64,000 bases of DNA from Anaeromyxobacter soli (lineage in GTDB: Bacteria > Myxococcota > Myxococcia > Myxococcales > Anaeromyxobacteraceae). The DNA lies in the NCBI RefSeq assembly GCF_022808855.1, contig NZ_JAKZLF010000007.1, positions 62,001 to 126,000 of the forward strand, read 5' to 3'. Made by a program: the position numbers and the translations under genes. Each line of letters opens with the position of its first letter. Position 1 is the first letter of the stretch. The notes under the pieces are model-generated. The model ran no database searches. It saw only the letters and a list, made by a program, of their open reading frames with translations, and was not told where the DNA came from. Positions 1-64,000 of this stretch are shown in pieces.

Positions 1-87
1 ACCGCTACGCGAGCCCGCACTGACGTTCGGTCCCATGGCGCGTCCAGCGGACGAATCGCGGACGGATCGGACGAACAGCGGAACTCT

Positions 88-119
88 CGGTCGGGCGCGG
101 GCGCGGTCGGGCGCGGGCG
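88..119. repeat. Two tandem 16-bp GC-rich units
   Basis: The unit CGGTCGGGCGCGGGCG occurs twice back to back (88-103 and 104-119), followed by a degenerate third start. It lies in the 203 bases before the first gene stop, where I see no convincing gene. It is probably simple-sequence expansion in high-GC intergenic DNA. Confidence 0.6.
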
Positions 120-203
120 CCGGGCGCGGAAATCGTGGAGCGGATCGGGAAGGTCGGCTCGGTCCGGGTGATCGGGCGGGGCCGGACGGGGCGCGGCGCC
201 GGC

Positions 204-992
204 CTACGACGACGCCGACGTGTAGTGCCCGATCGAGCGCAGCCAGACGAGCCTCGCGAAGGCCGAGAACGCGAGCGCACCGAGGAGGACGAACACCCCC
301 TGGGAGAACGCGAGTGTGCCGAGGAGCGCGCGCGCCGGGTACGTCGTCATGAGCGCGAGCGGGATGACGACGGTGAAGACGACGCGCAGGGCGCCGCGGA
401 AGACGTCCGCGGGCCAGCGGGCGGCGTCGAAGATGGAGAGGAGCAGGAACGAGAGGTTGTCCACCTTCACCACGAAGAACGCCGACGAGACGACCAGGAT
501 CCAGAGCGCGTAGAGGATGAGCGTGGCGCAGAGGAGCAGGACGAGCGAGGCGAGGACCGCGCCGGGCGACGGCCAGCGACCCATCCGGTGGAACGCCACG
601 GCGAAGACGGCGAGCCCGCCCACGACGTCGAGCGCGCGCCACGGCGCGAACTTCCCGGTGGAGACGAGGAACTGCGCGTCGGCGGGCTTGAGCAGCACGA
701 AGTCGAGCGTTCCCTTGCGGATGTGCTCGACGACGGAGGCGAGCGACGGGTTCACCGCCCCCTCGAGCACGCCCTTCATCACCGTGAACCAGCCGATGAC
801 GACGAGCGCCTCCTCGAAGGACCAGCCCGCGATCGAGGAGCGCCGTCCGTAGACGACCAGGATCGGGACGAGCGACCAGGAGGTCCAGAAGAGCGCGAGC
901 CCGCCCTGGACGAGGAAGTCGACCCGGTACTGCATCGCCACCGCGATGGAGGCGCGGAGCTGGATCGCGAGGAGCGTGAGGTAGCGGCGCAC
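204..992 (-). CDS. ABC-2 type transporter permease (COG3694-like)
   Basis: A 262-residue integral membrane protein with about six hydrophobic segments and no ATP-binding motifs. It resembles the second permease of uncharacterised ABC-2 exporters, which are usually encoded as ATPase plus two permeases. It starts with GTG one base after the stop of the permease at 994-1791, so the two are translationally coupled and probably form a heterodimeric channel in the inner membrane. The substrate cannot be told from sequence. The matching ATPase is not upstream; it could lie beyond the left edge, downstream in the same operon, or elsewhere. Family assignment comes from the helix pattern and partner gene. 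Confidence 0.8.
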   Translation of the reverse strand: MRRYLTLLAIQLRASIAVAMQYRVDFLVQGGLALFWTSWSLVPILVVYGRRSSIAGWSFEEALVVIGWFTVMKGVLEGAVNPSLASVVEHIRKGTLDFVLLKPADAQFLVSTGKFAPWRALDVVGGLAVFAVAFHRMGRWPSPGAVLASLVLLLCATLILYALWILVVSSAFFVVKVDNLSFLLLSIFDAARWPADVFRGALRVVFTVVIPLALMTTYPARALLGTLAFSQGVFVLLGALAFSAFARLVWLRSIGHYTSASS

Positions 993-993
993 C

Positions 994-1791
994 CTACCCT
1001 CCGAACGCCGCGAAGCGGCGGAGCCCTGCGCGCCAGGTGACCCGCGCCGCGAGCGCGAGCACCGCCACGTAGGTCCACTGGACCGCGAGCTCGCGGAGCG
1101 CGGTCGCCCGCGGGGTCATGCCGATGACCATCTCGACCGGGAAGGAGAGCATGAAGCGGAACGGCAGGAGCTTCGCGGTGACCTCCAGCCAGCGGGGGAA
1201 GAGCTCGAGCGGGATGAGGTAGCCGGAGAACACGCCGTACAGGCCGAGCCACAGCTCGAACACCGACGAGGACGAGTCGATCGCGAAGGCGAGCGCGCCG
1301 ATGACGGCCATGGCGAGGAACGTGATGAGCCAGGCGCCGATCACGGTCACGGGGAAGAGCGCGAGGAGCAGCGGGTCGTGGGTGAAGCGGCCGGGGCCGA
1401 GGGTCGCGAGCGCGACCGCGATGATGGGGAGCGAGGCGACGAGGCGGATCGGCATCGCGCCGACGTTGGAGCAGGCGTAGGAGACGAGCGGATGGATGGG
1501 TCGGAGCAGCCGGAACGCCAGCGTCCCCTGGCGGATCTCGAAGTTCACCTCCCAGATGACCCACGCCCCGGCGTTGAGCCGCACGACGAGGGCCGCGAGG
1601 TAATAGGCGCCGAACTCCGCCTGCCCGAAGCGCCCGATCGGCGCCTCGCGCGCGACCGCGCTCATCAGGGCGAGCATCACGAGCGGCATCGTGGTGGAGA
1701 GGAGCCACACGAACATCTCGGCCCGGTAAGCGACCGACTCGGCGAAGCCGACGCGGAGCAGCGTGGGGATGGCGCGGAGGGTGCGGCTCAC
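994..1791 (-). CDS. ABC-2 type transporter permease (COG4587-like)
   Basis: A 265-residue polytopic membrane protein, the first gene of the permease pair. The open frame runs on to 2901 but overlaps the opposite-strand methyltransferase there, so I chose the GTG at 1791 (VSRTLRAIPTLLRVGF). This start has a TACCGT -10-like box six bases upstream and no Shine-Dalgarno, suggesting a leaderless message. The protein has an N-terminal membrane-entry helix followed by alternating hydrophobic helices and loops typical of ABC-2 permeases. It should pair with the product of 204-992. No ATPase is encoded nearby. Confidence 0.8.
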   Translation of the reverse strand: MSRTLRAIPTLLRVGFAESVAYRAEMFVWLLSTTMPLVMLALMSAVAREAPIGRFGQAEFGAYYLAALVVRLNAGAWVIWEVNFEIRQGTLAFRLLRPIHPLVSYACSNVGAMPIRLVASLPIIAVALATLGPGRFTHDPLLLALFPVTVIGAWLITFLAMAVIGALAFAIDSSSSVFELWLGLYGVFSGYLIPLELFPRWLEVTAKLLPFRFMLSFPVEMVIGMTPRATALRELAVQWTYVAVLALAARVTWRAGLRRFAAFGG

Positions 1792-1797
1792 GGGCGT

Positions 1798-1803
1798 ACG
1801 GTA
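1798..1803 (-). promoter_or_regulatory. Leaderless-type -10 box for permease operon
   Basis: TACCGT on the minus strand lies 6 bases before the GTG at 1791, with no Shine-Dalgarno between. A transcript from this box would start at or next to the start codon. No convincing -35 hexamer is seen. Confidence 0.45.
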
Positions 1804-1868
1804 ACGCGGATCGGCCGCCTGCGCCCGGGCGAGCGGCGCGGCCCTACCCGGCCACCACGCCGCCCGCA

Positions 1869-1919
1869 GATGGCCGCCTCGTCGGCGCCGAGTAGCCGGC
1901 CCTCCCGGAGCCGCACCTG
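1869..1919 (-). pseudogene. Remnant of amidohydrolase 3' end
   Basis: These 51 bases match 53335-53385, the 3' part of the amidohydrolase gene at 53287-54579, at 48 positions. On the minus strand both encode VRLREGRLLGADEAAI. Here the frame is open only briefly and nothing else of the enzyme is present. It is most simply the leftover tail of a second amidohydrolase copy, lost by deletion between the permease operon and the methyltransferase gene. Confidence 0.65.
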
Positions 1920-2042
1920 AAGCGAACACGCGTCCCGGATCGGGCACGGCCGGGACCGCCGCTTCAGTCCCGGGATGGCCGGACCGGGCCGAGCGCCCGC
2001 CACGTCGCGGAGCCCGAGGGAGCGCGCGCGAGCCGGCCGGCG

Positions 2043-2048
2043 TAGGAT
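2043..2048 (+). promoter_or_regulatory. Leaderless-type -10 box (TAGGAT) for methyltransferase
   Basis: TAGGAT is separated by seven bases from the GTG at 2056 and no Shine-Dalgarno intervenes. This supports the GTG start rather than the upstream in-frame ATG at 1975. Confidence 0.5.
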
Positions 2049-2055
2049 CCACGCC

Positions 2056-2814
2056 GTGAGCGATCACGATCGCGAGCTCTCCCGCGCCTTCGACGGCCAG
2101 GCCGAGCGGTTCGAGCTTGCCCCCGCGCAGCGCGACCCCGCGGCGCTCCAAGGGCTCGTCGCCTTCGCGGCGCTCCCGCCCGGCGCACGGCTCGTCGACG
2201 CGGGGTGCGGGCCCGGGCTCGTCGCGGAGGCGTTCCTCGCCGCGGGGAGCTCCGTGCATGGCGTGGATCTCTCGCCGGAGATGGTGCGGCGCGCGCGACG
2301 CCGCTGCGACCGGTTCGGCGCGCGCGCGCGCTTCGAGGAAGGCTCGGTGCTCGACCTCCGCGCCGGCCCGTTCGACGCCGCGATCTCGCGCCTCGTCATC
2401 CACCACGTCGAGGACCCCCTCGCGTTCGTGCGCGCGCAGGCTGCGCTCGTCGCGCCGGGGGGCGTCGTGGTCGCCTGCGATCACACGGCCGATCCCGACC
2501 CGGAGCGCGCCCGCTGGCACCAGGCGATCGAGCGCGCACGGGACCGGACCCACGTCCGGAGCCTGTCCGCGGGGGAGCTCGTGGACGTGCTCGCGCGCGC
2601 CGGGCTCGGCGGGCTGCGCCTCCTCGAGGAGCCGTTCGAGCTCGACTTCGACGAGTGGTTCGACCGCGGCACGCCCACGCTGCCGAAGGACGAGGTCCGG
2701 CGCCGCGTCCTCGCCGGGCACGCGCGCGGGTTCGAGCCGGTGCCGCGCGACGACGGCGGCATCACCCTGCGCTGCGCCCGCGCCCTCGTCCGCGGCGTGC
2801 GGCCCCGGGGCTGA
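2056..2814 (+). CDS. SAM-dependent class I methyltransferase
   Basis: A 252-residue cytosolic protein with a methyltransferase fold. Motif I is LVDAGCGPGLVAEAFL at about residues 50-65, followed by the acidic GVDLSPEM of motif II, GSVLDL, and DAAISRLVIHHVEDP of the UbiE/BioC-like group. The substrate is not recognisable; small-molecule methylation is likely. The GTG at 2056 was chosen over the ATG at 1975 because of the -10-like box just upstream and because the extra 27 residues are low-complexity Arg/Ala/Gly. It stands alone, 117 bases before the ferredoxin reductase gene. Confidence 0.8.
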   Translation: MSDHDRELSRAFDGQAERFELAPAQRDPAALQGLVAFAALPPGARLVDAGCGPGLVAEAFLAAGSSVHGVDLSPEMVRRARRRCDRFGARARFEEGSVLDLRAGPFDAAISRLVIHHVEDPLAFVRAQAALVAPGGVVVACDHTADPDPERARWHQAIERARDRTHVRSLSAGELVDVLARAGLGGLRLLEEPFELDFDEWFDRGTPTLPKDEVRRRVLAGHARGFEPVPRDDGGITLRCARALVRGVRPRG

Positions 2815-2931
2815 CGCGTCGACCGCGCGGTACGAGCCCCCCGGGGACGTCTGGGCGCACGCGCGGGGCGCTCCGCGGGGCGGCCTTCCGGGGTGAGGCA
2901 CGGCGGCGTGGGGCCGGCTACACGTCTCCGG

Positions 2932-3753
2932 GTGGGAAAGCTCGAGGTCAACGCCATCCTCACCCGCCGCATCGAGGTCGCTCCGGGCCTCGTCATCTTG
3001 CGCGTCGTCCCCGACGGCTGGACGTACCCTGAGTTCCGCCCCGGCCAGTTCGCGGTGCTGGGCCTCCCCGCGCGCGCCCCGCGCGTCGCGCTCTCCGATC
3101 CGGAGCCGCCGGACGAGCAGTCGGAGCCGGACCGCATGATCCGGCGGGCCTACTCCATCGCGTCGTCGTCGCTCGAGCGCGGCGAGCTCGAGCTCTACGT
3201 GACGCTCGTCCGCTCGGGCGAGCTCACGCCGCGGCTCTTCGCGCTCTCGCCCGGCGACCGGCTATGGCTCGGCCCGAAGCCCGCGGGCATGTTCACGCTC
3301 CGAGACGTGCCGCCGGAGCGCGACGTCGTGCTCGTCGGGACCGGCACGGGGCTCGCTCCTTACATGAGCATGCTCCGCACCGAGCTCGCCTGCGGCGGGC
3401 CGCAGCGCTTCGCCGTGCTGGCCGGCGCGCGGCACTCGTGGGATCTCGGCTACTCCGCCGAGCTCATCACCCTGGCGAGGCTCTGCCCGAACTTCACCTA
3501 CCTGCCTACGGTGAGCCGCCCGGACGCCGAGCCGGCGCCGTGGGGCGGCGCGACGGGCTACGTGCAGGCGCTCTGGACCGACGGCGCCCTCGCGCGAGCC
3601 TGGGGCGCGCGGCCGACGCCGGCCGACACGCACGTCTTCCTGTGCGGAAATCCTGCGATGATCGACGACATGACGCTGCTCCTCGAGCGGGAGGGCTTCC
3701 GCGAGCACGCGCCGCGTCAGCCGGGAGAGGTGCACGTGGAGCGGTACTGGTAG
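2932..3753 (+). CDS. fpr: Ferredoxin--NADP(+) reductase
   Basis: A 273-residue flavoprotein of the bacterial Fpr type that moves electrons between NADP(H) and ferredoxin or flavodoxin. Visible landmarks are the FAD-binding RRAYSIASSS motif near residue 70, the NADP-binding stretch GTGTGLAPYMSMLR, FLCGNPAMIDDM near the end, and the C-terminal HVERYW with an aromatic last residue that stacks on FAD in this family. I chose GTG 2932 (VGKLEVNAILTRR); GTG 2893 is in frame but adds a non-conserved Gly/Arg-rich tail. Length and motif order match the family well. Confidence 0.9.
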   Translation: MGKLEVNAILTRRIEVAPGLVILRVVPDGWTYPEFRPGQFAVLGLPARAPRVALSDPEPPDEQSEPDRMIRRAYSIASSSLERGELELYVTLVRSGELTPRLFALSPGDRLWLGPKPAGMFTLRDVPPERDVVLVGTGTGLAPYMSMLRTELACGGPQRFAVLAGARHSWDLGYSAELITLARLCPNFTYLPTVSRPDAEPAPWGGATGYVQALWTDGALARAWGARPTPADTHVFLCGNPAMIDDMTLLLEREGFREHAPRQPGEVHVERYW

Positions 3754-3898
3754 CCGAGCAGGCGGATCCGCCGGGGCCGCGGCCCGCCGCCCACGGCGAG
3801 GCGCGGGCGGGCGCGCGGGCGCTCCCTCCCATGAGAGACTCCGGTGCGGCGCCCGCGGCGCCGAGTAACTGTAGGAACGTCTGCTGTCCGGAGCTCTC

Positions 3899-6880
3899 GT
3901 GGCGCGTGAACGAGGTCAGCCGAGCGCGGGTGACGGCCCCGCCGGCGTGGCGCCGGCCGCTGGAGGCGGCGTGTCGGCGCTGCTCGGGGAGCTGGCGCGC
4001 GCGCCGGAGGTGCAGCTCGGCTCCGCCTGGGAGCACGTGCTCGGGCCGGGTGCCGTCGTGGGCCGCTTCGAGCTCCTGCGCGAGATCGGGCGCGGGGGCT
4101 TCGGGATCGTGTACGAGGCCCGCGACCGCGAGCTCGGCCGCTCGGTGGCGTTCAAGGCGATCCGGGCGGGAGACCGGGCGGCGCTGCAAGAGGACCGGCT
4201 GCTGCGCGAGGCCGAGGCCGCGGCGCGGCTCTCGCACCCGAACATCGTCACCCTCTTCGACGCCGGCCGCTGCGAGCACGGCCCCTACCTCGTGCTCGAG
4301 CTGCTCCGCGGCGAGACGCTCGCGGACCGCCTCACCGGCGAGCCCCTCGCGACCGGCGAGGCGCTGCGGATCGGCTCCGCCGTCGCGCACGCGCTCGCGC
4401 ACGCCCACGCAGCGGGCGTCGTGCACCGGGACCTCTCCCCCGGCAACGTCTTCGTCTGCGGCGACGGGCGCGTGAAGGTGCTCGACTTCGGGCTCGCGCA
4501 CGCGTTCGGGCGGCGGCGGATCAGCGGCGGCACCCCCGGGCACATGGCGCCGGAGCAGTGGCGCGGGGCGCCCGAGGACGAGCGGACGGACGTGTACGCG
4601 CTCGGGGTCCTCGTCTACCGGATGGTTGCGGGGACGCTCCCGTTCCCCGACGACGCGGAAGGGAGCGCGACCGCGAGCCCCAGGCCCGCGCCGGCCCTCC
4701 ACGTCCCGGACGCGCCCGCGCTCGGCGCCCTCCTGGCGCGGATGCTCGCGAAGGACCCGGTCGACCGGCCCCGCGACGGCGCGGAGGTCGCGGCGGCGCT
4801 GGACGCGCTCCGCACCGGGCCCGAGCGGACGCCCGGGGCGCCCCCAGCGCCCGCGCGCCGTCGCCGCCCTGCCCGCGCACGGTGGCTCGCGGCGGCGGCC
4901 GCCCTCCTCGCGCTCGCGGTGGGCGGAGGGGTCGTCGCCCTGCGGGGGTCCGGAGCGACGGCGCCTCCCGCCGCGGGGCAGGGCGCGACGCGCGTCACCG
5001 TCGCGGTCGCAGACTTCGAGAACCTCACCGGGGAGCCGGAGCTGGCGGGCCTCTCGGGGATGCTCATCACCTCGCTCGAGCAATCGCGGCGGCTGTCGGT
5101 CCTGACGCGAGTCCGGATGCTCGACATCCTGCGCCAGCTCGGGCGCGAGAAGGTGACCGGGGTGGACGAGGCGCTCGGCCGCGAGGTGGCGCGCAGCGCG
5201 GGGGCCCGCGCGCTGGTGCTCGCTTCCATCCGGCGCTTCGACGCGCTCTACGCCATCGAGCTGAAGGCGCTCGACCCCCACACGAGCGAGTACCTCTTCA
5301 CGCTCCAGGAGACGGGCCAGGGGAAGGCGAGCGTCCCCGGGATGATCGACCGGCTCTCCGAGGAGACGCGCCAGCGGCTGCGGGAGAGCCCGGCGGAGGT
5401 GAGCGCCTCGCGCGTCGATCTGGCGTCCGCGACGACGGGCAGCTTCGAGGCGTACGCGCACTACTTCCGCGGCGAGCAGGCGCAGGACGCGACGCGTTAC
5501 CAGGAGGCGCTGCAGGAGTACCGGGCCGCCCTGGGCGTCGACCCGGACTTCGCGCTGGCGTCCTACCGGATCGCGTACCTGGGCGAGTTCACCGGGCTCG
5601 ACGCGGCGGCGCGGCGCGCCGCCATCGACGCCGCGGTGCGGGGCGCGAGCCGCGTCCCCGAGAAGGAGCGGCTGCTCATCGAGGCCTGGAAGGCGCACGT
5701 GGACGGGGACGAGGAGCAGGCCCACGACCTGTACGCGCGCGCCGTCGCCGCCTACCCGCAGGACAAGGAGGTCCTCTACCTGGCCGGGGATCTCTACTTC
5801 CACGACGGAGACTCGTCGCAGGCGCTGGCGCTGTTCGAGCGCGCGCTCGAGCTCGACCCAATCTGGGAGCCGGCGCTCATGCACGTCACCGATGCGCTCG
5901 CCAGGCTCGGCCGCATCGACGAGATGCTCACCCGCAGTCGCAGCTGGGTCGAGAAGGCGCCGGGGGGAGCGTCGTATCGCGCGCTCGCGCGCGCCGAGAT
6001 GTCGTCCGGGCGCTTCGAGGAGGGGGAACGTGACGCCCGTCGCGCCTTCGAGCTCGACGGGAACATCTTCTCCCGCATCACCCTCGCCGAGGCGCTGGAT
6101 CTCTCGGAGCGTCACGGCGAGTCCGAGGCGCTCGTGCGCCCCGTCGCCGAGCGCGCGGAGGCCTCGCCGGATCGCGCCAAGGCCGCCGCCGCGCTCGCCA
6201 GCTCCCTCGCGTACCAGGGCCGGCGGCGCGAGGCGTTCGAGGTGATCGACCGGTTCGCGGCCCACGCCACCTCGCCGAGCGAGCCGACCCTGCGGCTGCT
6301 GCACCTCCTCGGCGAGGAGCCCCAGGACGCTGCGCGCGAGGAGGCCCGGCGGCTCGCCGCCTCCGGGTGGCGATGGGAGGGGCTCCCCTCCGTCCTCGCG
6401 CTCACCGGCGACCTGCAGGCGGCCCGCGCGCAGGCGCGAGCGCTGCCGCCCGGACCGTCGCGCGCGCTGTACGAGGGCGCCGCGGCCTGGCGCGGCGGCG
6501 ATCCGGAGCGAGCGCGGGCGCTGCTGCGCCCCCTCCTCCTCTCCCCGGGTCGCGGCGGAGACCTCGCGATCGGCGCGACGTGGATCGCGGCGAGCGTCGC
6601 GCTCGAGTCCCACCACGACGAGGAGGCGATCGGGGAGCTGCGCGCGCTGCGACAGCGGCCGGGTGGCCCGGCGCGCAGCTGGATGTACCCGCGGAGCTTC
6701 TACCTCGAGGCGGTGGCTCTCGACCGGCTCGGCCAGCGCACGAGCGCGCGGGAGTGTCTCGATCACCTCCTCGCGCTGCTGCACGGCGCGGATGGCGACC
6801 TGCCTCTGCTCGCCCAGGCGAAGGCGCTGCGGCGGCGGCTCGCAGCGGACGCGCGCCCCGCGAGCTCCGCGCGCAGGTGA
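3899..6880 (+). CDS. Ser/Thr protein kinase with TolB-like and TPR domains
   Basis: A 993-residue membrane-anchored kinase starting at GTG. The kinase domain runs from about residue 54 to 310: glycine loop GRGGFG, ATP-binding lysine in VAFKAI, catalytic loop HRDLSPGN near 175, VLDFGLAH near 195 and MAPEQW. The usual lysine of HRDLKPEN is serine, while the catalytic Asp and Asn remain, so activity may be altered. A single membrane helix lies at about 327-352. Beyond it, VAVADFENLTGEPELAGLSG resembles the FlgO/TolB-like domains often found on such kinases, followed by TPR-like helical repeats to the C-terminus. It probably senses an envelope signal. No partner phosphatase is adjacent. Confidence 0.88.
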   Translation: MARERGQPSAGDGPAGVAPAAGGGVSALLGELARAPEVQLGSAWEHVLGPGAVVGRFELLREIGRGGFGIVYEARDRELGRSVAFKAIRAGDRAALQEDRLLREAEAAARLSHPNIVTLFDAGRCEHGPYLVLELLRGETLADRLTGEPLATGEALRIGSAVAHALAHAHAAGVVHRDLSPGNVFVCGDGRVKVLDFGLAHAFGRRRISGGTPGHMAPEQWRGAPEDERTDVYALGVLVYRMVAGTLPFPDDAEGSATASPRPAPALHVPDAPALGALLARMLAKDPVDRPRDGAEVAAALDALRTGPERTPGAPPAPARRRRPARARWLAAAAALLALAVGGGVVALRGSGATAPPAAGQGATRVTVAVADFENLTGEPELAGLSGMLITSLEQSRRLSVLTRVRMLDILRQLGREKVTGVDEALGREVARSAGARALVLASIRRFDALYAIELKALDPHTSEYLFTLQETGQGKASVPGMIDRLSEETRQRLRESPAEVSASRVDLASATTGSFEAYAHYFRGEQAQDATRYQEALQEYRAALGVDPDFALASYRIAYLGEFTGLDAAARRAAIDAAVRGASRVPEKERLLIEAWKAHVDGDEEQAHDLYARAVAAYPQDKEVLYLAGDLYFHDGDSSQALALFERALELDPIWEPALMHVTDALARLGRIDEMLTRSRSWVEKAPGGASYRALARAEMSSGRFEEGERDARRAFELDGNIFSRITLAEALDLSERHGESEALVRPVAERAEASPDRAKAAAALASSLAYQGRRREAFEVIDRFAAHATSPSEPTLRLLHLLGEEPQDAAREEARRLAASGWRWEGLPSVLALTGDLQAARAQARALPPGPSRALYEGAAAWRGGDPERARALLRPLLLSPGRGGDLAIGATWIAASVALESHHDEEAIGELRALRQRPGGPARSWMYPRSFYLEAVALDRLGQRTSARECLDHLLALLHGADGDLPLLAQAKALRRRLAADARPASSARR

Positions 6881-6942
6881 GGACGTCGCCGCGTGACGGC
6901 GCGGACGGCTTCCCGGCCTTCCGTCGGAGAGGGGGAGAGACG

Positions 6943-7446
6943 ATGTTCGCGCGCGCGGTGCTCGCGTTCCTGGCGATGCCGGCGGTGGTCGGCGTCGCGA
7001 TCCCGCTCTGGATCGCGCACAGGGACGGCGCGCGCGGCTCCGATCACTCCGCCGGCCTCCTGCTCGCCTTCGCCGGGCTCGCCGGCCTGCTCTGGTGCGT
7101 GCGGGACTTCTACACCATCGGCAAGGGCACGCTCGCGCCGTGGTCGCCTCCGACGAAGCTCGTCGTGGTCGGGATGTACCGGTTCGCGCGGAACCCCATG
7201 TACCTCTCGGTGCTCACACTGGTGACGGGGATCGCCGCGTGGAGGGGCTCGCCCTCGACCCTCGCCTACGCCTTCGTCCTGGCGCTCGTCTTCCACGTGC
7301 GCGTCGTCCTCGGAGAGGAGCCGGTCCTCGCGCGCAGCTTCCCCGCCGAGTGGCCCGTCTACGCCCGCGCGGTGCCGCGCTGGCTCCCGCGCCTGTCCCC
7401 ATGGCGCGGCCCCGGCTCCGAGGAGGGGCCTCGCCGGCCCGCGTGA
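6943..7446 (+). CDS. Isoprenylcysteine carboxyl methyltransferase-family membrane protein
   Basis: A 167-residue inner-membrane protein with four or five hydrophobic helices and the motif GMYRFARNPMYLSV typical of the ICMT/phospholipid methyltransferase (PEMT) family, followed by a C-terminal EEPVLARSFPAEWPVYARAVPRW, a variant of the family's EE...Y...VPRW signature. Members methylate lipids or prenylated substrates using SAM. The start at ATG 6943 follows GGGGGAGA, a good ribosome site. The longer in-frame reading back to 6367 overlaps the kinase and is rejected. The gene begins 62 bases after the kinase stop. Substrate unknown. Confidence 0.82.
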   Translation: MFARAVLAFLAMPAVVGVAIPLWIAHRDGARGSDHSAGLLLAFAGLAGLLWCVRDFYTIGKGTLAPWSPPTKLVVVGMYRFARNPMYLSVLTLVTGIAAWRGSPSTLAYAFVLALVFHVRVVLGEEPVLARSFPAEWPVYARAVPRWLPRLSPWRGPGSEEGPRRPA

Positions 7447-7528
7447 GCGCCGTTCGGAGGGGTCACCCCGCGCACAAGGCGTGAAATCGCCCGTCCGCGC
7501 TGCTACGCTGCGGCGCGGAGGTACCTCC

Positions 7529-8821
7529 ATGACGCTCTCCCGCGCGGCCTTGCTGGCGGTCACCGCGCTCACGCTCTCGAGCGCCTGCGGCGGCGGATCG
7601 AGCCCGACGCCAGCGCCCTCGGCGCCCGGCGACCGGATCGGCTCCACCGAGGCGCGGGTGACCGCTTCCGCTCCACCGGCCGATCTCGCCGCCGCGGTGG
7701 GGAGCAACGGAGCGCTCGCGCTCGACCTGTACCGCGTGCTCGCGTCCGAGGCGCAGGAGAACCTGTTCTTCTCCCCGCAGAGCATCACCTTCGCGCTCTC
7801 GATGACCTACCCAGGCGGTTCCGGCGCGACCGCCGCCGCGTTCGAGCAGACCCTCCACGTCTCGATCCCGGAGCCTCGCTACCACCGGGCGATGAACGAC
7901 CTCGACCGGCAGCTCCGTTCTCGCGGCGAGAACGCGTCCGGCGCCGACGGTCAGCCCTTCCGGCTGCGGCTCGTGAACCAGCTCTTCGCGCGGAAGGGCT
8001 TCACCTTCGAGCAACCGTTCCTCGACACGCTCGCCGGGGAGTACGGCGCGGACGTGCGACTCCTCGACTTCGGGAGCGCGCCGGAGCCCGCCCGCGAGGC
8101 GATCAACGCGTGGGTGGCGGAGGAGACCGAGGACCGCATCCCCGACCTCTTGCCGGTCGGGACGATCGACACAGACACCGTGGCCGTGCTGGTGAACGCG
8201 ATCTACTTCAACGCGGCCTGGGCCAAGAAGTTCGACCCCGCCCTCACCCGCGACCGCGAGTTCACGCTCCTCGACGGCTCGCGGCTCCTCGTGCCCACGA
8301 TGGCGAGCGGCGACCTGCCCACCCGGGCCGCGCAGGTGGCGGGCGTGGAGGTGGTGGAGCTCCCCTACGACGACGGCGAGCTCTCGATGCTGCTCCTCGT
8401 CCCGCCCGCGGGCGGGCTCGCGGCGCTCGAGGAGCAGCTCACGCCGGCGCGGCTCGAGGCGTACCTCGCCGCGCTCCGGGACGAGCACCTCGCGCTCACG
8501 CTCCCGCGGTTCGAGGTGCGAAGCTCCCTGCAGCTGAAGCCGCCGCTCACCGCGCTCGGGCTCGGCGTCGCGTTCGGCGACCAGGCGGACTTCTCGCGCA
8601 TGTCGACCGAGGTGGGCCTGCGCGTCTCGGACGTCGTCCACCAGGCGTTCGTGAAGGTGAACGAGGCGGGCACCGAGGCGGCCGCGGCGACGGCGGTCAT
8701 CGTCGGACCGACGAGCGCGCCGGTCACGCGAACGGTCGCGATCGACCGACCTTTCGTGTTCGCCATCCGCGACCACGCCACCGGCGCGCTCGTGTTCATG
8801 GGACGCGTCGTGCGTCCCTGA
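7529..8821 (+). CDS. Serpin-family protease inhibitor, lipoprotein
   Basis: A 430-residue predicted lipoprotein: a hydrophobic signal with lipobox LSSAC near residue 20, then a Ser/Pro linker, then a full-length serpin domain (NLFFSPQSITFALSMTYPG, LVNAIYFNAAWAKKFDP, DRPFVFAIRDHATGALVFMGR). The reactive-loop hinge reads GTEAAAATAV, the small-residue pattern expected of inhibitory serpins that insert the loop after cleavage. By alignment with antitrypsin the scissile bond falls near GPT-SAP, which would favour an elastase-like protease, but the loop is about two residues longer so this is approximate. ATG 7529 follows a GGAGG site. Bacterial serpins are scattered in distribution. It may protect the cell from its own or foreign proteases. 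Confidence 0.9.
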   Translation: MTLSRAALLAVTALTLSSACGGGSSPTPAPSAPGDRIGSTEARVTASAPPADLAAAVGSNGALALDLYRVLASEAQENLFFSPQSITFALSMTYPGGSGATAAAFEQTLHVSIPEPRYHRAMNDLDRQLRSRGENASGADGQPFRLRLVNQLFARKGFTFEQPFLDTLAGEYGADVRLLDFGSAPEPAREAINAWVAEETEDRIPDLLPVGTIDTDTVAVLVNAIYFNAAWAKKFDPALTRDREFTLLDGSRLLVPTMASGDLPTRAAQVAGVEVVELPYDDGELSMLLLVPPAGGLAALEEQLTPARLEAYLAALRDEHLALTLPRFEVRSSLQLKPPLTALGLGVAFGDQADFSRMSTEVGLRVSDVVHQAFVKVNEAGTEAAAATAVIVGPTSAPVTRTVAIDRPFVFAIRDHATGALVFMGRVVRP

Positions 8822-8866
8822 GCGGTCCGCGGGAGGCGCGCGTCGCCCGCCCCCGCAGCGCGGCCC

Positions 8867-9334
8867 TCAGATTCTCTTGCGCAACCGCACGCGCGGCTCG
8901 CCCGGGCCGTCGTAGTCGGGCGAGTGCCCCACCCCGCCGTCGCCCCGGAGGAGCTCGAACCCCATCGCGGCGTGGAACGCGAGCGACCCTTCGTTCAAGG
9001 GCGAGGTGACCCCCTGCACCTCGGTCACCCCGAGCGCGCGGACCGTCTCGAAGAACCGCTCGTAGAGCGTGCGGCCCACGCCGGCGGCGCGGAAGACAGG
9101 GTCGACGCCCACGAAGTGGATGTACGCCTGCTCGGGGGAGGTCTGCGACTGGAAGCCGGCCAGGAAGCCGCAGAGCTTCCCGTCCGCCTCGGCCGCGAAG
9201 CTCGTCGGCCGGAAGTGGACGAAGAAGAGCCGCGGGAGCATGTCCGCCATGCGCCTTCCGCCCCACCAGTCGTTCAGCACCCGGATGATCGGGCCGTAGT
9301 CCCCGGGCTCGAGGTGACGGATCGTGATCGTCAT
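8867..9334 (-). CDS. GNAT family N-acetyltransferase
   Basis: A 155-residue GNAT-fold protein beginning MTITIRHLEPGDYGPIIRVL. The acetyl-CoA-binding region is VFRAAGVGRTLYERFFETV, a form of the Q/R-x-x-G-x-G/A loop, followed by LNEGSLAFHAAMGFEL. The substrate is unknown. ATG 9334 is preceded by GGAGGCGCC. The gene converges on the serpin gene, with 45 bases between the stops. Confidence 0.85.
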   Translation of the reverse strand: MTITIRHLEPGDYGPIIRVLNDWWGGRRMADMLPRLFFVHFRPTSFAAEADGKLCGFLAGFQSQTSPEQAYIHFVGVDPVFRAAGVGRTLYERFFETVRALGVTEVQGVTSPLNEGSLAFHAAMGFELLRGDGGVGHSPDYDGPGEPRVRLRKRI

Positions 9335-9448
9335 CGGCGCCTCCGCACGCCCAGTATCGGCCGATCCGCGGCGGCGCGGAAGGCCGGAGGCGAGCGCAGG
9401 AACCGCCCGGGAACCATCGTGGGCCGCTTCCGGCCTCGCGAAAGCCGG

Positions 9449-9928
9449 CTACGGCGCGCAGAGCCCGCCGCAGTCCGCGCCGCTCGGCGGCGCGCAGTCG
9501 TCGCGCGGATCGTCGACGCAGGCGCGGCCGTCGGGGCACGGAAGCCCGGCGACCCCGCCGCAGAAGACGGGCGCGACGCAGACGCCGTCGCAGCCCGCGT
9601 CGGTCGGAAAGGTGCAGCCGTCGCCGGGCAGGTCCACGCAGACGAACTCCCCGGAGCACGCGCGCCCGCTCTCGGGGCCGCAGCGCACCTGCGAGGGGCA
9701 CTCGTGGATCTCCCAGCCGCACTGGCCGCCCGCGTGCTCGACGCAGCGGCCCGTGGGCCCGCCCGTGCTCCCGTCGGCGCAGATCCAGTTCGGCATGCCG
9801 AGGGCGGGCCCGCAGGCGGCGCGATCGCACAGGACGACCGCACCGTCGGACGCGGAGGCGCGGCGCTCCTGGTCCGCGGCGCACGCCGCAGCGAAGAGGG
9901 CGAAGAGGACGAGGAGCGGGGTGCGCAT
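9449..9928 (-). CDS. Cys-rich lipoprotein with myxobacterial-type repeats
   Basis: A 159-residue predicted lipoprotein. MRTPLLVLFALFAAACAADQ is a signal peptide with a lipobox Cys at about residue 17, and the mature part holds well over a dozen cysteines. The C-terminal half contains CGGVAGLPCPDGRACVDDP followed by DCAPPSGADCGGLC, a disulfide-rich module I know from secreted myxobacterial proteins. An alternative ATG at 9967 would add 13 residues before the signal; I prefer 9928 because the signal then starts properly. Function unknown; probably surface-exposed on the outer membrane. Confidence 0.7.
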   Translation of the reverse strand: MRTPLLVLFALFAAACAADQERRASASDGAVVLCDRAACGPALGMPNWICADGSTGGPTGRCVEHAGGQCGWEIHECPSQVRCGPESGRACSGEFVCVDLPGDGCTFPTDAGCDGVCVAPVFCGGVAGLPCPDGRACVDDPRDDCAPPSGADCGGLCAP

Positions 9929-10041
9929 GAGCGACTCGGGCGCCGCGGCAGCGCGGGCGACCTTCATCCTAGCGTAGTGAGGACCGTCCAGTGACCCTTC
10001 GCGAGCGGGCCCGTCCCGGGCGGGATGCGGTGCGAGGCGCG

Positions 10042-11388
10042 TCAGGCGAAGCCGTACTTCTTCAGCCGGTCGATGAACGCGGAGCGGCTCAGGCCGAGGC
10101 GCCGCGCGGCCTCGGACTGGTTTCCTCCGGTCGCGGCGAGGGCCTTCACGATGAGGCTGCGCTCGACCGCGTCGAGGTGCTCCCGGAGCGAGAGGGTGCC
10201 CTCCGGCGGCGACTCCGCCCCGGGCTCCTCCGGAGCGGCCGCGGGCGGTCGGCCGAACGCCTCCGGACCGAGCTCCCCGCTCGAGCCGAGCGCGACCATG
10301 CGTGCGACGGCGTTCTCGAGCTGCCGCACGTTGCCGGGCCAGTCTGCGCTCCGCAGGGCGGCGAGGAGCGCGGGCGAGAGCCGCACGTCCTCCATGCCGA
10401 ACCGCTCCGCGTACCGGCGCGCGAACTCGGCCGCGAGCGCCGGGATGTCGTCCCGGTGGTCGCGGAGCGGCGGCACCACGAGCTCGACGACGGCCAGCCG
10501 GTAGAAGAGGTCCTCGCGAAAGCGCCCGGCGCGGACCTCGGACTCGAGGTCCCGGTTCGTGCACGCGACGACGCGCACGTCCACCTTCTCCACCCGGCCG
10601 GCGCCCACCGGCTGGATCTCGCCCTCCTGCAGCGCCCGCAGGAGCTTCGCCTGGAGCGGCAGCGGCAGCTCGCCCACCTCGTCGAGGACGAGCGTCCCGC
10701 CGTCGGCCTGGGCGAAGAAGCCGCGCCGGGCCTGCGCCGCGCCGGTGAAGGCGCCGCGCGCGTGACCGAACAGCTCGGCCTCGGCGAGCTCGGCGGGGAT
10801 CGCCGCGCAGTTGAAGCGCACGAGCGGTCCGGCCGCGCGCCGGCTCTCGGCGTGGAGCAGCGAGGCGACGAGCTCCTTCCCGGTGCCCGTCTCGCCGCGG
10901 ACGAGCACGGTGATGTCCTTGGGCGCGAGCCGGCTCACCGCGTCGAGCAGGCGGCGCATCGCCGGCGTGTCCGCGACGAGGCTCCGCCCGATGGCCTTCT
11001 CCGCGGCGAGCCGCCGGTTCTGGGTGCGGAGCGCGCGCGCCTCGAGGGCGCGGTCGATCACGAGCGACATCTCCTCGATGTCGTAGGGCTTCGTGACGTA
11101 CTCGTAGGCGCCGGCCTTCATGGCCCGCACCGCCACGCGCTCCGAGCCCTGGGCCGTGAGGAGCACGACGGGGAGCGCCTCGTCCTGCTCGTGGATGGCG
11201 TGGACCAGCGCGAGCCCGTCCATCTCGGGCATCGCGTAGTCGGTGACCACAGCGTCCACGCCCTCGAGCCGCTCGAGCGCCTCCTTCCCGGAGCGGGCGA
11301 GCACCGGCTCGTGGCCGAGCGAGCGGACCAGCTCCTTCAGCGCGTACAGGACGGGCGGATCGTCATCCACGAGCAGCAAGCGGGGCAT
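10042..11388 (-). CDS. NtrC-family sigma-54-dependent response regulator
   Basis: A 448-residue three-domain regulator. The receiver domain spans 1-120 with phosphoacceptor Asp50 (VVTDYAMPEMDG) and the conserved Lys at about 100. The AAA+ domain has Walker A GETGTGKE at 165-172, the sigma-54-contacting GAFTGA at 212-217 and Walker B TLVLDEVGEL. A C-terminal Fis-type helix-turn-helix reads NQSEAARRLGLSRSAFIDRLKKYG. All motifs are intact, so it should activate sigma-54 promoters when phosphorylated by the kinase at 11363-12661, whose 3' end overlaps its start by 26 bases. Targets are unknown; the nearest candidates are the exported-protein genes at 12998-13877. Confidence 0.95.
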   Translation of the reverse strand: MPRLLLVDDDPPVLYALKELVRSLGHEPVLARSGKEALERLEGVDAVVTDYAMPEMDGLALVHAIHEQDEALPVVLLTAQGSERVAVRAMKAGAYEYVTKPYDIEEMSLVIDRALEARALRTQNRRLAAEKAIGRSLVADTPAMRRLLDAVSRLAPKDITVLVRGETGTGKELVASLLHAESRRAAGPLVRFNCAAIPAELAEAELFGHARGAFTGAAQARRGFFAQADGGTLVLDEVGELPLPLQAKLLRALQEGEIQPVGAGRVEKVDVRVVACTNRDLESEVRAGRFREDLFYRLAVVELVVPPLRDHRDDIPALAAEFARRYAERFGMEDVRLSPALLAALRSADWPGNVRQLENAVARMVALGSSGELGPEAFGRPPAAAPEEPGAESPPEGTLSLREHLDAVERSLIVKALAATGGNQSEAARRLGLSRSAFIDRLKKYGFA

Positions 11389-12661
11389 CGACGCACCTCA
11401 CCGTGGGTTCGCGCGGCAGGGACGCGCTCGCGACCGTGCCCTGGCCCGGCACGCTCCGGTACTCGAGCGCGCCGCCGTGCTGCACGAACACGCCGCGGGC
11501 GAGGAGCACGCCGAGCCCCGTCCCCTCCTCGCGCGTGGTGAAGAACGGAGTGCCGACGCGGTCGAGCACCTCCGGCGGCATGCCCCGGCCCGTGTCGCTC
11601 ACCTCCACGCGGACCTGGCCGTCTCGCTCTCCGATCTCGATCTCGACGCGGCCCTTCCGCGGGGTCGCCTCGATCGCGTTCGCGACGAGGTTCAGGAGCG
11701 CCTCCTTCAGGCGTCGCGGATCGGCCACGAGCTCCGCGTCGCCCTGCCGGCGGAGCGACACCCCGGCGCTCTCGGCGCGCGCCTCCAGCACGGCCAGGGC
11801 CTCGTCCGCGACGGCGCCGAGCGCGACGGGCTCGGGGCGCAGGGTGTCGAGCGGACGCGAGAAGGACAGGTACTCCTGGAGGATCTTCTGGATCCGCTCG
11901 ACCTCGCCCTCCACCACCTGGAGCCGCTCCCGGATCTCGGGCTCGTTCGCCTCGCGGGCCGAGAGCTGGACGAGCGCCTTGATCGCGCCGAGCGGGTTCC
12001 TGAGCTCGTGCGAGAGCTTCGAGCTCAGGAGCTCCAGCTCGCGGGCGCGCGCCAGCGCCTGCGCGGCGATCTCCTCGCGGGAGCGGAAGATCTGGCCGAA
12101 GGTCGACTCGACGGTGCGCGCGAGGAGCGACATGTAGTCGGTGTGCAGCACCACCGACACGAGGAGGAAGCCGAGCGCGGAGAGGCTGTAGAGCGGATCC
12201 GGGATGACCGGGCCCAGCCAGGCCTGCGGGACGGCGAACATGGCGGCGACGAGCACCACGAGCGCCGTGAGCGCGGCGAGCGTGGCCCGGCAGATCCCGC
12301 GCCGGATCGTGAACTGCGACACCGCGCCCATGAGGGCGATGAGGACCGGGCTGTGCAACCCGCCCGTCGTCGCGATGGCGATGACGATGAACGCGAACGG
12401 CTGGCGCTCGTCGCCCTCGCAGGCGTTCGCGACGCGCTCGCTGAGCGCCCGCGCCACGTGCGAGAGGAGCAGCGCGCCGAGGATCCCTGCCAGCACGGCG
12501 ACTCGCCAGGGGGGGTACCCGGTCGCGGCGAGCGCGGCGCAGAACGCCAGCCAGACCGCGTAGAAGCCGGCGAACAGGAACCACCGCGTGCGCTTCCAGC
12601 GGCACTCGACGTTGGCGGCGATGACGCGCCTCCAGCGCGCGGCGTCCAATCGCTCCGGCAT
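11363..12661 (-). CDS. Membrane sensor histidine kinase of the two-component pair
   Basis: A 432-residue kinase with about six N-terminal membrane helices, no large periplasmic domain, then HisKA (LSHELRNPLGAIKALV, phospho-His about 230) and HATPase_c (N box LVANAIEATP, G boxes DTGRGMPPEV and TGLGVLLARG). It is the cognate kinase of the sigma-54 activator it overlaps. ATG 12661 follows a GAGGAGTC ribosome site; the frame extends to an ATG at 12715 but without such a site. The membrane-buried sensor suggests detection of a membrane or respiratory signal. Confidence 0.9.
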   Translation of the reverse strand: MPERLDAARWRRVIAANVECRWKRTRWFLFAGFYAVWLAFCAALAATGYPPWRVAVLAGILGALLLSHVARALSERVANACEGDERQPFAFIVIAIATTGGLHSPVLIALMGAVSQFTIRRGICRATLAALTALVVLVAAMFAVPQAWLGPVIPDPLYSLSALGFLLVSVVLHTDYMSLLARTVESTFGQIFRSREEIAAQALARARELELLSSKLSHELRNPLGAIKALVQLSAREANEPEIRERLQVVEGEVERIQKILQEYLSFSRPLDTLRPEPVALGAVADEALAVLEARAESAGVSLRRQGDAELVADPRRLKEALLNLVANAIEATPRKGRVEIEIGERDGQVRVEVSDTGRGMPPEVLDRVGTPFFTTREEGTGLGVLLARGVFVQHGGALEYRSVPGQGTVASASLPREPTVRCVDAPLAARG

Positions 12662-12857
12662 GACTCCTCGTGGAGTCGCAAGATCCGGGCCTGAGCCGCG
12701 AGCGGGGTCGAGCATGGGCCGCCATCATGCCGTGGGTCCGGCTCCGTTGCCACGCTGCCGGGAACGCGGACGATCTCGCCCCGGAACCTGTCCGCGAACC
12801 CGGCAGCCCGCCTGCGCGCCGCGCCTGCCGAGCCGTGCAGGCCTGCGACTCGCGCCG

Positions 12858-12873
12858 TGGCACGAGGCATGTA
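12858..12873 (+). promoter_or_regulatory. Imperfect sigma-54-like -24/-12 element
   Basis: TGGCAC followed at the right spacing by ATGTA resembles TGGCAC-N5-TTGCA. The -24 half is perfect; the -12 half lacks the invariant C of GC. It lies in the 336-base divergent gap (12662-12997) between the NtrC-type operon and the small exported-protein gene at 12998. I see nothing else in that gap. Weak candidate only. Confidence 0.2.
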
Positions 12874-12997
12874 AAGGCACGCTCGCGTGGCGCCTGCGCG
12901 GGTGCCGCGCCGCCGGCGGACCGAGCCCAGGGACGCTCCCTGCGGCGGCGCGCCCGCGCGGCGCCACCCTTGGATGACCACGGAAGGGAGCGCGTTC

Positions 12998-13189
12998 ATG
13001 AAGAGGCTCGGGCTCGCGGCGTCGCTGCTGGGGGTTTCGCTCATCGGGGCCGAGTACCGGAGCGCGGCGGCCGCGGCGGGCACGCCCGCGGAGGACGCGC
13101 CGGCCGCGGTCCCGGTGACCGCGACCACCGCGCGAGTCCATCCCGCCAGCCCCCGCGCGAGCGGCTCGCCCCGGTCCGCGGGGGAGTGA
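12998..13189 (+). CDS. Small exported protein, unknown function
   Basis: A 63-residue protein: MKRLGLAASLLGVSLIGAEY is a plausible signal sequence, followed by a short Ala/Pro/Ser/Thr-rich tail with no cysteine and no recognisable domain. GGAAGGGAG seven bases before ATG 12998 is a strong ribosome site, which is the main reason to believe the gene. It lies 58 bases upstream of the beta-barrel-like gene at 13248 and could be co-transcribed with it. Confidence 0.55.
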   Translation: MKRLGLAASLLGVSLIGAEYRSAAAAAGTPAEDAPAAVPVTATTARVHPASPRASGSPRSAGE

Positions 13190-13247
13190 GCGCCGGGCGA
13201 CCCCCGCGCCGCGGCGCCGGCCGCCCTCGACCGCGAGCAGGCCGTCG

Positions 13248-13877
13248 ATGACCTGCGCGACCCGCGCGCTCGTCGCGGCCGCCATCGCCGGGTCCGCGCT
13301 CCGGGCCGGGGCGCAGGACGGACCACGGCGCGCGCAGGATGCGGCCCTGGAGGTCAGGCTCTCGTCCGGCTACGAGCAGGCCTTCGGCGAGATCGGCTAC
13401 GCGCTGCCGTCGCTCGGCGACTACGGCGGGCCGGGCGCGGCGCTCGAGCTCGCCGTGGCCTGGCGGCCGGTGGCGGCGTTTGCGCTCGGCGTGTTCGGCA
13501 CGGGAGGGCTGTACGCGCGCGGCGGTGAGCCGCCGGCGGGCGCGGAGGTCTGGAGCATCGCGGGGGGAGCGCAGGCGGAGCTCCACGTCGCGCCGGACGA
13601 GCGCTGGGATCCGTGGATCGCGCTCGGCGTGGCCCTTCGCCGCCACGGGGTGGAGCGGGAAGGCGGGACCGAGTCGTTCGACGGCCACGAGGTCCTGCGG
13701 CTGCGGCTCGGCTTCGACCGGCGCTTCGGCGCGCGCTCGACGCTGGGCCCCGTCGTCGCGGTCGCCCTGGCGCGGTTCACCCGACACGAGCGTCCGGACG
13801 GCAGCGCGGTGGACGTGCCGAGCCCGTCGCTGGGCCTCATCGCGTTCGCCGGCCTCTCCGCCGCGTTCGATCTGTGA
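13248..13877 (+). CDS. Predicted outer-membrane beta-barrel protein
   Basis: A 209-residue protein with an N-terminal signal (ALVAAAIAGSALRAGAQ) and a mature part of alternating polar/hydrophobic strands rich in Gly, Tyr and Phe (ALEVRLSSGYEQAFGEIGYA, FGTGGLYARG), ending GLIAFAGLSAAFDL with a hydrophobic last strand that fits an outer-membrane barrel of about eight strands. I do not recognise a specific family. No start-proximal ribosome site is clear. Confidence 0.6.
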   Translation: MTCATRALVAAAIAGSALRAGAQDGPRRAQDAALEVRLSSGYEQAFGEIGYALPSLGDYGGPGAALELAVAWRPVAAFALGVFGTGGLYARGGEPPAGAEVWSIAGGAQAELHVAPDERWDPWIALGVALRRHGVEREGGTESFDGHEVLRLRLGFDRRFGARSTLGPVVAVALARFTRHERPDGSAVDVPSPSLGLIAFAGLSAAFDL

Positions 13878-14078
13878 GCGCGACCGCGGCCGGTGTGCGG
13901 AGTTCCGACGGCGGCTCGCTCGCGACTGTCGTCGATCCCGACGCGCGGCGCGCGCTCGCGCCGGCCGCCCGCGCCGATCCTCCCGGCGTTTCGCCGCCGC
14001 GCGCGCAGCGCCGCGCCGGGCGCGGGCCTTGCAGCACCGGCTGCGCGTCGTCTCAATTCACTTCACGAGGAACACAAG

Positions 14079-14645
14079 ATGAAGAAGCTGCTCGTCATCA
14101 CCGCCGCCGTCATCGCCTTCACGTCGACCTCCGCGCGCGCCGAAGATCCTTCACGGAAGCTCAGCATCGCGCCGTTCGTCGGAGCGTTCGTCGGGACCGG
14201 CGACCAGCGCGATCTCCTCGATGACTCCGTGCTCACCGGCCTCACCCTCAGCTACGAGGTGCATCCCTACGTCGCGATCGTCGGCGCGGTCGGATGGTCG
14301 CCCACGCAGGTGAAGGCGCTCGGCGAGGACCTCGACCTCTTCCAGTACGACCTCGGCGTCCAGGGACAGTACCCGGTGGCGCTCGCGCAGGGCTGGACGC
14401 TGAAGCCGTTCGTGGGGATCGGCGCCGGCGCGCGCACCTACAGCTTCCGCGATCTCGACGTGGACTCCGAGACCGACTTCGCGGGCTACGTCTCCGCCGG
14501 CGCGAACGTCGAGCACGGGGCCTTTGGGCTCGGGCTCACCGCGCGTGACTACGTGACGGCGTTCGACGGCCTCGCCTCCGCGACCATCGACCAGACGGCG
14601 CGCAACGACCTCGGGCTGTTCGGGTCGGTGAGCGTCCGCTTCTAG
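14079..14645 (+). CDS. Outer-membrane beta-barrel protein (OmpA/OmpW-like fold)
   Basis: A 188-residue protein with a clean signal peptide (MKKLLVITAAVIAFTSTSARA) and a mature barrel of amphipathic strands: LSIAPFVGAFVGTGDQRD, LTGLTLSYEVHPYVAIVGA, LKPFVGIGAGARTYSF, and a terminal GLFGSVSVRF with C-terminal Phe, the Omp sorting signature. ACGAGG lies about 10 bases before the ATG. The upstream in-frame extension to 13893 is a GC artefact. Such outer-membrane beta-barrel domains occur in many Gram-negative envelope proteins; the role here is unknown. A structured repeat follows four bases after the stop. Confidence 0.78.
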   Translation: MKKLLVITAAVIAFTSTSARAEDPSRKLSIAPFVGAFVGTGDQRDLLDDSVLTGLTLSYEVHPYVAIVGAVGWSPTQVKALGEDLDLFQYDLGVQGQYPVALAQGWTLKPFVGIGAGARTYSFRDLDVDSETDFAGYVSAGANVEHGAFGLGLTARDYVTAFDGLASATIDQTARNDLGLFGSVSVRF

Positions 14646-14649
14646 AAAT

Positions 14650-14808
14650 ACGGGGGCTGCGCCCCCGCCCCGCCGAGCGGAGCTCGTCGGGGCCCCACCC
14701 CTGCGCCCGGGGTCCCGTGCGCCGCGCCGCGCGGCTGCGCCGCTTCCGCGGCAGCGCCCCGGCGGGCTCGCTTCGCTCGCCTGTCGCGAATCACGATGGG
14801 CCTTTCAC
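14650..14808 (+). repeat. Dispersed multi-hairpin repeat, copy 1
   Basis: A roughly 160-bp element starting CGGGGGCTGCGCCCCCG just after the beta-barrel stop and ending near GCGAATCACGATGGGCC. It is closely similar throughout to 34780-34941 and over its first ~70 bp to the reverse strand of 26780-26955. It contains at least four hairpins: GGGGGC-TGC-GCCCCC, a CCCCG..GAGC/GCTC..CGGGG stem, a GCGCCGC/GCGGC stem and GGCG..CGC-TTC-GCTCGCC. No ORF of note. It could be a REP-like element or a structured 3' RNA. Confidence 0.75.
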
Positions 14809-14850
14809 TTCCCGGCGCCCCGCGCCGGCCGAGAGTCGCAGGTGCAGCAA

Positions 14851-14889
14851 GGCGCCCACGCGGCCCCCCCTCCGCCGCCGCGTGGGCGC
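14851..14889 (-). terminator. Strong hairpin downstream of M3 peptidase gene
   Basis: A perfect 13-bp stem (GCGCCCACGCGGC with its complement) and a 12-base C-rich loop lies 30 bases beyond the stop of the oligopeptidase gene. There is no real U-tract, so it may act as a Rho-independent-like or 3'-stabilising hairpin. The first repeat copy lies just beyond it. Confidence 0.6.
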
Positions 14890-14918
14890 TGCAGTCTTTC
14901 TGCGTGCGCTGCTCGCCC

Positions 14919-16856
<1,938 letters not shown>

Positions 16857-16862
16857 TCGCAT

Positions 16863-16868
16863 AGATTA
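16863..16868 (-). promoter_or_regulatory. -10 box TAATCT for M3 peptidase
   Basis: On the minus strand TAATCT is followed by six bases and then ATG at 16856. The nearest other ATG (16862) abuts the box and would be barely transcribed. This makes a leaderless start at 16856 likely. Confidence 0.55.
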
Positions 16869-16951
16869 GGGGACGCTCCGGCCGAGCGCACGCGCGTCCG
16901 CGCAGGAGCGAGGACGCCCGCCGCAGGCCCGGGATCGTGCGCGAAGCCGCG

Positions 16952-17950
16952 TCACATCTCCGGCTTCGTCTCGCGCATCATGATCGCCGTGACCGCGTCG
17001 CGCGGCGGGACGTTCTCGTAGAGGACCCGGTACACGGTGTCCGTGATGGGCATGTCGACGCCGAGCCGGCGCGCGAGGTCGCGCGCGCTCTTGGCGTTGC
17101 GGATCCCCTCGGCGACCTGGCCGAGCTCCTTCTGGATCTGCTCGGCCGTCTTCCCCGCGGCGAGCCCGCGCCCCACGGTGCGGTTGCGGGAGAGGTCCGA
17201 CGAGCAGGTGAGCACGAGGTCGCCGAGGCCGGAGAGCCCGGACAGGGTGAGGGGGTTCGCGCCCTTGCGAACCGCGAGGCGGGTGATCTCGGCGAGGCCC
17301 CGCGTGATGAGCGCCGCGAGCGCGTTCGCGCCGAACTCGAGGCCGTCGGAGATGCCGGCGGCGATCGCGACCACGTTCTTCACGCAGCCGCCGATCTCCG
17401 CGCCGACGACGTCGCTCGAGGTGTACGGGCGGAAGGTGCGGGTGTGGAACGCGTCCTGGACCTGCTTCGCCACCCGGTCCCAGCGCGCGGCCACGGTCAC
17501 CGCCGTGGGGAGCCCCTTCGCGACCTCCTTCGCGAACGACGGGCCCGAGAGCACCGCGATGTAGGGGTGGAGCGGCACCGGCAGGACGTCCTCGAGCACC
17601 TCGCTCATGGTCATGAGGGTGTCGAGCTCGATGCCCTTCGCGACGCAGACGACCGGGGTGCCGGCGTGCACGTGGCGCTTGGCCTCGATGGCCACCTGGC
17701 GCACCGCGTGGGAGGGGACGGCGACGACGACCAGCTCCGCCCCCTCGAGCGCCCGGGTGATGTCGGGGGTGGTGAGGAGCGAGGGCGGCAGCGGCGTGCC
17801 GGGGAGATAGCGATCGTTGCGGTGGGTCTTGGCGATCGCGTCGATGACGGCGTGGTCCTTGTCCCACGCCGTGACGGTGTACCCCTTGGACGCGAGGAGC
17901 GAGGCCAGCGCGGTGCCCCAGGAGCCGGCGCCGAGGACGGTGCAGCGCAT
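16952..17950 (-). CDS. gpsA: Glycerol-3-phosphate dehydrogenase [NAD(P)+]
   Basis: A 332-residue enzyme reducing dihydroxyacetone phosphate to sn-glycerol 3-phosphate, the backbone of phospholipids. The N-terminal Rossmann motif [12 protein letters not shown], the catalytic lysine region [12 protein letters not shown] and [14 protein letters not shown] are intact, and [14 protein letters not shown] matches the family closely. ATG 17950 follows AAGGAGGG at ideal distance. The 205 bases up to the FAD oxidoreductase gene (18156) hold only this ribosome site and GC-rich DNA. It is not obviously part of the polyketide cluster. Confidence 0.95.
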
Positions 17951-18155
17951 GATGAGCCCTCCTTGCGGCGGATGGTATGCCGCGGGTGGCCCGCCGGACG
18001 CCGGGAACTCCGGGGCCCGCGGGGACGGGGGACATACCCCGAACGCGGCGCATCGTCGAGATGGGCAACGCTTTCGGAGCCTACCCCCGTCGCGCCCGGG
18101 GCTCCCGCCGCTCGGCCGGGCGCTCGCGGCGCACGGCTCGAGGCGCCGGGAGAGG

Positions 18156-19244
18156 TCACCCCACGGCGAGGCGGACCGCCCGCTCGAACGGCGCCGGACG
18201 CGAGGCGGCGAGCGCGAGCATGCGGTGCCGGAGCGCAGGGTGCCGGGTCAGTCCGAGCACGATCCGGGTCCACGCCCAGTAAGGGGCGAACCTGCGGCGC
18301 CAGGCGCGCTCGTACGGCGCGAGCGCCGCGCGCGTCGCGCCCTCGCCGAGCGCGGCCGGCAGGAGCGCCGCGAGATCGAGCGCGCAGCCGAACGCGAGGG
18401 AGAGTCCCTCCCCCGTGACCGCGTCGAGGTAGCCGGCCGCGTCGCCGAGCAGCACCAGCCGGTCGGCGATCCGGGCGCGCGCCCGCCGCGCGAGCGGCCC
18501 CGCGCCGCGCGGCGCGGTGATCGCGGGTGCGCCCTCGAGCAGGTGGGCGAGGGCGGGGAAGCGCGCGAGGAGCGCCTCGTACTCGACCGGCCCCTGCCGC
18601 TCGAACAGGAAGGCCACGTCGACGCGCCGGGCGCCGACGGGCGTCACGTAGGCCTCCGCGCCCGGCCCGAAGTGAACCTCCACCGCCTCCGCCCAGGGCG
18701 GGATGGCGAAGTGGCGCCGGACGCCGTAGCGGGCGGGGCCGGAGGCTGAGCGCTCGAGCCCCTCGCGGCGGCGCACCGCGGAGGAGAGCCCGTCCGCCGC
18801 GACGAGCACCTTGGCGGGGACGTCGCCTGCGGAGGAGACCGCCCAGATCCGGTCGCGCTCGCGCCGGTGCGCGTGCACGTCGGCCTGGACGAGCTCCGCG
18901 CCCGCCTCCCGCGCCCGCGCCGAGAGCGCGGCCGAGAGGGCCGTCCGGCGCACTCCGAGCCCGCCAGGCGCCGGGAGCCTGAGCCGGGCCGCGTCGTGCC
19001 GCTCGATCCAGCGGATCTCCTGGAAGGCCGCGGTGTGCTCCGGGTCGAGCCGGCCGGTGACCCCCAGCGCCGCGAGCGCCCGCACGCCGGCGGGGAGGAT
19101 CCCCTCCCCGCACGCCTTGTCCACCGGCCCCTCGCGCTTCTCGAGCACCGTCACCGAGAGCCCGCGCCGCGCCGCCGCGATCGCGAAGGCGAGCCCGGCG
19201 GGGCCGCCGCCCACCACCACGGCGTCGCGCAGGGGGCCGTTCAC
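18156..19244 (-). CDS. FAD-dependent oxidoreductase/monooxygenase of the type III PKS cluster
   Basis: A 362-residue flavoprotein of the PHBH/geranylgeranyl-reductase-like superfamily: dinucleotide-binding [20 protein letters not shown] at the N-terminus, [12 protein letters not shown], the second FAD-contacting [13 protein letters not shown], and [21 protein letters not shown] near residue 270. It starts at GTG overlapping the ligase stop by four bases (GTGA), so it is translationally coupled as the last gene of the set. In alkylresorcinol clusters of other bacteria, a flavoprotein hydroxylates the polyketide ring to a quinone. That role is inferred here from context only; reduction or halogenation is also possible. 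Confidence 0.82.
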
Positions 19245-21019
19245 GCGGGCCGCCGCCGGCGCGCCCGCGCCTGGGCGAGGGCGAGCTCGCCGCGCAGGAG
19301 CGCGAGCGCGAGCCGGAGCGCCGTCGCCCGGCGCGGCGGCACGAGCGTGCCGGCGAGGAAGCGCCGCAGGGCCTCCCGGCGCCGGAGCTTGCCGGAGGAG
19401 GTGCGCGGCAGGGTCCCCGGCTCGAGGAGGCGCACCGTGTACGGCGCGATCGAGGTGCGCTCGAGCACCGCCCGCCGGATCTCCGACTCGGCCGCCGGGT
19501 CGTCCCGCGCCCCCCGCGCGCGCTCGGCGAGGATGGCGAGCGCCTCGCCGCCCTCGCCGTCCCCCTCGCCGAGGGGGACGAAGCCGACCGCCACGGCGCA
19601 GCCCGGCCGGACCGCCGCCACGCCCGCGAGGGCCGCCTCGAACTCGTCGGGCGCGTGGTTCGCGCCGCGCACGATGACGACGTCCTTCGCGCGCCCGTGC
19701 ACGTACAGCTCGCCCCCGAGCGCGAACCCGAGATCGCCCGTGTCGAGCCAGCCGCCCGAGAGCGCGCGCCGCGTCGCGGCGGGATCGCCGAGGTAGCCCT
19801 GCATGAGGGACGGCCCGCGCACGAACACGCGCCCGAGGCGGCCCTCCCCGGCGAGCGCTCCGTCCTCGTCGCGGATCTCCACCTCGACGCCCGCGATGGG
19901 CGGGCCCACCGAGACGAGCTCGCGCGGCCCGGGCGCGACGGTGCCGTCGCGGGCGAGGCGCGCGGGATCGACCCGACGCCCCTCGAGCGGCCGCCCGCGC
20001 GGGCTAAAGGTGACCGCGAGCGCCGCCTCGGAGAGGCCGTAGACCGGCACGAGCGCCGCCGGATCGAGGCCGTGCGGCCCGAAGCGCGCCGCGAACCTCC
20101 GCATCGCCTCCGCGGAGACCGGCTCGGCGCCGTCGAGCGCGAGGCGCCAGGTCCCGAGCGACAGCCCGGCGAGCTCCGCGTCCTTCACGCGATCGGCGCA
20201 GTAGGCGTAGGCGAAGCTCGGCGCGACCGAGATCGTGCCCTGGTGGCGCGCGATGGCGCGGAGCCACAGCGCGGGGCGCGCGAGGAAGTGCTCGGGCGCG
20301 ATGAGCACGAGGCGGCCCGGGTAGCTCATCGCCGCGAGCAGGCAGCCGATGAGCCCCATGTCGTGGTAGAGCGGCAGCCAGGAGACGAGCGCGTCGTTCG
20401 CGTCGGGCCGGACCCGCTCGACGAGCGCGTCCACCTGGGCCTCCAGCGCGGCGTGGGTGAGCGCGACCGGCTTCGGGTCCACCGTCGAGCCGGACGAGAA
20501 CTGCACGAGCGCGAGCGCCTCGGGCTCGGAGGCGCGCGAGAGTCGACCGGTCTCCTGCGAGAGCTCCGCCGCGTCGGCGCAGCCGAGCGGCGGCGCCGCC
20601 CGCGCGATGGCGCCGCCGAGGAGGCGCCGCACCGCGCCGGAGGAGACGACGAGCCGCGCGCCCGACACCTCGAGCATCCGGGCCGTCTGCGCGAGGTACT
20701 CCTCCATCCGGCCGAGCCTGACCGGCGGATAGAGCGGCACGGGCACCGCCCCGGCGAGCCACGCCCCGAAGAACGCGTCCAGGAAGGCGGGCTCCGTGCG
20801 GAGCACGATCGCCACCCGATCGCCCGGCGCCACGCCCCGCGCCGCGAGCGCGGCGGCCACCCGCTCCGCGCGGTCGGCGACCTCGGCCCACCGGAGCGTG
20901 CGCTCGCGCTCGTGGAGATCGACGAACGTGACGCCGCTCGGGTGGCCCACGGCCGCGCGGAGCGCGTGCGCCAGCGTCGGGGAGCGCGGCGCGGGCGCCG
21001 GTGGCCCCACGAGCCTCAC
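19241..21019 (-). CDS. Fatty acyl-AMP ligase (FAAL-like) acyl-activating enzyme
   Basis: A 592-residue ANL-superfamily enzyme. The A3 loop LVQFSSGSTVDPKPVALTH lies near residues 160-180, with LPLYHDMGLIGCLLA, typical of FAAL/DIP2-type enzymes, then YGLSEAALAVTF, LDTGDLGF and the C-terminal catalytic-lysine motif LPRTSSGKLRRREALRRFL. FAALs make acyl-adenylates and load the acyl chain onto an ACP rather than CoA. The adjacent, 4-base overlapping ACP gene supports that here. It starts at GTG within the ACP stop. FAAL rather than CoA ligase is inferred from motif style and context. Confidence 0.87.
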   Translation of the reverse strand: MRLVGPPAPAPRSPTLAHALRAAVGHPSGVTFVDLHERERTLRWAEVADRAERVAAALAARGVAPGDRVAIVLRTEPAFLDAFFGAWLAGAVPVPLYPPVRLGRMEEYLAQTARMLEVSGARLVVSSGAVRRLLGGAIARAAPPLGCADAAELSQETGRLSRASEPEALALVQFSSGSTVDPKPVALTHAALEAQVDALVERVRPDANDALVSWLPLYHDMGLIGCLLAAMSYPGRLVLIAPEHFLARPALWLRAIARHQGTISVAPSFAYAYCADRVKDAELAGLSLGTWRLALDGAEPVSAEAMRRFAARFGPHGLDPAALVPVYGLSEAALAVTFSPRGRPLEGRRVDPARLARDGTVAPGPRELVSVGPPIAGVEVEIRDEDGALAGEGRLGRVFVRGPSLMQGYLGDPAATRRALSGGWLDTGDLGFALGGELYVHGRAKDVVIVRGANHAPDEFEAALAGVAAVRPGCAVAVGFVPLGEGDGEGGEALAILAERARGARDDPAAESEIRRAVLERTSIAPYTVRLLEPGTLPRTSSGKLRRREALRRFLAGTLVPPRRATALRLALALLRGELALAQARARRRRPA

Positions 21020-21297
21020 CGGGCCGGCTCCGGCGCCTGGGCGGGGATGAGCGCCGCGTCCGAGCGCGCCGCGACGAGCCGCGCGAGATCCGCGAGCGTG
21101 CGCGTTCCGGCCGCGTCGTCGTCCTCGAGGACGATCCGGAAGCGGTCCTCCACGGCGACGACGAGCGAGAGGAGCTGGAGCGAGTCGAGCGCGCCCGCGA
21201 GGGCCGCGTCGGGCGCGGGCGTGGCGTCGCCGAGCCGGAGCTCGTCGCGCGCGATGCGGAGGATCTCGTGCGCCACCCTTGCTTCACGATCCGTCAT
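21016..21297 (-). CDS. Stand-alone acyl carrier protein
   Basis: A 93-residue acidic helical protein with the 4'-phosphopantetheine site in GALDSLQLLSLVVAVEDRF (Ser39 of DSL). It starts at ATG two bases after the PKS stop, and its own stop overlaps the ligase start. It most likely carries the fatty acyl group from the ligase to the type III synthase. It is not the housekeeping acpP: that gene normally sits with fab genes, and this protein has a Pro/Ala-rich tail (AALIPAQAPEPAR). Confidence 0.87.
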   Translation of the reverse strand: MTDREARVAHEILRIARDELRLGDATPAPDAALAGALDSLQLLSLVVAVEDRFRIVLEDDDAAGTRTLADLARLVAARSDAALIPAQAPEPAR

Positions 21298-21299
21298 GG

Positions 21300-22373
21300 T
21301 CACCACCGGAGGAGGACGAGCTCGGCCGAGAAGCCCGGGCCCATCGCGGCGAGGAGGCCCACGTCTCCGGGGCGGGCCTCGCCCGCGTCGAGCAGGTCGC
21401 CGAGGACGAAGAGCACCGAGGCGGAGGAGAGGTTGCCGACCTCCTGGAGCGAACGGAAGGACCGGGAGAGCGCCGCCTCCGGCAGGTCGAGGGCGCGGCG
21501 GAAGGCCTCGAGCACCTTCGGCCCGCCGGTGTGGGCGATGAAGTGGCGCACGTCGCCGCGCGAGAGCCCGTTCGCGGCGAGGAAGCGATCCACGTCTCCG
21601 CCGACGTTCGCCTGGATCACCTCCGGCACCTTCGCGGAGAGGACCACCTTGAAGCCCGTGTCGACGACGTCCCACCCCATCACCCACTCCGTGTCCGGGT
21701 AGAACACCGAGCGGGTCGCGAGGATCCGCGGCGCGTGGTCGGGCGCGGGGGCGCGCTCGCCGCCCTGGAGCACCACCGCCGCCGCGCCGTCCCCGAACAG
21801 GCCGCTCGCGATGACGTTCGCGATGGAGGTGTCCTCCCGCTGGAGGGTGAGCGAGCAGAGCTCGACCGAGACGAGCACCGCCACCTCGCCGGGGAACGCC
21901 CGCAGGGCGTCCGAGGCCCGGGCGAGCCCCGCCGCGCCCGCCATGCAGCCCAGGCCGAAGATCGGCGTCCGCTTCACCGAGGGCGAGATCCCCAGCCGGT
22001 TCACGAGCTTCGCGTCGAGCGAGGGGGTGGCGACGCCGGTGACGGTCACGAAGTAGAGATGGTCCACCTCGCGCGGGGTGACGCCCGCCCGCGCGAGCGC
22101 CTCCGACACGGCCGCCGCGCCCAGCTCGCTCCCGACCCGGATGAACGCGTCGTTGGTCTTCCGGAACGAGTCGAGCGCCGGGTACTCGGAGAGCGGAAGG
22201 GCGAGGTGGCGGCCGCCCACGCGTGCAGCGCGGTGCAGATCGGCGAGACGCTCGACGTTGAAGTGCCGCGCGCCCCAGTACGCGGACAGGGCCGCGATGA
22301 GCGTCTCCTGATCCACGAAGTTCGGGGGCAGCGCGCGGCCGACGGAGAGGATCGCGGGGTGCGTGCTCGTCAT
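21300..22373 (-). CDS. Type III polyketide synthase (chalcone synthase-like)
   Basis: A 357-residue thiolase-fold synthase with the full catalytic triad: Cys143 in [12 protein letters not shown], His281 in [13 protein letters not shown] and Asn314 in [14 protein letters not shown], plus the C-terminal [10 protein letters not shown] loop. Type III synthases extend a starter acyl group with malonyl-CoA and cyclise it to resorcinols, pyrones or phloroglucinols. The ACP and FAAL genes downstream suggest a long-chain fatty acyl starter delivered on ACP. I chose ATG 22373 ([17 protein letters not shown]); the 14-residue extension to 22415 has no support. It begins 88 bases after the histidine kinase stop on the same strand. 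Confidence 0.93.
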
Positions 22374-22461
22374 AGGGGGAACGGCCCAGCGGCAGGCATG
22401 TGACCCCGCGCGCACGGCCGCAAGGTCCGGCCGGGGGCCGTGGCGCCCGGACGCAGCGCCG

Positions 22462-24045
22462 TCAACCGGGCGTCGCGACGGGCAGCGTGAAGCTGAACGT
22501 GCTGCCCGCCGCGGGCGCGCTCACGAGCTCGACCTCGCCCCCGTGAGCCTCGACGAGCCGCCGCACGATGTAGAGCCCGAGGCCGAGCCCGTCGGCCTCC
22601 CGCCCGGGACCTCGCACGTAGCGCTGGAAGATCCGCTGCTGGTCCTCGGGCGCGATCCCGGGCCCCTCGTCCATGACGGAGATCCGCACGAAGGCGCCGG
22701 CCGGGTTGGCGCTCACGACGACGCGGCCGGCGGTGTGCTTGAGCGCGTTCCCGACCAGGTTCACGAGGACGCGGTCGAGCCGGTCGGGATCGGCGTGCAC
22801 CGGCGGGAGGCCGTCCGGCACGGCGACCTCGAGGCGCTGCGGGTCGAACACCCCGCGGTTGAGCTCGATCGCCTCCGCCACGAACGCGCGCACGTCCACG
22901 GCGGCGCGCTGGAGCGCGAGCGCGGCGCCGCTCTCGAGGCGCGCCGCGTCGGCGAGATCGCGCAGCATCCGCTCCATCCGCCTGCCCGCGAGCGCGATGT
23001 CGCGCGCGGCCTTCTCCGCCGCGCCCGGCTTCGCCCCGTGGCGGCCGAGCACCTGCGCCTTGAGGAGCACGATCTGGAGCGGGTTGCGCAGGTCGTGAGA
23101 GACGGCGCGGAGCAGGTCCTCGCGGCTCTCCTTCGTCGCGCGCAGCTCGGCGATGGTGACGTTGAGCTCGTTCTCGATGTGGCTCCGCAGCGCGACGAGC
23201 TCGCGGTGCGGAGCGACCACCGCGCCCACGAACAGCGCGCGGAAGATGAGGAAGAAGGTGAGCACCAGGTACGCGTGCCCGAGCACGTGCACCGGATCGA
23301 ACGGGCGCGCGTAGAGGGTGAGGGAGAGCTCGGAGAGGACGGTGACCGCGAGCGCCGCCGCGAGCGTGCGGGCGCCGCGGTCGCCGGCGCGGGCGGCGCG
23401 GTGGTGCACGAGCGCGCCCACGAGCGCGACCGCCGCGACGAAGAGCTCGAGCCCGACCTTCGCGGACGTGAGCCCGCCTCCCTCCACGTAGAAGAAGGCC
23501 CGATCGCCCGGCAAGGCGAGCTCGACCGCGACGAAGGCCGTGACCGCGACGAGGTGGGGGACGAGCAGGCGCGCCCTGCCCGGCCGCAGGCTCCGATCGC
23601 TCGGCGGGAGCCGCGCGACCCAGACGAGCGTCCCCACGGTCCAGAGGCGGGCAAGGAACCAGTAGTAGATGCCCCGCTCGGTCGTCCCCGGGCCCCCGAC
23701 GCCCGGCATCCCCGGAAACGTGAGCAGGTGCAGGGCCTCGAAGAGCCCCACCGCCAGGAACGCGGGGCCGATCACCTGCGCCCGTCGATCCGGGAACTCG
23801 CGGGCCGCGAACCACTGCACGCCGAACGTGGCGAACGCCACGCCGACGACGAGCAGCTCGAGGACGGTGTGGACGGGGAGGTACCGGGCCGCAGAGAGCG
23901 GCTCGTGCAGCCCGGGCAGCGCGAGGAGGATGACGAGGGGCGCGGCGAGCGCGACGAGCCACGCGAGCCGCAGCCCGGACGAGGCGGTGGGCGGTCGCGA
24001 GGCCGCGCGAGGCAGGGTCAGATCGTCCACCATGGAGGCGCCCAT
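22462..24045 (-). CDS. Membrane histidine kinase with MASE3-like sensor
   Basis: A 527-residue kinase. The first ~260 residues form about eight membrane helices with [22 protein letters not shown] and [14 protein letters not shown], a pattern typical of the MASE3 sensor domain. HisKA follows ([20 protein letters not shown]), then HATPase_c ([54 protein letters not shown]). No receiver or regulator is adjacent. The open frame continues antisense through clpB to 26961, which is an artefact; ATG 24045 ([13 protein letters not shown]) or 24033 is the likely start. It may be co-transcribed with the polyketide cluster that begins 88 bases downstream. Confidence 0.88.
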
Positions 24046-24116
24046 CCCCGGGCGGGCCTCGACTCTACACGAGCCGGAGCGATGCAATTCCGGCTTTCCT
24101 GCCGCGGCGGCGCTGC

Positions 24117-24144
24117 TTGCCAAGCCCCCCCGCGGTCTTACGTT
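24117..24144 (+). promoter_or_regulatory. clpB promoter, leaderless type
   Basis: TTGCCA (24117-24122), a 16-base spacer and TACGTT (24139-24144) form a recognisable housekeeping promoter. The -10 ends six bases before ATG 24151, so transcription would begin at or beside the start codon. No Shine-Dalgarno is possible in that space. No heat-shock sigma-32-type -10 or CIRCE inverted repeat is seen. Confidence 0.6.
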
Positions 24145-24150
24145 CGCGCC

Positions 24151-26772
24151 ATGCGAATGGAAAAGCTCACCGTGAAGGCCCAGGAGGCGCTCGCCGCCGC
24201 CCAGAGCGAGGCGCGCCGCCGCGACCACCAGGCCATCGACGTCGAGCACCTCGTGCTCGCCCTCCTCTCCCAGCCGGAGGGGACCGCGACGCCCATCCTG
24301 GAGAAGATCGGCGCGGAGCCGTCGCTCGTCGCCTCGCGCGTGGAGGACGAGCTGCGCACCGTGCCCAAGGTCTCCGGCGCGGAGCCGTACCTCGCGAACC
24401 GGCTCGCGAAGCTCGTCGACCGCGCCGAGGACGCCGCGAAGCGGCTCAAGGACGAGTACGTCTCGACCGAGCACCTCCTGCTCGCCGCCGCCGAGGAGAA
24501 GACCGGCGCGGGCGAGGCGCTGCGCGCCTCGGGGGCGACGCCGGACCGGATCGTCGCCGCGCTCCAGGACGTGCGCGGCGGGGCGCGCGTGACGTCGCCC
24601 GAGGCCGAGAGCCAGTACCGCGCCCTCGAGAAGTACGCGAAGGACCTCACCGCGCTCGCGAAGGCGGGGAAGCTCGATCCGGTGGTGGGGCGCGACGACG
24701 AGATCCGCCGCGTCGTCCAGATCCTCTCCCGCCGCACGAAGAACAACCCCGTGCTCGTCGGCGACCCGGGCGTCGGCAAGACCGCCATCGTCGAGGGGCT
24801 CGCCCGGCGCATCGTGGACGGCGACGTACCCGAGGGGCTCAAGGGGAAGCGCCTCCTCGCGCTCGACCTCGGCGCGATGGTCGCGGGCGCGAAGTACCGC
24901 GGCGAGTTCGAGGAGCGGCTGAAGGGCGTCCTCAAGGAGGTCGTCTCGTCCGAGGGCCAGATCATCCTCTTCATCGACGAGATGCACACCATCATCGGCG
25001 CCGGCGCCGCCGAGGGCGCGATGGACGCGGGCAACATGCTGAAGCCCGCCCTCGCGCGCGGCGAGCTGCACGCGATCGGCGCCACCACCGTGAACGAGTA
25101 CCGCAAGCACGTCGAGAAGGACCCCGCCCTCGAGCGGCGCTTCCAGCCGGTGTTCGTGGGCGAGCCGTCGGTGGCCGACACCATCTCGATCCTGCGCGGC
25201 CTCAAGGACCGCTACGAGCTGCACCACAAGGTCCGCATCCAGGACGCGGCGCTCGTCGAGGCGGCGCGGCTCAGCCACCGCTACATCACCGACCGCTTCC
25301 TGCCTGACAAGGCCATCGACCTCGTCGACGAGGCGGCGAGCCGGTTGCGCATCGAGATCGACTCGATGCCGACCGAGGTGGACGAGGTGCGCCGCCGCAT
25401 CGCACAGCTCGAGATCGAGCGGCAGGGGCTGCAGAAGGAGCAGGACGAGGCCTCGCGGCACCGGCTCGGCCAGGCGGAGAAGGAGCTCGCCGCGCTGAAC
25501 GAGGAGTTCGCGCGCCTCAAGAGCCGCTGGGACGCGGAGAAGGCGGTCATCCAGGACCTCGCGCAGGCGAAGCAGGAGATCGACGGGCTGAAGCAGGAGC
25601 AGACGAAGGCGGAGCGCGAGGCGAACTTCCAGAAGGCCGCCGAGATCAAGTTCGGCCGGCTCCCGGAGGTGGAGCGGCGCGTGGCGGAGCTGCAGGAGCG
25701 CCTCGCCGGCCTGCAGCGCGACGGCGCGATGCTGAAGGAGGAGGTCACGCCCGAGGAGATCGCCGAGGTGGTCTCCAAGTGGACCGGCATCCCGGTCTCG
25801 AAGCTCGTCGAGGGCGAGGTCGAGAAGCTCCTCGGCATGGAGGACCGGCTGCGGGAGCGCGTCGTCGGCCAGGACGAGGCGGTGCAGGCGGTCTCGGCGG
25901 CGGTGCGCCGCGCGCGCTCGGGCCTCCAGGATCCCAACCGGCCGATCGGCTCGTTCATCTTCCTCGGGCCCACCGGCGTCGGGAAGACGGAGACCGCCCG
26001 CGCGCTCGCCGAGTTCCTGTTCGACGACGAGGCCGCGATGGTCCGCCTCGACATGAGCGAGTACATGGAGAAGCACGCCGTGTCGCGGCTCATCGGCGCG
26101 CCCCCCGGCTACGTCGGCTACGAGGAGGGCGGCCAGCTCACCGAGGCGGTCCGCCGCCGGCCGTATGCGGTGATCCTCTTCGACGAGATCGAGAAGGCGC
26201 ACCACGACGTCTTCAACGTGCTCCTCCAGATCCTCGACGACGGCCGGCTCACCGACGGCCAGGGGCGCACCGTCGACTTCCGGAACGCGGTCGTCATCAT
26301 GACCTCCAACATCGGCTCGCAGGAGATCCAGCGGCTCGCCGGCCGCCCGGGGGCCGACGTCTCGGCGATCCGGGAGGCGGCGCTCGAGAACCTGCGCGCG
26401 GAGTTCCGGCCGGAGTTCCTGAACCGGGTGGACGAGATCGTGGTCTTCCGCCCGCTGTCGCGCGAGCACGTCGGGCGCATCGTGGAGATCCAGCTCGCGC
26501 GCCTGCGCAAGCTCCTCGAGGAGCGGCGCATCACGATCGAGCTCTCGCCTGCGGCGCGCGAGGCCATCGCCGACGCGGGCTACGACCCGGTCTACGGGGC
26601 GCGCCCCCTGAAGCGCGCCATCCAGCGGATGATCCAGGACCCGCTCGCGACGAAGCTCCTGCGCGGCGAGTTCAAGGCCGGCGACCACGTCGTGGTGGAC
26701 GAGGGGCCGGACGGGAACATCACGTTCGCGAAGGGCGCCCGCGCCGTCGAGGGCGAGGCGCTCGTGCATTGA
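24151..26772 (+). CDS. clpB: ATP-dependent disaggregase ClpB
   Basis: An 873-residue Hsp100 chaperone that extracts proteins from aggregates together with DnaK. In order: Clp N-domain ([20 protein letters not shown]; repeats to about 145), AAA+ domain 1 with Walker A GDPGVGKT near 205 and [13 protein letters not shown], the coiled-coil middle domain at roughly 400-530 ([20 protein letters not shown] and onward) that distinguishes ClpB from ClpA/C, and AAA+ domain 2 with Walker A GPTGVGKT near 606 and [20 protein letters not shown]. There is no ClpP-binding IGL loop. Length and motifs are complete. Confidence 0.97.
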
Positions 26773-26779
26773 TAGGTGG

Positions 26780-26955
26780 TCGAACCGGGGAGGGGCCCCG
26801 TGCAACGCACGGGGAGGGGGCAACGCCCCCTCCCGGCGGGGAGCCCGGGCGCACCCGCGAACGCGGGCGCACGGGCTCACGGGCCCCGCCGAGCAGGGGT
26901 GGGGCCCCGGCGACGGCGGTGAGCCGCCGACGGGGCGGGGGCGCAGCCCCCGTAC
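26780..26955 (-). repeat. Dispersed multi-hairpin repeat, copy 3 (diverged, inverted)
   Basis: The gap between the convergent clpB and MBL genes is packed with hairpins: CCCCGTGC-AAC-GCACGGGG (26796-26814), GGAGGGGGC-AAC-GCCCCCTCC (26813-26833), CCCGCG-AA-CGCGGG, and GGGGGCGCAGCCCCC near 26937-26951. Read on the minus strand, the part nearest the MBL stop (ACGGGGGCTGCGCCCCCGCC, then GGGGCCCCACCCCTG) matches the start of copy 1. It sits immediately 3' of a gene in the same orientation as the other copies, and may double as a bidirectional terminator. Confidence 0.65.
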
Positions 26956-26960
26956 GATCA

Positions 26961-27911
26961 CTACGCCTGCGCGTCGAGCCAGACCTCGAGCCCCTGCGCG
27001 TTGAGGTCGAGGTCCACCCCGTACACCGCCAGCGCCTCCTCGCGCGCGAGCGGCGCGCCGTGCGCGGCGAGGCCGCGGAGGAGCTGACCGGCGAGCGCCT
27101 CGCGCAGGGCGGCGTGACGGCCGGGCCCGGAGGGCGCCGCGCGCGCGAGCCGCACGTGCTCGTCGAGGCCCTCGAGGAGCTGGGCGGCGGCGCGGGGGAT
27201 CTCCCCCTCGAGCATCCCGAAGTGCGTGAGGTAGATGCGCTCGGGCTTCTCCGCGAGCATGCGCTCCACGGTCCGCCGCAGCGCGGCCGGATCGAGCTGC
27301 ACCGGCGTCGTGGTCGGGAACACGAAGGGCCCCTTCGCGGAGTCGGCCTCGCGGTAGGAGATGCCGAACGCGTCGCCGGTGAAGAAGCCGCGCGTCGCGG
27401 GATCGTGGACGACGAGGTGGTGCTTCGCGTGACCGGGGGCGTCGAGCATGCGGAGCACGCGGCCGCCGAGATCCACCTCGTGGCCGTCCGGCGCCTCGAC
27501 GACCCGCGCCGCGGGGATGGGCGGGATGTCGCCGTAGAGCTCCCGGAAGCGCGCCTCACCGTAGACCTCGGCGGTGCCCGCGATGAGCTTCGACGGATCG
27601 ACGAGGTGGCGCGCGCCGCGCGGGTGCGCGACCAGCGTCGCGCGAGGGAGCGCCTCCATGAGCTTCCCCGCGCCGCCCGCGTGGTCGAGGTGCACGTGCG
27701 TGACGACCACGTGCGAGACGTCCGCGGGCGCGATGCGGAACGCGGCGAGCGCCTCGAGGATGCGCGGCACGGACGAGGACGCCGCGGTCTCGATCACGGC
27801 GGCGGACGCGTCGCCCCGGACGACGTAGCAGGCGGCGAGCTTCGGGCGGACGTAGCCCGAGTCGAGGAGGACGACGCCGGGGGCGATCTCGCGGGCAGGG
27901 TCGAGGTGCAT
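26961..27911 (-). CDS. Metallo-beta-lactamase fold hydrolase
   Basis: A 316-residue MBL-fold enzyme with the zinc motif VVTHVHLDHAGGAGKL (HxHxDH) near residues 70-85, a downstream His in LDAPGHAKHHLVVHD and Asp in FFTGDAFGISY, and a late metal ligand in YLTHFGMLEG. It resembles glyoxalase II-like or quorum-lactonase-like soluble hydrolases; the substrate is uncertain. ATG 27911 is preceded by CGGAGAG. The frame continues to 27965 but without a ribosome site. It is divergent from the DoxX gene; the 257-base gap shows no other feature. Confidence 0.85.
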   Translation of the reverse strand: MHLDPAREIAPGVVLLDSGYVRPKLAACYVVRGDASAAVIETAASSSVPRILEALAAFRIAPADVSHVVVTHVHLDHAGGAGKLMEALPRATLVAHPRGARHLVDPSKLIAGTAEVYGEARFRELYGDIPPIPAARVVEAPDGHEVDLGGRVLRMLDAPGHAKHHLVVHDPATRGFFTGDAFGISYREADSAKGPFVFPTTTPVQLDPAALRRTVERMLAEKPERIYLTHFGMLEGEIPRAAAQLLEGLDEHVRLARAAPSGPGRHAALREALAGQLLRGLAAHGAPLAREEALAVYGVDLDLNAQGLEVWLDAQA

Positions 27912-28168
27912 CGGGCTCTCCGGAGCTTGCGGGGCCGTGCTTCTGTACCGGCGCGGCGTCCGCACGGCAACTCGGCATGAGGCTGCGGCCGCGCGGCGTG
28001 GCGCCCGGGAGGCCGCGGAGCGGCCGGTCGTGCGCCCATCACGCGGCGCCGCGCACCGGCGCAGGGCGAGCGGCGCGCGAGGAGCGGCGTGACTCCGGGT
28101 TGCTGCGGAGGCCGGCGCAGCTATGGATCCAGAGGCGGCAGCTCCCTCGCCGCCAGGAGGTCGCTGCG

Positions 28169-28660
28169 ATGGATCGCCACCTCGAACACTACTGGCCGCT
28201 TCCGCTCCGCATCCTGCTCGGGATCTCGTTCATGTACCACGGCGCCCCGAAGCTCACCGCCGCGGGGCACGCCGAGTTCCAGGGCATGCTCGCCCAGCTC
28301 GGGATCCCGCTGCCCGCGCTCATGGCCTGGGTGGGAGGCATCGTCGAGTTCTTCGGCGGGATCGCGCTCATCGTCGGCGCCGCCACCTGGCTCGTCGCCC
28401 TCCTGCTCTCGCTCGAGATGCTCGTCGCGATGATCAGGGTTCACGCGCCGTACGGCTTCGGCTACATCCAGATCACCGGGATGACCGACAAGGGCCCGGT
28501 GTTCGGGATGCCGGGCATCGAGGTGAACCTCCTCTTCCTCGCCGGGCTGCTGGCGCTGTTCATCGGCGGGGCCGGGCCGCTCTCGGTGGACGAGCGGCTC
28601 ATGAAGCGCGAGAGCCGGCTGCAGGTGCCGTGGCTCAGGCACCGTGAGGTCCACGCCTGA
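28169..28660 (+). CDS. DoxX family membrane protein
   Basis: A 163-residue protein with four membrane helices and the DoxX-family features LPLRILLGISFMYHGAPKL, WVGGIVEFFGGIALIVG and LVAMIRVHAP. DoxX-like proteins are linked to quinone, thiosulfate or redox-stress functions, but this subgroup is uncharacterised. A near-perfect ribosome site, CCAGGAGGT, lies eight bases before ATG 28169, which decides the start over the longer frame to 27977. It converges on asd. Confidence 0.88.
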   Translation: MDRHLEHYWPLPLRILLGISFMYHGAPKLTAAGHAEFQGMLAQLGIPLPALMAWVGGIVEFFGGIALIVGAATWLVALLLSLEMLVAMIRVHAPYGFGYIQITGMTDKGPVFGMPGIEVNLLFLAGLLALFIGGAGPLSVDERLMKRESRLQVPWLRHREVHA

Positions 28661-28760
28661 GCGCCGCCGATCCCGCAGTGAGCGACGCCGGACGCAGCGC
28701 GGCGCCGCGCGCCCCGCGGGCGCGGGACGGCACGGCGCCGCAGGTCGCGACCGGAGCGCG

Positions 28761-29849
28761 CTACTTCGCCTGGATCCAGCCCTCGGCCGTGAGGAGCTCC
28801 GCCGTGAGCACCGCGCCGCCCGCGGCGCCGCGCACCGTGTTGTGCGAGAGCGACACGAACCGGTAGTCGAAGAGCGCGTCGGGACGCAGCCGGCCGATGG
28901 CGACGCCCATGCCGCCGCCGATGTCGCGGTCGAGCTTCGTCTGCGGCCGCGAGTCCTCCTCGAAGTAGGTGAGGAACGGCTTCGGCGCCGAGGGGAGCCC
29001 CATCTTCTGGGGCTTCGGCTCCCAGCTCCGCCACAGCTCGATGACCTCGGCGCGGTCGGGCTTCCGCTCGAAGGTCACGAACGCCGCCGCCATGTGCCCG
29101 TCGGAGGCGGGCACCCGGATGCACTGCGCGGTGATGATCGGGTCCTTCGCCTTCTCGATCCGGCCGCCCTCGAGCCGGCCCCAGATCTTCATGGGCTCCT
29201 GCTCGGACTTCTCCTCCTCGCCCTTGATGAAGGGGATGAGGTTGTCGACCATCTCCGGCCAGCTCTCGAAGGTCTTCCCGGCGCCGCTGATCGCCTGGTA
29301 GGTGCAGACCGCGACGCGCTTCGGCCCGAACTTCATGAGCGGGTGGAGCGCCGGCACGTAGCTCTGGATCGAGCAGTTCGGCTTCACGGCGATGAAGCCG
29401 CGCGCGGCGCCGAGCCGCTTGCGCTGCGCCTCGATCACCGCGGCGTGCTCGGGGTTCACCTCGGGCACCATCATCGGCACGTCGGGCGTGCCGCGGTGCG
29501 CGGAGTTGTTGGACACGACCGGCGTCTCGCGGCGCGCGTAGTCCTCCTCGAGCTTCGCCGTCTCCTCCTTGGACATGTCGACGGCGCAGAAGACGAAGTC
29601 CACCTCGCGGGCGATCTCGTCGACCGCGGAGGCGTTCTTCACGCTGAGGGCGGCGGTCGCGGCCGGGATCGCGGTCTTGAGCGCCCAGCGCCCCTTCACC
29701 GCGTCGGCGTATTTCTGGCCCGCGGAGTTCGCGCTCGCGGCCACGAGCGTCACCTCGTACCAGGGGTGGTTCTCGAGCAGCGCGACGAACCGCTGGCCGA
29801 CCATGCCGGTCGCGCCGAGCACGCCCACCTTCAGCTTCTTCTGGCTCAT
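28761..29849 (-). CDS. asd: Aspartate-semialdehyde dehydrogenase
   Basis: A 362-residue enzyme of the aspartate pathway (Lys, Thr, Met and diaminopimelate). VGVLGATGMVGQRFVALLENHPW binds NADP; the nucleophile is Cys in AVKPNCSIQSYVPALHP; the QAISGAGKTFESWPEMVDNLIPFIKGEE block is well conserved. The sequence is closer to the archaeal/fungal-type Asd (with KPNCS and the ELIPFI-like block) than to E. coli Asd. ATG 29849 (MSQKKLKVG) is preceded by GAGGAGTC; the longer frame to 29888 has no such site. Confidence 0.94.
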   Translation of the reverse strand: MSQKKLKVGVLGATGMVGQRFVALLENHPWYEVTLVAASANSAGQKYADAVKGRWALKTAIPAATAALSVKNASAVDEIAREVDFVFCAVDMSKEETAKLEEDYARRETPVVSNNSAHRGTPDVPMMVPEVNPEHAAVIEAQRKRLGAARGFIAVKPNCSIQSYVPALHPLMKFGPKRVAVCTYQAISGAGKTFESWPEMVDNLIPFIKGEEEKSEQEPMKIWGRLEGGRIEKAKDPIITAQCIRVPASDGHMAAAFVTFERKPDRAEVIELWRSWEPKPQKMGLPSAPKPFLTYFEEDSRPQTKLDRDIGGGMGVAIGRLRPDALFDYRFVSLSHNTVRGAAGGAVLTAELLTAEGWIQAK

Positions 29850-29971
29850 GACTCCTCGCTTGGAAAGGAACCGTGGAGCGTAGCACACGGGATGGGCCCG
29901 TCGAGGCGGCGGGGCCGGCGAGCGCCGACTCGCGAGTCAACGCGCGCGGCGGGCCGCCGCGCGAGGTCCAA

Positions 29972-30709
29972 TCAGTAGAAGACCTCCTCGAGGAAGAGCC
30001 CCTGCGGCGGTGCGGTCCTTCCGGCCCGGGTGCGGTCGCGGCTCGCGACGAGCGCGGGCATGGAGTCCGCGCTCCGCCTGCCCTTCCCGACCTCCACGAG
30101 CGTGCCGACGAAGTTCCGCACCATGTGCTTCACGAAGGCCGTCGCCTCGACGACCAGCTCCACCCGCCCTCCCGCCTCGCCGAGCACGTCGAGCCGGTGC
30201 ACGTCGCGGACGGCGTGCTCGCAGGCGCAGTCGGCCGCCTGGAAGGCAGCGAAGTCCTGGCGACCGAGCAGGTGGCGCGACGCCGCGCGCATCGCGCCGA
30301 CGTCGAGCGCGCCGAAGAGCTGCCACGCCTGGAGGCGCGACAGCGGCGCGCGCGTCTCGAGGTTCAGGACGACGTAGCGGTAGCGCTTGCCACGCGCGCT
30401 CCGGCGCGCATCGAAGCCGTCCGGCTCGACGCTCGCCGTGCGGACGGCGACGTCGTCGGGGAGGAGCGCGTTCATCCCCTTCACGTAGGCGGAGAGCGGC
30501 AGCGGCCGCGCCTCCGGGAAGGAGACGACCTGGCCGCGGGCGTGCACCCCCGCGTCGGTGCGCCCCGCCGCGGTCACGCGCCGCGGCTCCTTGTGGAGCG
30601 TCGCGAGGGCCCGCTCGACCTCGGCCTGGATCGACGGGCCGTTGGGCTGGACCTGCCAGCCGACGTAGCGGGTCCCGTCGTACTCGAGGACGAGCTTCAC
30701 GACCGGCAC
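29972..30709 (-). CDS. truA: tRNA pseudouridine(38-40) synthase TruA
   Basis: A 245-residue RNA-modifying enzyme that converts uridines 38-40 of the tRNA anticodon arm to pseudouridine. The catalytic Asp lies in TAAGRTDAGVHARGQVVSF, and the family signatures YDGTRYVGWQVQPNGPSIQ at the N-terminus and FVKHMVRNFVGTLVEVG near 195 are intact. It starts at GTG; TAGGTT lies six bases upstream, again a leaderless arrangement. It is divergent from the lipoprotein gene at 30730, with only 20 bases between starts. Confidence 0.95.
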   Translation of the reverse strand: MPVVKLVLEYDGTRYVGWQVQPNGPSIQAEVERALATLHKEPRRVTAAGRTDAGVHARGQVVSFPEARPLPLSAYVKGMNALLPDDVAVRTASVEPDGFDARRSARGKRYRYVVLNLETRAPLSRLQAWQLFGALDVGAMRAASRHLLGRQDFAAFQAADCACEHAVRDVHRLDVLGEAGGRVELVVEATAFVKHMVRNFVGTLVEVGKGRRSADSMPALVASRDRTRAGRTAPPQGLFLEEVFY

Positions 30710-30715
30710 GTGCGC

Positions 30716-30721
30716 AACCTA
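30716..30721 (-). promoter_or_regulatory. -10 box TAGGTT for truA
   Basis: TAGGTT on the minus strand is six bases from the GTG start of truA, within the 20-bp divergent intergenic region shared with the lipoprotein gene at 30730. There is no room for a Shine-Dalgarno. Confidence 0.5.
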
Positions 30722-30729
30722 CCACGGCC

Positions 30730-31983
30730 ATGCCGCTCCTCCGCCTGCTCTGCGCGATGCTCCTCCTCGCCCTCTCCGCCGCCGGCTGCCGGAACGGCGG
30801 CTCGACCGGCGAGCCGTCGGGGGGCGGCACGGACGGCGGCGGGGGGACCGGCGGAGGTGGAGGCGGCGGAGGCGGCGGAGGTGGGGGCACCCCGACGACG
30901 CCGGGCTGGGCGGTCGTCGCGCGAGAGGACTTCGAGGGCGGCGACCTGCCCGCGGGCACCTTCGCTCCCGACCCGGTGCCCGACGACGGCCCGTTCGCCG
31001 ACGGCGGCGCCTTCTTCGTGGCGCGCGGCGTGACCCCGCCCGCCGCGTTCCGCGCCACGGAGCCATTCGGCGCGAGCGGCTGGCTCACGCTCGAGTCGTA
31101 CTCGCGCCGCGCCGACGCGGCGCTCGCCGACCGCGCCGCGGTGGTGGCCGATCCCGCCGGCGGAACGAACCACGTCCTGCGCCTCCGCTCGCCCGAGCAC
31201 ACGGACGGGACGGTCGTGCGCCCGACGCAGCCGCTCCCGGCGCGCTACCGCATCTCGCTGCGCGTCGGCTACGCCGCGTTCGGCGACGGGAAGCCCGGCC
31301 TGAACGGCTACGACAGAGGCGACGAGACCGCCGGCCCCTGGTGGCCGGGGGAGAGCGCGACGAGCCAGAACGGCTTCTACTGGCTCACCATCCTCGACGC
31401 GCTCCCGCGGCCGCACGACAACACCTGGATCCACCACCACCGCAAGGTGGTCGTGGACTCGGACAACCATTACCCACCGTGGATGGAGGTGTGGACCGGG
31501 AGCGGCTTCGTCGCGTCGGGCGAGCACCCGATCATGATGATCGCGCTCGACGGCTCGCGCCCGGGCGACGCGAAGACGGGCAACGCGTTCCTCTCCTTCT
31601 CGAACGGCGCGTGGCAGCCCTCCGGCGCGATACGCGCCGTGGACGCGTACCTGCCGGACACCTGGTACCGCGTGACGATCGAGCGCGACGGCCCGCGCTA
31701 CACGCTCGAGATCTCGGGCCGCTTCCGTTACGGCGGCGACCAGACCTACCGCGCGAGCGTGGACGCCGCACAGACGTGCCTCTGGCACTACCCCGTGGAC
31801 GCCGCCGAGGCCGCCGGCGCCGCGGGCTGCGTGGACACGGGCTCCTTCGTGGGACCGGAGTTTCCGCGCTGGCCGGCGGGCGGCACCTGGCCGGACTGGT
31901 TCATGTTCGGCGACCCGCACGTGAACTACTACGAGGGTCAGGTCTTCTATGACGACGTGGTGCTCGAGGAGTGGCGGGAGTGA
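30730..31983 (+). CDS. Lipoprotein with poly-glycine linker and jelly-roll-like domain
   Basis: A 417-residue predicted lipoprotein: signal and lipobox LALSAAGC (Cys about 20), then a linker in which more than a dozen glycines run together, then a ~350-residue domain opening WAVVAREDFEGGDLPAGTF. Aromatic-rich motifs (NGFYWLTILDALPRPHDN, IHHHRKVVVDSDNHYPPWM, DTWYRVTIERDGPRYTLEI) and a C-terminal VFYDDVVLEEW resemble LamG/concanavalin-like carbohydrate-binding or glycan-hydrolase domains. I cannot name catalytic residues. The GGN repeat encoding the linker may vary in length between strains. Confidence 0.72.
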   Translation: MPLLRLLCAMLLLALSAAGCRNGGSTGEPSGGGTDGGGGTGGGGGGGGGGGGGTPTTPGWAVVAREDFEGGDLPAGTFAPDPVPDDGPFADGGAFFVARGVTPPAAFRATEPFGASGWLTLESYSRRADAALADRAAVVADPAGGTNHVLRLRSPEHTDGTVVRPTQPLPARYRISLRVGYAAFGDGKPGLNGYDRGDETAGPWWPGESATSQNGFYWLTILDALPRPHDNTWIHHHRKVVVDSDNHYPPWMEVWTGSGFVASGEHPIMMIALDGSRPGDAKTGNAFLSFSNGAWQPSGAIRAVDAYLPDTWYRVTIERDGPRYTLEISGRFRYGGDQTYRASVDAAQTCLWHYPVDAAEAAGAAGCVDTGSFVGPEFPRWPAGGTWPDWFMFGDPHVNYYEGQVFYDDVVLEEWRE

Positions 31984-31994
31984 GGGCGGCACCG

Positions 31995-32000
31995 TAGGCT
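31995..32000 (+). promoter_or_regulatory. -10 box TAGGCT for glycosyltransferase gene
   Basis: TAGGCT lies seven bases before GTG 32008, just after the stop of the upstream lipoprotein gene. It is the same box and spacing as at 53190-53195. Confidence 0.5.
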
Positions 32001-32007
32001 CGCGCGC

Positions 32008-33576
32008 GTGAGCTCGCCCGCGGTGGTTCCTCCCTCCGAGTTCTCCGACGTCCCCGCACCCGAGGGCGGCCGCGCGGCGCGCCTCCTCCCCGCCGCCCTC
32101 GCGGCCGCGACCTTCGCGCTGCACGTGGCCGCCGGCGGCCGCTACGGCATCTTCCGCGACGAGCTCTACTTCATCGTCTGCGGCGAGCGGCTCGGGTGGG
32201 GGTACGTCGATCAGCCGCCCGGGATCGCGCTCGTCGCCCGGGTCGCGCACGCGCTCTTCGGCACCTGGGTCCCCGGCCTGCGGCTCCCCGCGTGGCTCGC
32301 CTCGGCCGCCACGGTCTTCCTCGCCGCGCGGCTCGCGCGACGCCTCGGCGGCGGCGCGTTCGCGGCGGCGCTCGCCGGCGTGGCCCTGGCGGCCTCGCCG
32401 CTCCTCGCCGGGCTCGGCCACTACCTCACGATGAACGCGTTCGAGCCGCTCGCGATGATCGCGCTCGCCTGCGTGCTCGTCCGGCTCGTGCTGGGCGACT
32501 CCCCTCGGTGGTGGCTCCTCGCCGGCGCCGTCGCCGCCGCGGGCGCGCTCCTCAAGTACACGTCCGCGCTGCTCGCGCTCGGGCTCCTCGCCGGCCTCCT
32601 CGCCACGCCGGCGCGACGCGCGCTCGCGACGCGATGGGCGCTCGCCGGCGCAGCGCTCGGCGCGGTCCTCGTCCTGCCGAACGTCCTGTGGCAGGCGGCG
32701 CACGGCCTGCCGTTCCTGGAGCTCGTCCGGAACGGACAGCTCGAGAAGAACGCGCCCTTCTCGCTCGGCGGCTTCGCGCGCTCGCTCCTCCTCGAGCCCG
32801 GCCCGCTCGCCGCGCCCGTGTGGCTCGGCGGCCTCGCCTGGCTCCTCCTCGCCGAGCGGGCGCGGCCGTTCCGCTTCCTCGCCATCGGGGGAGCCCTGTA
32901 CCTCGCCACCCTCGTCGCCACGCGCGGGAAGGCCTACTACGCCGCGCCCGCCTTGCCGATGCTGCTCGCCGCGGGCGGCGTCGGGATCGAGCGGGCGCTC
33001 CGGCGCGGAGCGGCGCGCCTCGCGGCGCTCTGTGCGATCGCGGTCACGGGCGCGATCGGGCTCCCCCTCGCGATCCCGCTCCTGCCCGTCGAGGCCTTCG
33101 TCCGCTACCAGGCCGCGCTCGGGCTGAAGCCGGCGCCGCTCGAGCGGCACGCGTACGGCGCGCTGCCGCAAATCTTCGCGGACCAGCACGGATGGGAGGC
33201 GCTCGCCGCCGCCGTCGCGGACGTGACGCGCGGCCTCCCGCCCGAGGCGCGCGCCCGCGCCGCCGTGTTCGCGCAGAACTACGGCGAGGCGGCGGCGCTC
33301 GAGGTGCACGCGCCGGGGCTCGGGGCGCCGGTCGTCTCCGGTCACAACCAGTACTTCCTGTGGGGCCCGCCGGCGACGGGTGGCGATCCGCTCATCGTCG
33401 TCTCGGATGCGCACGAGGACTGCGGCGCCGGTCTGTACCGCGAGCGCACGCTCGCCGCGAGGCTGCCCTCGAGCCCGTGGACGATGCCCTACGAGGACGC
33501 GCGCTGGATCTGGATCTGCCGCGGCGCGACGCGCCCGCTCGCCGAGGTCTGGCCGGCGGTGCGGCACTACGAATGA
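32008..33576 (+). CDS. GT39-like membrane glycosyltransferase (PMT_2 family)
   Basis: A 522-residue polytopic protein with about eleven membrane helices. The catalytic region between helices 1 and 2 reads GIFRDELYFIVCGERLGWGYVDQPP, with the acidic DE pair characteristic of ArnT/PMT-type glycosyltransferases that use polyprenyl-phosphate sugars. FGTWVPGLRLPAWLASA and LGHYLTMNAFEPLAMIA are also family-typical. The C-terminal soluble domain carries QIFADQHGWEALAAAV. It probably glycosylates lipids or proteins on the periplasmic face. Starts at GTG. Confidence 0.85.
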   Translation: MSSPAVVPPSEFSDVPAPEGGRAARLLPAALAAATFALHVAAGGRYGIFRDELYFIVCGERLGWGYVDQPPGIALVARVAHALFGTWVPGLRLPAWLASAATVFLAARLARRLGGGAFAAALAGVALAASPLLAGLGHYLTMNAFEPLAMIALACVLVRLVLGDSPRWWLLAGAVAAAGALLKYTSALLALGLLAGLLATPARRALATRWALAGAALGAVLVLPNVLWQAAHGLPFLELVRNGQLEKNAPFSLGGFARSLLLEPGPLAAPVWLGGLAWLLLAERARPFRFLAIGGALYLATLVATRGKAYYAAPALPMLLAAGGVGIERALRRGAARLAALCAIAVTGAIGLPLAIPLLPVEAFVRYQAALGLKPAPLERHAYGALPQIFADQHGWEALAAAVADVTRGLPPEARARAAVFAQNYGEAAALEVHAPGLGAPVVSGHNQYFLWGPPATGGDPLIVVSDAHEDCGAGLYRERTLAARLPSSPWTMPYEDARWIWICRGATRPLAEVWPAVRHYE

Positions 33577-33622
33577 GGGTCGGGCATTCGTTGACCCCGC
33601 GGCGCCGCCCGCGTTATATGCC

Positions 33623-33640
33623 GTTCAACTTTCGTTGAAA
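33623..33640 (+). promoter_or_regulatory. 18-bp dyad GTTCAAC-N4-GTTGAAA upstream of polyprenyl synthase
   Basis: TTCAAC and GTTGAA form a perfect 6-bp inverted repeat with a four-base centre, 24 bases before GTG 33664. The same element with the same spacing, GTTCAAC-GAAC-ATTGAAA, occurs at 42651 before the menaquinone operon. TTATAT just upstream (33614-33619) could be a -10 box, which would place the dyad around the transcript start, as for an operator. Confidence 0.6.
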
Positions 33641-33663
33641 GCGCCGGTCCCCGGAGGCTCCCC

Positions 33664-34713
33664 GTGGCAGCGAGTGAGCAGGCCATCCTGTCCCAGCTCG
33701 ACGCGAGCGCAGAGCGCGGCGTCCGCCCCGAGCGTGCGCAGGCCGCCCTCGCAGACGTCCCCGCGCTGCCGGAGAGCCTCGTCGCGCTCGAGGAGCAGCT
33801 CACCCGCGCGACCGAGGACGCCGAGGAGAAGCTCCGCGCCGCGGCGCGCCACCTGGTCTCGGCGGGCGGCAAGCGCATCCGTCCCATGGTGACGCTCCTC
33901 GCCTGCGGCGCCTGCGGCGGCGAGATGCGCGCCGCGGTGCCGTACGCGGTCGCCGCCGAGCTGACCCACTCGGCGACGCTCCTCCACGACGACGTGATCG
34001 ACGACGGCCCGCTGCGGCGCGGCCAGCCCGCCTCGCGCGTCATCTGGGGCAACGCCGTCTCGGTCCTCTCCGGCGACTGGCTCCTCACCCGCGCGCTCGA
34101 GATCGTCTCGGCGGAGCCCGCCCGCTCGGCGGCGCTCCCGACGCTGCTCGCCACGATGCGCAGGCTCGTCGAGGGCGAGGTGCTCCAGCTCTCGCTCCGC
34201 AGCTCCTTCGCCGCGACCGAGAAGGACTACCTCGACGTCGTGATCGGCAAGACCGCCTCGCTCTTCGGCTGGGCCGCCGCGGCGGGCGCGTGGGCGGCCG
34301 GCGAGGTCGGGCACGTGCCGGAGGCGCTCGTCCGGTTCGGCGAGGGCATCGGCATCGCCTTCCAGCTCGTGGACGATGCGCTCGACTACGCCGCCGACCC
34401 GAAGCTCCTCGGCAAGCGCCTCGGAACGGACCTCATCGAGGGCAAGGCGACGCTCCCCCTCATCCGGGCCTGCGAGGCCGAGCCCCGGCTGCGCGAGCGG
34501 CTCGCCGCGCTCGTGGACGGCCAGGACGACGGCGACGCCGTCGCCGCCGACGTGGTCGAGGTGGTGAAGCGCGTCGGCGGCGTCGAGGACGCGCGCGCGC
34601 TCGCCCGCGAGCACACCCGCAGCGCGCTCGCCGCGCTCGAGGAGGTGCCCGACGGCGTGCACCGCCGGGCGCTGCGCGAGGCGGCGGGATCGCTCACCGA
34701 GCGCGCGTTCTAA
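33664..34713 (+). CDS. Polyprenyl diphosphate synthase (trans-type)
   Basis: A 349-residue isoprenyl diphosphate synthase that builds the long side chain of menaquinone. Both Asp-rich motifs are intact: LLHDDVIDDGPLRRGQPAS near residue 105 (DDxxD) and FQLVDDALDYAAD near 240, with SAGGKRIRPM binding isopentenyl diphosphate. The small residues before the first Asp-rich motif fit a long-chain (hepta- to octaprenyl) enzyme. Starts at GTG after GGAGGCTCCCC. The N-terminal ~50 residues are Ala/Glu-rich. The dyad upstream links it to the mqn operon 8 kb away. Confidence 0.92.
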   Translation: MAASEQAILSQLDASAERGVRPERAQAALADVPALPESLVALEEQLTRATEDAEEKLRAAARHLVSAGGKRIRPMVTLLACGACGGEMRAAVPYAVAAELTHSATLLHDDVIDDGPLRRGQPASRVIWGNAVSVLSGDWLLTRALEIVSAEPARSAALPTLLATMRRLVEGEVLQLSLRSSFAATEKDYLDVVIGKTASLFGWAAAAGAWAAGEVGHVPEALVRFGEGIGIAFQLVDDALDYAADPKLLGKRLGTDLIEGKATLPLIRACEAEPRLRERLAALVDGQDDGDAVAADVVEVVKRVGGVEDARALAREHTRSALAALEEVPDGVHRRALREAAGSLTERAF

Positions 34714-34769
34714 ACGACAGTTCGTGATTCGCGATCACCTTCGGTGACGCGAATCACGCTGTCGTTTAG
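34710..34769. terminator. Long near-perfect hairpin at the polyprenyl synthase stop
   Basis: Starting one base before the TAA stop, a 30-base left arm pairs with a 27-base right arm around a 3-base TTC loop; only a two-base and a one-base bulge interrupt the 27 bp. There is no T-tract. It could stop transcription or protect the mRNA 3' end. Its right arm (GCGAATCACGCTGTCGTTTAG) reappears in altered form at the far end of the adjoining repeat. Confidence 0.7.
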
Positions 34770-34779
34770 CCATGTTCGA

Positions 34780-34941
34780 ACGGGGGACTGCGTCCCCCGC
34801 CCCGCCGAGCGAAGCTCGTCGGGGGCCCACCCCCGCTCGCCGGGTCCCGTGCGCCGCCGCGAGCGGCTTCGCCGCTTCCGCGGCGTCGCCCCGGCGGGCT
34901 CGCTACGCTCGCCTGTTCGCGAATCATGATCGGCCGTTTAG
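34780..34941 (+). repeat. Dispersed multi-hairpin repeat, copy 2
   Basis: A full-length relative of the element at 14650-14808. The first stem is GGGGGAC-TGC-GTCCCCC here and GGGGGC-TGC-GCCCCC there, a paired change that keeps the helix; the second hairpin loop is GAA versus GGA. The element ends in GCGAATCATGATCGGCCGTTTAG, similar to the sequence just before it (34749-34769), so it is flanked by imperfect ~21-bp direct repeats. I see no gene in the 304 bases between 34714 and 35017. Confidence 0.78.
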
Positions 34942-35017
34942 GCCGCAGCGTTCCGGGCCCCGCGCCCGGAGTGCGATCCTCGACGCACCGTCACCGAGCG
35001 TGCTAGGGCTTCGGGGC

Positions 35018-37714
35018 ATGCGCCTCCCCCTCGTGGCCCTCGCCTGCGCCGCGCTCTCCTGCGCCACGAGCGTGAAGCGCCCGCCGGTCGAGCCGTTCCG
35101 GTACCAGGGTCATTTCGCGACCTATCCGACCGGGCTGCGGCTCGTTGCGTTCAGGACCTCGCACGCGAAGCGCGCGACGGTGATCGCGTCGTACGACGTC
35201 GGAGACGCGGACGATCCCCGCGGGAAGGAAGGCCTCGCGCGGCTCGCCGCGCGGCTCACCGCGGTCGCCGCTCCGGCGAGCGGCGGGCTCCGGCTGCGGG
35301 AGCGGCTGTTCGCGGCGGGCGTCATCGACTCCGCGAAGGTCGGCGCCGACTCGACGGACTTCCAGTCGATCGTGCGGCTCGCCCGGCTCGACGAGGCGCT
35401 CGCGATCGAGGCGGACCGGCTTCGCGAGCCGCTCGCGGGGATCACGAAGGAGGAGGTCGCGCGCGAGGGCGAGGCGCTCGCGCGCGAGCTCGCGGCGGAC
35501 CAAGGCGCGACCGAGGGCGCCTCGGTCTTCGCGCTCGCGTGGCGCGGCACGCGCTACGACCGCGCCCCGCCCACGCCCGAGTCCGTGCGCGCGCTGACGC
35601 TCGAGGACGTCCGCTCCTGGGCGAGCCAGCATCTCGTCCCCGATCGCCTCGTCCTCGTCGTGAGCGTCCCCGAGGCACCCAGCGAGGCCGTCCGGCGGGT
35701 CCTCGCCGCCTTCGGCGCGCTCGCGACGACCGGCGCACCCGACGAGCCACGCGTCTCCCCTGCCGAGCGACCGTCCGTCGCCGGCCGGGAGCCGGTCCTC
35801 TGGACCGACATGCAGACTCGCTCGATCCCTGGCACGAAGCCCCACCTCTGGCTCGCGTGGCCGCTCCCGGGGATGAAGGACGGCACGAGCGCGAGCGCCT
35901 TCGCCGCGACCGTCGTCCTCCAGCAGCGCCTCTGGCGCGCCCGTGAGGGCGATCTGGCCGCGCGGGTCACCGGGGTGACGCTCACGCTCGAGCGCGGCCA
36001 CCAGGGCTCCGCGCTCCTCGCGCGGATCGAGCTGCGCAGCGCGGAGGACGCGGCGCCCGTGCGAAACGCGCTCCTGCACTCCGCGTACGACGCGCGAGCG
36101 CTCGACGACTACGCCCAGCACGTCGCCGTCCGCGCGCTCGCGCGGCGGATCGACGTCGGGCTGTGGGACATGGAGGAGGGCCCGGGGCCGGAGGCGGCGT
36201 GGAGGCTGCGCGCGACCGGCGAGCCGGACCCGCTCGCCGCCTTCGCCCGGGAGGCACGGACCCAGCTCGGTCGATCGTTCGAGGAGTATTACCGCAAGTG
36301 GATCACGGTCGAGCGCGCGGTCTCCGTGGCGGTGCTTCCCGGCGCCGGCGGTCCGCCCACGGAGGCGCCGCTCGACGAGCCGGGCGCGTGGATCCCGATC
36401 GTCCGTACCCTGGGGGCCGCGGCGCCCGGCGCGACCGAGGTCCGGGAGCTCCTGGACCCGCCTCGCCTCGGCGAGGCCTTCCAGACGCGGCTCTCGAACG
36501 GGCTCCGCGTGGTGGTCCTGCCCCACGGCGAGCGCCCGATCGTGGAGGCCCGGCTCCTCGTGGACTCGGATCCCGTGGGTGGTGCGGGAGGGTCCCTCGT
36601 GCCGTCGATCGCCCTCGCGGCCTCGGAGAAGGCGTGGACGCTCGCGGGAGGGCACACCTGCCGTGCGAGCCCGTTCCTCCCCAGGCGGGAGAAGATCTCC
36701 TTCCGCGAGCGCGGCTCGGCGAACGCGCTCCCGGAGATGCTCGGGCGGCTCGCCTGCTGGACGCGGCGAAGCCTCGACGGAGACCGCGTGGACGCCGTTC
36801 GCGAGGGCATGACGTCATCACTGGCGAGGGGAGAGGCGACGAGCGCGTCGATGCGCGCCGGGCTCGCGATCTCGTCCGCCCTCTACTCGCCGGAGGACGA
36901 TCCCCTCGCGAGCGCGCCGCTCGCCGGGCTGAAGGCCGAGCCCGCCCGGCGCTGGCTCCTCGAGCAGCTCCGCCCCGAGCGTTCGCTCCTCGTCATCGCC
37001 GGCAAGATCATGCCCACGAAGGAGCTGCTCGCGGACGTCGAGGCCCGCTTCGGCGGGTGGAAGCGGCGCACCTCGGCGCCGGGAGAGCACGCTTCGCCGC
37101 CCCTGCCGGCGCGGCGGCACGTGCTCCTCGTGGACGTGCCCGGCGCCGAGCTGGCCACGGTCGCGGTCGCCTACCGCCTCCCGCTGCGCAAGGGCTCGGA
37201 CGAGGCGGCCCTCCTGGCGGTGCAGCACGACGTCGGGACGCGCCTCGTCGCGCTCGCGGGCCCGGCCGGCCGGATCCTCATCCATCACGGCGGACTGCCA
37301 CACGCGCCGACGCTGTCGACCTGGGCGACGCTCGACGCGAGGCAGGTCCCCGGCGCGATCCAGGCGGCGCTCGACGCGGTGAGGAACCTCGCCGCGCGTC
37401 CGCTCGCCTCGGTGGACGCGAACCTCGCGCGCTGGCTCGTCGCGCGCTGGCAGGCGTTCCGGTTCGACACGACGAGCCAGCGTATCGGCGCCGTGGAGGA
37501 GCTCTTCTTCTCCGATCTGCCGCTCGACGCGTGGGAGGGCCTCCCGGCCTCGATCGCCTCGCTCACGCCGGAGCGCATCCAGGCCGCCGCCCAGGCCGTG
37601 AACGTGGGACGCGAACAGATCGTCGTGCAGGGCGACGCCGCGACGCTCGCCCCGGCGCTCAGGGACGCAGGGTTGTCACCAGAGGTGCTCCCCGCGCCGC
37701 AGCCGGCGCGGTAG
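35018..37714 (+). CDS. M16-like double-domain lipoprotein lacking the zinc motif
   Basis: An 898-residue predicted lipoprotein (lipobox ALSC near residue 15) with two M16 (insulinase/pitrilysin-like) halves. Each half begins with the family-like strand, YPTGLRLVAFRTSHAKRATVIASYDVGD and TRLSNGLRVVVLPHGERPIVEARLLVD, followed by the helix that should carry HxxEH. In the first half it reads GKEGLARLAARL and in the second IALAASEKAWTLAG; neither keeps the His-His-Glu ligands. It is therefore probably a non-catalytic partner or scaffold on the outer membrane. No active M16 gene lies beside it. ATG 35018 follows a TAGGGCT box; the longer frame starts inside the repeat. Confidence 0.8.
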   Translation: MRLPLVALACAALSCATSVKRPPVEPFRYQGHFATYPTGLRLVAFRTSHAKRATVIASYDVGDADDPRGKEGLARLAARLTAVAAPASGGLRLRERLFAAGVIDSAKVGADSTDFQSIVRLARLDEALAIEADRLREPLAGITKEEVAREGEALARELAADQGATEGASVFALAWRGTRYDRAPPTPESVRALTLEDVRSWASQHLVPDRLVLVVSVPEAPSEAVRRVLAAFGALATTGAPDEPRVSPAERPSVAGREPVLWTDMQTRSIPGTKPHLWLAWPLPGMKDGTSASAFAATVVLQQRLWRAREGDLAARVTGVTLTLERGHQGSALLARIELRSAEDAAPVRNALLHSAYDARALDDYAQHVAVRALARRIDVGLWDMEEGPGPEAAWRLRATGEPDPLAAFAREARTQLGRSFEEYYRKWITVERAVSVAVLPGAGGPPTEAPLDEPGAWIPIVRTLGAAAPGATEVRELLDPPRLGEAFQTRLSNGLRVVVLPHGERPIVEARLLVDSDPVGGAGGSLVPSIALAASEKAWTLAGGHTCRASPFLPRREKISFRERGSANALPEMLGRLACWTRRSLDGDRVDAVREGMTSSLARGEATSASMRAGLAISSALYSPEDDPLASAPLAGLKAEPARRWLLEQLRPERSLLVIAGKIMPTKELLADVEARFGGWKRRTSAPGEHASPPLPARRHVLLVDVPGAELATVAVAYRLPLRKGSDEAALLAVQHDVGTRLVALAGPAGRILIHHGGLPHAPTLSTWATLDARQVPGAIQAALDAVRNLAARPLASVDANLARWLVARWQAFRFDTTSQRIGAVEELFFSDLPLDAWEGLPASIASLTPERIQAAAQAVNVGREQIVVQGDAATLAPALRDAGLSPEVLPAPQPAR

Positions 37715-37738
37715 GCTACCCGCCAGCCAGGAGATCCC

Positions 37739-38545
37739 ATGCGCCAGGTCGTCCGTACGCTGCTCTACGTCTCGCTCGCCGTCGCGCCCTTCCTCGAGGC
37801 CTGCCGCTGCCCGACGGTCGACTCCGGCCACCGCGGGATCGTCTTCAAGACGCTCGGGGGCGGCACGAGCCGGGAGGTGCTCGACGAGGGCATGCACGTG
37901 ATGCCGCTGTGGAACAGCGTCATCCCCTACGACACGCGCGTGCACGAGATGAAGGAGCAGCTCTCGGTGCTCTCCTCGAACGGCCTGCCGCTGCGCGTGG
38001 ACGCGAGCGTCCGCTTCCGCCCGATGCTGCAGGAGCTGTACGAGCTCCAGACCCAGATCGGCCCGGACTACGACTCGAAGCTCATCGCGCCCATCGTCCG
38101 CTCCGAGGCGCGCAAGGTCTTCGGCCGCTACCAGCCGGAGGAGATCTACTCCACGAAGCGCGAGGAGATCGAGCAGCAGATCTACGCCGAGGTGACGAAG
38201 GCGCTCCAGGGGAAGCACGTCGTGGTCGAGGCGGTGCTCGTCCGCGACGTCGAGCTGCCCGACGCGATCAAGACCGCCATCTCCGACAAGCTCGCCGAGG
38301 AGCAGCGCGCGCAGAAGATGAAGTTCACGCTCGATCGCGAGCGCCAGGAGGCGCAGCGCAAGCAGATCGAGGCGGAGGGCATCCTCAAGTACCAGAACAT
38401 CGTGCGCCAGGGCCTCACGCCGGAGTACCTGCAGTTCAAGGGGATCGAGGCCACCGAGCGGCTCGCGGCGAGCCCGAACGCCAAGGTCGTGATCGTGGGC
38501 AGCCCGAAGAGCGGCCTGCCCCTCATCTTCCAGGGCGACAAGTAG
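37739..38545 (+). CDS. Prohibitin/SPFH-domain lipoprotein or membrane protein
   Basis: A 268-residue SPFH (band 7) protein: N-terminal hydrophobic segment ending LEACRC, a possible lipobox, then GHRGIVFKTLGGGTSREVLDEGMHVMPLWNSVIPYDTR, typical of prohibitins, and a charged coiled-coil (EEQRAQKMKFTLDRERQEAQRKQIEAEGI) near 185-215. Such proteins oligomerise on membranes and modulate proteases or lipid domains. ATG 37739 lies 24 bases after the M16-like gene, with AGGAG upstream, so the two probably form an operon. Confidence 0.85.
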   Translation: MRQVVRTLLYVSLAVAPFLEACRCPTVDSGHRGIVFKTLGGGTSREVLDEGMHVMPLWNSVIPYDTRVHEMKEQLSVLSSNGLPLRVDASVRFRPMLQELYELQTQIGPDYDSKLIAPIVRSEARKVFGRYQPEEIYSTKREEIEQQIYAEVTKALQGKHVVVEAVLVRDVELPDAIKTAISDKLAEEQRAQKMKFTLDRERQEAQRKQIEAEGILKYQNIVRQGLTPEYLQFKGIEATERLAASPNAKVVIVGSPKSGLPLIFQGDK

Positions 38546-38749
38546 CGGCGCGGGGCGCTACCCCCCCACGCGTCGTTCCGGCCGCGGGCGAGCTCCGCTC
38601 GCGAGCGGCCGCGTGCGCCGCGCGCGCACACCCACCTCACCCACGGTCACGGGACACCACCCGGCGTGGAGTTCTCGCCCGGTGATGGGCCCTCCGTGAG
38701 AGACTGCGCGTCCGTGCTCGCCCGCGCCTCTGCGCGGTGGAGGGGAACG

Positions 38750-39706
38750 ATGAGAAGGATCGGGATCGCCGCCGGCGCCGCCCTGCTGTTGCAGGCCTGC
38801 GCGACGGTGTCGGAGAAGCCCGCGCCGGCCGAGTCGCCGGTGCCGAAGGCGGCGCAGCTGTCCGCGCAGGAGGCGCGCCGGGCGCCCGCTGCCAAGCGCT
38901 ACAAGATGAAGCTCGCGATCGCGCGCTTCTCGAACGAGACGAACTACGGGCGGTCGCTGCTGAACGACGCCGATCTCGACCGGATCGGCAAGCAGGCCTC
39001 CGACATGCTCGCCTCCCGGCTCATCATGTCCGGGAACTTCGTCGTCCTGGAGCGCCCGGATCTCCAGAAGCTCGAGCGCGAGCAGCAGCTCTCCGGCGGA
39101 AAGCTCGTCGGGGCCGACACGGTGATCACCGGCTCGGTCACCGAGTTCGGCCGCTCGGTCGGCGGGAAGAGCGGGTTCTTGAGCAGCACCAAGGTCCAGC
39201 TCGCGCACGCCAAGGTCGACGTCCGCCTCGTGGACGTGAAGACCGGCCACGCCTACTTCTCCGCGATCGGGGCCGGCGAGGCGAGCACCGAGTCGGGCGA
39301 GATCGCCGGGTTCGGCAGCCACTCCGAGTACGACGCCACGCTCAACGACCGCGCCATCGCCGCGGCCATCTCCGACGTCATCGATCGCCTGGCGGCCACG
39401 CTCGCCGATCGCCCCTGGCGCACGGACATCCTCGAGGTGCAGGGCGCGCAGCTGTTCATCACCGGCGGCAAGCACCAGGGCCTCCGCGAGGGCGACACCC
39501 TCGCGGTCATGGAGGCGGGCGCGACGGTGAAGAGCAAGCAGACCGGCTTCGAGGTGACGCTCCCGCCGAAGCAGGTCGCCACGCTGCGGGTGGTGAGCCT
39601 GTTCGGCGACAGCGAGACGAACGAGGGCGCCGCCTGCGAGGTGCTCAGCGGCCGGGTCGAGCCCGCCGCGCTCGCGAAGCTGTTCGTGACGGAGCCGAAG
39701 TCGTGA
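38750..39706 (+). CDS. CsgG-family outer-membrane lipoprotein
   Basis: A 318-residue lipoprotein (lipobox LLLQAC near residue 16) with the CsgG/curli-assembly fold: KLAIARFSNETNYGRSLLNDADLDRIGKQASDMLASRLIMSGNFVVLERPDL, GADTVITGSVTEFGR, VDVRLVDVKTGHAYFS. Canonical CsgG forms a nonameric export pore, but many CsgG-like proteins have other roles. The C-terminal extension, QLFITGGKHQGLREGDTLAVMEAG, resembles FlgT-like domains. First gene of a four-lipoprotein set. GGAGGGGAACG before ATG 38750 sets the start over 38666. Confidence 0.88.
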   Translation: MRRIGIAAGAALLLQACATVSEKPAPAESPVPKAAQLSAQEARRAPAAKRYKMKLAIARFSNETNYGRSLLNDADLDRIGKQASDMLASRLIMSGNFVVLERPDLQKLEREQQLSGGKLVGADTVITGSVTEFGRSVGGKSGFLSSTKVQLAHAKVDVRLVDVKTGHAYFSAIGAGEASTESGEIAGFGSHSEYDATLNDRAIAAAISDVIDRLAATLADRPWRTDILEVQGAQLFITGGKHQGLREGDTLAVMEAGATVKSKQTGFEVTLPPKQVATLRVVSLFGDSETNEGAACEVLSGRVEPAALAKLFVTEPKS

Positions 39707-39714
39707 GGTGCGCC

Positions 39715-40011
39715 ATGACGGGGAAGATCCTCATGCTGGCGATGCTCGCGCTCGCCTGCGCGATGCCGCAGACGGTGGTTCGCACGCCCGACACGCGCCC
39801 CAGCCTCGCCGTGGCAGGCGCGCCCGCGGGCGCCGTCCTGTTCGTCGACGGCGAGCCGGCGGGCGCGGCGAGCGCGTACGACGGCCACCCGAACGTGCTG
39901 CTCGTCGAGCCGGGCTCGCACGAGGTGGACGTGCGCGACGGCGCCGGGAACGTGCTGCACCGCCAGAAGGTGTTCGTGGAGAGCGAGCTCAAGACCATCC
40001 AGGTGCACTGA
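39715..40011 (+). CDS. Small PEGA-like lipoprotein
   Basis: A 98-residue lipoprotein with lipobox LALAC at about residue 15. The mature part, AGAVLFVDGEPAGAASAYDG, then LLVEPGSHEVDVRDGAGNVLHRQKVFVESELKTIQV, matches a PEGA-type beta-sandwich repeat. It sits between the CsgG-like gene (8 bases upstream) and the DUF4810 gene (2 bases downstream) and is not a standard member of the CsgG/DUF4810/GNA1162 set as I know it, so it may be a lineage addition. Confidence 0.75.
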   Translation: MTGKILMLAMLALACAMPQTVVRTPDTRPSLAVAGAPAGAVLFVDGEPAGAASAYDGHPNVLLVEPGSHEVDVRDGAGNVLHRQKVFVESELKTIQVH

Positions 40012-40013
40012 CG

Positions 40014-40421
40014 ATGAACCGGACGACCCTGCTCCTCTCCTCCGTCGCGCTCCTCGCCGTCCTCCAGGGCTGCGCCCGGCACCAGACGATGTACGCCTGG
40101 GGCGACTACGACGAGGCGCTGTACGTGCACTACAAGAACCCCCAGGAGCGCGAGCGCTTCGTGGCGAGCCTCGACGCCGTGATCCGCGACGCCACCCAGC
40201 GCGGCGAGAAGGTGCCCCCCGGCTGCCTCGCCGAGTACGGCTGGGCGCTCATGGAGGAGGGGCGCCACGACGACGCCATCGCCTACTTCCAGCGAGAGCG
40301 CGACCAGTGGCCCGAGTCGCGGGTCCTCATGGACAAGATGATCCGCAACGCGCAGCAGAAGCGCGCCACGAACCCGTCCACGCCGGCGAAGGGTCCCGCG
40401 GGCGCGCTGAAGAGGAGCTGA
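40014..40421 (+). CDS. DUF4810 family lipoprotein
   Basis: A 135-residue lipoprotein with lipobox VLQGC near residue 20 and the DUF4810 signature YAWGDYDEALYVHYKNP followed by a TPR-like helix pair (LAEYGWALMEEGRHDDAIAYFQRERDQWPES). It starts two bases after the PEGA-like gene and ends one base before the GNA1162-like gene, so it is tightly co-expressed. DUF4810 is known mainly from this operon context in Gram-negative bacteria. Confidence 0.87.
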   Translation: MNRTTLLLSSVALLAVLQGCARHQTMYAWGDYDEALYVHYKNPQERERFVASLDAVIRDATQRGEKVPPGCLAEYGWALMEEGRHDDAIAYFQRERDQWPESRVLMDKMIRNAQQKRATNPSTPAKGPAGALKRS

Positions 40422-40422
40422 C

Positions 40423-41079
40423 ATGTCCCGGCACGCCCGCGTCGCCGTCGCAGCCGCGATCCTCGCGCTCCTCTCCGCCTGCGCCACCGCTCCGCGCAAG
40501 GACTACTCGAAGTTCGTCGCGGCGCAGCCGCGCGCGATCCTCATCGTCCCGGTGGTCAACAAGAGCGTGAACGTGGACGCCGCGGACTACTTCCTCTCCA
40601 CGCTGCCCATCCCGGTGGCGGAGCGGGGCTACTACGTCTTCCCGGTGAACCTCGTGAAGCGCCTCCTCGAGGACGACGGGCTCGCCGACGCCGCGCTCGT
40701 GCACGGCGCCGATCCCGGACGGCTCTGCGCGCTCTTCGGCGCCGACGCGGTGCTGTACGTCTCCATCGAGAAGTGGGAGGCGAAGTACCTCGTCGTCACG
40801 ACGCAGGTGAACGTCGAGTTCGAGTACGTCCTCAAGGACGGCAAGACCGGCGAGACGCTCTGGACGGACCACGAGGCGATGGCCTATCAGCCGGACTCGA
40901 ACGGCGGCGGGATCATCGGCGCGATGGTGGCCGCCGCGGTGACGAAGGCCTCACCGAACTACATGCCGCTCGCGCGCCAGGCGAACTGGAAGGCGCTGTC
41001 CTTCCCCGGCCCCGGCTTCCCCGCCGGGCCCTACCGGCCCGAGTACGGCAAGGACCTCGTCGCCGACACGCGGCTCTGA
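40423..41079 (+). CDS. GNA1162-like (DUF799) lipoprotein
   Basis: A 218-residue lipoprotein (lipobox LLSAC near residue 20). PRAILIVPVVNKSVNVDAADYFLSTLPIPVAERGYYVFPV matches the GNA1162/NMB1162 family, whose structure resembles TolB-like N-terminal domains. LFGADAVLYVSIEKWEAKY and FEYVLKDGKTGETLW are conserved too. With the CsgG-like and DUF4810 genes it completes the conserved three-gene set proposed to form a trans-envelope assembly; its job is not established. Confidence 0.88.
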   Translation: MSRHARVAVAAAILALLSACATAPRKDYSKFVAAQPRAILIVPVVNKSVNVDAADYFLSTLPIPVAERGYYVFPVNLVKRLLEDDGLADAALVHGADPGRLCALFGADAVLYVSIEKWEAKYLVVTTQVNVEFEYVLKDGKTGETLWTDHEAMAYQPDSNGGGIIGAMVAAAVTKASPNYMPLARQANWKALSFPGPGFPAGPYRPEYGKDLVADTRL

Positions 41080-41146
41080 TCGCGGGAGGGCGCACCGGCG
41101 GGCAGGCGGGCGCCCAGGGTGCGTGCGATCCTGCGTGAACCGACGG

Positions 41147-42283
41147 TCAAGGCAGCGCAGCGGCGTCGCGCACGAGGTCCGCGTAGCGGTTCACCGGATC
41201 GGCGGGGTCGGTGCCGTCCCGCCAGCGGAACGTGTACGGGTCCCACCCGTCCGGCCGCGCGTCGTAGGCGAACAGCCAGGGCGCGACGCCCGCGCCGCCC
41301 GCCCGGCGGATGCAGCGGAACCAGCCGCGGTAGATCGCGCGGCGATCTTCGAGCGGCAGCCCGTCGTTGCGGAGCCCCAGCTCGCCGACCAGGAGCGGCT
41401 TCCCGAGCCGGCGCGCGGTCGCGATCCGCTCGGAGAGGAACCCCGCGCCGAAGAACGCCGCGAAGTCCGCCGGGACGCCCCACGCCTCCGGGTAGAGGTG
41501 CACGCTCGCGTAGTCGACGTACGGCGACGCGGTGAGGAGCGCGAACTCCTCGCCGTCGAGCCCCTCCTCGCCTGAGCCCACGAGGTGGCCGGGCGCGCGC
41601 GCCTTCACGAGCGCGGCGACCTCGTCCACCCAGGCGCGGAGGGCCTCCCGCGAGACGCCCTCCGCGCGGGGCTCGTTCACGAGCTCCCAGGCGAGCACGG
41701 CGGGGTGGTCGCCCCAGCGGATGCCGTCGACCGTGCTCACCCGGTCGAGGAGCGCCGCCACGTGCGCGCGGAAGTGCTCGACCACCGCGCGCTCCGTGAA
41801 GAAGCGCGGATCGCCCTCGCGCGGCGCGGGGAGCCCCGCCCACGCGACGTACTGGCGCTGGCCGCCGTAGTCGTCCCAGCGGTTCGCGAGCGGCAGGACG
41901 AGCCGGAGCCCGTGGGCGCGCGCGCGGGCGAGGACGAGGTCGAGGCCGCGCAGGGCGAGCTCGTCGTAGACGAGCGGCGCCGTCTGCATCGCCGCGTCGC
42001 CCGCGCCGTCGTTGAACGCGTTCGTGCGCACCGCGCGCACCCCGAGCGCGGCCGCCTTCGCGAGCGTCTCCTCGACGGCCGCGGCCTCCACCTCCCCGCG
42101 GCGGAGCGCGCGCGTCGCCTCCTCCTGGAGGTAGTACGCGTTCAGCGCGACGAGGTGGCCGTCCACGCCGGGCAGGGCGGACGGCGGCCCCTCCTCGCAC
42201 GCGGCGGCCTCCTCCTCCAGATCCGGCCCGGCGTCACAGGCGGTCACGCCGAGCAAGATGAGGGCGAGGAGCGCCGCGCGCAT
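41147..42283 (-). CDS. GH5-like glycoside hydrolase, lipoprotein
   Basis: A 378-residue predicted lipoprotein: signal MRAALLALILLGVTAC, lipobox VTAC, then a (beta/alpha)8 barrel. LVALNAYYLQEE and GVRAVRTNAFNDG open the barrel; the acid/base Glu is in PAVLAWELVNEPRAEG (NEP motif) near 190, and the nucleophile Glu in KPLLVGELGLR near 295. This fits the clan GH-A mannanase/cellulase type (GH5). The enzyme would act on mannan- or cellulose-like glycans at the cell surface. ATG 42283 was chosen because the signal peptide starts there. Confidence 0.85.
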   Translation of the reverse strand: MRAALLALILLGVTACDAGPDLEEEAAACEEGPPSALPGVDGHLVALNAYYLQEEATRALRRGEVEAAAVEETLAKAAALGVRAVRTNAFNDGAGDAAMQTAPLVYDELALRGLDLVLARARAHGLRLVLPLANRWDDYGGQRQYVAWAGLPAPREGDPRFFTERAVVEHFRAHVAALLDRVSTVDGIRWGDHPAVLAWELVNEPRAEGVSREALRAWVDEVAALVKARAPGHLVGSGEEGLDGEEFALLTASPYVDYASVHLYPEAWGVPADFAAFFGAGFLSERIATARRLGKPLLVGELGLRNDGLPLEDRRAIYRGWFRCIRRAGGAGVAPWLFAYDARPDGWDPYTFRWRDGTDPADPVNRYADLVRDAAALP

Positions 42284-42297
42284 GGGCGCCGGCCCAC

Positions 42298-42573
42298 TCA
42301 GGCATTGCGCCACGCGCGCTCGGCGCGAAGCACGAGCGCGCCGAGCGGCACGTCGAACGGCCAGGAGTCCGCGATCATCCGGCCGAGGCCCTCCTCGCGA
42401 TCGCGCTTCGGCGGGAGGGCGCCCGCCTCGAGGGAGGTCAGGTAGGACCGGAGCGTGTCCCGGCAGGCGCCGAGCTGGGTCGGGCAGAGCTGGTACTTCG
42501 GGGCCGCGAGCTCCGCCTCGATCTCGGCGAGCGCGCTGGCGACGAGGGTGCGGGCCTGGTTCCGGCGGTCCAT
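42298..42573 (-). CDS. Small protein of unknown function
   Basis: A 91-residue soluble protein, MDRRNQARTLVASALAEIEAE then a helical, charged region with two cysteines (LCPTQLGACRDTL) and a C-terminal FDVPLGALVLRAERAWRNA. I do not recognise a family. It is divergent from the menaquinone operon and ends 14 bases before the GH5 start. The open frame continues to 42663, across the shared dyad, but ATG 42573 is more plausible. Could be co-transcribed with the GH5 gene. Confidence 0.5.
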   Translation of the reverse strand: MDRRNQARTLVASALAEIEAELAAPKYQLCPTQLGACRDTLRSYLTSLEAGALPPKRDREEGLGRMIADSWPFDVPLGALVLRAERAWRNA

Positions 42574-42650
42574 CGGGCCCGCGTTGTATCCGACCTTCGC
42601 GCCGGGGGAAACCGTCGCGCCGCGGGGCCCGCCGCGCGCGGGGCCTTTCC

Positions 42651-42668
42651 GTTCAACGAACATTGAAA
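42651..42668 (+). promoter_or_regulatory. 18-bp dyad GTTCAAC-N4-ATTGAAA upstream of menaquinone operon
   Basis: The same element as at 33623-33640, matching at 14 of 18 positions, with identical spacing between half-sites. It lies 34 bases before the ubiD start, between that gene and a divergent small gene. Its near-palindromic form suits a dimeric regulator. The GbsR/MarR-like protein encoded at the end of this operon is an obvious candidate, but that is inference. Confidence 0.6.
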
Positions 42669-42701
42669 CCCGGCGGCGCCACTGGTACAGATCGCCGCGC
42701 C

Positions 42702-44231
42702 ATGGCCTACCGCTCCTTGCGGGAGTTCCTCGATCGGCTCGAGTCGGCGGGCGAGCTCGTCCGCGTGAAGGAGCCGGTCGACCCCGTGCTCGAGATGGCC
42801 GCGCTGGCGGACCGCGCGGCGAAGCAGGGTGGACCGGCGCTCCTCTTCGAGAACTTGAAGGGGCGGGCGCCCGGCGGGTTCCCGGTCGCGATGAACCTGT
42901 TCGGGACGCGCCGCCGCACGAGCTGGGCGCTCTCCTCCGAGGACTTCGAGGAGCACGCCCGGGAGCTGCGCGCGCTCTTGCACCTCGCCCCGCCGCAGTC
43001 GCTCTGGGACAAGCTCAAGATGCTCCCGAAGCTCGGGAAGCTCGCGACGATGACGCCGAAGCACGTCTCGTCCGCGGCGAGCCAGGAGGTCGTCGTCCGC
43101 GAGCCCGATCTCGGGAGCCTGCCGGTGCTCACCACCTGGCCGCACGACGGGGGGCCGTTCATCACGCTCCCGCAGGTCATCACGCGCGACCCGGAGACCG
43201 GCATCCGCAACGTCGGGATGTACCGGCTGCAGGTGCTCGGGCCGAGGCGGCTCGCCATGCACTGGCAGCTCCACAAGACCGCGACCGCGCACTACCGCGC
43301 CTACCAGAAGCGCGGCGAGCGGATGCCCGTCGCCATCGCGCTCGGCGGCGATCCCGCCCTCACCTACTGCGCGTCCGCGCCGCTGCCCCCGAACGTCGAC
43401 GAGTACCTGTTCGCCGGGTTCCTGCGCGGCGAGGCGGTGCGCATGGCGAAGGGCGTCGCGGTGGACCTCGACGTGCCGGCCGACGCGGACCTCGTCATCG
43501 AGGGCTTCGTGGACACCGCCGCGCCGCTCGTGCGCGAGGGACCCTTCGGCGATCACACCGGCTTCTACTCGCTCGCCGACGACTACCCCGCGCTCGACGT
43601 CGTCGCGGTGACGCACCGGCGCGACGCCGTCTACCCGGCCACCGTGGTGGGCCCGCCGCCGGTCGAGGACCAGTGGCTCGGCAAGGCGACGGAACGGATG
43701 TTCCTGCCCATGCTGCAGATGATCTTCCCGGAGATCGTCGACATGGCGATGCCGGTGGAGGGCGTGTTCCACAACCTCTGCCTCGTCTCCATCAAGAAGG
43801 ACCACCCCGGCCAGGCGAAGAAGGTCATCCACGGCCTGTGGGGCTCCGGCCAGATGGCGCAGACGAAGACGCTCGTGGTGTTCGACGAGGACGTGGACGT
43901 GCAGGACGTCTCCCAGGCCGCGTGGCGCGCCTTCGCGAACGTGGACGTGAAGCGCGACCTCGTCATCGCCGACGGGCCGGTGGACGTGCTCGACCACGCC
44001 GCCGCGCACTTCGCCTTCGGCGGCAAGATCGGCGTGGACGCGACGCGCAAGTGGGCCGAGGAGGGCGGGCGCGAGTGGCCGGAGGTCTGCGTCCACCCGC
44101 CCGAGGTGGTCGCGCGCATGGACGCGCTCTACGAGCGCCTCGTCCCGGGCGCACCGAAGCCGCGCCGCCCCCGCATCGCGGCGCCGCCCGCGGCCTCGTG
44201 GACTCCCCGGCGCGGAGGGATCCTCCAGTGA
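42702..44231 (+). CDS. ubiD: UbiD family decarboxylase (menaquinone branch, MqnL-type)
   Basis: A 509-residue prenylated-FMN-dependent decarboxylase. MAYRSLREFLDRLESAGELVRVKEPVDP is the typical UbiD opening; GGPALLFENLKG, GMYRLQVLGPRRLAMHWQLHKTA, IEGFVDT and REGPFGDHTGFYS follow in order. In the futalosine pathway it should decarboxylate the prenylated dihydroxynaphthoate intermediate. First gene of a seven- or eight-gene operon. Its cofactor comes from UbiX encoded at 44926. TACAGA lies 10 bases before the ATG. The C-terminal ~25 residues are Pro/Ala-rich and not conserved. Confidence 0.93.
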   Translation: MAYRSLREFLDRLESAGELVRVKEPVDPVLEMAALADRAAKQGGPALLFENLKGRAPGGFPVAMNLFGTRRRTSWALSSEDFEEHARELRALLHLAPPQSLWDKLKMLPKLGKLATMTPKHVSSAASQEVVVREPDLGSLPVLTTWPHDGGPFITLPQVITRDPETGIRNVGMYRLQVLGPRRLAMHWQLHKTATAHYRAYQKRGERMPVAIALGGDPALTYCASAPLPPNVDEYLFAGFLRGEAVRMAKGVAVDLDVPADADLVIEGFVDTAAPLVREGPFGDHTGFYSLADDYPALDVVAVTHRRDAVYPATVVGPPPVEDQWLGKATERMFLPMLQMIFPEIVDMAMPVEGVFHNLCLVSIKKDHPGQAKKVIHGLWGSGQMAQTKTLVVFDEDVDVQDVSQAAWRAFANVDVKRDLVIADGPVDVLDHAAAHFAFGGKIGVDATRKWAEEGGREWPEVCVHPPEVVARMDALYERLVPGAPKPRRPRIAAPPAASWTPRRGGILQ

Positions 44232-44929
44232 CCGTCCCGCTCCCCGGCGAGGCGCAGCGCGGCTCCGCGGTGCGGGCGATGTTCGACCGCATCGCCCCCC
44301 GCTACGACCTGCTCAACCGCGTCATGACGCTGAAGGTCGATCAGGCCTGGCGGCGGCGGCTCCTCGCGGACCTCGCGCCGCGGGACGGCGAGGCGCTGCT
44401 CGACCTGTGCGCCGGCACCATGGACGTCGCCGCGCTCGCCCGCGGGCGCGCGCCGGGGCTGCGCATCGTCGGCGCCGACTTCTCGTTCCAGATGCTGGCG
44501 CGCGGCGTCGAGAAGACCGGGCTGCCGGCCTCCCAGGCGGACGCGATGGCGCTGCCGTTCCGCGGGGCGCGCTTCGACCTCGCCACCGTGACCTTCGGGA
44601 TGCGGAACCTGGAGCGCTACGAGACGGGGCTCGCCGAGCTCGCGCGCGTGCTGAAGCCCGGGGGCCGGCTCGGCGTGCTCGAGTTCTTCCGGCCGGAGTC
44701 CAAAGGCTCGCGGTTCGTGCACGGCGCGTACAACCGGCTCGCGCTGCCCATCCTGGGCCGGATCCTCTCGCCCGATCCGGAGGCGTACCGCTACCTCGTC
44801 GCCTCCATGGAGCGCTTCGCCTCGCGCCCGGAGTTCGAGGAGGCGGCCCGGCGGGCGGGGTTCCGGGAGGTGCGCGGCGAGACGCTCTTCCCGGGCGTGT
44901 GCGGCCTCGTGACGGCGGTGCGCGCGTGA
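44228..44929 (+). CDS. menG: Demethylmenaquinone methyltransferase (UbiE/MenG)
   Basis: A 233-residue SAM-dependent methyltransferase that adds the ring methyl in the last step of menaquinone synthesis. Signatures: VRAMFDRIAPRYDLLNRVMTLKVDQAWRR, LLDLCAGTMDVAALA, FDLATVTFGMRNL and LKPGGRLGVLEFFRP. The usual LDVGTGTG of motif I reads LDLCAGTMD, a tolerated variant. It starts at GTG overlapping the ubiD stop (GTGA) and its own stop overlaps ubiX in the same way. Confidence 0.94.
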   Translation: MTVPLPGEAQRGSAVRAMFDRIAPRYDLLNRVMTLKVDQAWRRRLLADLAPRDGEALLDLCAGTMDVAALARGRAPGLRIVGADFSFQMLARGVEKTGLPASQADAMALPFRGARFDLATVTFGMRNLERYETGLAELARVLKPGGRLGVLEFFRPESKGSRFVHGAYNRLALPILGRILSPDPEAYRYLVASMERFASRPEFEEAARRAGFREVRGETLFPGVCGLVTAVRA

Positions 44930-45516
44930 AGCTCGTCGTCGCCGTCTCCGGCGCGTCCGGCGCGCCCTACGCGAAGCGGCTACTCGACTTCGTCGCCGCG
45001 AACGGCGAGAAGCACGGCGTCTCGCTGGACCTCGTCTTCACGCAGACCGGCAAGCAGGTCTGGAAGCAGGAGATCGGCTCCGAGCCGCGCTACCCGTTCC
45101 GGGTCTGGAAGAACCAGGACTTCACCGCGCCGTTCGCCTCCGGCTCGGCGCAGTACGACGGCATGGTCGTCGTCCCGTGCTCGTCGGGGGCCCTCGCGCG
45201 GATCGCGCACGGCATCTCGGTCGACCTCGTCGGCCGCGCCGGTGACGTGATGCTGAAGGAGGGGAAGAAGCTCGTGCTCGTGCTGCGCGAGACGCCCCTC
45301 TCGCTCGTCCACGCCCGGGCCATCACCCAGGTCATCGAGGCGGGCGCCGTCGTGCTGCCCGCCTCGCCGTCGTTCTACTCCGGGCCGAAGACCATCGAGG
45401 CGCTCGTCGACACGGTCGTGTCGCGCGTGCTCGACCGGCTCGGCCTGCCGAACGAGCTCATGAAGCGCTGGGAGGGGCTCGTGCCCCGCGCCCCCGAGCC
45501 GGTGGAGGAACCCTAG
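44926..45516 (+). CDS. ubiX: Flavin prenyltransferase UbiX
   Basis: A 196-residue enzyme that prenylates FMN to make the UbiD cofactor. VVAVSGASGAPYAKRLLDF is the phosphate-binding FMN loop; VVVPCSSGALARIAHGISVDLVGRAGDVMLKEGKKLVLVLRETPLS is the diagnostic block containing the conserved Ser-Ser and Arg residues. Starts at GTG within the methyltransferase stop and is immediately followed by mqnE (TAG then ATG). Its position next to ubiD fits a shared cofactor need. Confidence 0.95.
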   Translation: MKLVVAVSGASGAPYAKRLLDFVAANGEKHGVSLDLVFTQTGKQVWKQEIGSEPRYPFRVWKNQDFTAPFASGSAQYDGMVVVPCSSGALARIAHGISVDLVGRAGDVMLKEGKKLVLVLRETPLSLVHARAITQVIEAGAVVLPASPSFYSGPKTIEALVDTVVSRVLDRLGLPNELMKRWEGLVPRAPEPVEEP

Positions 45517-46740
45517 ATGATCTCGACCCTCGCGCACCGCGCCCTCGAGCGCGACGGCCTCGGCCCCATCCGCGACAAGGTCCTCTCCGGCGAGCGGCTC
45601 TCCGACGCCGACGCGCTGCGCCTCCTCGAGGCGACCGACCTCGCCGCGGTGGGCGCGCTCGCGAACCACGTCCGCGAGGCGCGCCACGGCGACCTCACCT
45701 TCTACAACCGCAACGTCCACCTGAACCCGACCAACGTCTGCGTCGCGACCTGCAAGTTCTGCTCGTTCGCGCGCAAGGACGATCAGGTGGCGTCCGAGGG
45801 CTACACGATGAGCCTCGACGACGCGGTCGCGAAGGTGCTCGCGCGCCGCGGTCTCGGGATCACCGAGGTCCACATCGTCTCCGGCCTCCACCCCGAGCTC
45901 CCCTGGGACTACTACCCGGAGCTCCTGCGCCGGATCCGCGCCGCCTGGCCCGAGCTCGCCATCAAGGCGTTCACCGCCATCGAGATCCACTTCTTCGCGG
46001 AGAAGTTCGGGAAGAGCTACGAGCAGGTGCTCCGCGAGCTGCACGCGGCGGGCATGGACACGATGCCCGGCGGCGGCGCCGAGATCTTCGCGAAGCGCGT
46101 GCGCCGCAAGATCTGCGACGACAAGGCGACCGCCGAGCAGTGGCTCGAGATCCACCGCACCGCGCACCGGCTCGGCCTCAAGACGAACGCGACCATGCTC
46201 TACGGCCACATCGAGCGGCTCGACGAGCGCGTCGATCACATGCGGCTCCTGCGCGAGCTACAGGACGAGACGGGCGGGTTCCAGGTCTTCATCCCGCTCG
46301 CGTTCCACCCCGAGCACAACATGATCGGCAAGGCGTTCCCCAAGCCGACCGGCTACGACGCGCTGCGCACGCTGGCGGTGGCGCGTCTCTACCTCGACAA
46401 CTTCGACCACGTGAAGGCGTACTGGGTGTCGCTCGGCGAGCGGCTCGCCCAGACGTCGCTCGCGTTCGGCGTGGACGACGTGGACGGCACCGTGCTCGAG
46501 GAGCGCATCTACCACATGGCCGGCTCGACCGTGCCGCAGGCGCTCTCGGAGCGGACGCTGCACGACCTCATCCGCGCCGCGGGCCGGGTGCCGGCGGAGC
46601 GCGACAGCCTCTACCGCGTGCTGAAGGTGCATCTTCCTGCCGGGGGGGCCGAGATGCCGGTCCCCCCGGACCCCTCGCACGCTCCGGTCCAGCCTCAGCC
46701 GGCTGGACCTCCGCTCGCCGCCGCCGCCCGCCGAGTCTAG
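45517..46740 (+). CDS. mqnE: Aminodeoxyfutalosine synthase MqnE
   Basis: A 407-residue radical SAM enzyme that joins 3-enolpyruvylbenzoate to the adenosyl group of SAM, giving aminodeoxyfutalosine. The [4Fe-4S] motif CVATCKFCSF has Cys75, 79 and 82; LNPTNVC before it, VSGLHPELPWDYYPELL and GGGAEIFAKRVRRKIC after it are characteristic of MqnE. The C-terminal ~35 residues are a Pro/Ala-rich tail. It starts directly at the ubiX stop. Confidence 0.94.
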   Translation: MISTLAHRALERDGLGPIRDKVLSGERLSDADALRLLEATDLAAVGALANHVREARHGDLTFYNRNVHLNPTNVCVATCKFCSFARKDDQVASEGYTMSLDDAVAKVLARRGLGITEVHIVSGLHPELPWDYYPELLRRIRAAWPELAIKAFTAIEIHFFAEKFGKSYEQVLRELHAAGMDTMPGGGAEIFAKRVRRKICDDKATAEQWLEIHRTAHRLGLKTNATMLYGHIERLDERVDHMRLLRELQDETGGFQVFIPLAFHPEHNMIGKAFPKPTGYDALRTLAVARLYLDNFDHVKAYWVSLGERLAQTSLAFGVDDVDGTVLEERIYHMAGSTVPQALSERTLHDLIRAAGRVPAERDSLYRVLKVHLPAGGAEMPVPPDPSHAPVQPQPAGPPLAAAARRV

Positions 46741-46748
46741 GACCCGCC

Positions 46749-48626
46749 ATGCCGAAGCTCCGCGCCGCCGCCGTCTCCTTCCTGAACGCCCACCCGCTCA
46801 CCGTCGGGCTCGAGGGCTCCGAGCGGATCGAGCTCGTCCTCGCCGAGCCGTCGCGCTGCGCCGCGATGCTGGAGGCCGGCGAGGTGGATCTCGCGCTCGT
46901 CTCGGTCGCCGCGCTCACCAAGGGCGAGTACGAGATCGTGCCCGGCATCGCCATCGGCGCGGACGGGCCGGTGCAGACGGTGGTCCTCGCCGGCGAGCAG
47001 TCGCCCGCGATCTGGGACGAGGTGTTCCTCGACACCGCCTCGCGCACCTCGCACGTGCTCGCCAAGATCGTCCTCGACGAGATGGGCGTTCACCCGACGT
47101 TCACGCCGATGCAGGCCGACGAGGGGCTCGCGCGCGCCAAGGGCCGGAAGGGCGCGCTCGTCATCGGCGACCGCGGCTTCGGGGTGCGCGCGAACCACAT
47201 CGTCGATCTCGGGCGAGAGTGGACGCACCTCACGGGCCTGCCCATGATCTTCGCGCTCTGGGCGGCGCGGCCGGGCCGCGTCTCGCCGGAGGACGTGCAG
47301 GAGCTGACGCGCGCCGCGCAGCACGGCCTCGGCGTCCGGACCGAGCTCGCCCAGCGCTTCGCCGCGCAGAAGGGCGGCGATCCGGAGCGCTACCGCCGCT
47401 ACCTCACCCAGCGGATCCGCTACGGGCTCGGGCCGCACGAGCTCGACGGCCTGGAGGCGTTCCTCGCCCGAGCGGCCGAGAAGGGCTTCCTGCCGCCGAT
47501 GAAGCTCCGCTTCGTCGACGACGTGGTCCGCACGGCGCGCACCCGGCGGGTGGTCTCGCTCGACACCGCGCTGCAGAAGGGCGCCGACGGCGAGCGGCTC
47601 GACGCCGACGAGGCGGAGCTGCTCGACGAGAAGGCCCCCCTCCTCGAGCTCGGCCTCGCCGCCGACGCGCGCCGCCGCGCGCTGCACCCGGACGGCGCCG
47701 TCACCTACATCGTCTCGCGCAACGTGAACTACACGAACGTCTGCACGACGGCGTGCCACTTCTGCGCGTTCTACCGGCCGCGCGGCCACAAGGACGCGTA
47801 CGTCCTCGACCGCGACGAGCTGACCCGCAAGATCGACGAGACGGTGGCGCTCGACGGCATCGAGATCCTCCTCCAGGGCGGCCTGCACCCGGACCTCGGC
47901 GTGGAGTGGTACGAGGAGCTGTTCCGCTGGGTGAAGGAAAAGTGGCCGGTGATCAACCTGCACGCGCTCTCGCCCGAGGAGATCTGGCACATCGCCCGCA
48001 CGAGCGACCTGCCCCTCGACGAGACGATCCAGCGGCTCATCGCGGCCGGGCTCGACTCGATCCCCGGCGGAGGCGCCGAGATCCTCGACGACGAGGTGCG
48101 CCGCCGGATCGCGCCGCTCAAGTGCTCGACCGACGAGTGGCTCTCCGTCATGAAGGCCGCCCACGTGAAGGGGCTGCGCAGCACGGCCACCATGATGTTC
48201 GGCGTCGGCGAGGAGGCGCGCCACCGGGTGGCGCACCTCGCGCGGCTGCGCGAGCTGCAGGACGAGACGGGGGGCTTCACCGCCTTCATCTGCTGGCCGT
48301 TCCAGTCGGCGAACACGCGGCTCACCGCGTCCGACACGAGCGCGCAGGCCTACCTGCGGGTGAACGCGGTCTCGCGGCTCGTCCTCGACAACGTGCCGAA
48401 CCTGCAGGCCTCCTGGGTCACCATGGGCGGCGGGGTGGCCCAGGCCTCCCTGCACATGGGCTGCAACGACTTCGGCTCGGTGATGATCGAGGAGAACGTG
48501 GTCTCGGCGGCGGGCACGACCTTCAGCATGGACTCGGAGGAGGTCGAGCGGCACATCCGCGACGCGGGCTTCCGCGCCGTGCGGCGGAACATGAAGTACG
48601 AGCGGCTGGGGGATCGGATCGCGTGA
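46749..48626 (+). CDS. MqnA-MqnC fusion: chorismate dehydratase plus cyclic dehypoxanthinyl-futalosine synthase
   Basis: One 625-residue frame carries two enzymes usually encoded by separate genes. Residues ~1-265 are MqnA, a periplasmic-binding-fold dehydratase making 3-enolpyruvylbenzoate from chorismate (AAVSFLNAHPLTVGL, PSRCAAMLEAGEVDLALVSVAAL, DTASRTSHVLAKIVL). Residues ~285-625 are the radical SAM enzyme MqnC, with Cys332/336/339 in CTTACHFCAF, LLQGGLHPDLGVEWYEELFRW and [22 protein letters not shown]. MqnA is the first step and MqnC the fourth, so the fusion does not join consecutive steps. No internal stop or frame change. ATG 46749 follows mqnE by eight bases. Confidence 0.92.
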   Translation: MPKLRAAAVSFLNAHPLTVGLEGSERIELVLAEPSRCAAMLEAGEVDLALVSVAALTKGEYEIVPGIAIGADGPVQTVVLAGEQSPAIWDEVFLDTASRTSHVLAKIVLDEMGVHPTFTPMQADEGLARAKGRKGALVIGDRGFGVRANHIVDLGREWTHLTGLPMIFALWAARPGRVSPEDVQELTRAAQHGLGVRTELAQRFAAQKGGDPERYRRYLTQRIRYGLGPHELDGLEAFLARAAEKGFLPPMKLRFVDDVVRTARTRRVVSLDTALQKGADGERLDADEAELLDEKAPLLELGLAADARRRALHPDGAVTYIVSRNVNYTNVCTTACHFCAFYRPRGHKDAYVLDRDELTRKIDETVALDGIEILLQGGLHPDLGVEWYEELFRWVKEKWPVINLHALSPEEIWHIARTSDLPLDETIQRLIAAGLDSIPGGGAEILDDEVRRRIAPLKCSTDEWLSVMKAAHVKGLRSTATMMFGVGEEARHRVAHLARLRELQDETGGFTAFICWPFQSANTRLTASDTSAQAYLRVNAVSRLVLDNVPNLQASWVTMGGGVAQASLHMGCNDFGSVMIEENVVSAAGTTFSMDSEEVERHIRDAGFRAVRRNMKYERLGDRIA

Positions 48627-49849
48627 CCCCGCGCGTCTACAGCGCGCCCTGGGTGCTCGCCGGGCGGGCGGCCGCGGGCGCTACCCCCGCCGCCCTCCGC
48701 GACGGCGCCGTCGCCCTCGAGGGCGATCGCGTCCTCGCCGCCGGACCGCGCGCCGCGGTCGAGGAGCGCTTCGGCGCGGGCGAGCGGCTCGACGCGGTGA
48801 TCCTCCCCGCGCTCGTGAACGCGCACCTCCACCTCGAGCTCTCGCACATGGCCGGGCGGGTCGCCGGCGGCGAGGGGCTCCCCGCCTGGATCCACCTCTT
48901 CATCTCCGCCCGCGCGCTCCCGCGCCCCGAGGAGGAGGCGGCGCAGGCGATGATCATGTCCGCCGAGGACATGGTCCGCGCCGGCGTCGCGGCGGTGGGG
49001 GACGTCTCGAACACGCTCGGCTCGGTCGCGCCGCTCGCCGCGGCCGGGTTCTCCGGCACCGTCTACCAGGAGGTGTTCGGGGTGACGCCCGCGCGCATCG
49101 AGGCGGCGCTCGCGAGCGCCCGCGCCGCGCGCGCGGCCTGCCCGCCCGCGCCCGGCCTGCGCATCGCGCTCTCGCCCCACGCGGTCTACTCCACCCACGG
49201 CGCGACCCTCGGGCAGCTCCTCGCCGCCGGCCCCGCCTCCATCCACCTCGCCGAGGATCCCGCCGAGCGCGCGCTGTGCGCGACCGGCACCGGCGACTTC
49301 GCCCGCATGTTCAGCTCGCTCGGCGCGGCCCGCTCGCTCCGGCCCCGCGCGCGCTCGGCCGTGGCGTTCGTCGCCGAGCACCTCGCGCCCCACCACCTCG
49401 CGGTCCACTGCGTGGACGTGGACGAGGACGACGTCGCCCTCCTCGCCCGCACCGGCGCGACGGTGGTCCTCTGCCCGCGCTCGAACCGCTTCATCGTCGG
49501 GAAGCTCCCGCCCGTGGCGGCGCTCCTCGCCGCGGGCGTGCCGCTCGCGGTGGGCACCGACTCGCTCGCCTCCTGCCCCTCGCTCTCCCCGCTCGCGGAC
49601 CTCGCCCTGCTCCGCCGCGAGCTCCCGGAGATCCCGGCGGCGACGCTCCTCCGGCTCGCGTGGAACGGGCCGGCGGTCGGCGCCCCCCACGTCGGCGCGC
49701 TCGCGCCGGGCGCGGCGCCGGGCGTCCTCGCCGCTCCGCTCGAGGGCGCGCGCGTGGAGGACCCCTTCGACTTCGTCGTCTCGGCGTTCGGCGCGGAGGA
49801 GCGCCCGTTCACCTGGCTCGCGCGCCCGCGCGCGGAGGCCCTCGCATGA
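48623..49849 (+). CDS. Amidohydrolase, probable aminodeoxyfutalosine deaminase
   Basis: A 408-residue metal-dependent amidohydrolase of the TRZ/ATZ/SAH-deaminase type: NAHLHLELSHM (HxH metal site) near residue 68, a His in SIHLAEDPAE, a His in LAVHCVDVDEDD and the final Asp in VGTDSLASCPSLSPL. Starts at GTG overlapping the mqnAC stop. Place and motifs suggest it converts aminodeoxyfutalosine to futalosine, between MqnE and MqnB. It is unrelated in sequence to the classical adenosine-deaminase-type enzyme, so the function rests on context plus family. Confidence 0.85.
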   Translation: MTPRVYSAPWVLAGRAAAGATPAALRDGAVALEGDRVLAAGPRAAVEERFGAGERLDAVILPALVNAHLHLELSHMAGRVAGGEGLPAWIHLFISARALPRPEEEAAQAMIMSAEDMVRAGVAAVGDVSNTLGSVAPLAAAGFSGTVYQEVFGVTPARIEAALASARAARAACPPAPGLRIALSPHAVYSTHGATLGQLLAAGPASIHLAEDPAERALCATGTGDFARMFSSLGAARSLRPRARSAVAFVAEHLAPHHLAVHCVDVDEDDVALLARTGATVVLCPRSNRFIVGKLPPVAALLAAGVPLAVGTDSLASCPSLSPLADLALLRRELPEIPAATLLRLAWNGPAVGAPHVGALAPGAAPGVLAAPLEGARVEDPFDFVVSAFGAEERPFTWLARPRAEALA

Positions 49850-50751
49850 CCTCTCCCACCCCGGCCCGCGCCGCCCCTGCGGCGCCCGGCGGGACCGTCG
49901 CCGCGCTCGCGCGGATGGTGAAGCTCAGCCACTCGCTCTTCGCGCTGCCGTTCGTGGCGGCCGCGGTGGTGCTCGTCTCGCGCGAGGCGCGGCTCGAGCC
50001 CGTGCGGCTCGCGCTCGTGGCGCTCGCCGTCGTCGCGGCGCGCACCGCCGCGATGGCGATGAACCGCATCGCCGACCGCGCCTTCGACGCGCGGAACCCG
50101 CGCACCGCGCGGCGCGAGCTCGTGACGGGCGAGGTGTCTCCGGGGGCGGCCATCGCGCTCCTCGCCGGGAGCGGCGCGACCTTCGTCGCCGCGGCGGCGC
50201 TCATCGCGCCCATCTGCGGCTGGCTCGCCCTGCCGGTGCTGGCGATCCTGCTCGGCTACTCGTACGCGAAGCGCTTCACCTGGGCCTGCCACCTCTGGCT
50301 GGGCGTCGCGCAGGCGCTCGCGCCCATCGGCGTCGCCATCGCCCTCACCGGCGCGGCGCCCGCCTCGGCGATCGCGCTCGGCCTCGGGGTCGGGGCCTGG
50401 ATCGCCGGCTTCGACGTCTTCTACTCGCTGCAGGACATGGACTACGACCGCGGCGCGGGGCTCCGCTCCATCCCGGCGCGCTTCGGCGTGCGCGGCGCGC
50501 TCGCCTGGGCCCGCGGGCTCCACGTCCTCGCCATCGCCTGCGTCGCCCTCGCGGGCGTGCTCGGCGGCCGGGGCGCGGGCTGGTTCGCCGGGACGGTGGT
50601 GCTCGCCGCGGTGGTCGCGGCCGAGCACGTCCACGTGGCGCCGCGCGGGCAGCTCCGGCCGGAGCGGATCAACGTCGCGTTCTTCAACTACAACGCCTTC
50701 GCGTCGATCGCCTTCGCGCTCGCCGCGCTCGTGGATCTCGCCCTCGCCTGA
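49846..50751 (+). CDS. mqnP: UbiA-family prenyltransferase (MqnP-type)
   Basis: A 301-residue polytopic inner-membrane prenyltransferase with about eight helices. The two Asp-rich motifs are NRIADRAFDARNPRTARREL (NxxxDxxxD) near 80 and DMDYDRGAGLRSIPARFG near 205. In the futalosine pathway it attaches the polyprenyl chain to dihydroxynaphthoate. The donor would come from the synthase at 33664-34713. ATG overlaps the deaminase stop by four bases. Confidence 0.93.
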   Translation: MTSPTPARAAPAAPGGTVAALARMVKLSHSLFALPFVAAAVVLVSREARLEPVRLALVALAVVAARTAAMAMNRIADRAFDARNPRTARRELVTGEVSPGAAIALLAGSGATFVAAAALIAPICGWLALPVLAILLGYSYAKRFTWACHLWLGVAQALAPIGVAIALTGAAPASAIALGLGVGAWIAGFDVFYSLQDMDYDRGAGLRSIPARFGVRGALAWARGLHVLAIACVALAGVLGGRGAGWFAGTVVLAAVVAAEHVHVAPRGQLRPERINVAFFNYNAFASIAFALAALVDLALA

Positions 50752-50762
50752 CGCCTCCGCCC

Positions 50763-51338
50763 ATGACCGCGACCGCGTCCCACCCGCCCGCCACCTCCCA
50801 CGCCCTCACGCGCTCCGACCTCGCCGTCGCCGACGCGGTCGGAGCGCTCATGGAGCTGTGGGGGTTCCGGCGGCAGCTCGGGCGGGTGTGGGCGGTGCTG
50901 TTCCTCTCCGAGCGCCCGCTGGCGGCGCCGGAGCTGTGCGACCGGCTGCACATCTCGACCGGGCTCCTCTCCATGAGCCTCGCCGAGCTGCGCCACTGGG
51001 GCGTGGTGCGCACGGTGACGATCCCGGGCGACCGCAAGGAGCACTTCGAGGCGGAGACGAACGTCTGGCGGCTCGTCGCGAACGTGCTGCGCGCGAGAGA
51101 GAAGCGCGCGGTGGAGGAGGCGCTCGCGACGTTCGAGCGGGTGCTCCACGAGCTGCGCGCCGCCATGGCGGACGTGGACCCCGGCGTGAAGGCCGCGGCG
51201 CGCTTCAAGGTGCGGAGGCTCGAGCACCTCGCGGACCTGTGCCGCGCGGCGCTGAACGTGCTGAAGCTCCTCGTGGACAGCGCCCGCGTCGACGCGGGTC
51301 CCCTCAAGGCCATCAGCGACGCGCTCGGGCGGCGCTGA
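50763..51338 (+). CDS. GbsR/MarR-family transcriptional regulator
   Basis: A 191-residue winged-helix regulator of the GbsR-like MarR subgroup: VGALMELWGFRRQLGRVWAVLFLSERPLAAPELCDRLHISTGLLSMSLAELRHWGVVRTVTIPGDRKEHFEAET is the DNA-binding part, and the C-terminal helices form the dimer arm. Only 11 bases separate it from mqnP, so it is probably the last gene of the operon and may regulate it. If so, the dyad at 42651-42668 is the expected operator; this is inference. Confidence 0.85.
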   Translation: MTATASHPPATSHALTRSDLAVADAVGALMELWGFRRQLGRVWAVLFLSERPLAAPELCDRLHISTGLLSMSLAELRHWGVVRTVTIPGDRKEHFEAETNVWRLVANVLRAREKRAVEEALATFERVLHELRAAMADVDPGVKAAARFKVRRLEHLADLCRAALNVLKLLVDSARVDAGPLKAISDALGRR

Positions 51339-51350
51339 GCGCGGCGACTC

Positions 51351-53183
51351 TCAGGATCTCGAGGGCGCAGTCCCCGCCAGATCCGCCAGCGGCAGCTCGA
51401 CGTGGAAGGTGGACCCCTGCCGCGGCCGGCTCTCCACGCGGATGGCGCCGCCGCCGGCCTCGATGATCTCCCGGGCGACCCACAGGCCGAGCCCGAGCCC
51501 TCCGTAGTGCCGCGCGCTCACCGCGCGCTCGAAGGGCTCGAAGATTCGAACCTGGTCCTCCGGGGCGATCCCGATGCCGCGATCGGCCACGGTGAGCACC
51601 GCGACGCCGTCGCGGCGCTCGAGCGCGAGCGCGATGGGGCTCCCCGCGCCGTACTTCATCGCGTTGGCGAGCAGGTTCGTGATCACCTGCTCCACCCGGA
51701 GCCTGTCGCCGAGGGCGGCGATCCCGGGCGCGACGGCCACCTCGAGCGGGCAGCGTGCGCGGTCGGCGGCCTCGGCGAGCCGCGCGGCGACCTGCGTGAC
51801 GCTCTCCGTCAGATCGAAGCGCTTCCGCTCCAGGTCGAGCTTCCCGGTCGCGATGTGCGAGACGTCGAGGAGCGTGCCGACGAGCGAGCCGAGCCGCTCG
51901 ACGCTCGCGGCGCTGGCCGCGACGCGCTGCATGACGCCCGCGAGCTCGGGCGACACTCGCTCCCTGCGGAGGAGCCGGTGCGCCTGCTGGATCTGGAGGA
52001 GCGCCGCGGTCACGGGCGTCTTGAGCTCGTGGCTCGCCACGGAGAGGAACACGTCCCGGGCGCGGATCGCCTCGTTCTTCGCGTCCTCGGAGGCCTTCTG
52101 GAGGTGGATGTCGGTGAGCGTGCCCACCCACCGGCGCAGCCGCCCGTCCGCGCCGCGCAGGGGGGCGGCGCGCACGAGGAACCAGCGGTATTCGCCGTCG
52201 CGGCCGAGGAGCCGGAGCGTGCCGTCACCCCCGATCTCCTCGTCGCGCATGCGCTTCCAGAACGCGACCACCGGGGCGCGGTCCTCGCGGTGCACGAGCG
52301 TGCGCCAGCGGCCGTTCGCGAGCTCCTCGTCCGTCTTGCCGGTGTACTCGCGGATCTGCGGGTTCTGGAACTGGGTGCGCCCCGTGGCGTCCGCGGTCCA
52401 GACCATCTGCGGGATGGCGCCGAGGAGCGTGCGGAACCACTCCTCGGACTCGCGCTGCGCCGCCTCCGCCGTCTCGCGCGCCGTGAGGTCCGAGCACGCG
52501 CCCACCCACTCGATCACCCGCCCGCGAGTGTCGGCGACCGGGGCGGCGCGCGCCACCACCGGCGCGAAGCCCCCCCCGCTCCGACGCAGCCGGTACTCGA
52601 GCTCGAACCGGTCGCGCCGCGCGACCGCCTCGCGCCAGCCCCGCGCCACTCGGTCCCGGTCGTCGGGGTGGACCGCGTCGAGCCAGCCCGAGCCGCGGTA
52701 CTCGGCCAGGCTCTGGCCGGTGAAGGCGCGTCACGACGGCGAGTCCGCGTGCGCGAGCCCCTCGGGAGTCGTCGTCCAGATGACGTCCGAGCTCGTCGCC
52801 ACGAGCGATTCGAAGCGGTGCGCGTGCGCGTCGCGCTCCAGGTACCCGTCCCGCAGCGCCGCCGCGATCCAGCAGAGCACGCCGCCGATGACGAGGAACA
52901 GCGAGACGACGACCACCTCCGCCTGCGACGGCCCGAACGCGTCGTAGGGCGCGATGAAGAACCAGCCGCACAGGCCCGCCGAGAGCCCGAGCGAGAGGAG
53001 CCCCGGCCCGAGCCCGCCCAGGTAGGTCGCGAAGACGACGGCCGGCACGTACAGCGCGAGCGGAGCGCTGGAGACGAGCGGGCGCATCGCCAGCGAGAGC
53101 GCCGTGGAGAGGAGCGGGAACGCGACGCCGAGCGACAAGGCCACGGCGCGCCTGAGCTCGGGCGGCGGGAAGCGCACGCGCAC
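51351..53183 (-). pseudogene. PAS histidine kinase interrupted by one in-frame TGA
   Basis: A single frame from GTG 53183 to 51351 would encode about 610 residues: DUF4118-like four-helix membrane region (LYVPAVVFATYLGGLGPGLLSLGLSAG), a PAS domain, a second PAS domain (WFRTLLGAIPQMVWTADATG), HisKA (SVASHELKTPVTAALLQIQQ) and HATPase_c (NLLANAMKYGAG, DRGIGIAPEDQVRIFEPFERA). At 52731-52733 the codon is TGA, inside LAHADSPS*RAFTGQSLAEY, exactly where PAS domains have Trp (PSWRAFTGQ); TGG to TGA is one change. No frameshift is needed. The gene is therefore a nonsense pseudogene, a split pair, or a sequencing error. An internal ATG at 52649 could restart the second PAS plus kinase core. Confidence 0.8.
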
Positions 53184-53189
53184 CGGCGC

Positions 53190-53195
53190 AGCCTA
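53190..53195 (-). promoter_or_regulatory. -10 box TAGGCT for the interrupted histidine kinase
   Basis: TAGGCT on the minus strand, six bases, then GTG 53183. This is the same hexamer as upstream of the glycosyltransferase at 32008, and again no Shine-Dalgarno fits. It indicates the full-length gene was expressed, at least before the stop arose. Confidence 0.5.
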
Positions 53196-53286
53196 GCGCT
53201 TCGCGCGGCGCCGTGCGCATCCTCCTCGGAGGTAGCCCTCGGGGTGCGTGCGTCCGGGCGGCCGGCCTCCTCACGGCGCCGCCCGC

Positions 53287-54579
53287 TCAGGCGGGGTCGA
53301 GCAGGCCGCGTGCCGCCTCGCGCGCCTCCGCCGCGATGGCCGCCTCGTCGGCGCCGAGCAGCCGGCCCTCCCGGAGCCGTACCTCACCGTCCACGACGAC
53401 CCATGCCGCAGGCGCTCCCGCCCACAGGAGGGCGAGATCGCCGCCAGGGAGCTCCGGCAGCGGCACCGGCGGTCGCCAGTCGAGCACGACCACGTCGGCG
53501 AGCGCGCCGGCCTCGAGGCACCCGAGGGTCTCGCCGAACGCCTCCGAGGCGAGCCGTGCCGCGGTCGGCCAGGCGACCTTGCCGACGAGGCTGCCCGCCG
53601 CGCCCGCGCTCCGGCCGGCGTGCCTGAGCAGCGTCGCGGCGTGGAACGCCTCGCCGGCGACGTCCGGGAAGAGCCCGTCGGTGCCGAACGCGATGCTCAC
53701 GCCGAGGCCCGCGAAGTCGAGGAGCGCCGGCACGGGGGCGCCGAAGAACATCGCCGCGCGCGGCGTCACGGCGAGCACGGCGCGCGCGTCGGCGACCATC
53801 ACCGCCTCGGCGTGGACGGTGGTCCCCCCGTGCGCCACGAGGGTGCGCGGCCCGAGCAGCCCGTGCGCGGCGAGGACCTCCAGCGGCCGCCGGCCGAACC
53901 GGGCGAACGCGTGCGCGAGGTCGGCCTCGTCCTCGCCCAGGCAGGCGTGCACGCCCGCGCCCGCGTGCGCGCCGGCGAGCGCGAGCGTCTCCTCGGTGGT
54001 TTCGAAGAGCCCGGCGATCCCGACCGCGCCGCGGAGCCGCGCGTCGGTCGCGTGCCGCGCGGCGAACGCCGCCGACGCGCGCACCTCCTCCTCGCCGCCG
54101 GCGCCGCGCGCGCCGTGGGCGAGCACCGCCCGCAGGCCCAGCGCGCAGGCGCCCGCGACCGCCTCGAGCGCCTCCGCCGCGGCCCCGGGCGCGGCGCGGA
54201 CGAGATCGAACGCGCAGGTCACGCCCGCGCGCAGGGCGGCGAGCGCGCCCGCCCGCGCCAGCGCCCCGAGGCGCTCCGGGGTGGCGCGGCGCTCGGCCCG
54301 GCCGCGGAGGCCGGCGCGCAGATCGGAGATCGTGGGCGGGGGGCGCCCGGGGAGCCCCGCCAGCCGCTGCAGCGACCCGAGGGCGAGGTGGGTGTGCGCG
54401 TCGATCATCCCGGGCACCACCAGCCGCCCGTCCGCGTCCACGTCCCAGTCGCCCGGCCGCCCCTCGACCCGCCGGCCCGGCGGCGCGACGAGGACGATGC
54501 GCCGCCCCTCCACCACGACGGTCGCGCCCGCGCCCGCCGGGGGCACGATCCCGTTCCGGATGACGATCCGTCCGTCCAC
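53287..54579 (-). CDS. Amidohydrolase-family deaminase (SsnA-like)
   Basis: A 430-residue metal-dependent amidohydrolase: MIDAHTHLALGSLQRLAG supplies the HxH site near residue 65, VHACLGEDEADL and LVAHGGTTVHAEAV the next ligands, and FGTDGLFPDV the final Asp. The closest style I recall is the SsnA/SAH-deaminase group acting on nucleobase-like or guanidino compounds; the substrate is unknown. The 3' end has a 51-bp degraded copy at 1869-1919. The gene stands alone, between the broken kinase and prfA. ATG 54579 is the natural start. Confidence 0.82.
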   Translation of the reverse strand: MDGRIVIRNGIVPPAGAGATVVVEGRRIVLVAPPGRRVEGRPGDWDVDADGRLVVPGMIDAHTHLALGSLQRLAGLPGRPPPTISDLRAGLRGRAERRATPERLGALARAGALAALRAGVTCAFDLVRAAPGAAAEALEAVAGACALGLRAVLAHGARGAGGEEEVRASAAFAARHATDARLRGAVGIAGLFETTEETLALAGAHAGAGVHACLGEDEADLAHAFARFGRRPLEVLAAHGLLGPRTLVAHGGTTVHAEAVMVADARAVLAVTPRAAMFFGAPVPALLDFAGLGVSIAFGTDGLFPDVAGEAFHAATLLRHAGRSAGAAGSLVGKVAWPTAARLASEAFGETLGCLEAGALADVVVLDWRPPVPLPELPGGDLALLWAGAPAAWVVVDGEVRLREGRLLGADEAAIAAEAREAARGLLDPA

Positions 54580-54692
54580 GGGCGCGCATCATCCCTCCCG
54601 CGCCGACGCCGCGCAAAGGCGGCGCTCCGCCGCGCCCTACGCCCCCGTGCGCCTTGCCGGGCGAGGCCCGGAGCGGTTAAGAACGTGCCCCC

Positions 54693-55811
<1,119 letters not shown>

Positions 55812-55886
55812 GCCCCACCCCCCGCCACCGATGACGATGCGTGAACAGGCGCTCCCGGCGCGCGGGGACGGGGGCGCGGCCCCCGC

Positions 55887-56753
55887 ATGATCACCACGTC
55901 CTGGACCCCTCTGAAGCTCCTGGCCTGGACCCAGGAGTTCTTCGCGAAGAAGGGCGTCGACTCGCCGCGCCTCACCGCGGAGGTGCTCCTCGCGCACGCG
56001 CTCTCCTGCGATCGGGTCCGGCTCTACCTCGACTTCGACAAGCCGCTCGGCGAGCCCGAGCTCGCCGCCTACCGCGAGCTCGTCCGCCGCCGCGGCGAGG
56101 GCGAGCCCACCGCCTACCTCGTCGGCAAGAGAGAGTTCTACGGCCGGGCGTTCGCGGTGGACGCGCGGGTGCTCGTCCCGCGCCCCGAGACCGAGCTCCT
56201 CGTCGAGGCGGCGCTCGCGGCGCTGCCGCCGGGCGGGCGGCTCCTCGACCTCTGCACCGGCTCCGGCGCGATCGCCGTCAGCGTCGCCCTCGAGCGGCCG
56301 GACGCGCGCGTCCTCGCGACCGACGCCTCGGAGGGCGCCCTCGCCGTGGCGCGGGAGAACGCGGCCCGGCTCGGCGCCGTGGTCGAGTTCTCCCACGGCG
56401 ACCTGTGGGCGGCGGTCCACGGGGACGCGCGGTTCGAGGTGATCGTCTCCAATCCGCCCTACGTTCCGACGGGCGAGGTCGCCGGGCTCTCCCGCGAGGT
56501 GCGGCGCGAGCCGTGCATCGCGCTCGACGGGGGGGCCGACGGACTCGCGCTCCTCCGCCGCATCGTCGCCGGCGCACCGGCGCGGCTCGTCCCCGGGGGA
56601 ACGCTCGTGCTGGAGATGCACGAGGGCCACCTCGCCGAGCTGCCGAGCCTGTGCCTGCAGGCCGGCTTCGAGCGTGCGGAGGCCCGCCGGGACCACGCCG
56701 GGCTGCCCAGGCTGGTGGTGGCCCACATGGCGGGCGGACCCCACCCGGCGTAG
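55887..56753 (+). CDS. prmC: Release factor glutamine methyltransferase PrmC (HemK)
   Basis: A 288-residue SAM-dependent enzyme that methylates the Gln of the GGQ motif of release factors. The N-terminal substrate-binding domain includes YLVGKREFYGRAFAVDARVLVPRPETELLVE; the catalytic domain has LLDLCTGSGAIAVSVAL and the diagnostic VIVSNPPYVPTGEV near 190. It sits 75 bases downstream of prfA, its substrate gene. A GGGGGCGCGGCCCCC hairpin just before the ATG echoes the first stem of the dispersed repeat. Confidence 0.95.
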   Translation: MITTSWTPLKLLAWTQEFFAKKGVDSPRLTAEVLLAHALSCDRVRLYLDFDKPLGEPELAAYRELVRRRGEGEPTAYLVGKREFYGRAFAVDARVLVPRPETELLVEAALAALPPGGRLLDLCTGSGAIAVSVALERPDARVLATDASEGALAVARENAARLGAVVEFSHGDLWAAVHGDARFEVIVSNPPYVPTGEVAGLSREVRREPCIALDGGADGLALLRRIVAGAPARLVPGGTLVLEMHEGHLAELPSLCLQAGFERAEARRDHAGLPRLVVAHMAGGPHPA

Positions 56754-56843
56754 AATCCGCCCGCCTCGACGCCCGGTCTGGGCCCGACGGGCCCGCGCTG
56801 TCACGCGCGGTGCAACACCCGCGGCGCGCGCCGCGGGCACGGA

Positions 56844-58114
<1,271 letters not shown>

Positions 58115-58118
<4 letters not shown>

Positions 58119-58777
58119 ACGGCGAGATCATCACGGTCGCGGTCCCGAAGGGCCGGCTGCTGGAGGAGTCGTCGGCGCTCTTCGAGCGCGCCCTCGGCGT
58201 CTCCCCGAAGAAGCTCCTCGACGGGACGCGCAAGCTCGCCGCCGACGCGCCCGAGGCGGGGCTGCGCTTCATCTCCATCCGGGCCGCGGACGTGGCGAGC
58301 TACGTGGAGCACGGAGCGGCGGCGGTCGGCATCGTGGGGCTCGACATCCTGCGGGAGGAGCCGCGCGACCTGTACGAGCCGCTCGACCTCGGGATCGGCC
58401 GCTGCACGGTGATCGTGGCCCGGCACCGGGACGCGAAGCCCCTCCCCCGCGGGGTCGCGCCCCGCGTCGCCACCAAGTACCTCTCGCTCGCCGCCCACCA
58501 CTTCGCGAAGAAGGGCATCCCGGCGGAGATCATCCCGCTCCACGGCTCCATCGAGGTCGCCCCTTCGCTCGGCCTCGCCGACGCCATCGTCGATATCACC
58601 GAGACCGGGGAGACCCTCCGCGCGAACGGGCTCGTCATCGAGGAGACGGTCCTCGACGTCTCCGCGCGCCTGGTGGTGAACCGGGTGGCCCTGAAGCTCC
58701 ACGCGGAGCGCCTGCGCCGGCTGATCGCCGCCCTTCGCCGGGTATGCGGCGAGGCGGCAGCGCCGAAAGTCCGTTGA
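58115..58777 (+). CDS. hisG: ATP phosphoribosyltransferase, short form
   Basis: A 220-residue enzyme for the first step of histidine synthesis (ATP + PRPP). [19 protein letters not shown] at the start, [28 protein letters not shown] and the PRPP loop [20 protein letters not shown] are intact. The length matches the short HisGs form, which lacks the C-terminal regulatory domain and works with HisZ; no hisZ is in this window. Starts at GTG within the murA stop (GTGA). Confidence 0.95.
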
Positions 58778-58803
58778 AAGGTCCCGGGCCTTCTGCCTAG
58801 TAT
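58774..58803 (+). promoter_or_regulatory. Promoter of the zinc-ribbon gene
   Basis: TTGAAA (58774-58779, overlapping the hisG stop), an 18-base spacer and TAGTAT (58798-58803) give a good housekeeping promoter about 90 bases before ATG 58894, so this gene has a normal leader. The leader contains AAGGAGGA, 13 bases from the ATG, rather far. Confidence 0.55.
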
Positions 58804-58893
58804 CCGGGGGTTTCCTGGATAGCTCCGGCGCTTCGCTCGGATCCCTTTCCTGATCCTCGTGCTTCACGGTCCCAAGGAGGACCCGTTTCCGTC

Positions 58894-59277
58894 ATGGATT
58901 GCCCGCGGTGCAGCGTCGAGATGGCCGAGATTTCCCACGAGGACAGCGTGGTGCACCGCTGCGGCGAGTGCGGCGGAGTCTGGGTGGTGGATGTCGCGGA
59001 CCTGAACAAGATGCTGCTGCACGCGAACCTGCCGGCGCTGTCGGCGCTCGGCGGCTACGTGAACGCGGACGAGATCGCGGGGATGTGCCCGGCCTGTAAC
59101 GTCGATCTCGTGGTGGTCGAGGGCGGCGAGAAGCGCGCCGTCACCTACGACACCTGTGAGTCCTGCGGCGGGATCTGGATCGAGGGCGAGGAGGACGAGC
59201 CCGCCCCGGAGATCGGCTGGAAGGACGCCGAGAAGCAGATCGTGGCCTTCTTCCGCCGCTTCGCGAAGAAGAAGTAG
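58894..59277 (+). CDS. Double zinc-ribbon (zf-TFIIB) protein
   Basis: A 127-residue protein with two four-Cys zinc ribbons: MDCPRCSVEMAEI with HRCGECGGVWV, then MCPACNVDLVVVEGG with YDTCESCGGIWIEG. Between them is a short helix (DLNKMLLHANL) and at the C-terminus a basic helix (KDAEKQIVAFFRRFAKKK). The paired CxxC...CxxCGGxW pattern defines the zf-TFIIB family, whose function in bacteria is unknown. It converges on the molybdopterin gene. Confidence 0.88.
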   Translation: MDCPRCSVEMAEISHEDSVVHRCGECGGVWVVDVADLNKMLLHANLPALSALGGYVNADEIAGMCPACNVDLVVVEGGEKRAVTYDTCESCGGIWIEGEEDEPAPEIGWKDAEKQIVAFFRRFAKKK

Positions 59278-59283
59278 CCGAGC

Positions 59284-59979
59284 TCACCACATCCGGTCGT
59301 CGCGCCACGGGTACGCGGTGTTCGAGTACCCGCGGATCTCCCAGTAGCCGCGCCGATCGTGGGTCATGAGCTCGAGGCGCGAGACCCACTTCGCGCCCTT
59401 CCAGGCGTAGAGCTGGGGCGTCACCACGCGCACCGGCCCGCCGTGCGCCCGCGGGAGCGGCGCGCCCTCGACCGCGTGGACGAGGAGGACGTCGGGCTTG
59501 AGCGCCTCCTCGAGCGGCAGGTTGGTGGAGTAGCCGTCGGACGCGTGCGCCATGAGGTGGGTCGCCTCCGCGAGCGGCCGCGCGAGCGCGAGGACGGTCT
59601 CGAGCCGGACGCCGCGGAAGGCGAGGTCCAGGACCGACCAGCCGGTCACGCAGTGGAAGTCGGCCTCCACGTCCTCCTGCGGGAGCGCCATCAGCTCGGC
59701 GAAGGAGAGCGTGAGCGGCGCCTCGCAGGCCCCGTCCACCACGAGCCGCCAGCGCTCGGGCGCGATCTCCGGCGTCTCGCCGAGATCGAGCACCGGCCAC
59801 TCCGACTTCTCGAAGACGTTCTGGCCCGGCGGCTCCTTCGGCATGCCGTGCCGGTTCCGCGGCCCGTCCCCCTGCGGCGCGGCGTCGGAGAGCGAGGGCG
59901 TCGCCCGCAGCTTCTCGCCGAAGCGCGCCCGCAGCGCCGCCACCCCGTCCTCGATCCGCCGCCGGATTTCGTCGCTCAC
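59284..59979 (-). CDS. Molybdopterin-dependent sulfite-oxidase-family oxidoreductase
   Basis: A 231-residue protein of the SUOX/MsrP (YedY) fold. The Mo-ligating Cys is in ADFHCVTGWSVLDLAFRGVRL near residue 118; HASDGYSTNLPLEEAL and GGPVRVVTPQLYAWKGAKWVSRLEL are the flanking family blocks. It lacks a Tat signal, so unlike MsrP it appears cytosolic. The start is GTG 59979 (VSDEIRRRIEDGVAAL), with TAGAAC seven bases upstream; the longer reading to 60039 is Arg/Pro-rich and unlikely. The substrate is unknown. Confidence 0.87.
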   Translation of the reverse strand: MSDEIRRRIEDGVAALRARFGEKLRATPSLSDAAPQGDGPRNRHGMPKEPPGQNVFEKSEWPVLDLGETPEIAPERWRLVVDGACEAPLTLSFAELMALPQEDVEADFHCVTGWSVLDLAFRGVRLETVLALARPLAEATHLMAHASDGYSTNLPLEEALKPDVLLVHAVEGAPLPRAHGGPVRVVTPQLYAWKGAKWVSRLELMTHDRRGYWEIRGYSNTAYPWRDDRMW

Positions 59980-60093
59980 GGCTGCCGTTCTAGCCGGTCG
60001 GCGGCGCCCACGCACCCCGCATGCCCCGGGCGGCTCCACCCGGCCGAACTCCTTGACTCCCGGGCCCCTTCACGGCAAAAACTGGTCCGCGAC

Positions 60094-60169
60094 GCGGGAA
60101 TAGCTCAGTTGGTAGAGCATCAGCTTCCCAAGCTGAGGGTCGCCGGTTCGAACCCGGTTTCCCGCTCCA
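60094..60169 (+). tRNA. tRNA-Gly (anticodon CCC)
   Basis: A 76-base cloverleaf: acceptor GCGGGAA pairs with TTCCCGC, D-arm AGCTCAGTTGGTAGAGCA, anticodon stem TCAGC/GCTGA around the loop TTCCCAA (anticodon CCC, reads GGG), T-arm GCCGG-TTCGAAC-CCGGT, discriminator T, and CCA encoded in the DNA. TTGACT at 60053-60058 may be its -35 region. Confidence 0.95.
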
Positions 60170-60177
60170 GTTCTTCC

Positions 60178-60213
60178 GAGGGGTTCCGTCGAGAGGCGGG
60201 ACCCCTCTGCTTT
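60178..60213 (+). terminator. Terminator after tRNA-Gly
   Basis: GAGGGGT and ACCCCTC flank a mostly paired interior, followed by TGCTTTGTG, a short T-rich tail. Position and form fit a Rho-independent terminator of the tRNA transcript. Confidence 0.65.
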
Positions 60214-60251
60214 GTGGGCTGAGGGTTCCGGCTCGGCGTTCGTTCCGAAGT

Positions 60252-60332
60252 CTAGGGCTCGAGGACCCGCTGCAGCTGGCCGGTGCGGAGCTGCTCCTCC
60301 ACCATCGGCTCGAAGTCGTACCTGTCCCAGCG
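60252..60332 (-). pseudogene. Possible LysR-type regulator C-terminal remnant
   Basis: On the minus strand a frame ends RWDRYDFEPMVEEQLRTGQL then QRVLEP and a TAG stop, matching the usual C-terminal pattern of LysR-family regulators (x-G-x-L-x-x-V-L-x-x). Upstream of this the frame loses any LysR likeness, and no helix-turn-helix is present. The rest of 60214-60453 holds no gene I can support. Confidence 0.4.
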
Positions 60333-60453
60333 CCGGGCCGGCGCCCTCGACGAGGCGCCTCCCTGCGTCGGTCAGCGCTGGAGCGTCAACGGCAGCGACT
60401 GGGACGCGCGCGCGGGCGACGCCAGCGTGAACTGGCGGAGTACTGATCGAGAG

Positions 60454-60921
60454 TCACGCGGACGTCTGGATTTCGAGACCGTAGCGAGCGCCGAGCTTGG
60501 TCAACCTATCCACGTCTGGCGGCGAAGTCGGCGCCGGAGGAATCTCGCGCCGCTGCGCCGGCTCGCCCGCTTCGGCGAAGAACTTGTCGATCCCACCCGG
60601 CTCGTAGGTCACGACCACGCGGAGCTTGCTCGTAGGCTCGAAGTGCTCGAGCTTGTCGGCGGGGATGCGGATCAGCGATCCGGGCCCGCACTCGAGCTTC
60701 TTCCCGTCGACGTGCAACGTGAGCGTTCCCTCGACGACGTACACGGTTTCCACAACGCGACGGTGAACGTGTGCAGGCGGCCCCATACCTGCGGGCATGG
60801 TCATCTGCATGACCGTCGCCTCGCCATTCGACTCGTCGCTCGACAGCAGGACTTCGTAGAGGCCTCCGAGCATCCAGAAGGCCCTACCCTCACCCGACTT
60901 GTGAACTATCGCCTGAGCCAT
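60454..60921 (-). CDS. Cupin-domain protein
   Basis: A 155-residue single-domain cupin. Motif 1 is PPAHVHRRVVETVYVVEGTLTLHVDG, with H-x-H and a downstream Glu, and motif 2 is GSLIRIPADKLEHFEPTS with a His; these bind a metal in the family. Small cupins bind or isomerise diverse small molecules; no substrate is indicated. ATG 60921 (MAQAIVHKSG) follows GGGGAGACG; ATG 60933 is in frame upstream. Base composition here is visibly less GC-rich than in the surrounding core genes, which with the tRNA neighbour hints at acquisition. Confidence 0.8.
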   Translation of the reverse strand: MAQAIVHKSGEGRAFWMLGGLYEVLLSSDESNGEATVMQMTMPAGMGPPAHVHRRVVETVYVVEGTLTLHVDGKKLECGPGSLIRIPADKLEHFEPTSKLRVVVTYEPGGIDKFFAEAGEPAQRREIPPAPTSPPDVDRLTKLGARYGLEIQTSA

Positions 60922-61093
60922 CGTCTCCCCCATGGGTGAAACGTCGCGCTGAAGGAACGTAGTGACTGCCTCTGGGCGTCGCTAGCTCGCTCGATCCTGG
61001 CGGCAACGGCCGCGCCAGCCTCAAGAAGCCACTCGTGGCGAACGAACGTCACAACGTTGCCGACCGGCTCAAGGAGCCTCGGACAGCAAGAGA

Positions 61094-61137
61094 GAGGCCG
61101 GAACGTAGGGGCGACCAAGCCACCAGGTTCCGGCCTC
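61094..61137. repeat. 11-bp inverted repeat (hairpin) in 60922-61187 gap
   Basis: GAGGCCGGAAC and GTTCCGGCCTC form a perfect 11-bp stem with a 22-base loop. It lies in a 266-base gap between the cupin start and the GNAT stop, next to an inverted copy of a tRNA 3' end. It could be a terminator for the GNAT gene, a recombination-associated palindrome, or the end of a lost element. Confidence 0.55.
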
Positions 61138-61143
61138 GAGAGT

Positions 61144-61172
61144 TGGAGCGGGAAGCCGGGTTCGAACTGGCG
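61144..61172 (-). repeat. Inverted copy of the tRNA-Gly 3' end
   Basis: On the minus strand these 29 bases match the T-arm and acceptor end of the tRNA-Gly gene (60141-60169) at 27 positions, including the CCA. There is no D- or anticodon arm, so it is not a tRNA gene. tRNA 3' ends are classic integration sites and such copies normally mark the far end of an integrated element, but then as direct repeats; here the copy is inverted. Confidence 0.7.
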
Positions 61173-61187
61173 CCGCATGCGAACGCG

Positions 61188-62072
61188 TCAGAGCGCCCGC
61201 TCCCACGCGCCCCGCCGCCACCGCTCGACCCACGCTTCCGCGCGGTAGAGCGCGAGCGCCGGCGCGTTCGATGCCGCGACGCGCAGCACGACCTCGCGTG
61301 CGCCGGCCGCGTCGAGCAGCGCCTCGCACCGGCGCAGCAGCCATCGCCCGAGTCCGCGACGCCGCGCGCGCGACGCGACCGCGATCGTCTCCACCTCGTC
61401 CTCCCCCTCGCGCTCGGGCGCCACGACGCCGCGCAGCAGGCCGACGGCGCCGTCGGCGTCGACGACGAACCGCAGGAGCTTCGGGTCGAACCCTGGCGCC
61501 GCCACGATGCGCGCACCGTCCTCCGCGGTGACGGGGACCGTGAATCCGACCCCGGCAAACGCGTCGTTCTCGAGCGCCGCCCAGGCGTCGAGCCCGACCT
61601 GCTCGAGGCCGACCTCCGCGAGACCGGCGGGCAGCGCGAGCGGCGGCCGCGGGCGCGTGCGGCGCATGCCGACGACGGCGTCCGCCGGCTGGTAGCCCCG
61701 CGCCTCGAGCTTCGCACCGACGCCGGGGGCGTCGCGCTCGACGACGCGAAGCGTCCGCGCCTGCGCGCTCCGCGCGCGCGCCTCCATCTCGTCCACGATC
61801 GCGAGCGCCGCCGGCGCCGGTCCCGCGAGCCACGTGAGCGCGCACCGGCCCGTCTCCGTGAGGCCCTTCGCGACCCACAGCCCCACGGCGGCCGGCGTGC
61901 CGTCTTCGAGGAGCGCGACGCCCTCGATCCCGTCCGGCAGCGCCGCGACCTCGCCCCGCAGCGCGGCGACGTTCCGACCGAGGAGCGCCGCGATGGGCGC
62001 CCAGTCCCGGACGCTCGACCAGGGCACGATGTCGCGAGGCGCCGCAGGATCCTGCACCCGATCGCGTGTCAT
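61188..62072 (-). CDS. GNAT acetyltransferase with two GNAT-like halves
   Basis: A 294-residue protein. The C-terminal half has a clear GNAT core, DEVETIAVASRARRRGLGRWLLRRCEALLDAAGAREVVLRVAASNAPALALYRAEAW, with the acetyl-CoA loop RRRGLG. The N-terminal half (AVGLWVAKGLTETGRCALTWL and onward) resembles a degenerate GNAT fold without a clear CoA loop, so this is probably a tandem GNAT with one active site. GGGGGACGA precedes ATG 62072; the frame extends to 62162. Substrate unknown. Confidence 0.8.
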   Translation of the reverse strand: MTRDRVQDPAAPRDIVPWSSVRDWAPIAALLGRNVAALRGEVAALPDGIEGVALLEDGTPAAVGLWVAKGLTETGRCALTWLAGPAPAALAIVDEMEARARSAQARTLRVVERDAPGVGAKLEARGYQPADAVVGMRRTRPRPPLALPAGLAEVGLEQVGLDAWAALENDAFAGVGFTVPVTAEDGARIVAAPGFDPKLLRFVVDADGAVGLLRGVVAPEREGEDEVETIAVASRARRRGLGRWLLRRCEALLDAAGAREVVLRVAASNAPALALYRAEAWVERWRRGAWERAL

Positions 62073-62299
62073 TCGTCCCCCACCGACGCCCGGTCGCGCC
62101 GATCCCGAAGAAGACCACAGACGGTGAAGCACGAGAACCGTTCCGTCGTTCACGCGACGCACGCCCGACCGACTTCGGGCTCGTCAATCATCTCGCATGG
62201 AGCGCGACGAAGGGATGAGCGTTCGAGGTCGTCTCTCGTACCCCGAAGACTGCGGTAACCTTTCGAGCGGAGGCGGGTTGGCTCGAAGCGGAGAAGGCC

Positions 62300-62641
62300 A
62301 TGAACTTTCGGTTGATCGCCTGCGCCCTGATGTTCCCCATCGCGGCGTCCGTGGCATGCGTCGCGGCGGGACACGGCAAGACGGCCGCCGCGCCGGACAC
62401 GCACGAGGAGTGCTCGATCGACTCCGACTGCCCCGGTGGGCGCTGCCAGCTCGGCGTGTGCTCGTACGCCTCGCGCGAGCACATGCCTTGCGCCCTCGAC
62501 TCCGAATGTCCCGGCGGCTCCTGCCGAATGGGAGCGTGCTCGTCCTTGCCGCCGGGGGTTCCGGAGTGCTCGATGGACTCACAGTGCCCGGGTGGCAGCT
62601 GCCGTGCCGGGAGCTGCTCGCCGGTGCCGCCGGGGCCCTAG
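62300..62641 (+). CDS. Small Cys-rich lipoprotein with three tandem repeats
   Basis: A 113-residue predicted lipoprotein: signal MNFRLIACALMFPIAASVAC with lipobox ASVAC, then three repeats of about 27-32 residues sharing C-S/A-x-D-S-x-CPGG-x-C-x-x-G-x-CS (ECSIDSDCPGGRCQLGVCS, PCALDSECPGGSCRMGACS, ECSMDSQCPGGSCRAGSCS). Four Cys per repeat suggest two disulfides each. GGAGAAGG precedes the ATG. The repeats look recently duplicated. Function unknown; likely displayed on the outer membrane. Confidence 0.75.
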   Translation: MNFRLIACALMFPIAASVACVAAGHGKTAAAPDTHEECSIDSDCPGGRCQLGVCSYASREHMPCALDSECPGGSCRMGACSSLPPGVPECSMDSQCPGGSCRAGSCSPVPPGP

Positions 62642-62757
62642 CGTCTTCTCCTCCGCTGGCGTCGCTTCTTCCTCGTCGCCCTCCACGCTCCCGGCGCGAG
62701 ACCGTACGACGCTCAGGAGGTTGCGACCGGAGCGTTCGGTCCAGTACAGACGAGGAC

Positions 62758-63288
62758 ATGCTCGCGTACCTCTTCTGGCACTGGCCGGCGCCGACGGTGG
62801 ACGCCGGGCGCTACGTCGAGTCTCTCGTCGCCTTTCACCGCGCCCTCGCGTCCAACGCTCCTCCCGGCCTGCGCGCCTCGCGCGTGTACGAGGTGGAGGC
62901 CGCGCCGTGGCTGGCGGTCCCGCGCGCGTTCGAGGACTGGTACCTCGTGGACGACTTCGCCGCGCTCGGGGCGCTCAACGAGGCCGCCGTCTCCGGCGCC
63001 CGCCGCGACCCACACGACGCGGCCGCGCGGCTCGCGGGCGGAGGCCATGGCGGCCTCTACCGCCTCGTCGCTCCGGGCGGTGAAGGGGCCCTCGACCGCA
63101 CGACGTGGTGCTCGAAGCCCGACGGAGTCCCCTACACGGAGTTCCACGCGAGGCTCCCTCCCGGCGAGAGCTGGCAGCGGCAGCTGGTGCTCGGGCCCGC
63201 CCCGGAGTTCTGCGTCGTCGGCGTGGATGCGGCCGCCGCGCTCGGCGGCGTGGCGGTCGCGGCCCGCCGCATCCACGCCTGGTCTTGA
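62758..63288 (+). CDS. Hypothetical protein, unknown function
   Basis: A 176-residue soluble protein starting MLAYLFWHWPAPTVDAGRYV, with FEDWYLVDDFAALGALNEAAV, HGGLYRLVAPGG and WCSKPDGVPYTEFHARLPPGESWQRQLVLGPAPEFC. I do not recognise the family; the repeated aromatic strand/helix pattern suggests a ferredoxin-like or dimeric alpha-beta fold. ATG 62758 follows GAGGA and a TACAGA box. The 116 bases from the Cys-rich lipoprotein gene hold nothing else. Confidence 0.6.
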   Translation: MLAYLFWHWPAPTVDAGRYVESLVAFHRALASNAPPGLRASRVYEVEAAPWLAVPRAFEDWYLVDDFAALGALNEAAVSGARRDPHDAAARLAGGGHGGLYRLVAPGGEGALDRTTWCSKPDGVPYTEFHARLPPGESWQRQLVLGPAPEFCVVGVDAAAALGGVAVAARRIHAWS

Positions 63289-63374
63289 GGCCGCAGGACC
63301 AGGCCCGCGCCGGGCCTGCCCCGGCGCCCTGCCGGAGCCCGCGCGCGGATCCCGTGGAGCGCCAGACGGAAGTC

Positions 63375-63448
63375 AGAGCGCCCCGACCCCAGAGCGCCCC
63401 GACCCAGAGTAATCGCGGTAGAGCGCCCCGACCCAGAGTAATCGCGGT
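63375..63448. repeat. 29-bp tandem repeat, two copies plus a partial
   Basis: The unit AGAGCGCCCCGACCC followed by AGAGTAATCGCGGT occurs at 63391-63419 and 63420-63448, with its first 15 bases also at 63375-63389. The copies are identical, pointing to recent duplication. The surrounding gap (63289-63586) has no gene I can support. Too few units and no spacers for a CRISPR. Confidence 0.8.
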
Positions 63449-63586
63449 ACACGGCCGACGCGCATCACGCGCGTCAATCGCGGAGTTACGCGTGCTTGGC
63501 TCTCGCGACGCTGACGCACTCCGCAACCGGCGGTGCGCTCCCGCGAGGCTGGACCTCTGACGACGACGGCCGGGCGCGCGCCCGGA

Positions 63587-64000
63587 TCAGCTCGCGAAAG
63601 CGCGGATCAGAGGGGCGAGGTTGGGGATGAGATCCCCCCAGCCGTGCAGCACGACCACGAGCGTGAGGTTCCGGGTGCGCGCCCAGAGTATGCCGAACGC
63701 GACACCGATGGGGGACAACATGACCATCGCGTAGGCAGCGGCGCTGAGCACCTCCGGCGGCCTGGCCATGCCTTCCACGGTGTGTGCGCCTCGCAGCACG
63801 TACCCCGGCGCGTGCGCGAGCGCGAAGAGGACTGACATTCCCAGCACACCAGCGACAGGCGATCGCAGCCACGCCGCCATGCGCGACTGGAGCAGCGCAC
63901 GAAACAGGAACTCCTCCACGAGCCCTGCTTCGACCGCCAGCCAGGCCCAAACCGGTAACGCCATCGCGATCACCTGCCAGGCCGAGAGCTCATACTCGGC
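63587..64000 (-). CDS. CPBP-family intramembrane metalloprotease (N-terminus beyond window)
   Basis: The frame is open to the window edge, so the N-terminus is missing; the visible 137 residues include AEYELSAWQVIAMALPVWAW before the ATG at 63973. The CPBP/Abi signature is present: VEEFLFRALLQSRM (EExxxR) and a conserved His in VLFALAHAPGYVL, in several hydrophobic helices, ending VVLHGWGDLIPNLAPLIRAF with the C-terminal conserved H-x-x-x-D/N helix. Members include CAAX prenyl proteases and bacteriocin-immunity proteins. Function unknown. Composition is less GC-rich than the core. Confidence 0.82.
   Translation of the reverse strand, partial: AEYELSAWQVIAMALPVWAWLAVEAGLVEEFLFRALLQSRMAAWLRSPVAGVLGMSVLFALAHAPGYVLRGAHTVEGMARPPEVLSAAAYAMVMLSPIGVAFGILWARTRNLTLVVVLHGWGDLIPNLAPLIRAFAS

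Follow-up and report, generated by a model that had tools for sequence, protein, structure and literature searches.

The window, that is, the whole 64,000-nucleotide stretch of Anaeromyxobacter soli DNA that was analysed, carries on its + strand a menaquinone gene cluster in which genes of the UbiD, MenG/UbiE, UbiX and MqnE types are followed by a fused mqnA-mqnC gene, an amidohydrolase gene and a UbiA/MqnP-like prenyltransferase gene. The features of the cluster and the parts of the fused gene are as follows:

42552..44231, + strand: UbiD-type menaquinone decarboxylase (TIGR03701, 650 bits, above the cut-off of 495.9)
44228..44929, + strand: MenG/UbiE-type methyltransferase (TIGR01934, 203.5 bits, above cut-off)
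44926..45516, + strand: UbiX-type flavin prenyltransferase (TIGR00421, 177.6 bits, above cut-off)
45517..46740, + strand: mqnE, aminofutalosine synthase, a separate gene upstream of the fusion (TIGR03700, 513.9 bits, above the cut-off of 434.55)
46749..48626, + strand: fused mqnA-mqnC gene, 625 aa (range includes the stop codon)
46758..47480, + strand: predicted MqnA (chorismate dehydratase) domain, residues 4-244 (PF02621, 178 bits; MqnA-type PDB matches)
47502..47591, + strand: junction, about residues 252-281, a variable linker and then the native MqnC N-terminus VSLDTALQKGADGERLD, with no conserved internal start
47592..48605, + strand: predicted MqnC (cyclic dehypoxanthinyl futalosine synthase) domain, residues 282-619 (TIGR03699)
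47742..47765, + strand: CX3CX2C radical-SAM cluster motif CTTACHFC, residues 332-339, intact in the window protein
48623..49849, + strand: amidohydrolase, aminofutalosine-deaminase-like (NF006269, 115.8 bits, below the cut-off of 320; PF01979)
49843..50751, + strand: UbiA-type prenyltransferase, MqnP-like (TIGR01475 above cut-off; MqnP models 213-245 bits, below theirs)

Eight bases separate the mqnE stop from the ATG of the fusion, an AGGA lies a few bases before that ATG, and the GTG start of the amidohydrolase gene overlaps the fusion's TGA. The frame is open from ATG to TGA over 625 codons and encodes a product with a computed mass of 68,733 Da (68.7 kDa), which bears out the uninterrupted 625-residue frame and the size of about 68 kDa given in the first-pass annotation. 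The only repeats flanking the gene are short, chance-like matches. Because the window is 74% G+C and contains 28 stretches of 625 or more codons without a stop, the bare length of the frame is weak evidence for a fusion. The fusion is demonstrated by homology to the two families that runs in frame through the junction and recurs in 22 of the 24 genomes of the window's family.

The first half matches the Pfam family VitK2_biosynth (PF02621) at residues 4-244 with 178 bits (cut-off 26); this family spans both MqnA and MqnD and cannot by itself tell them apart. All nine clear PDB matches of this half are annotated as chorismate dehydratase (MqnA) or are still 'hypothetical' entries (e.g. SCO4506), and no MqnD entry is among them. 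Additionally, the second PF02621 protein of the genome is a stand-alone MqnD-like gene on a different contig. An assignment of the fused domain to MqnD was rejected on these grounds, and the N-terminal half is classified as a predicted MqnA-type chorismate dehydratase. It shares the whole PF02621 domain with stand-alone MqnA (Streptomyces coelicolor SCO4506, PDB 7AHR, 2NXO), with an E value of ~4e-18 to the S. coelicolor structure, but differs from the solved enzymes in its low sequence similarity to them and in being joined at its C-terminus to MqnC.

The second half passes the NCBIfam equivalog model for MqnC (TIGR03699, residues 282-619) with 476 bits, above the cut-off of 428.1, and contains the Pfam domains Radical_SAM (326-497) and CofH_C (509-619). 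Against the MqnE model it reaches 328 bits, under the MqnE cut-off of 434.55, and the tree splits MqnE from MqnC with a support of 100, so that the C-terminal half is assigned by sequence to MqnC as distinct from its paralogue MqnE. With stand-alone MqnC this half shares the equivalog match above cut-off and the intact CX3CX2C; in the fusion, by contrast, the native MqnC N-terminus is tied to MqnA via a short variable linker. The PF02621, TIGR03699 and PDB matches thus agree with the two domain identities first proposed. When the genome of the window was searched, the fusion and MqnE were the only MqnC relatives found, and the fusion is therefore taken as the sole MqnA and the sole MqnC of this genome. 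Comparison of the window with three congeners gives dN/dS values of 0.13-0.22 for the MqnA half and the MqnC half alike, which shows purifying selection on both.

In the futalosine pathway, MqnA converts chorismate into 3-enolpyruvylbenzoate (step 1), MqnE uses 3-enolpyruvylbenzoate, and MqnC acts after base removal; the earlier statement that the two fused enzymes catalyse non-consecutive steps is right by this established order. The genome also holds MqnE above its cut-off, the MqnD-like gene and the deaminase-like gene below its cut-off, and no protein of the window genome (G000) exceeds the NCBIfam cut-off for futalosine hydrolase, the best match scoring 39.6 bits.

Of the 24 genomes of the window's family, 22 carry the full-length fusion, with identities of 76-100%. 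The two exceptions are G019, in which the first 33 residues alone are present, at a contig end, and G013, which is 74% complete and gives no match. A genome of the same order but another family (G143) carries the fusion at 49% identity. A contig scan, covering the best 80 of 189 relatives, places the fusion in Anaeromyxobacter and related records and, among those same 80, in six MAGs that carry the labels proteobacterium, Myxococcales or Deltaproteobacteria (51-53% identity); L078-L083 are among the loci that have it. In a second phylum-level group, that of one of the six fusion-bearing MAGs, 20 of 237 genomes give a full-length match to P0001, and G243 has a further fused frame. One of 294 genomes of the Planctomycetota group (G510) is fused. 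Proteins with both domains thus map to the window's family, a second family, a second phylum-level group and one Planctomycetota-group genome, and the first-pass description of the fusion as unusual stands for bacteria at large, where it is rare, but not for the window's family, where it is general, or for the second phylum-level group, where it is common. In genome G199 (L082), part of the MqnC C-terminal half occurs a second time, from about 6954 of the locus and ~2.5 kb behind the fusion, with 67% identity to the window protein.

Every MqnC examined from actinomycetes and Bacillota is a stand-alone protein, and in two Streptomyces the mqnA and mqnC genes are adjacent. In other genomes of the Planctomycetota group, unfused mqnA and mqnC lie side by side in the same frame, and one or two stops keep them apart. 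The adjacent genes of the Actinomycetota and Planctomycetota groups therefore have the gene order of the fusion, some of them in frame with one or two stops, but they give two proteins where the window gene gives one.

It might be argued that the fusion is merely apparent, with an internal start or proteolysis parting MqnA from MqnC in the cell, and the window's junction does contain three candidate start codons (ATG 251, GTG 259 and GTG 268). However, the positions of such ATG and GTG codons shift between genomes, three loci (L015, L019 and L022) have none of them, and no conserved Shine-Dalgarno motif was found at the junction across the compared genomes. An internal start, raised from the outset as an objection to the fusion, has no support in this comparison, and we consider the existence of two separate proteins very unlikely. 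An assembly or sequencing error, by which two genes would have lost the stop or frameshift that separates them, has a probability close to nil: nothing was found to support it, and the same fusion recurs in independent genomes, in several of them within a single contig. The first-pass annotation had linked such an error to separate genes in all close relatives, and the relatives compared here do not have separate mqnA and mqnC. For G014 a stop was reported, but it maps to the C-terminal end of the gene and not to the junction.

In the trees, the MqnA domains of the fusions group in one clade with a support of 98, and their MqnC domains likewise with a support of 98-99, but with one unfused row (L084) nested among the latter. 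The simplest reading of these trees is essentially one fusion event, in which the stop between neighbouring mqnA and mqnC was lost, with vertical descent and some transfer thereafter. The nested row, at about 4093-5175 of its locus, is an unfused MqnC of a Planctomycetota MAG that stands beside G510 in the tree and has MqnE directly upstream; it may represent a later split of a fusion.

Six genomes have MqnE in the same frame as well. Five of them (L240, L241, L242, L243, L248) encode MqnE, MqnA and a degenerate MqnC in one frame, and the sixth, G198 (L081), encodes an intact MqnE-MqnA-MqnC chain in an ORF of 1299 codons. The early remark that channelling would require MqnE to associate is strengthened by these six triple fusions, which come from other lineages, the window's own MqnE being separate.

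The second phylum-level group additionally includes 22 genomes in which MqnA is followed in frame by a degenerate MqnC-like part without CX3CX2C (loci L178, L180, L186-L193 and L236-L249). Against TIGR03699 these parts score 119 bits (e.g. P0002) or 54 bits versus the cut-off of 428, and they thus lack both the score and the motif of MqnC. In proteins of the G317 type, a 27-column aligned block with the cluster loop is absent, with the linker and the C-terminal region still recognisable. The dead domains range from ~165 to 340 residues, and those shrunk to about 165-250 may be eroding rather than working. G437 is similar to the dead fusions but fragmentary. For annotators, these proteins mean that an MqnC-like C-terminus does not guarantee MqnC activity.

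A separate MqnC-like gene with CX3CX2C intact is present in all 22 dead-fusion genomes, and also in G437, but in none of the 26 intact-fusion genomes, the window's included. Its product has MqnC as best model, at 285-293 bits, below the TIGR03699 cut-off. From this distribution we infer that the separate protein probably took over the MqnC step in the dead-fusion genomes. The counts do not stand for that many independent events, because just three supported independent pairs exist, which also puts significance out of reach of an independent-pairs sign test. The MqnC-like gene at L216:678-1772 (- strand) and its kin at L217-L235 form a distinct family on a very long branch, which may be a divergent MqnC.

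A tree with the dead MqnC domains in one clade, and with it their single origin, was rejected (p-AU 1e-16), and the supported tree branches demand at least three changes of state between intact and dead MqnC. The dead domains have dN/dS values of 0.05-0.43, i.e. purifying selection; in diverged pairs, dN/dS is about 0.11-0.43 in the dead domain versus 0.04-0.26 in the attached MqnA. The repeated loss of the catalytic centre with the MqnC half still attached suggests a role of this half beyond catalysis.

We interpret the fused gene as encoding a bifunctional enzyme of the futalosine pathway with a single old fusion origin, a reading to which we assign, on the comparisons above, a probability of about 0.88. 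Specifically, the N-terminal MqnA domain would convert chorismate into 3-enolpyruvylbenzoate, the C-terminal MqnC domain would later cyclise dehypoxanthinyl futalosine by radical-SAM chemistry, and the steps in between (MqnE as step 2, and the deaminase/nucleosidase) would be carried out by separate proteins in this organism. Both domains are predicted to be active. The location of MqnA and MqnC on one chain could be taken to indicate direct substrate channelling from one to the other, but this is hardly credible, since the steps are non-consecutive, dead MqnC domains remain fused, and the intervening MqnE step and base removal mean that such channelling is not expected. That dead MqnC domains are kept, and that MqnE fusions exist, suggests a second, non-catalytic role, in which the MqnC barrel would also hold MqnA, perhaps near MqnE, such that the product of step 1 could be handed to step 2. 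In its full form, this proposal makes the barrel both enzyme and scaffold, docking MqnA to MqnE, which in at least three lineages would have become, after replacement by an MqnC-like protein, a SAM-less pseudoenzyme that solely holds MqnA or MqnA-MqnE. We put it forward tentatively and with the odds leaning against it, as some dead domains are down to about 165-250 residues and the MqnE association comes from other lineages, the MqnE of the window genome being separate.

Most of the same facts are accounted for by a neutral history, in which a stop was lost by chance and MqnA later became dependent on the barrel for its folding or solubility, with neither docking nor channelling. This alternative is a serious contender that falls a little short of even odds: it fits the non-consecutive steps, the adjacent same-frame mqnA and mqnC that make fusing easy, the faster evolution of the dead domains relative to the MqnA part, their variation in length (~165-340 residues) and the erosion of some of them to about 165-250, yet MqnE has been gained in the same chain and the barrel stayed in place when its catalytic function was lost, independently, three or more times, both of which hint at a use in assembly. 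A point against our overall reading is that in the majority of bacteria MqnA and MqnC serve the pathway as separate proteins. The bifunctional enzyme, as we read it, would join non-consecutive steps of menaquinone (vitamin K2) synthesis and is conserved across deep divergence. The intact, dead and triple fusions constitute a natural experiment on the catalytic versus the structural role of the radical-SAM domain, and the fusion series makes a possible MqnE-MqnA-MqnC assembly directly testable.

In the literature searched, no paper describes the MqnA-MqnC fusion, its dead variant or the triple fusion. A survey of futalosine pathway distribution names, in its main text, neither MqnA, MqnC nor the fused gene (PMC13386864). 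The MqnA and MqnC enzymes are each already known, and the fusion may already have been named by automatic annotation. A known parallel is CofGH / FbiC, the bifunctional FO synthase (model PRK09234), in which a CofH-family radical-SAM enzyme, homologous to the MqnC half, is also fused to an enzyme of its own pathway. The two domains of CofGH / FbiC perform consecutive chemistry and are both radical-SAM enzymes, whereas the fusion partner of MqnC is a non-radical dehydratase whose step is non-consecutive.
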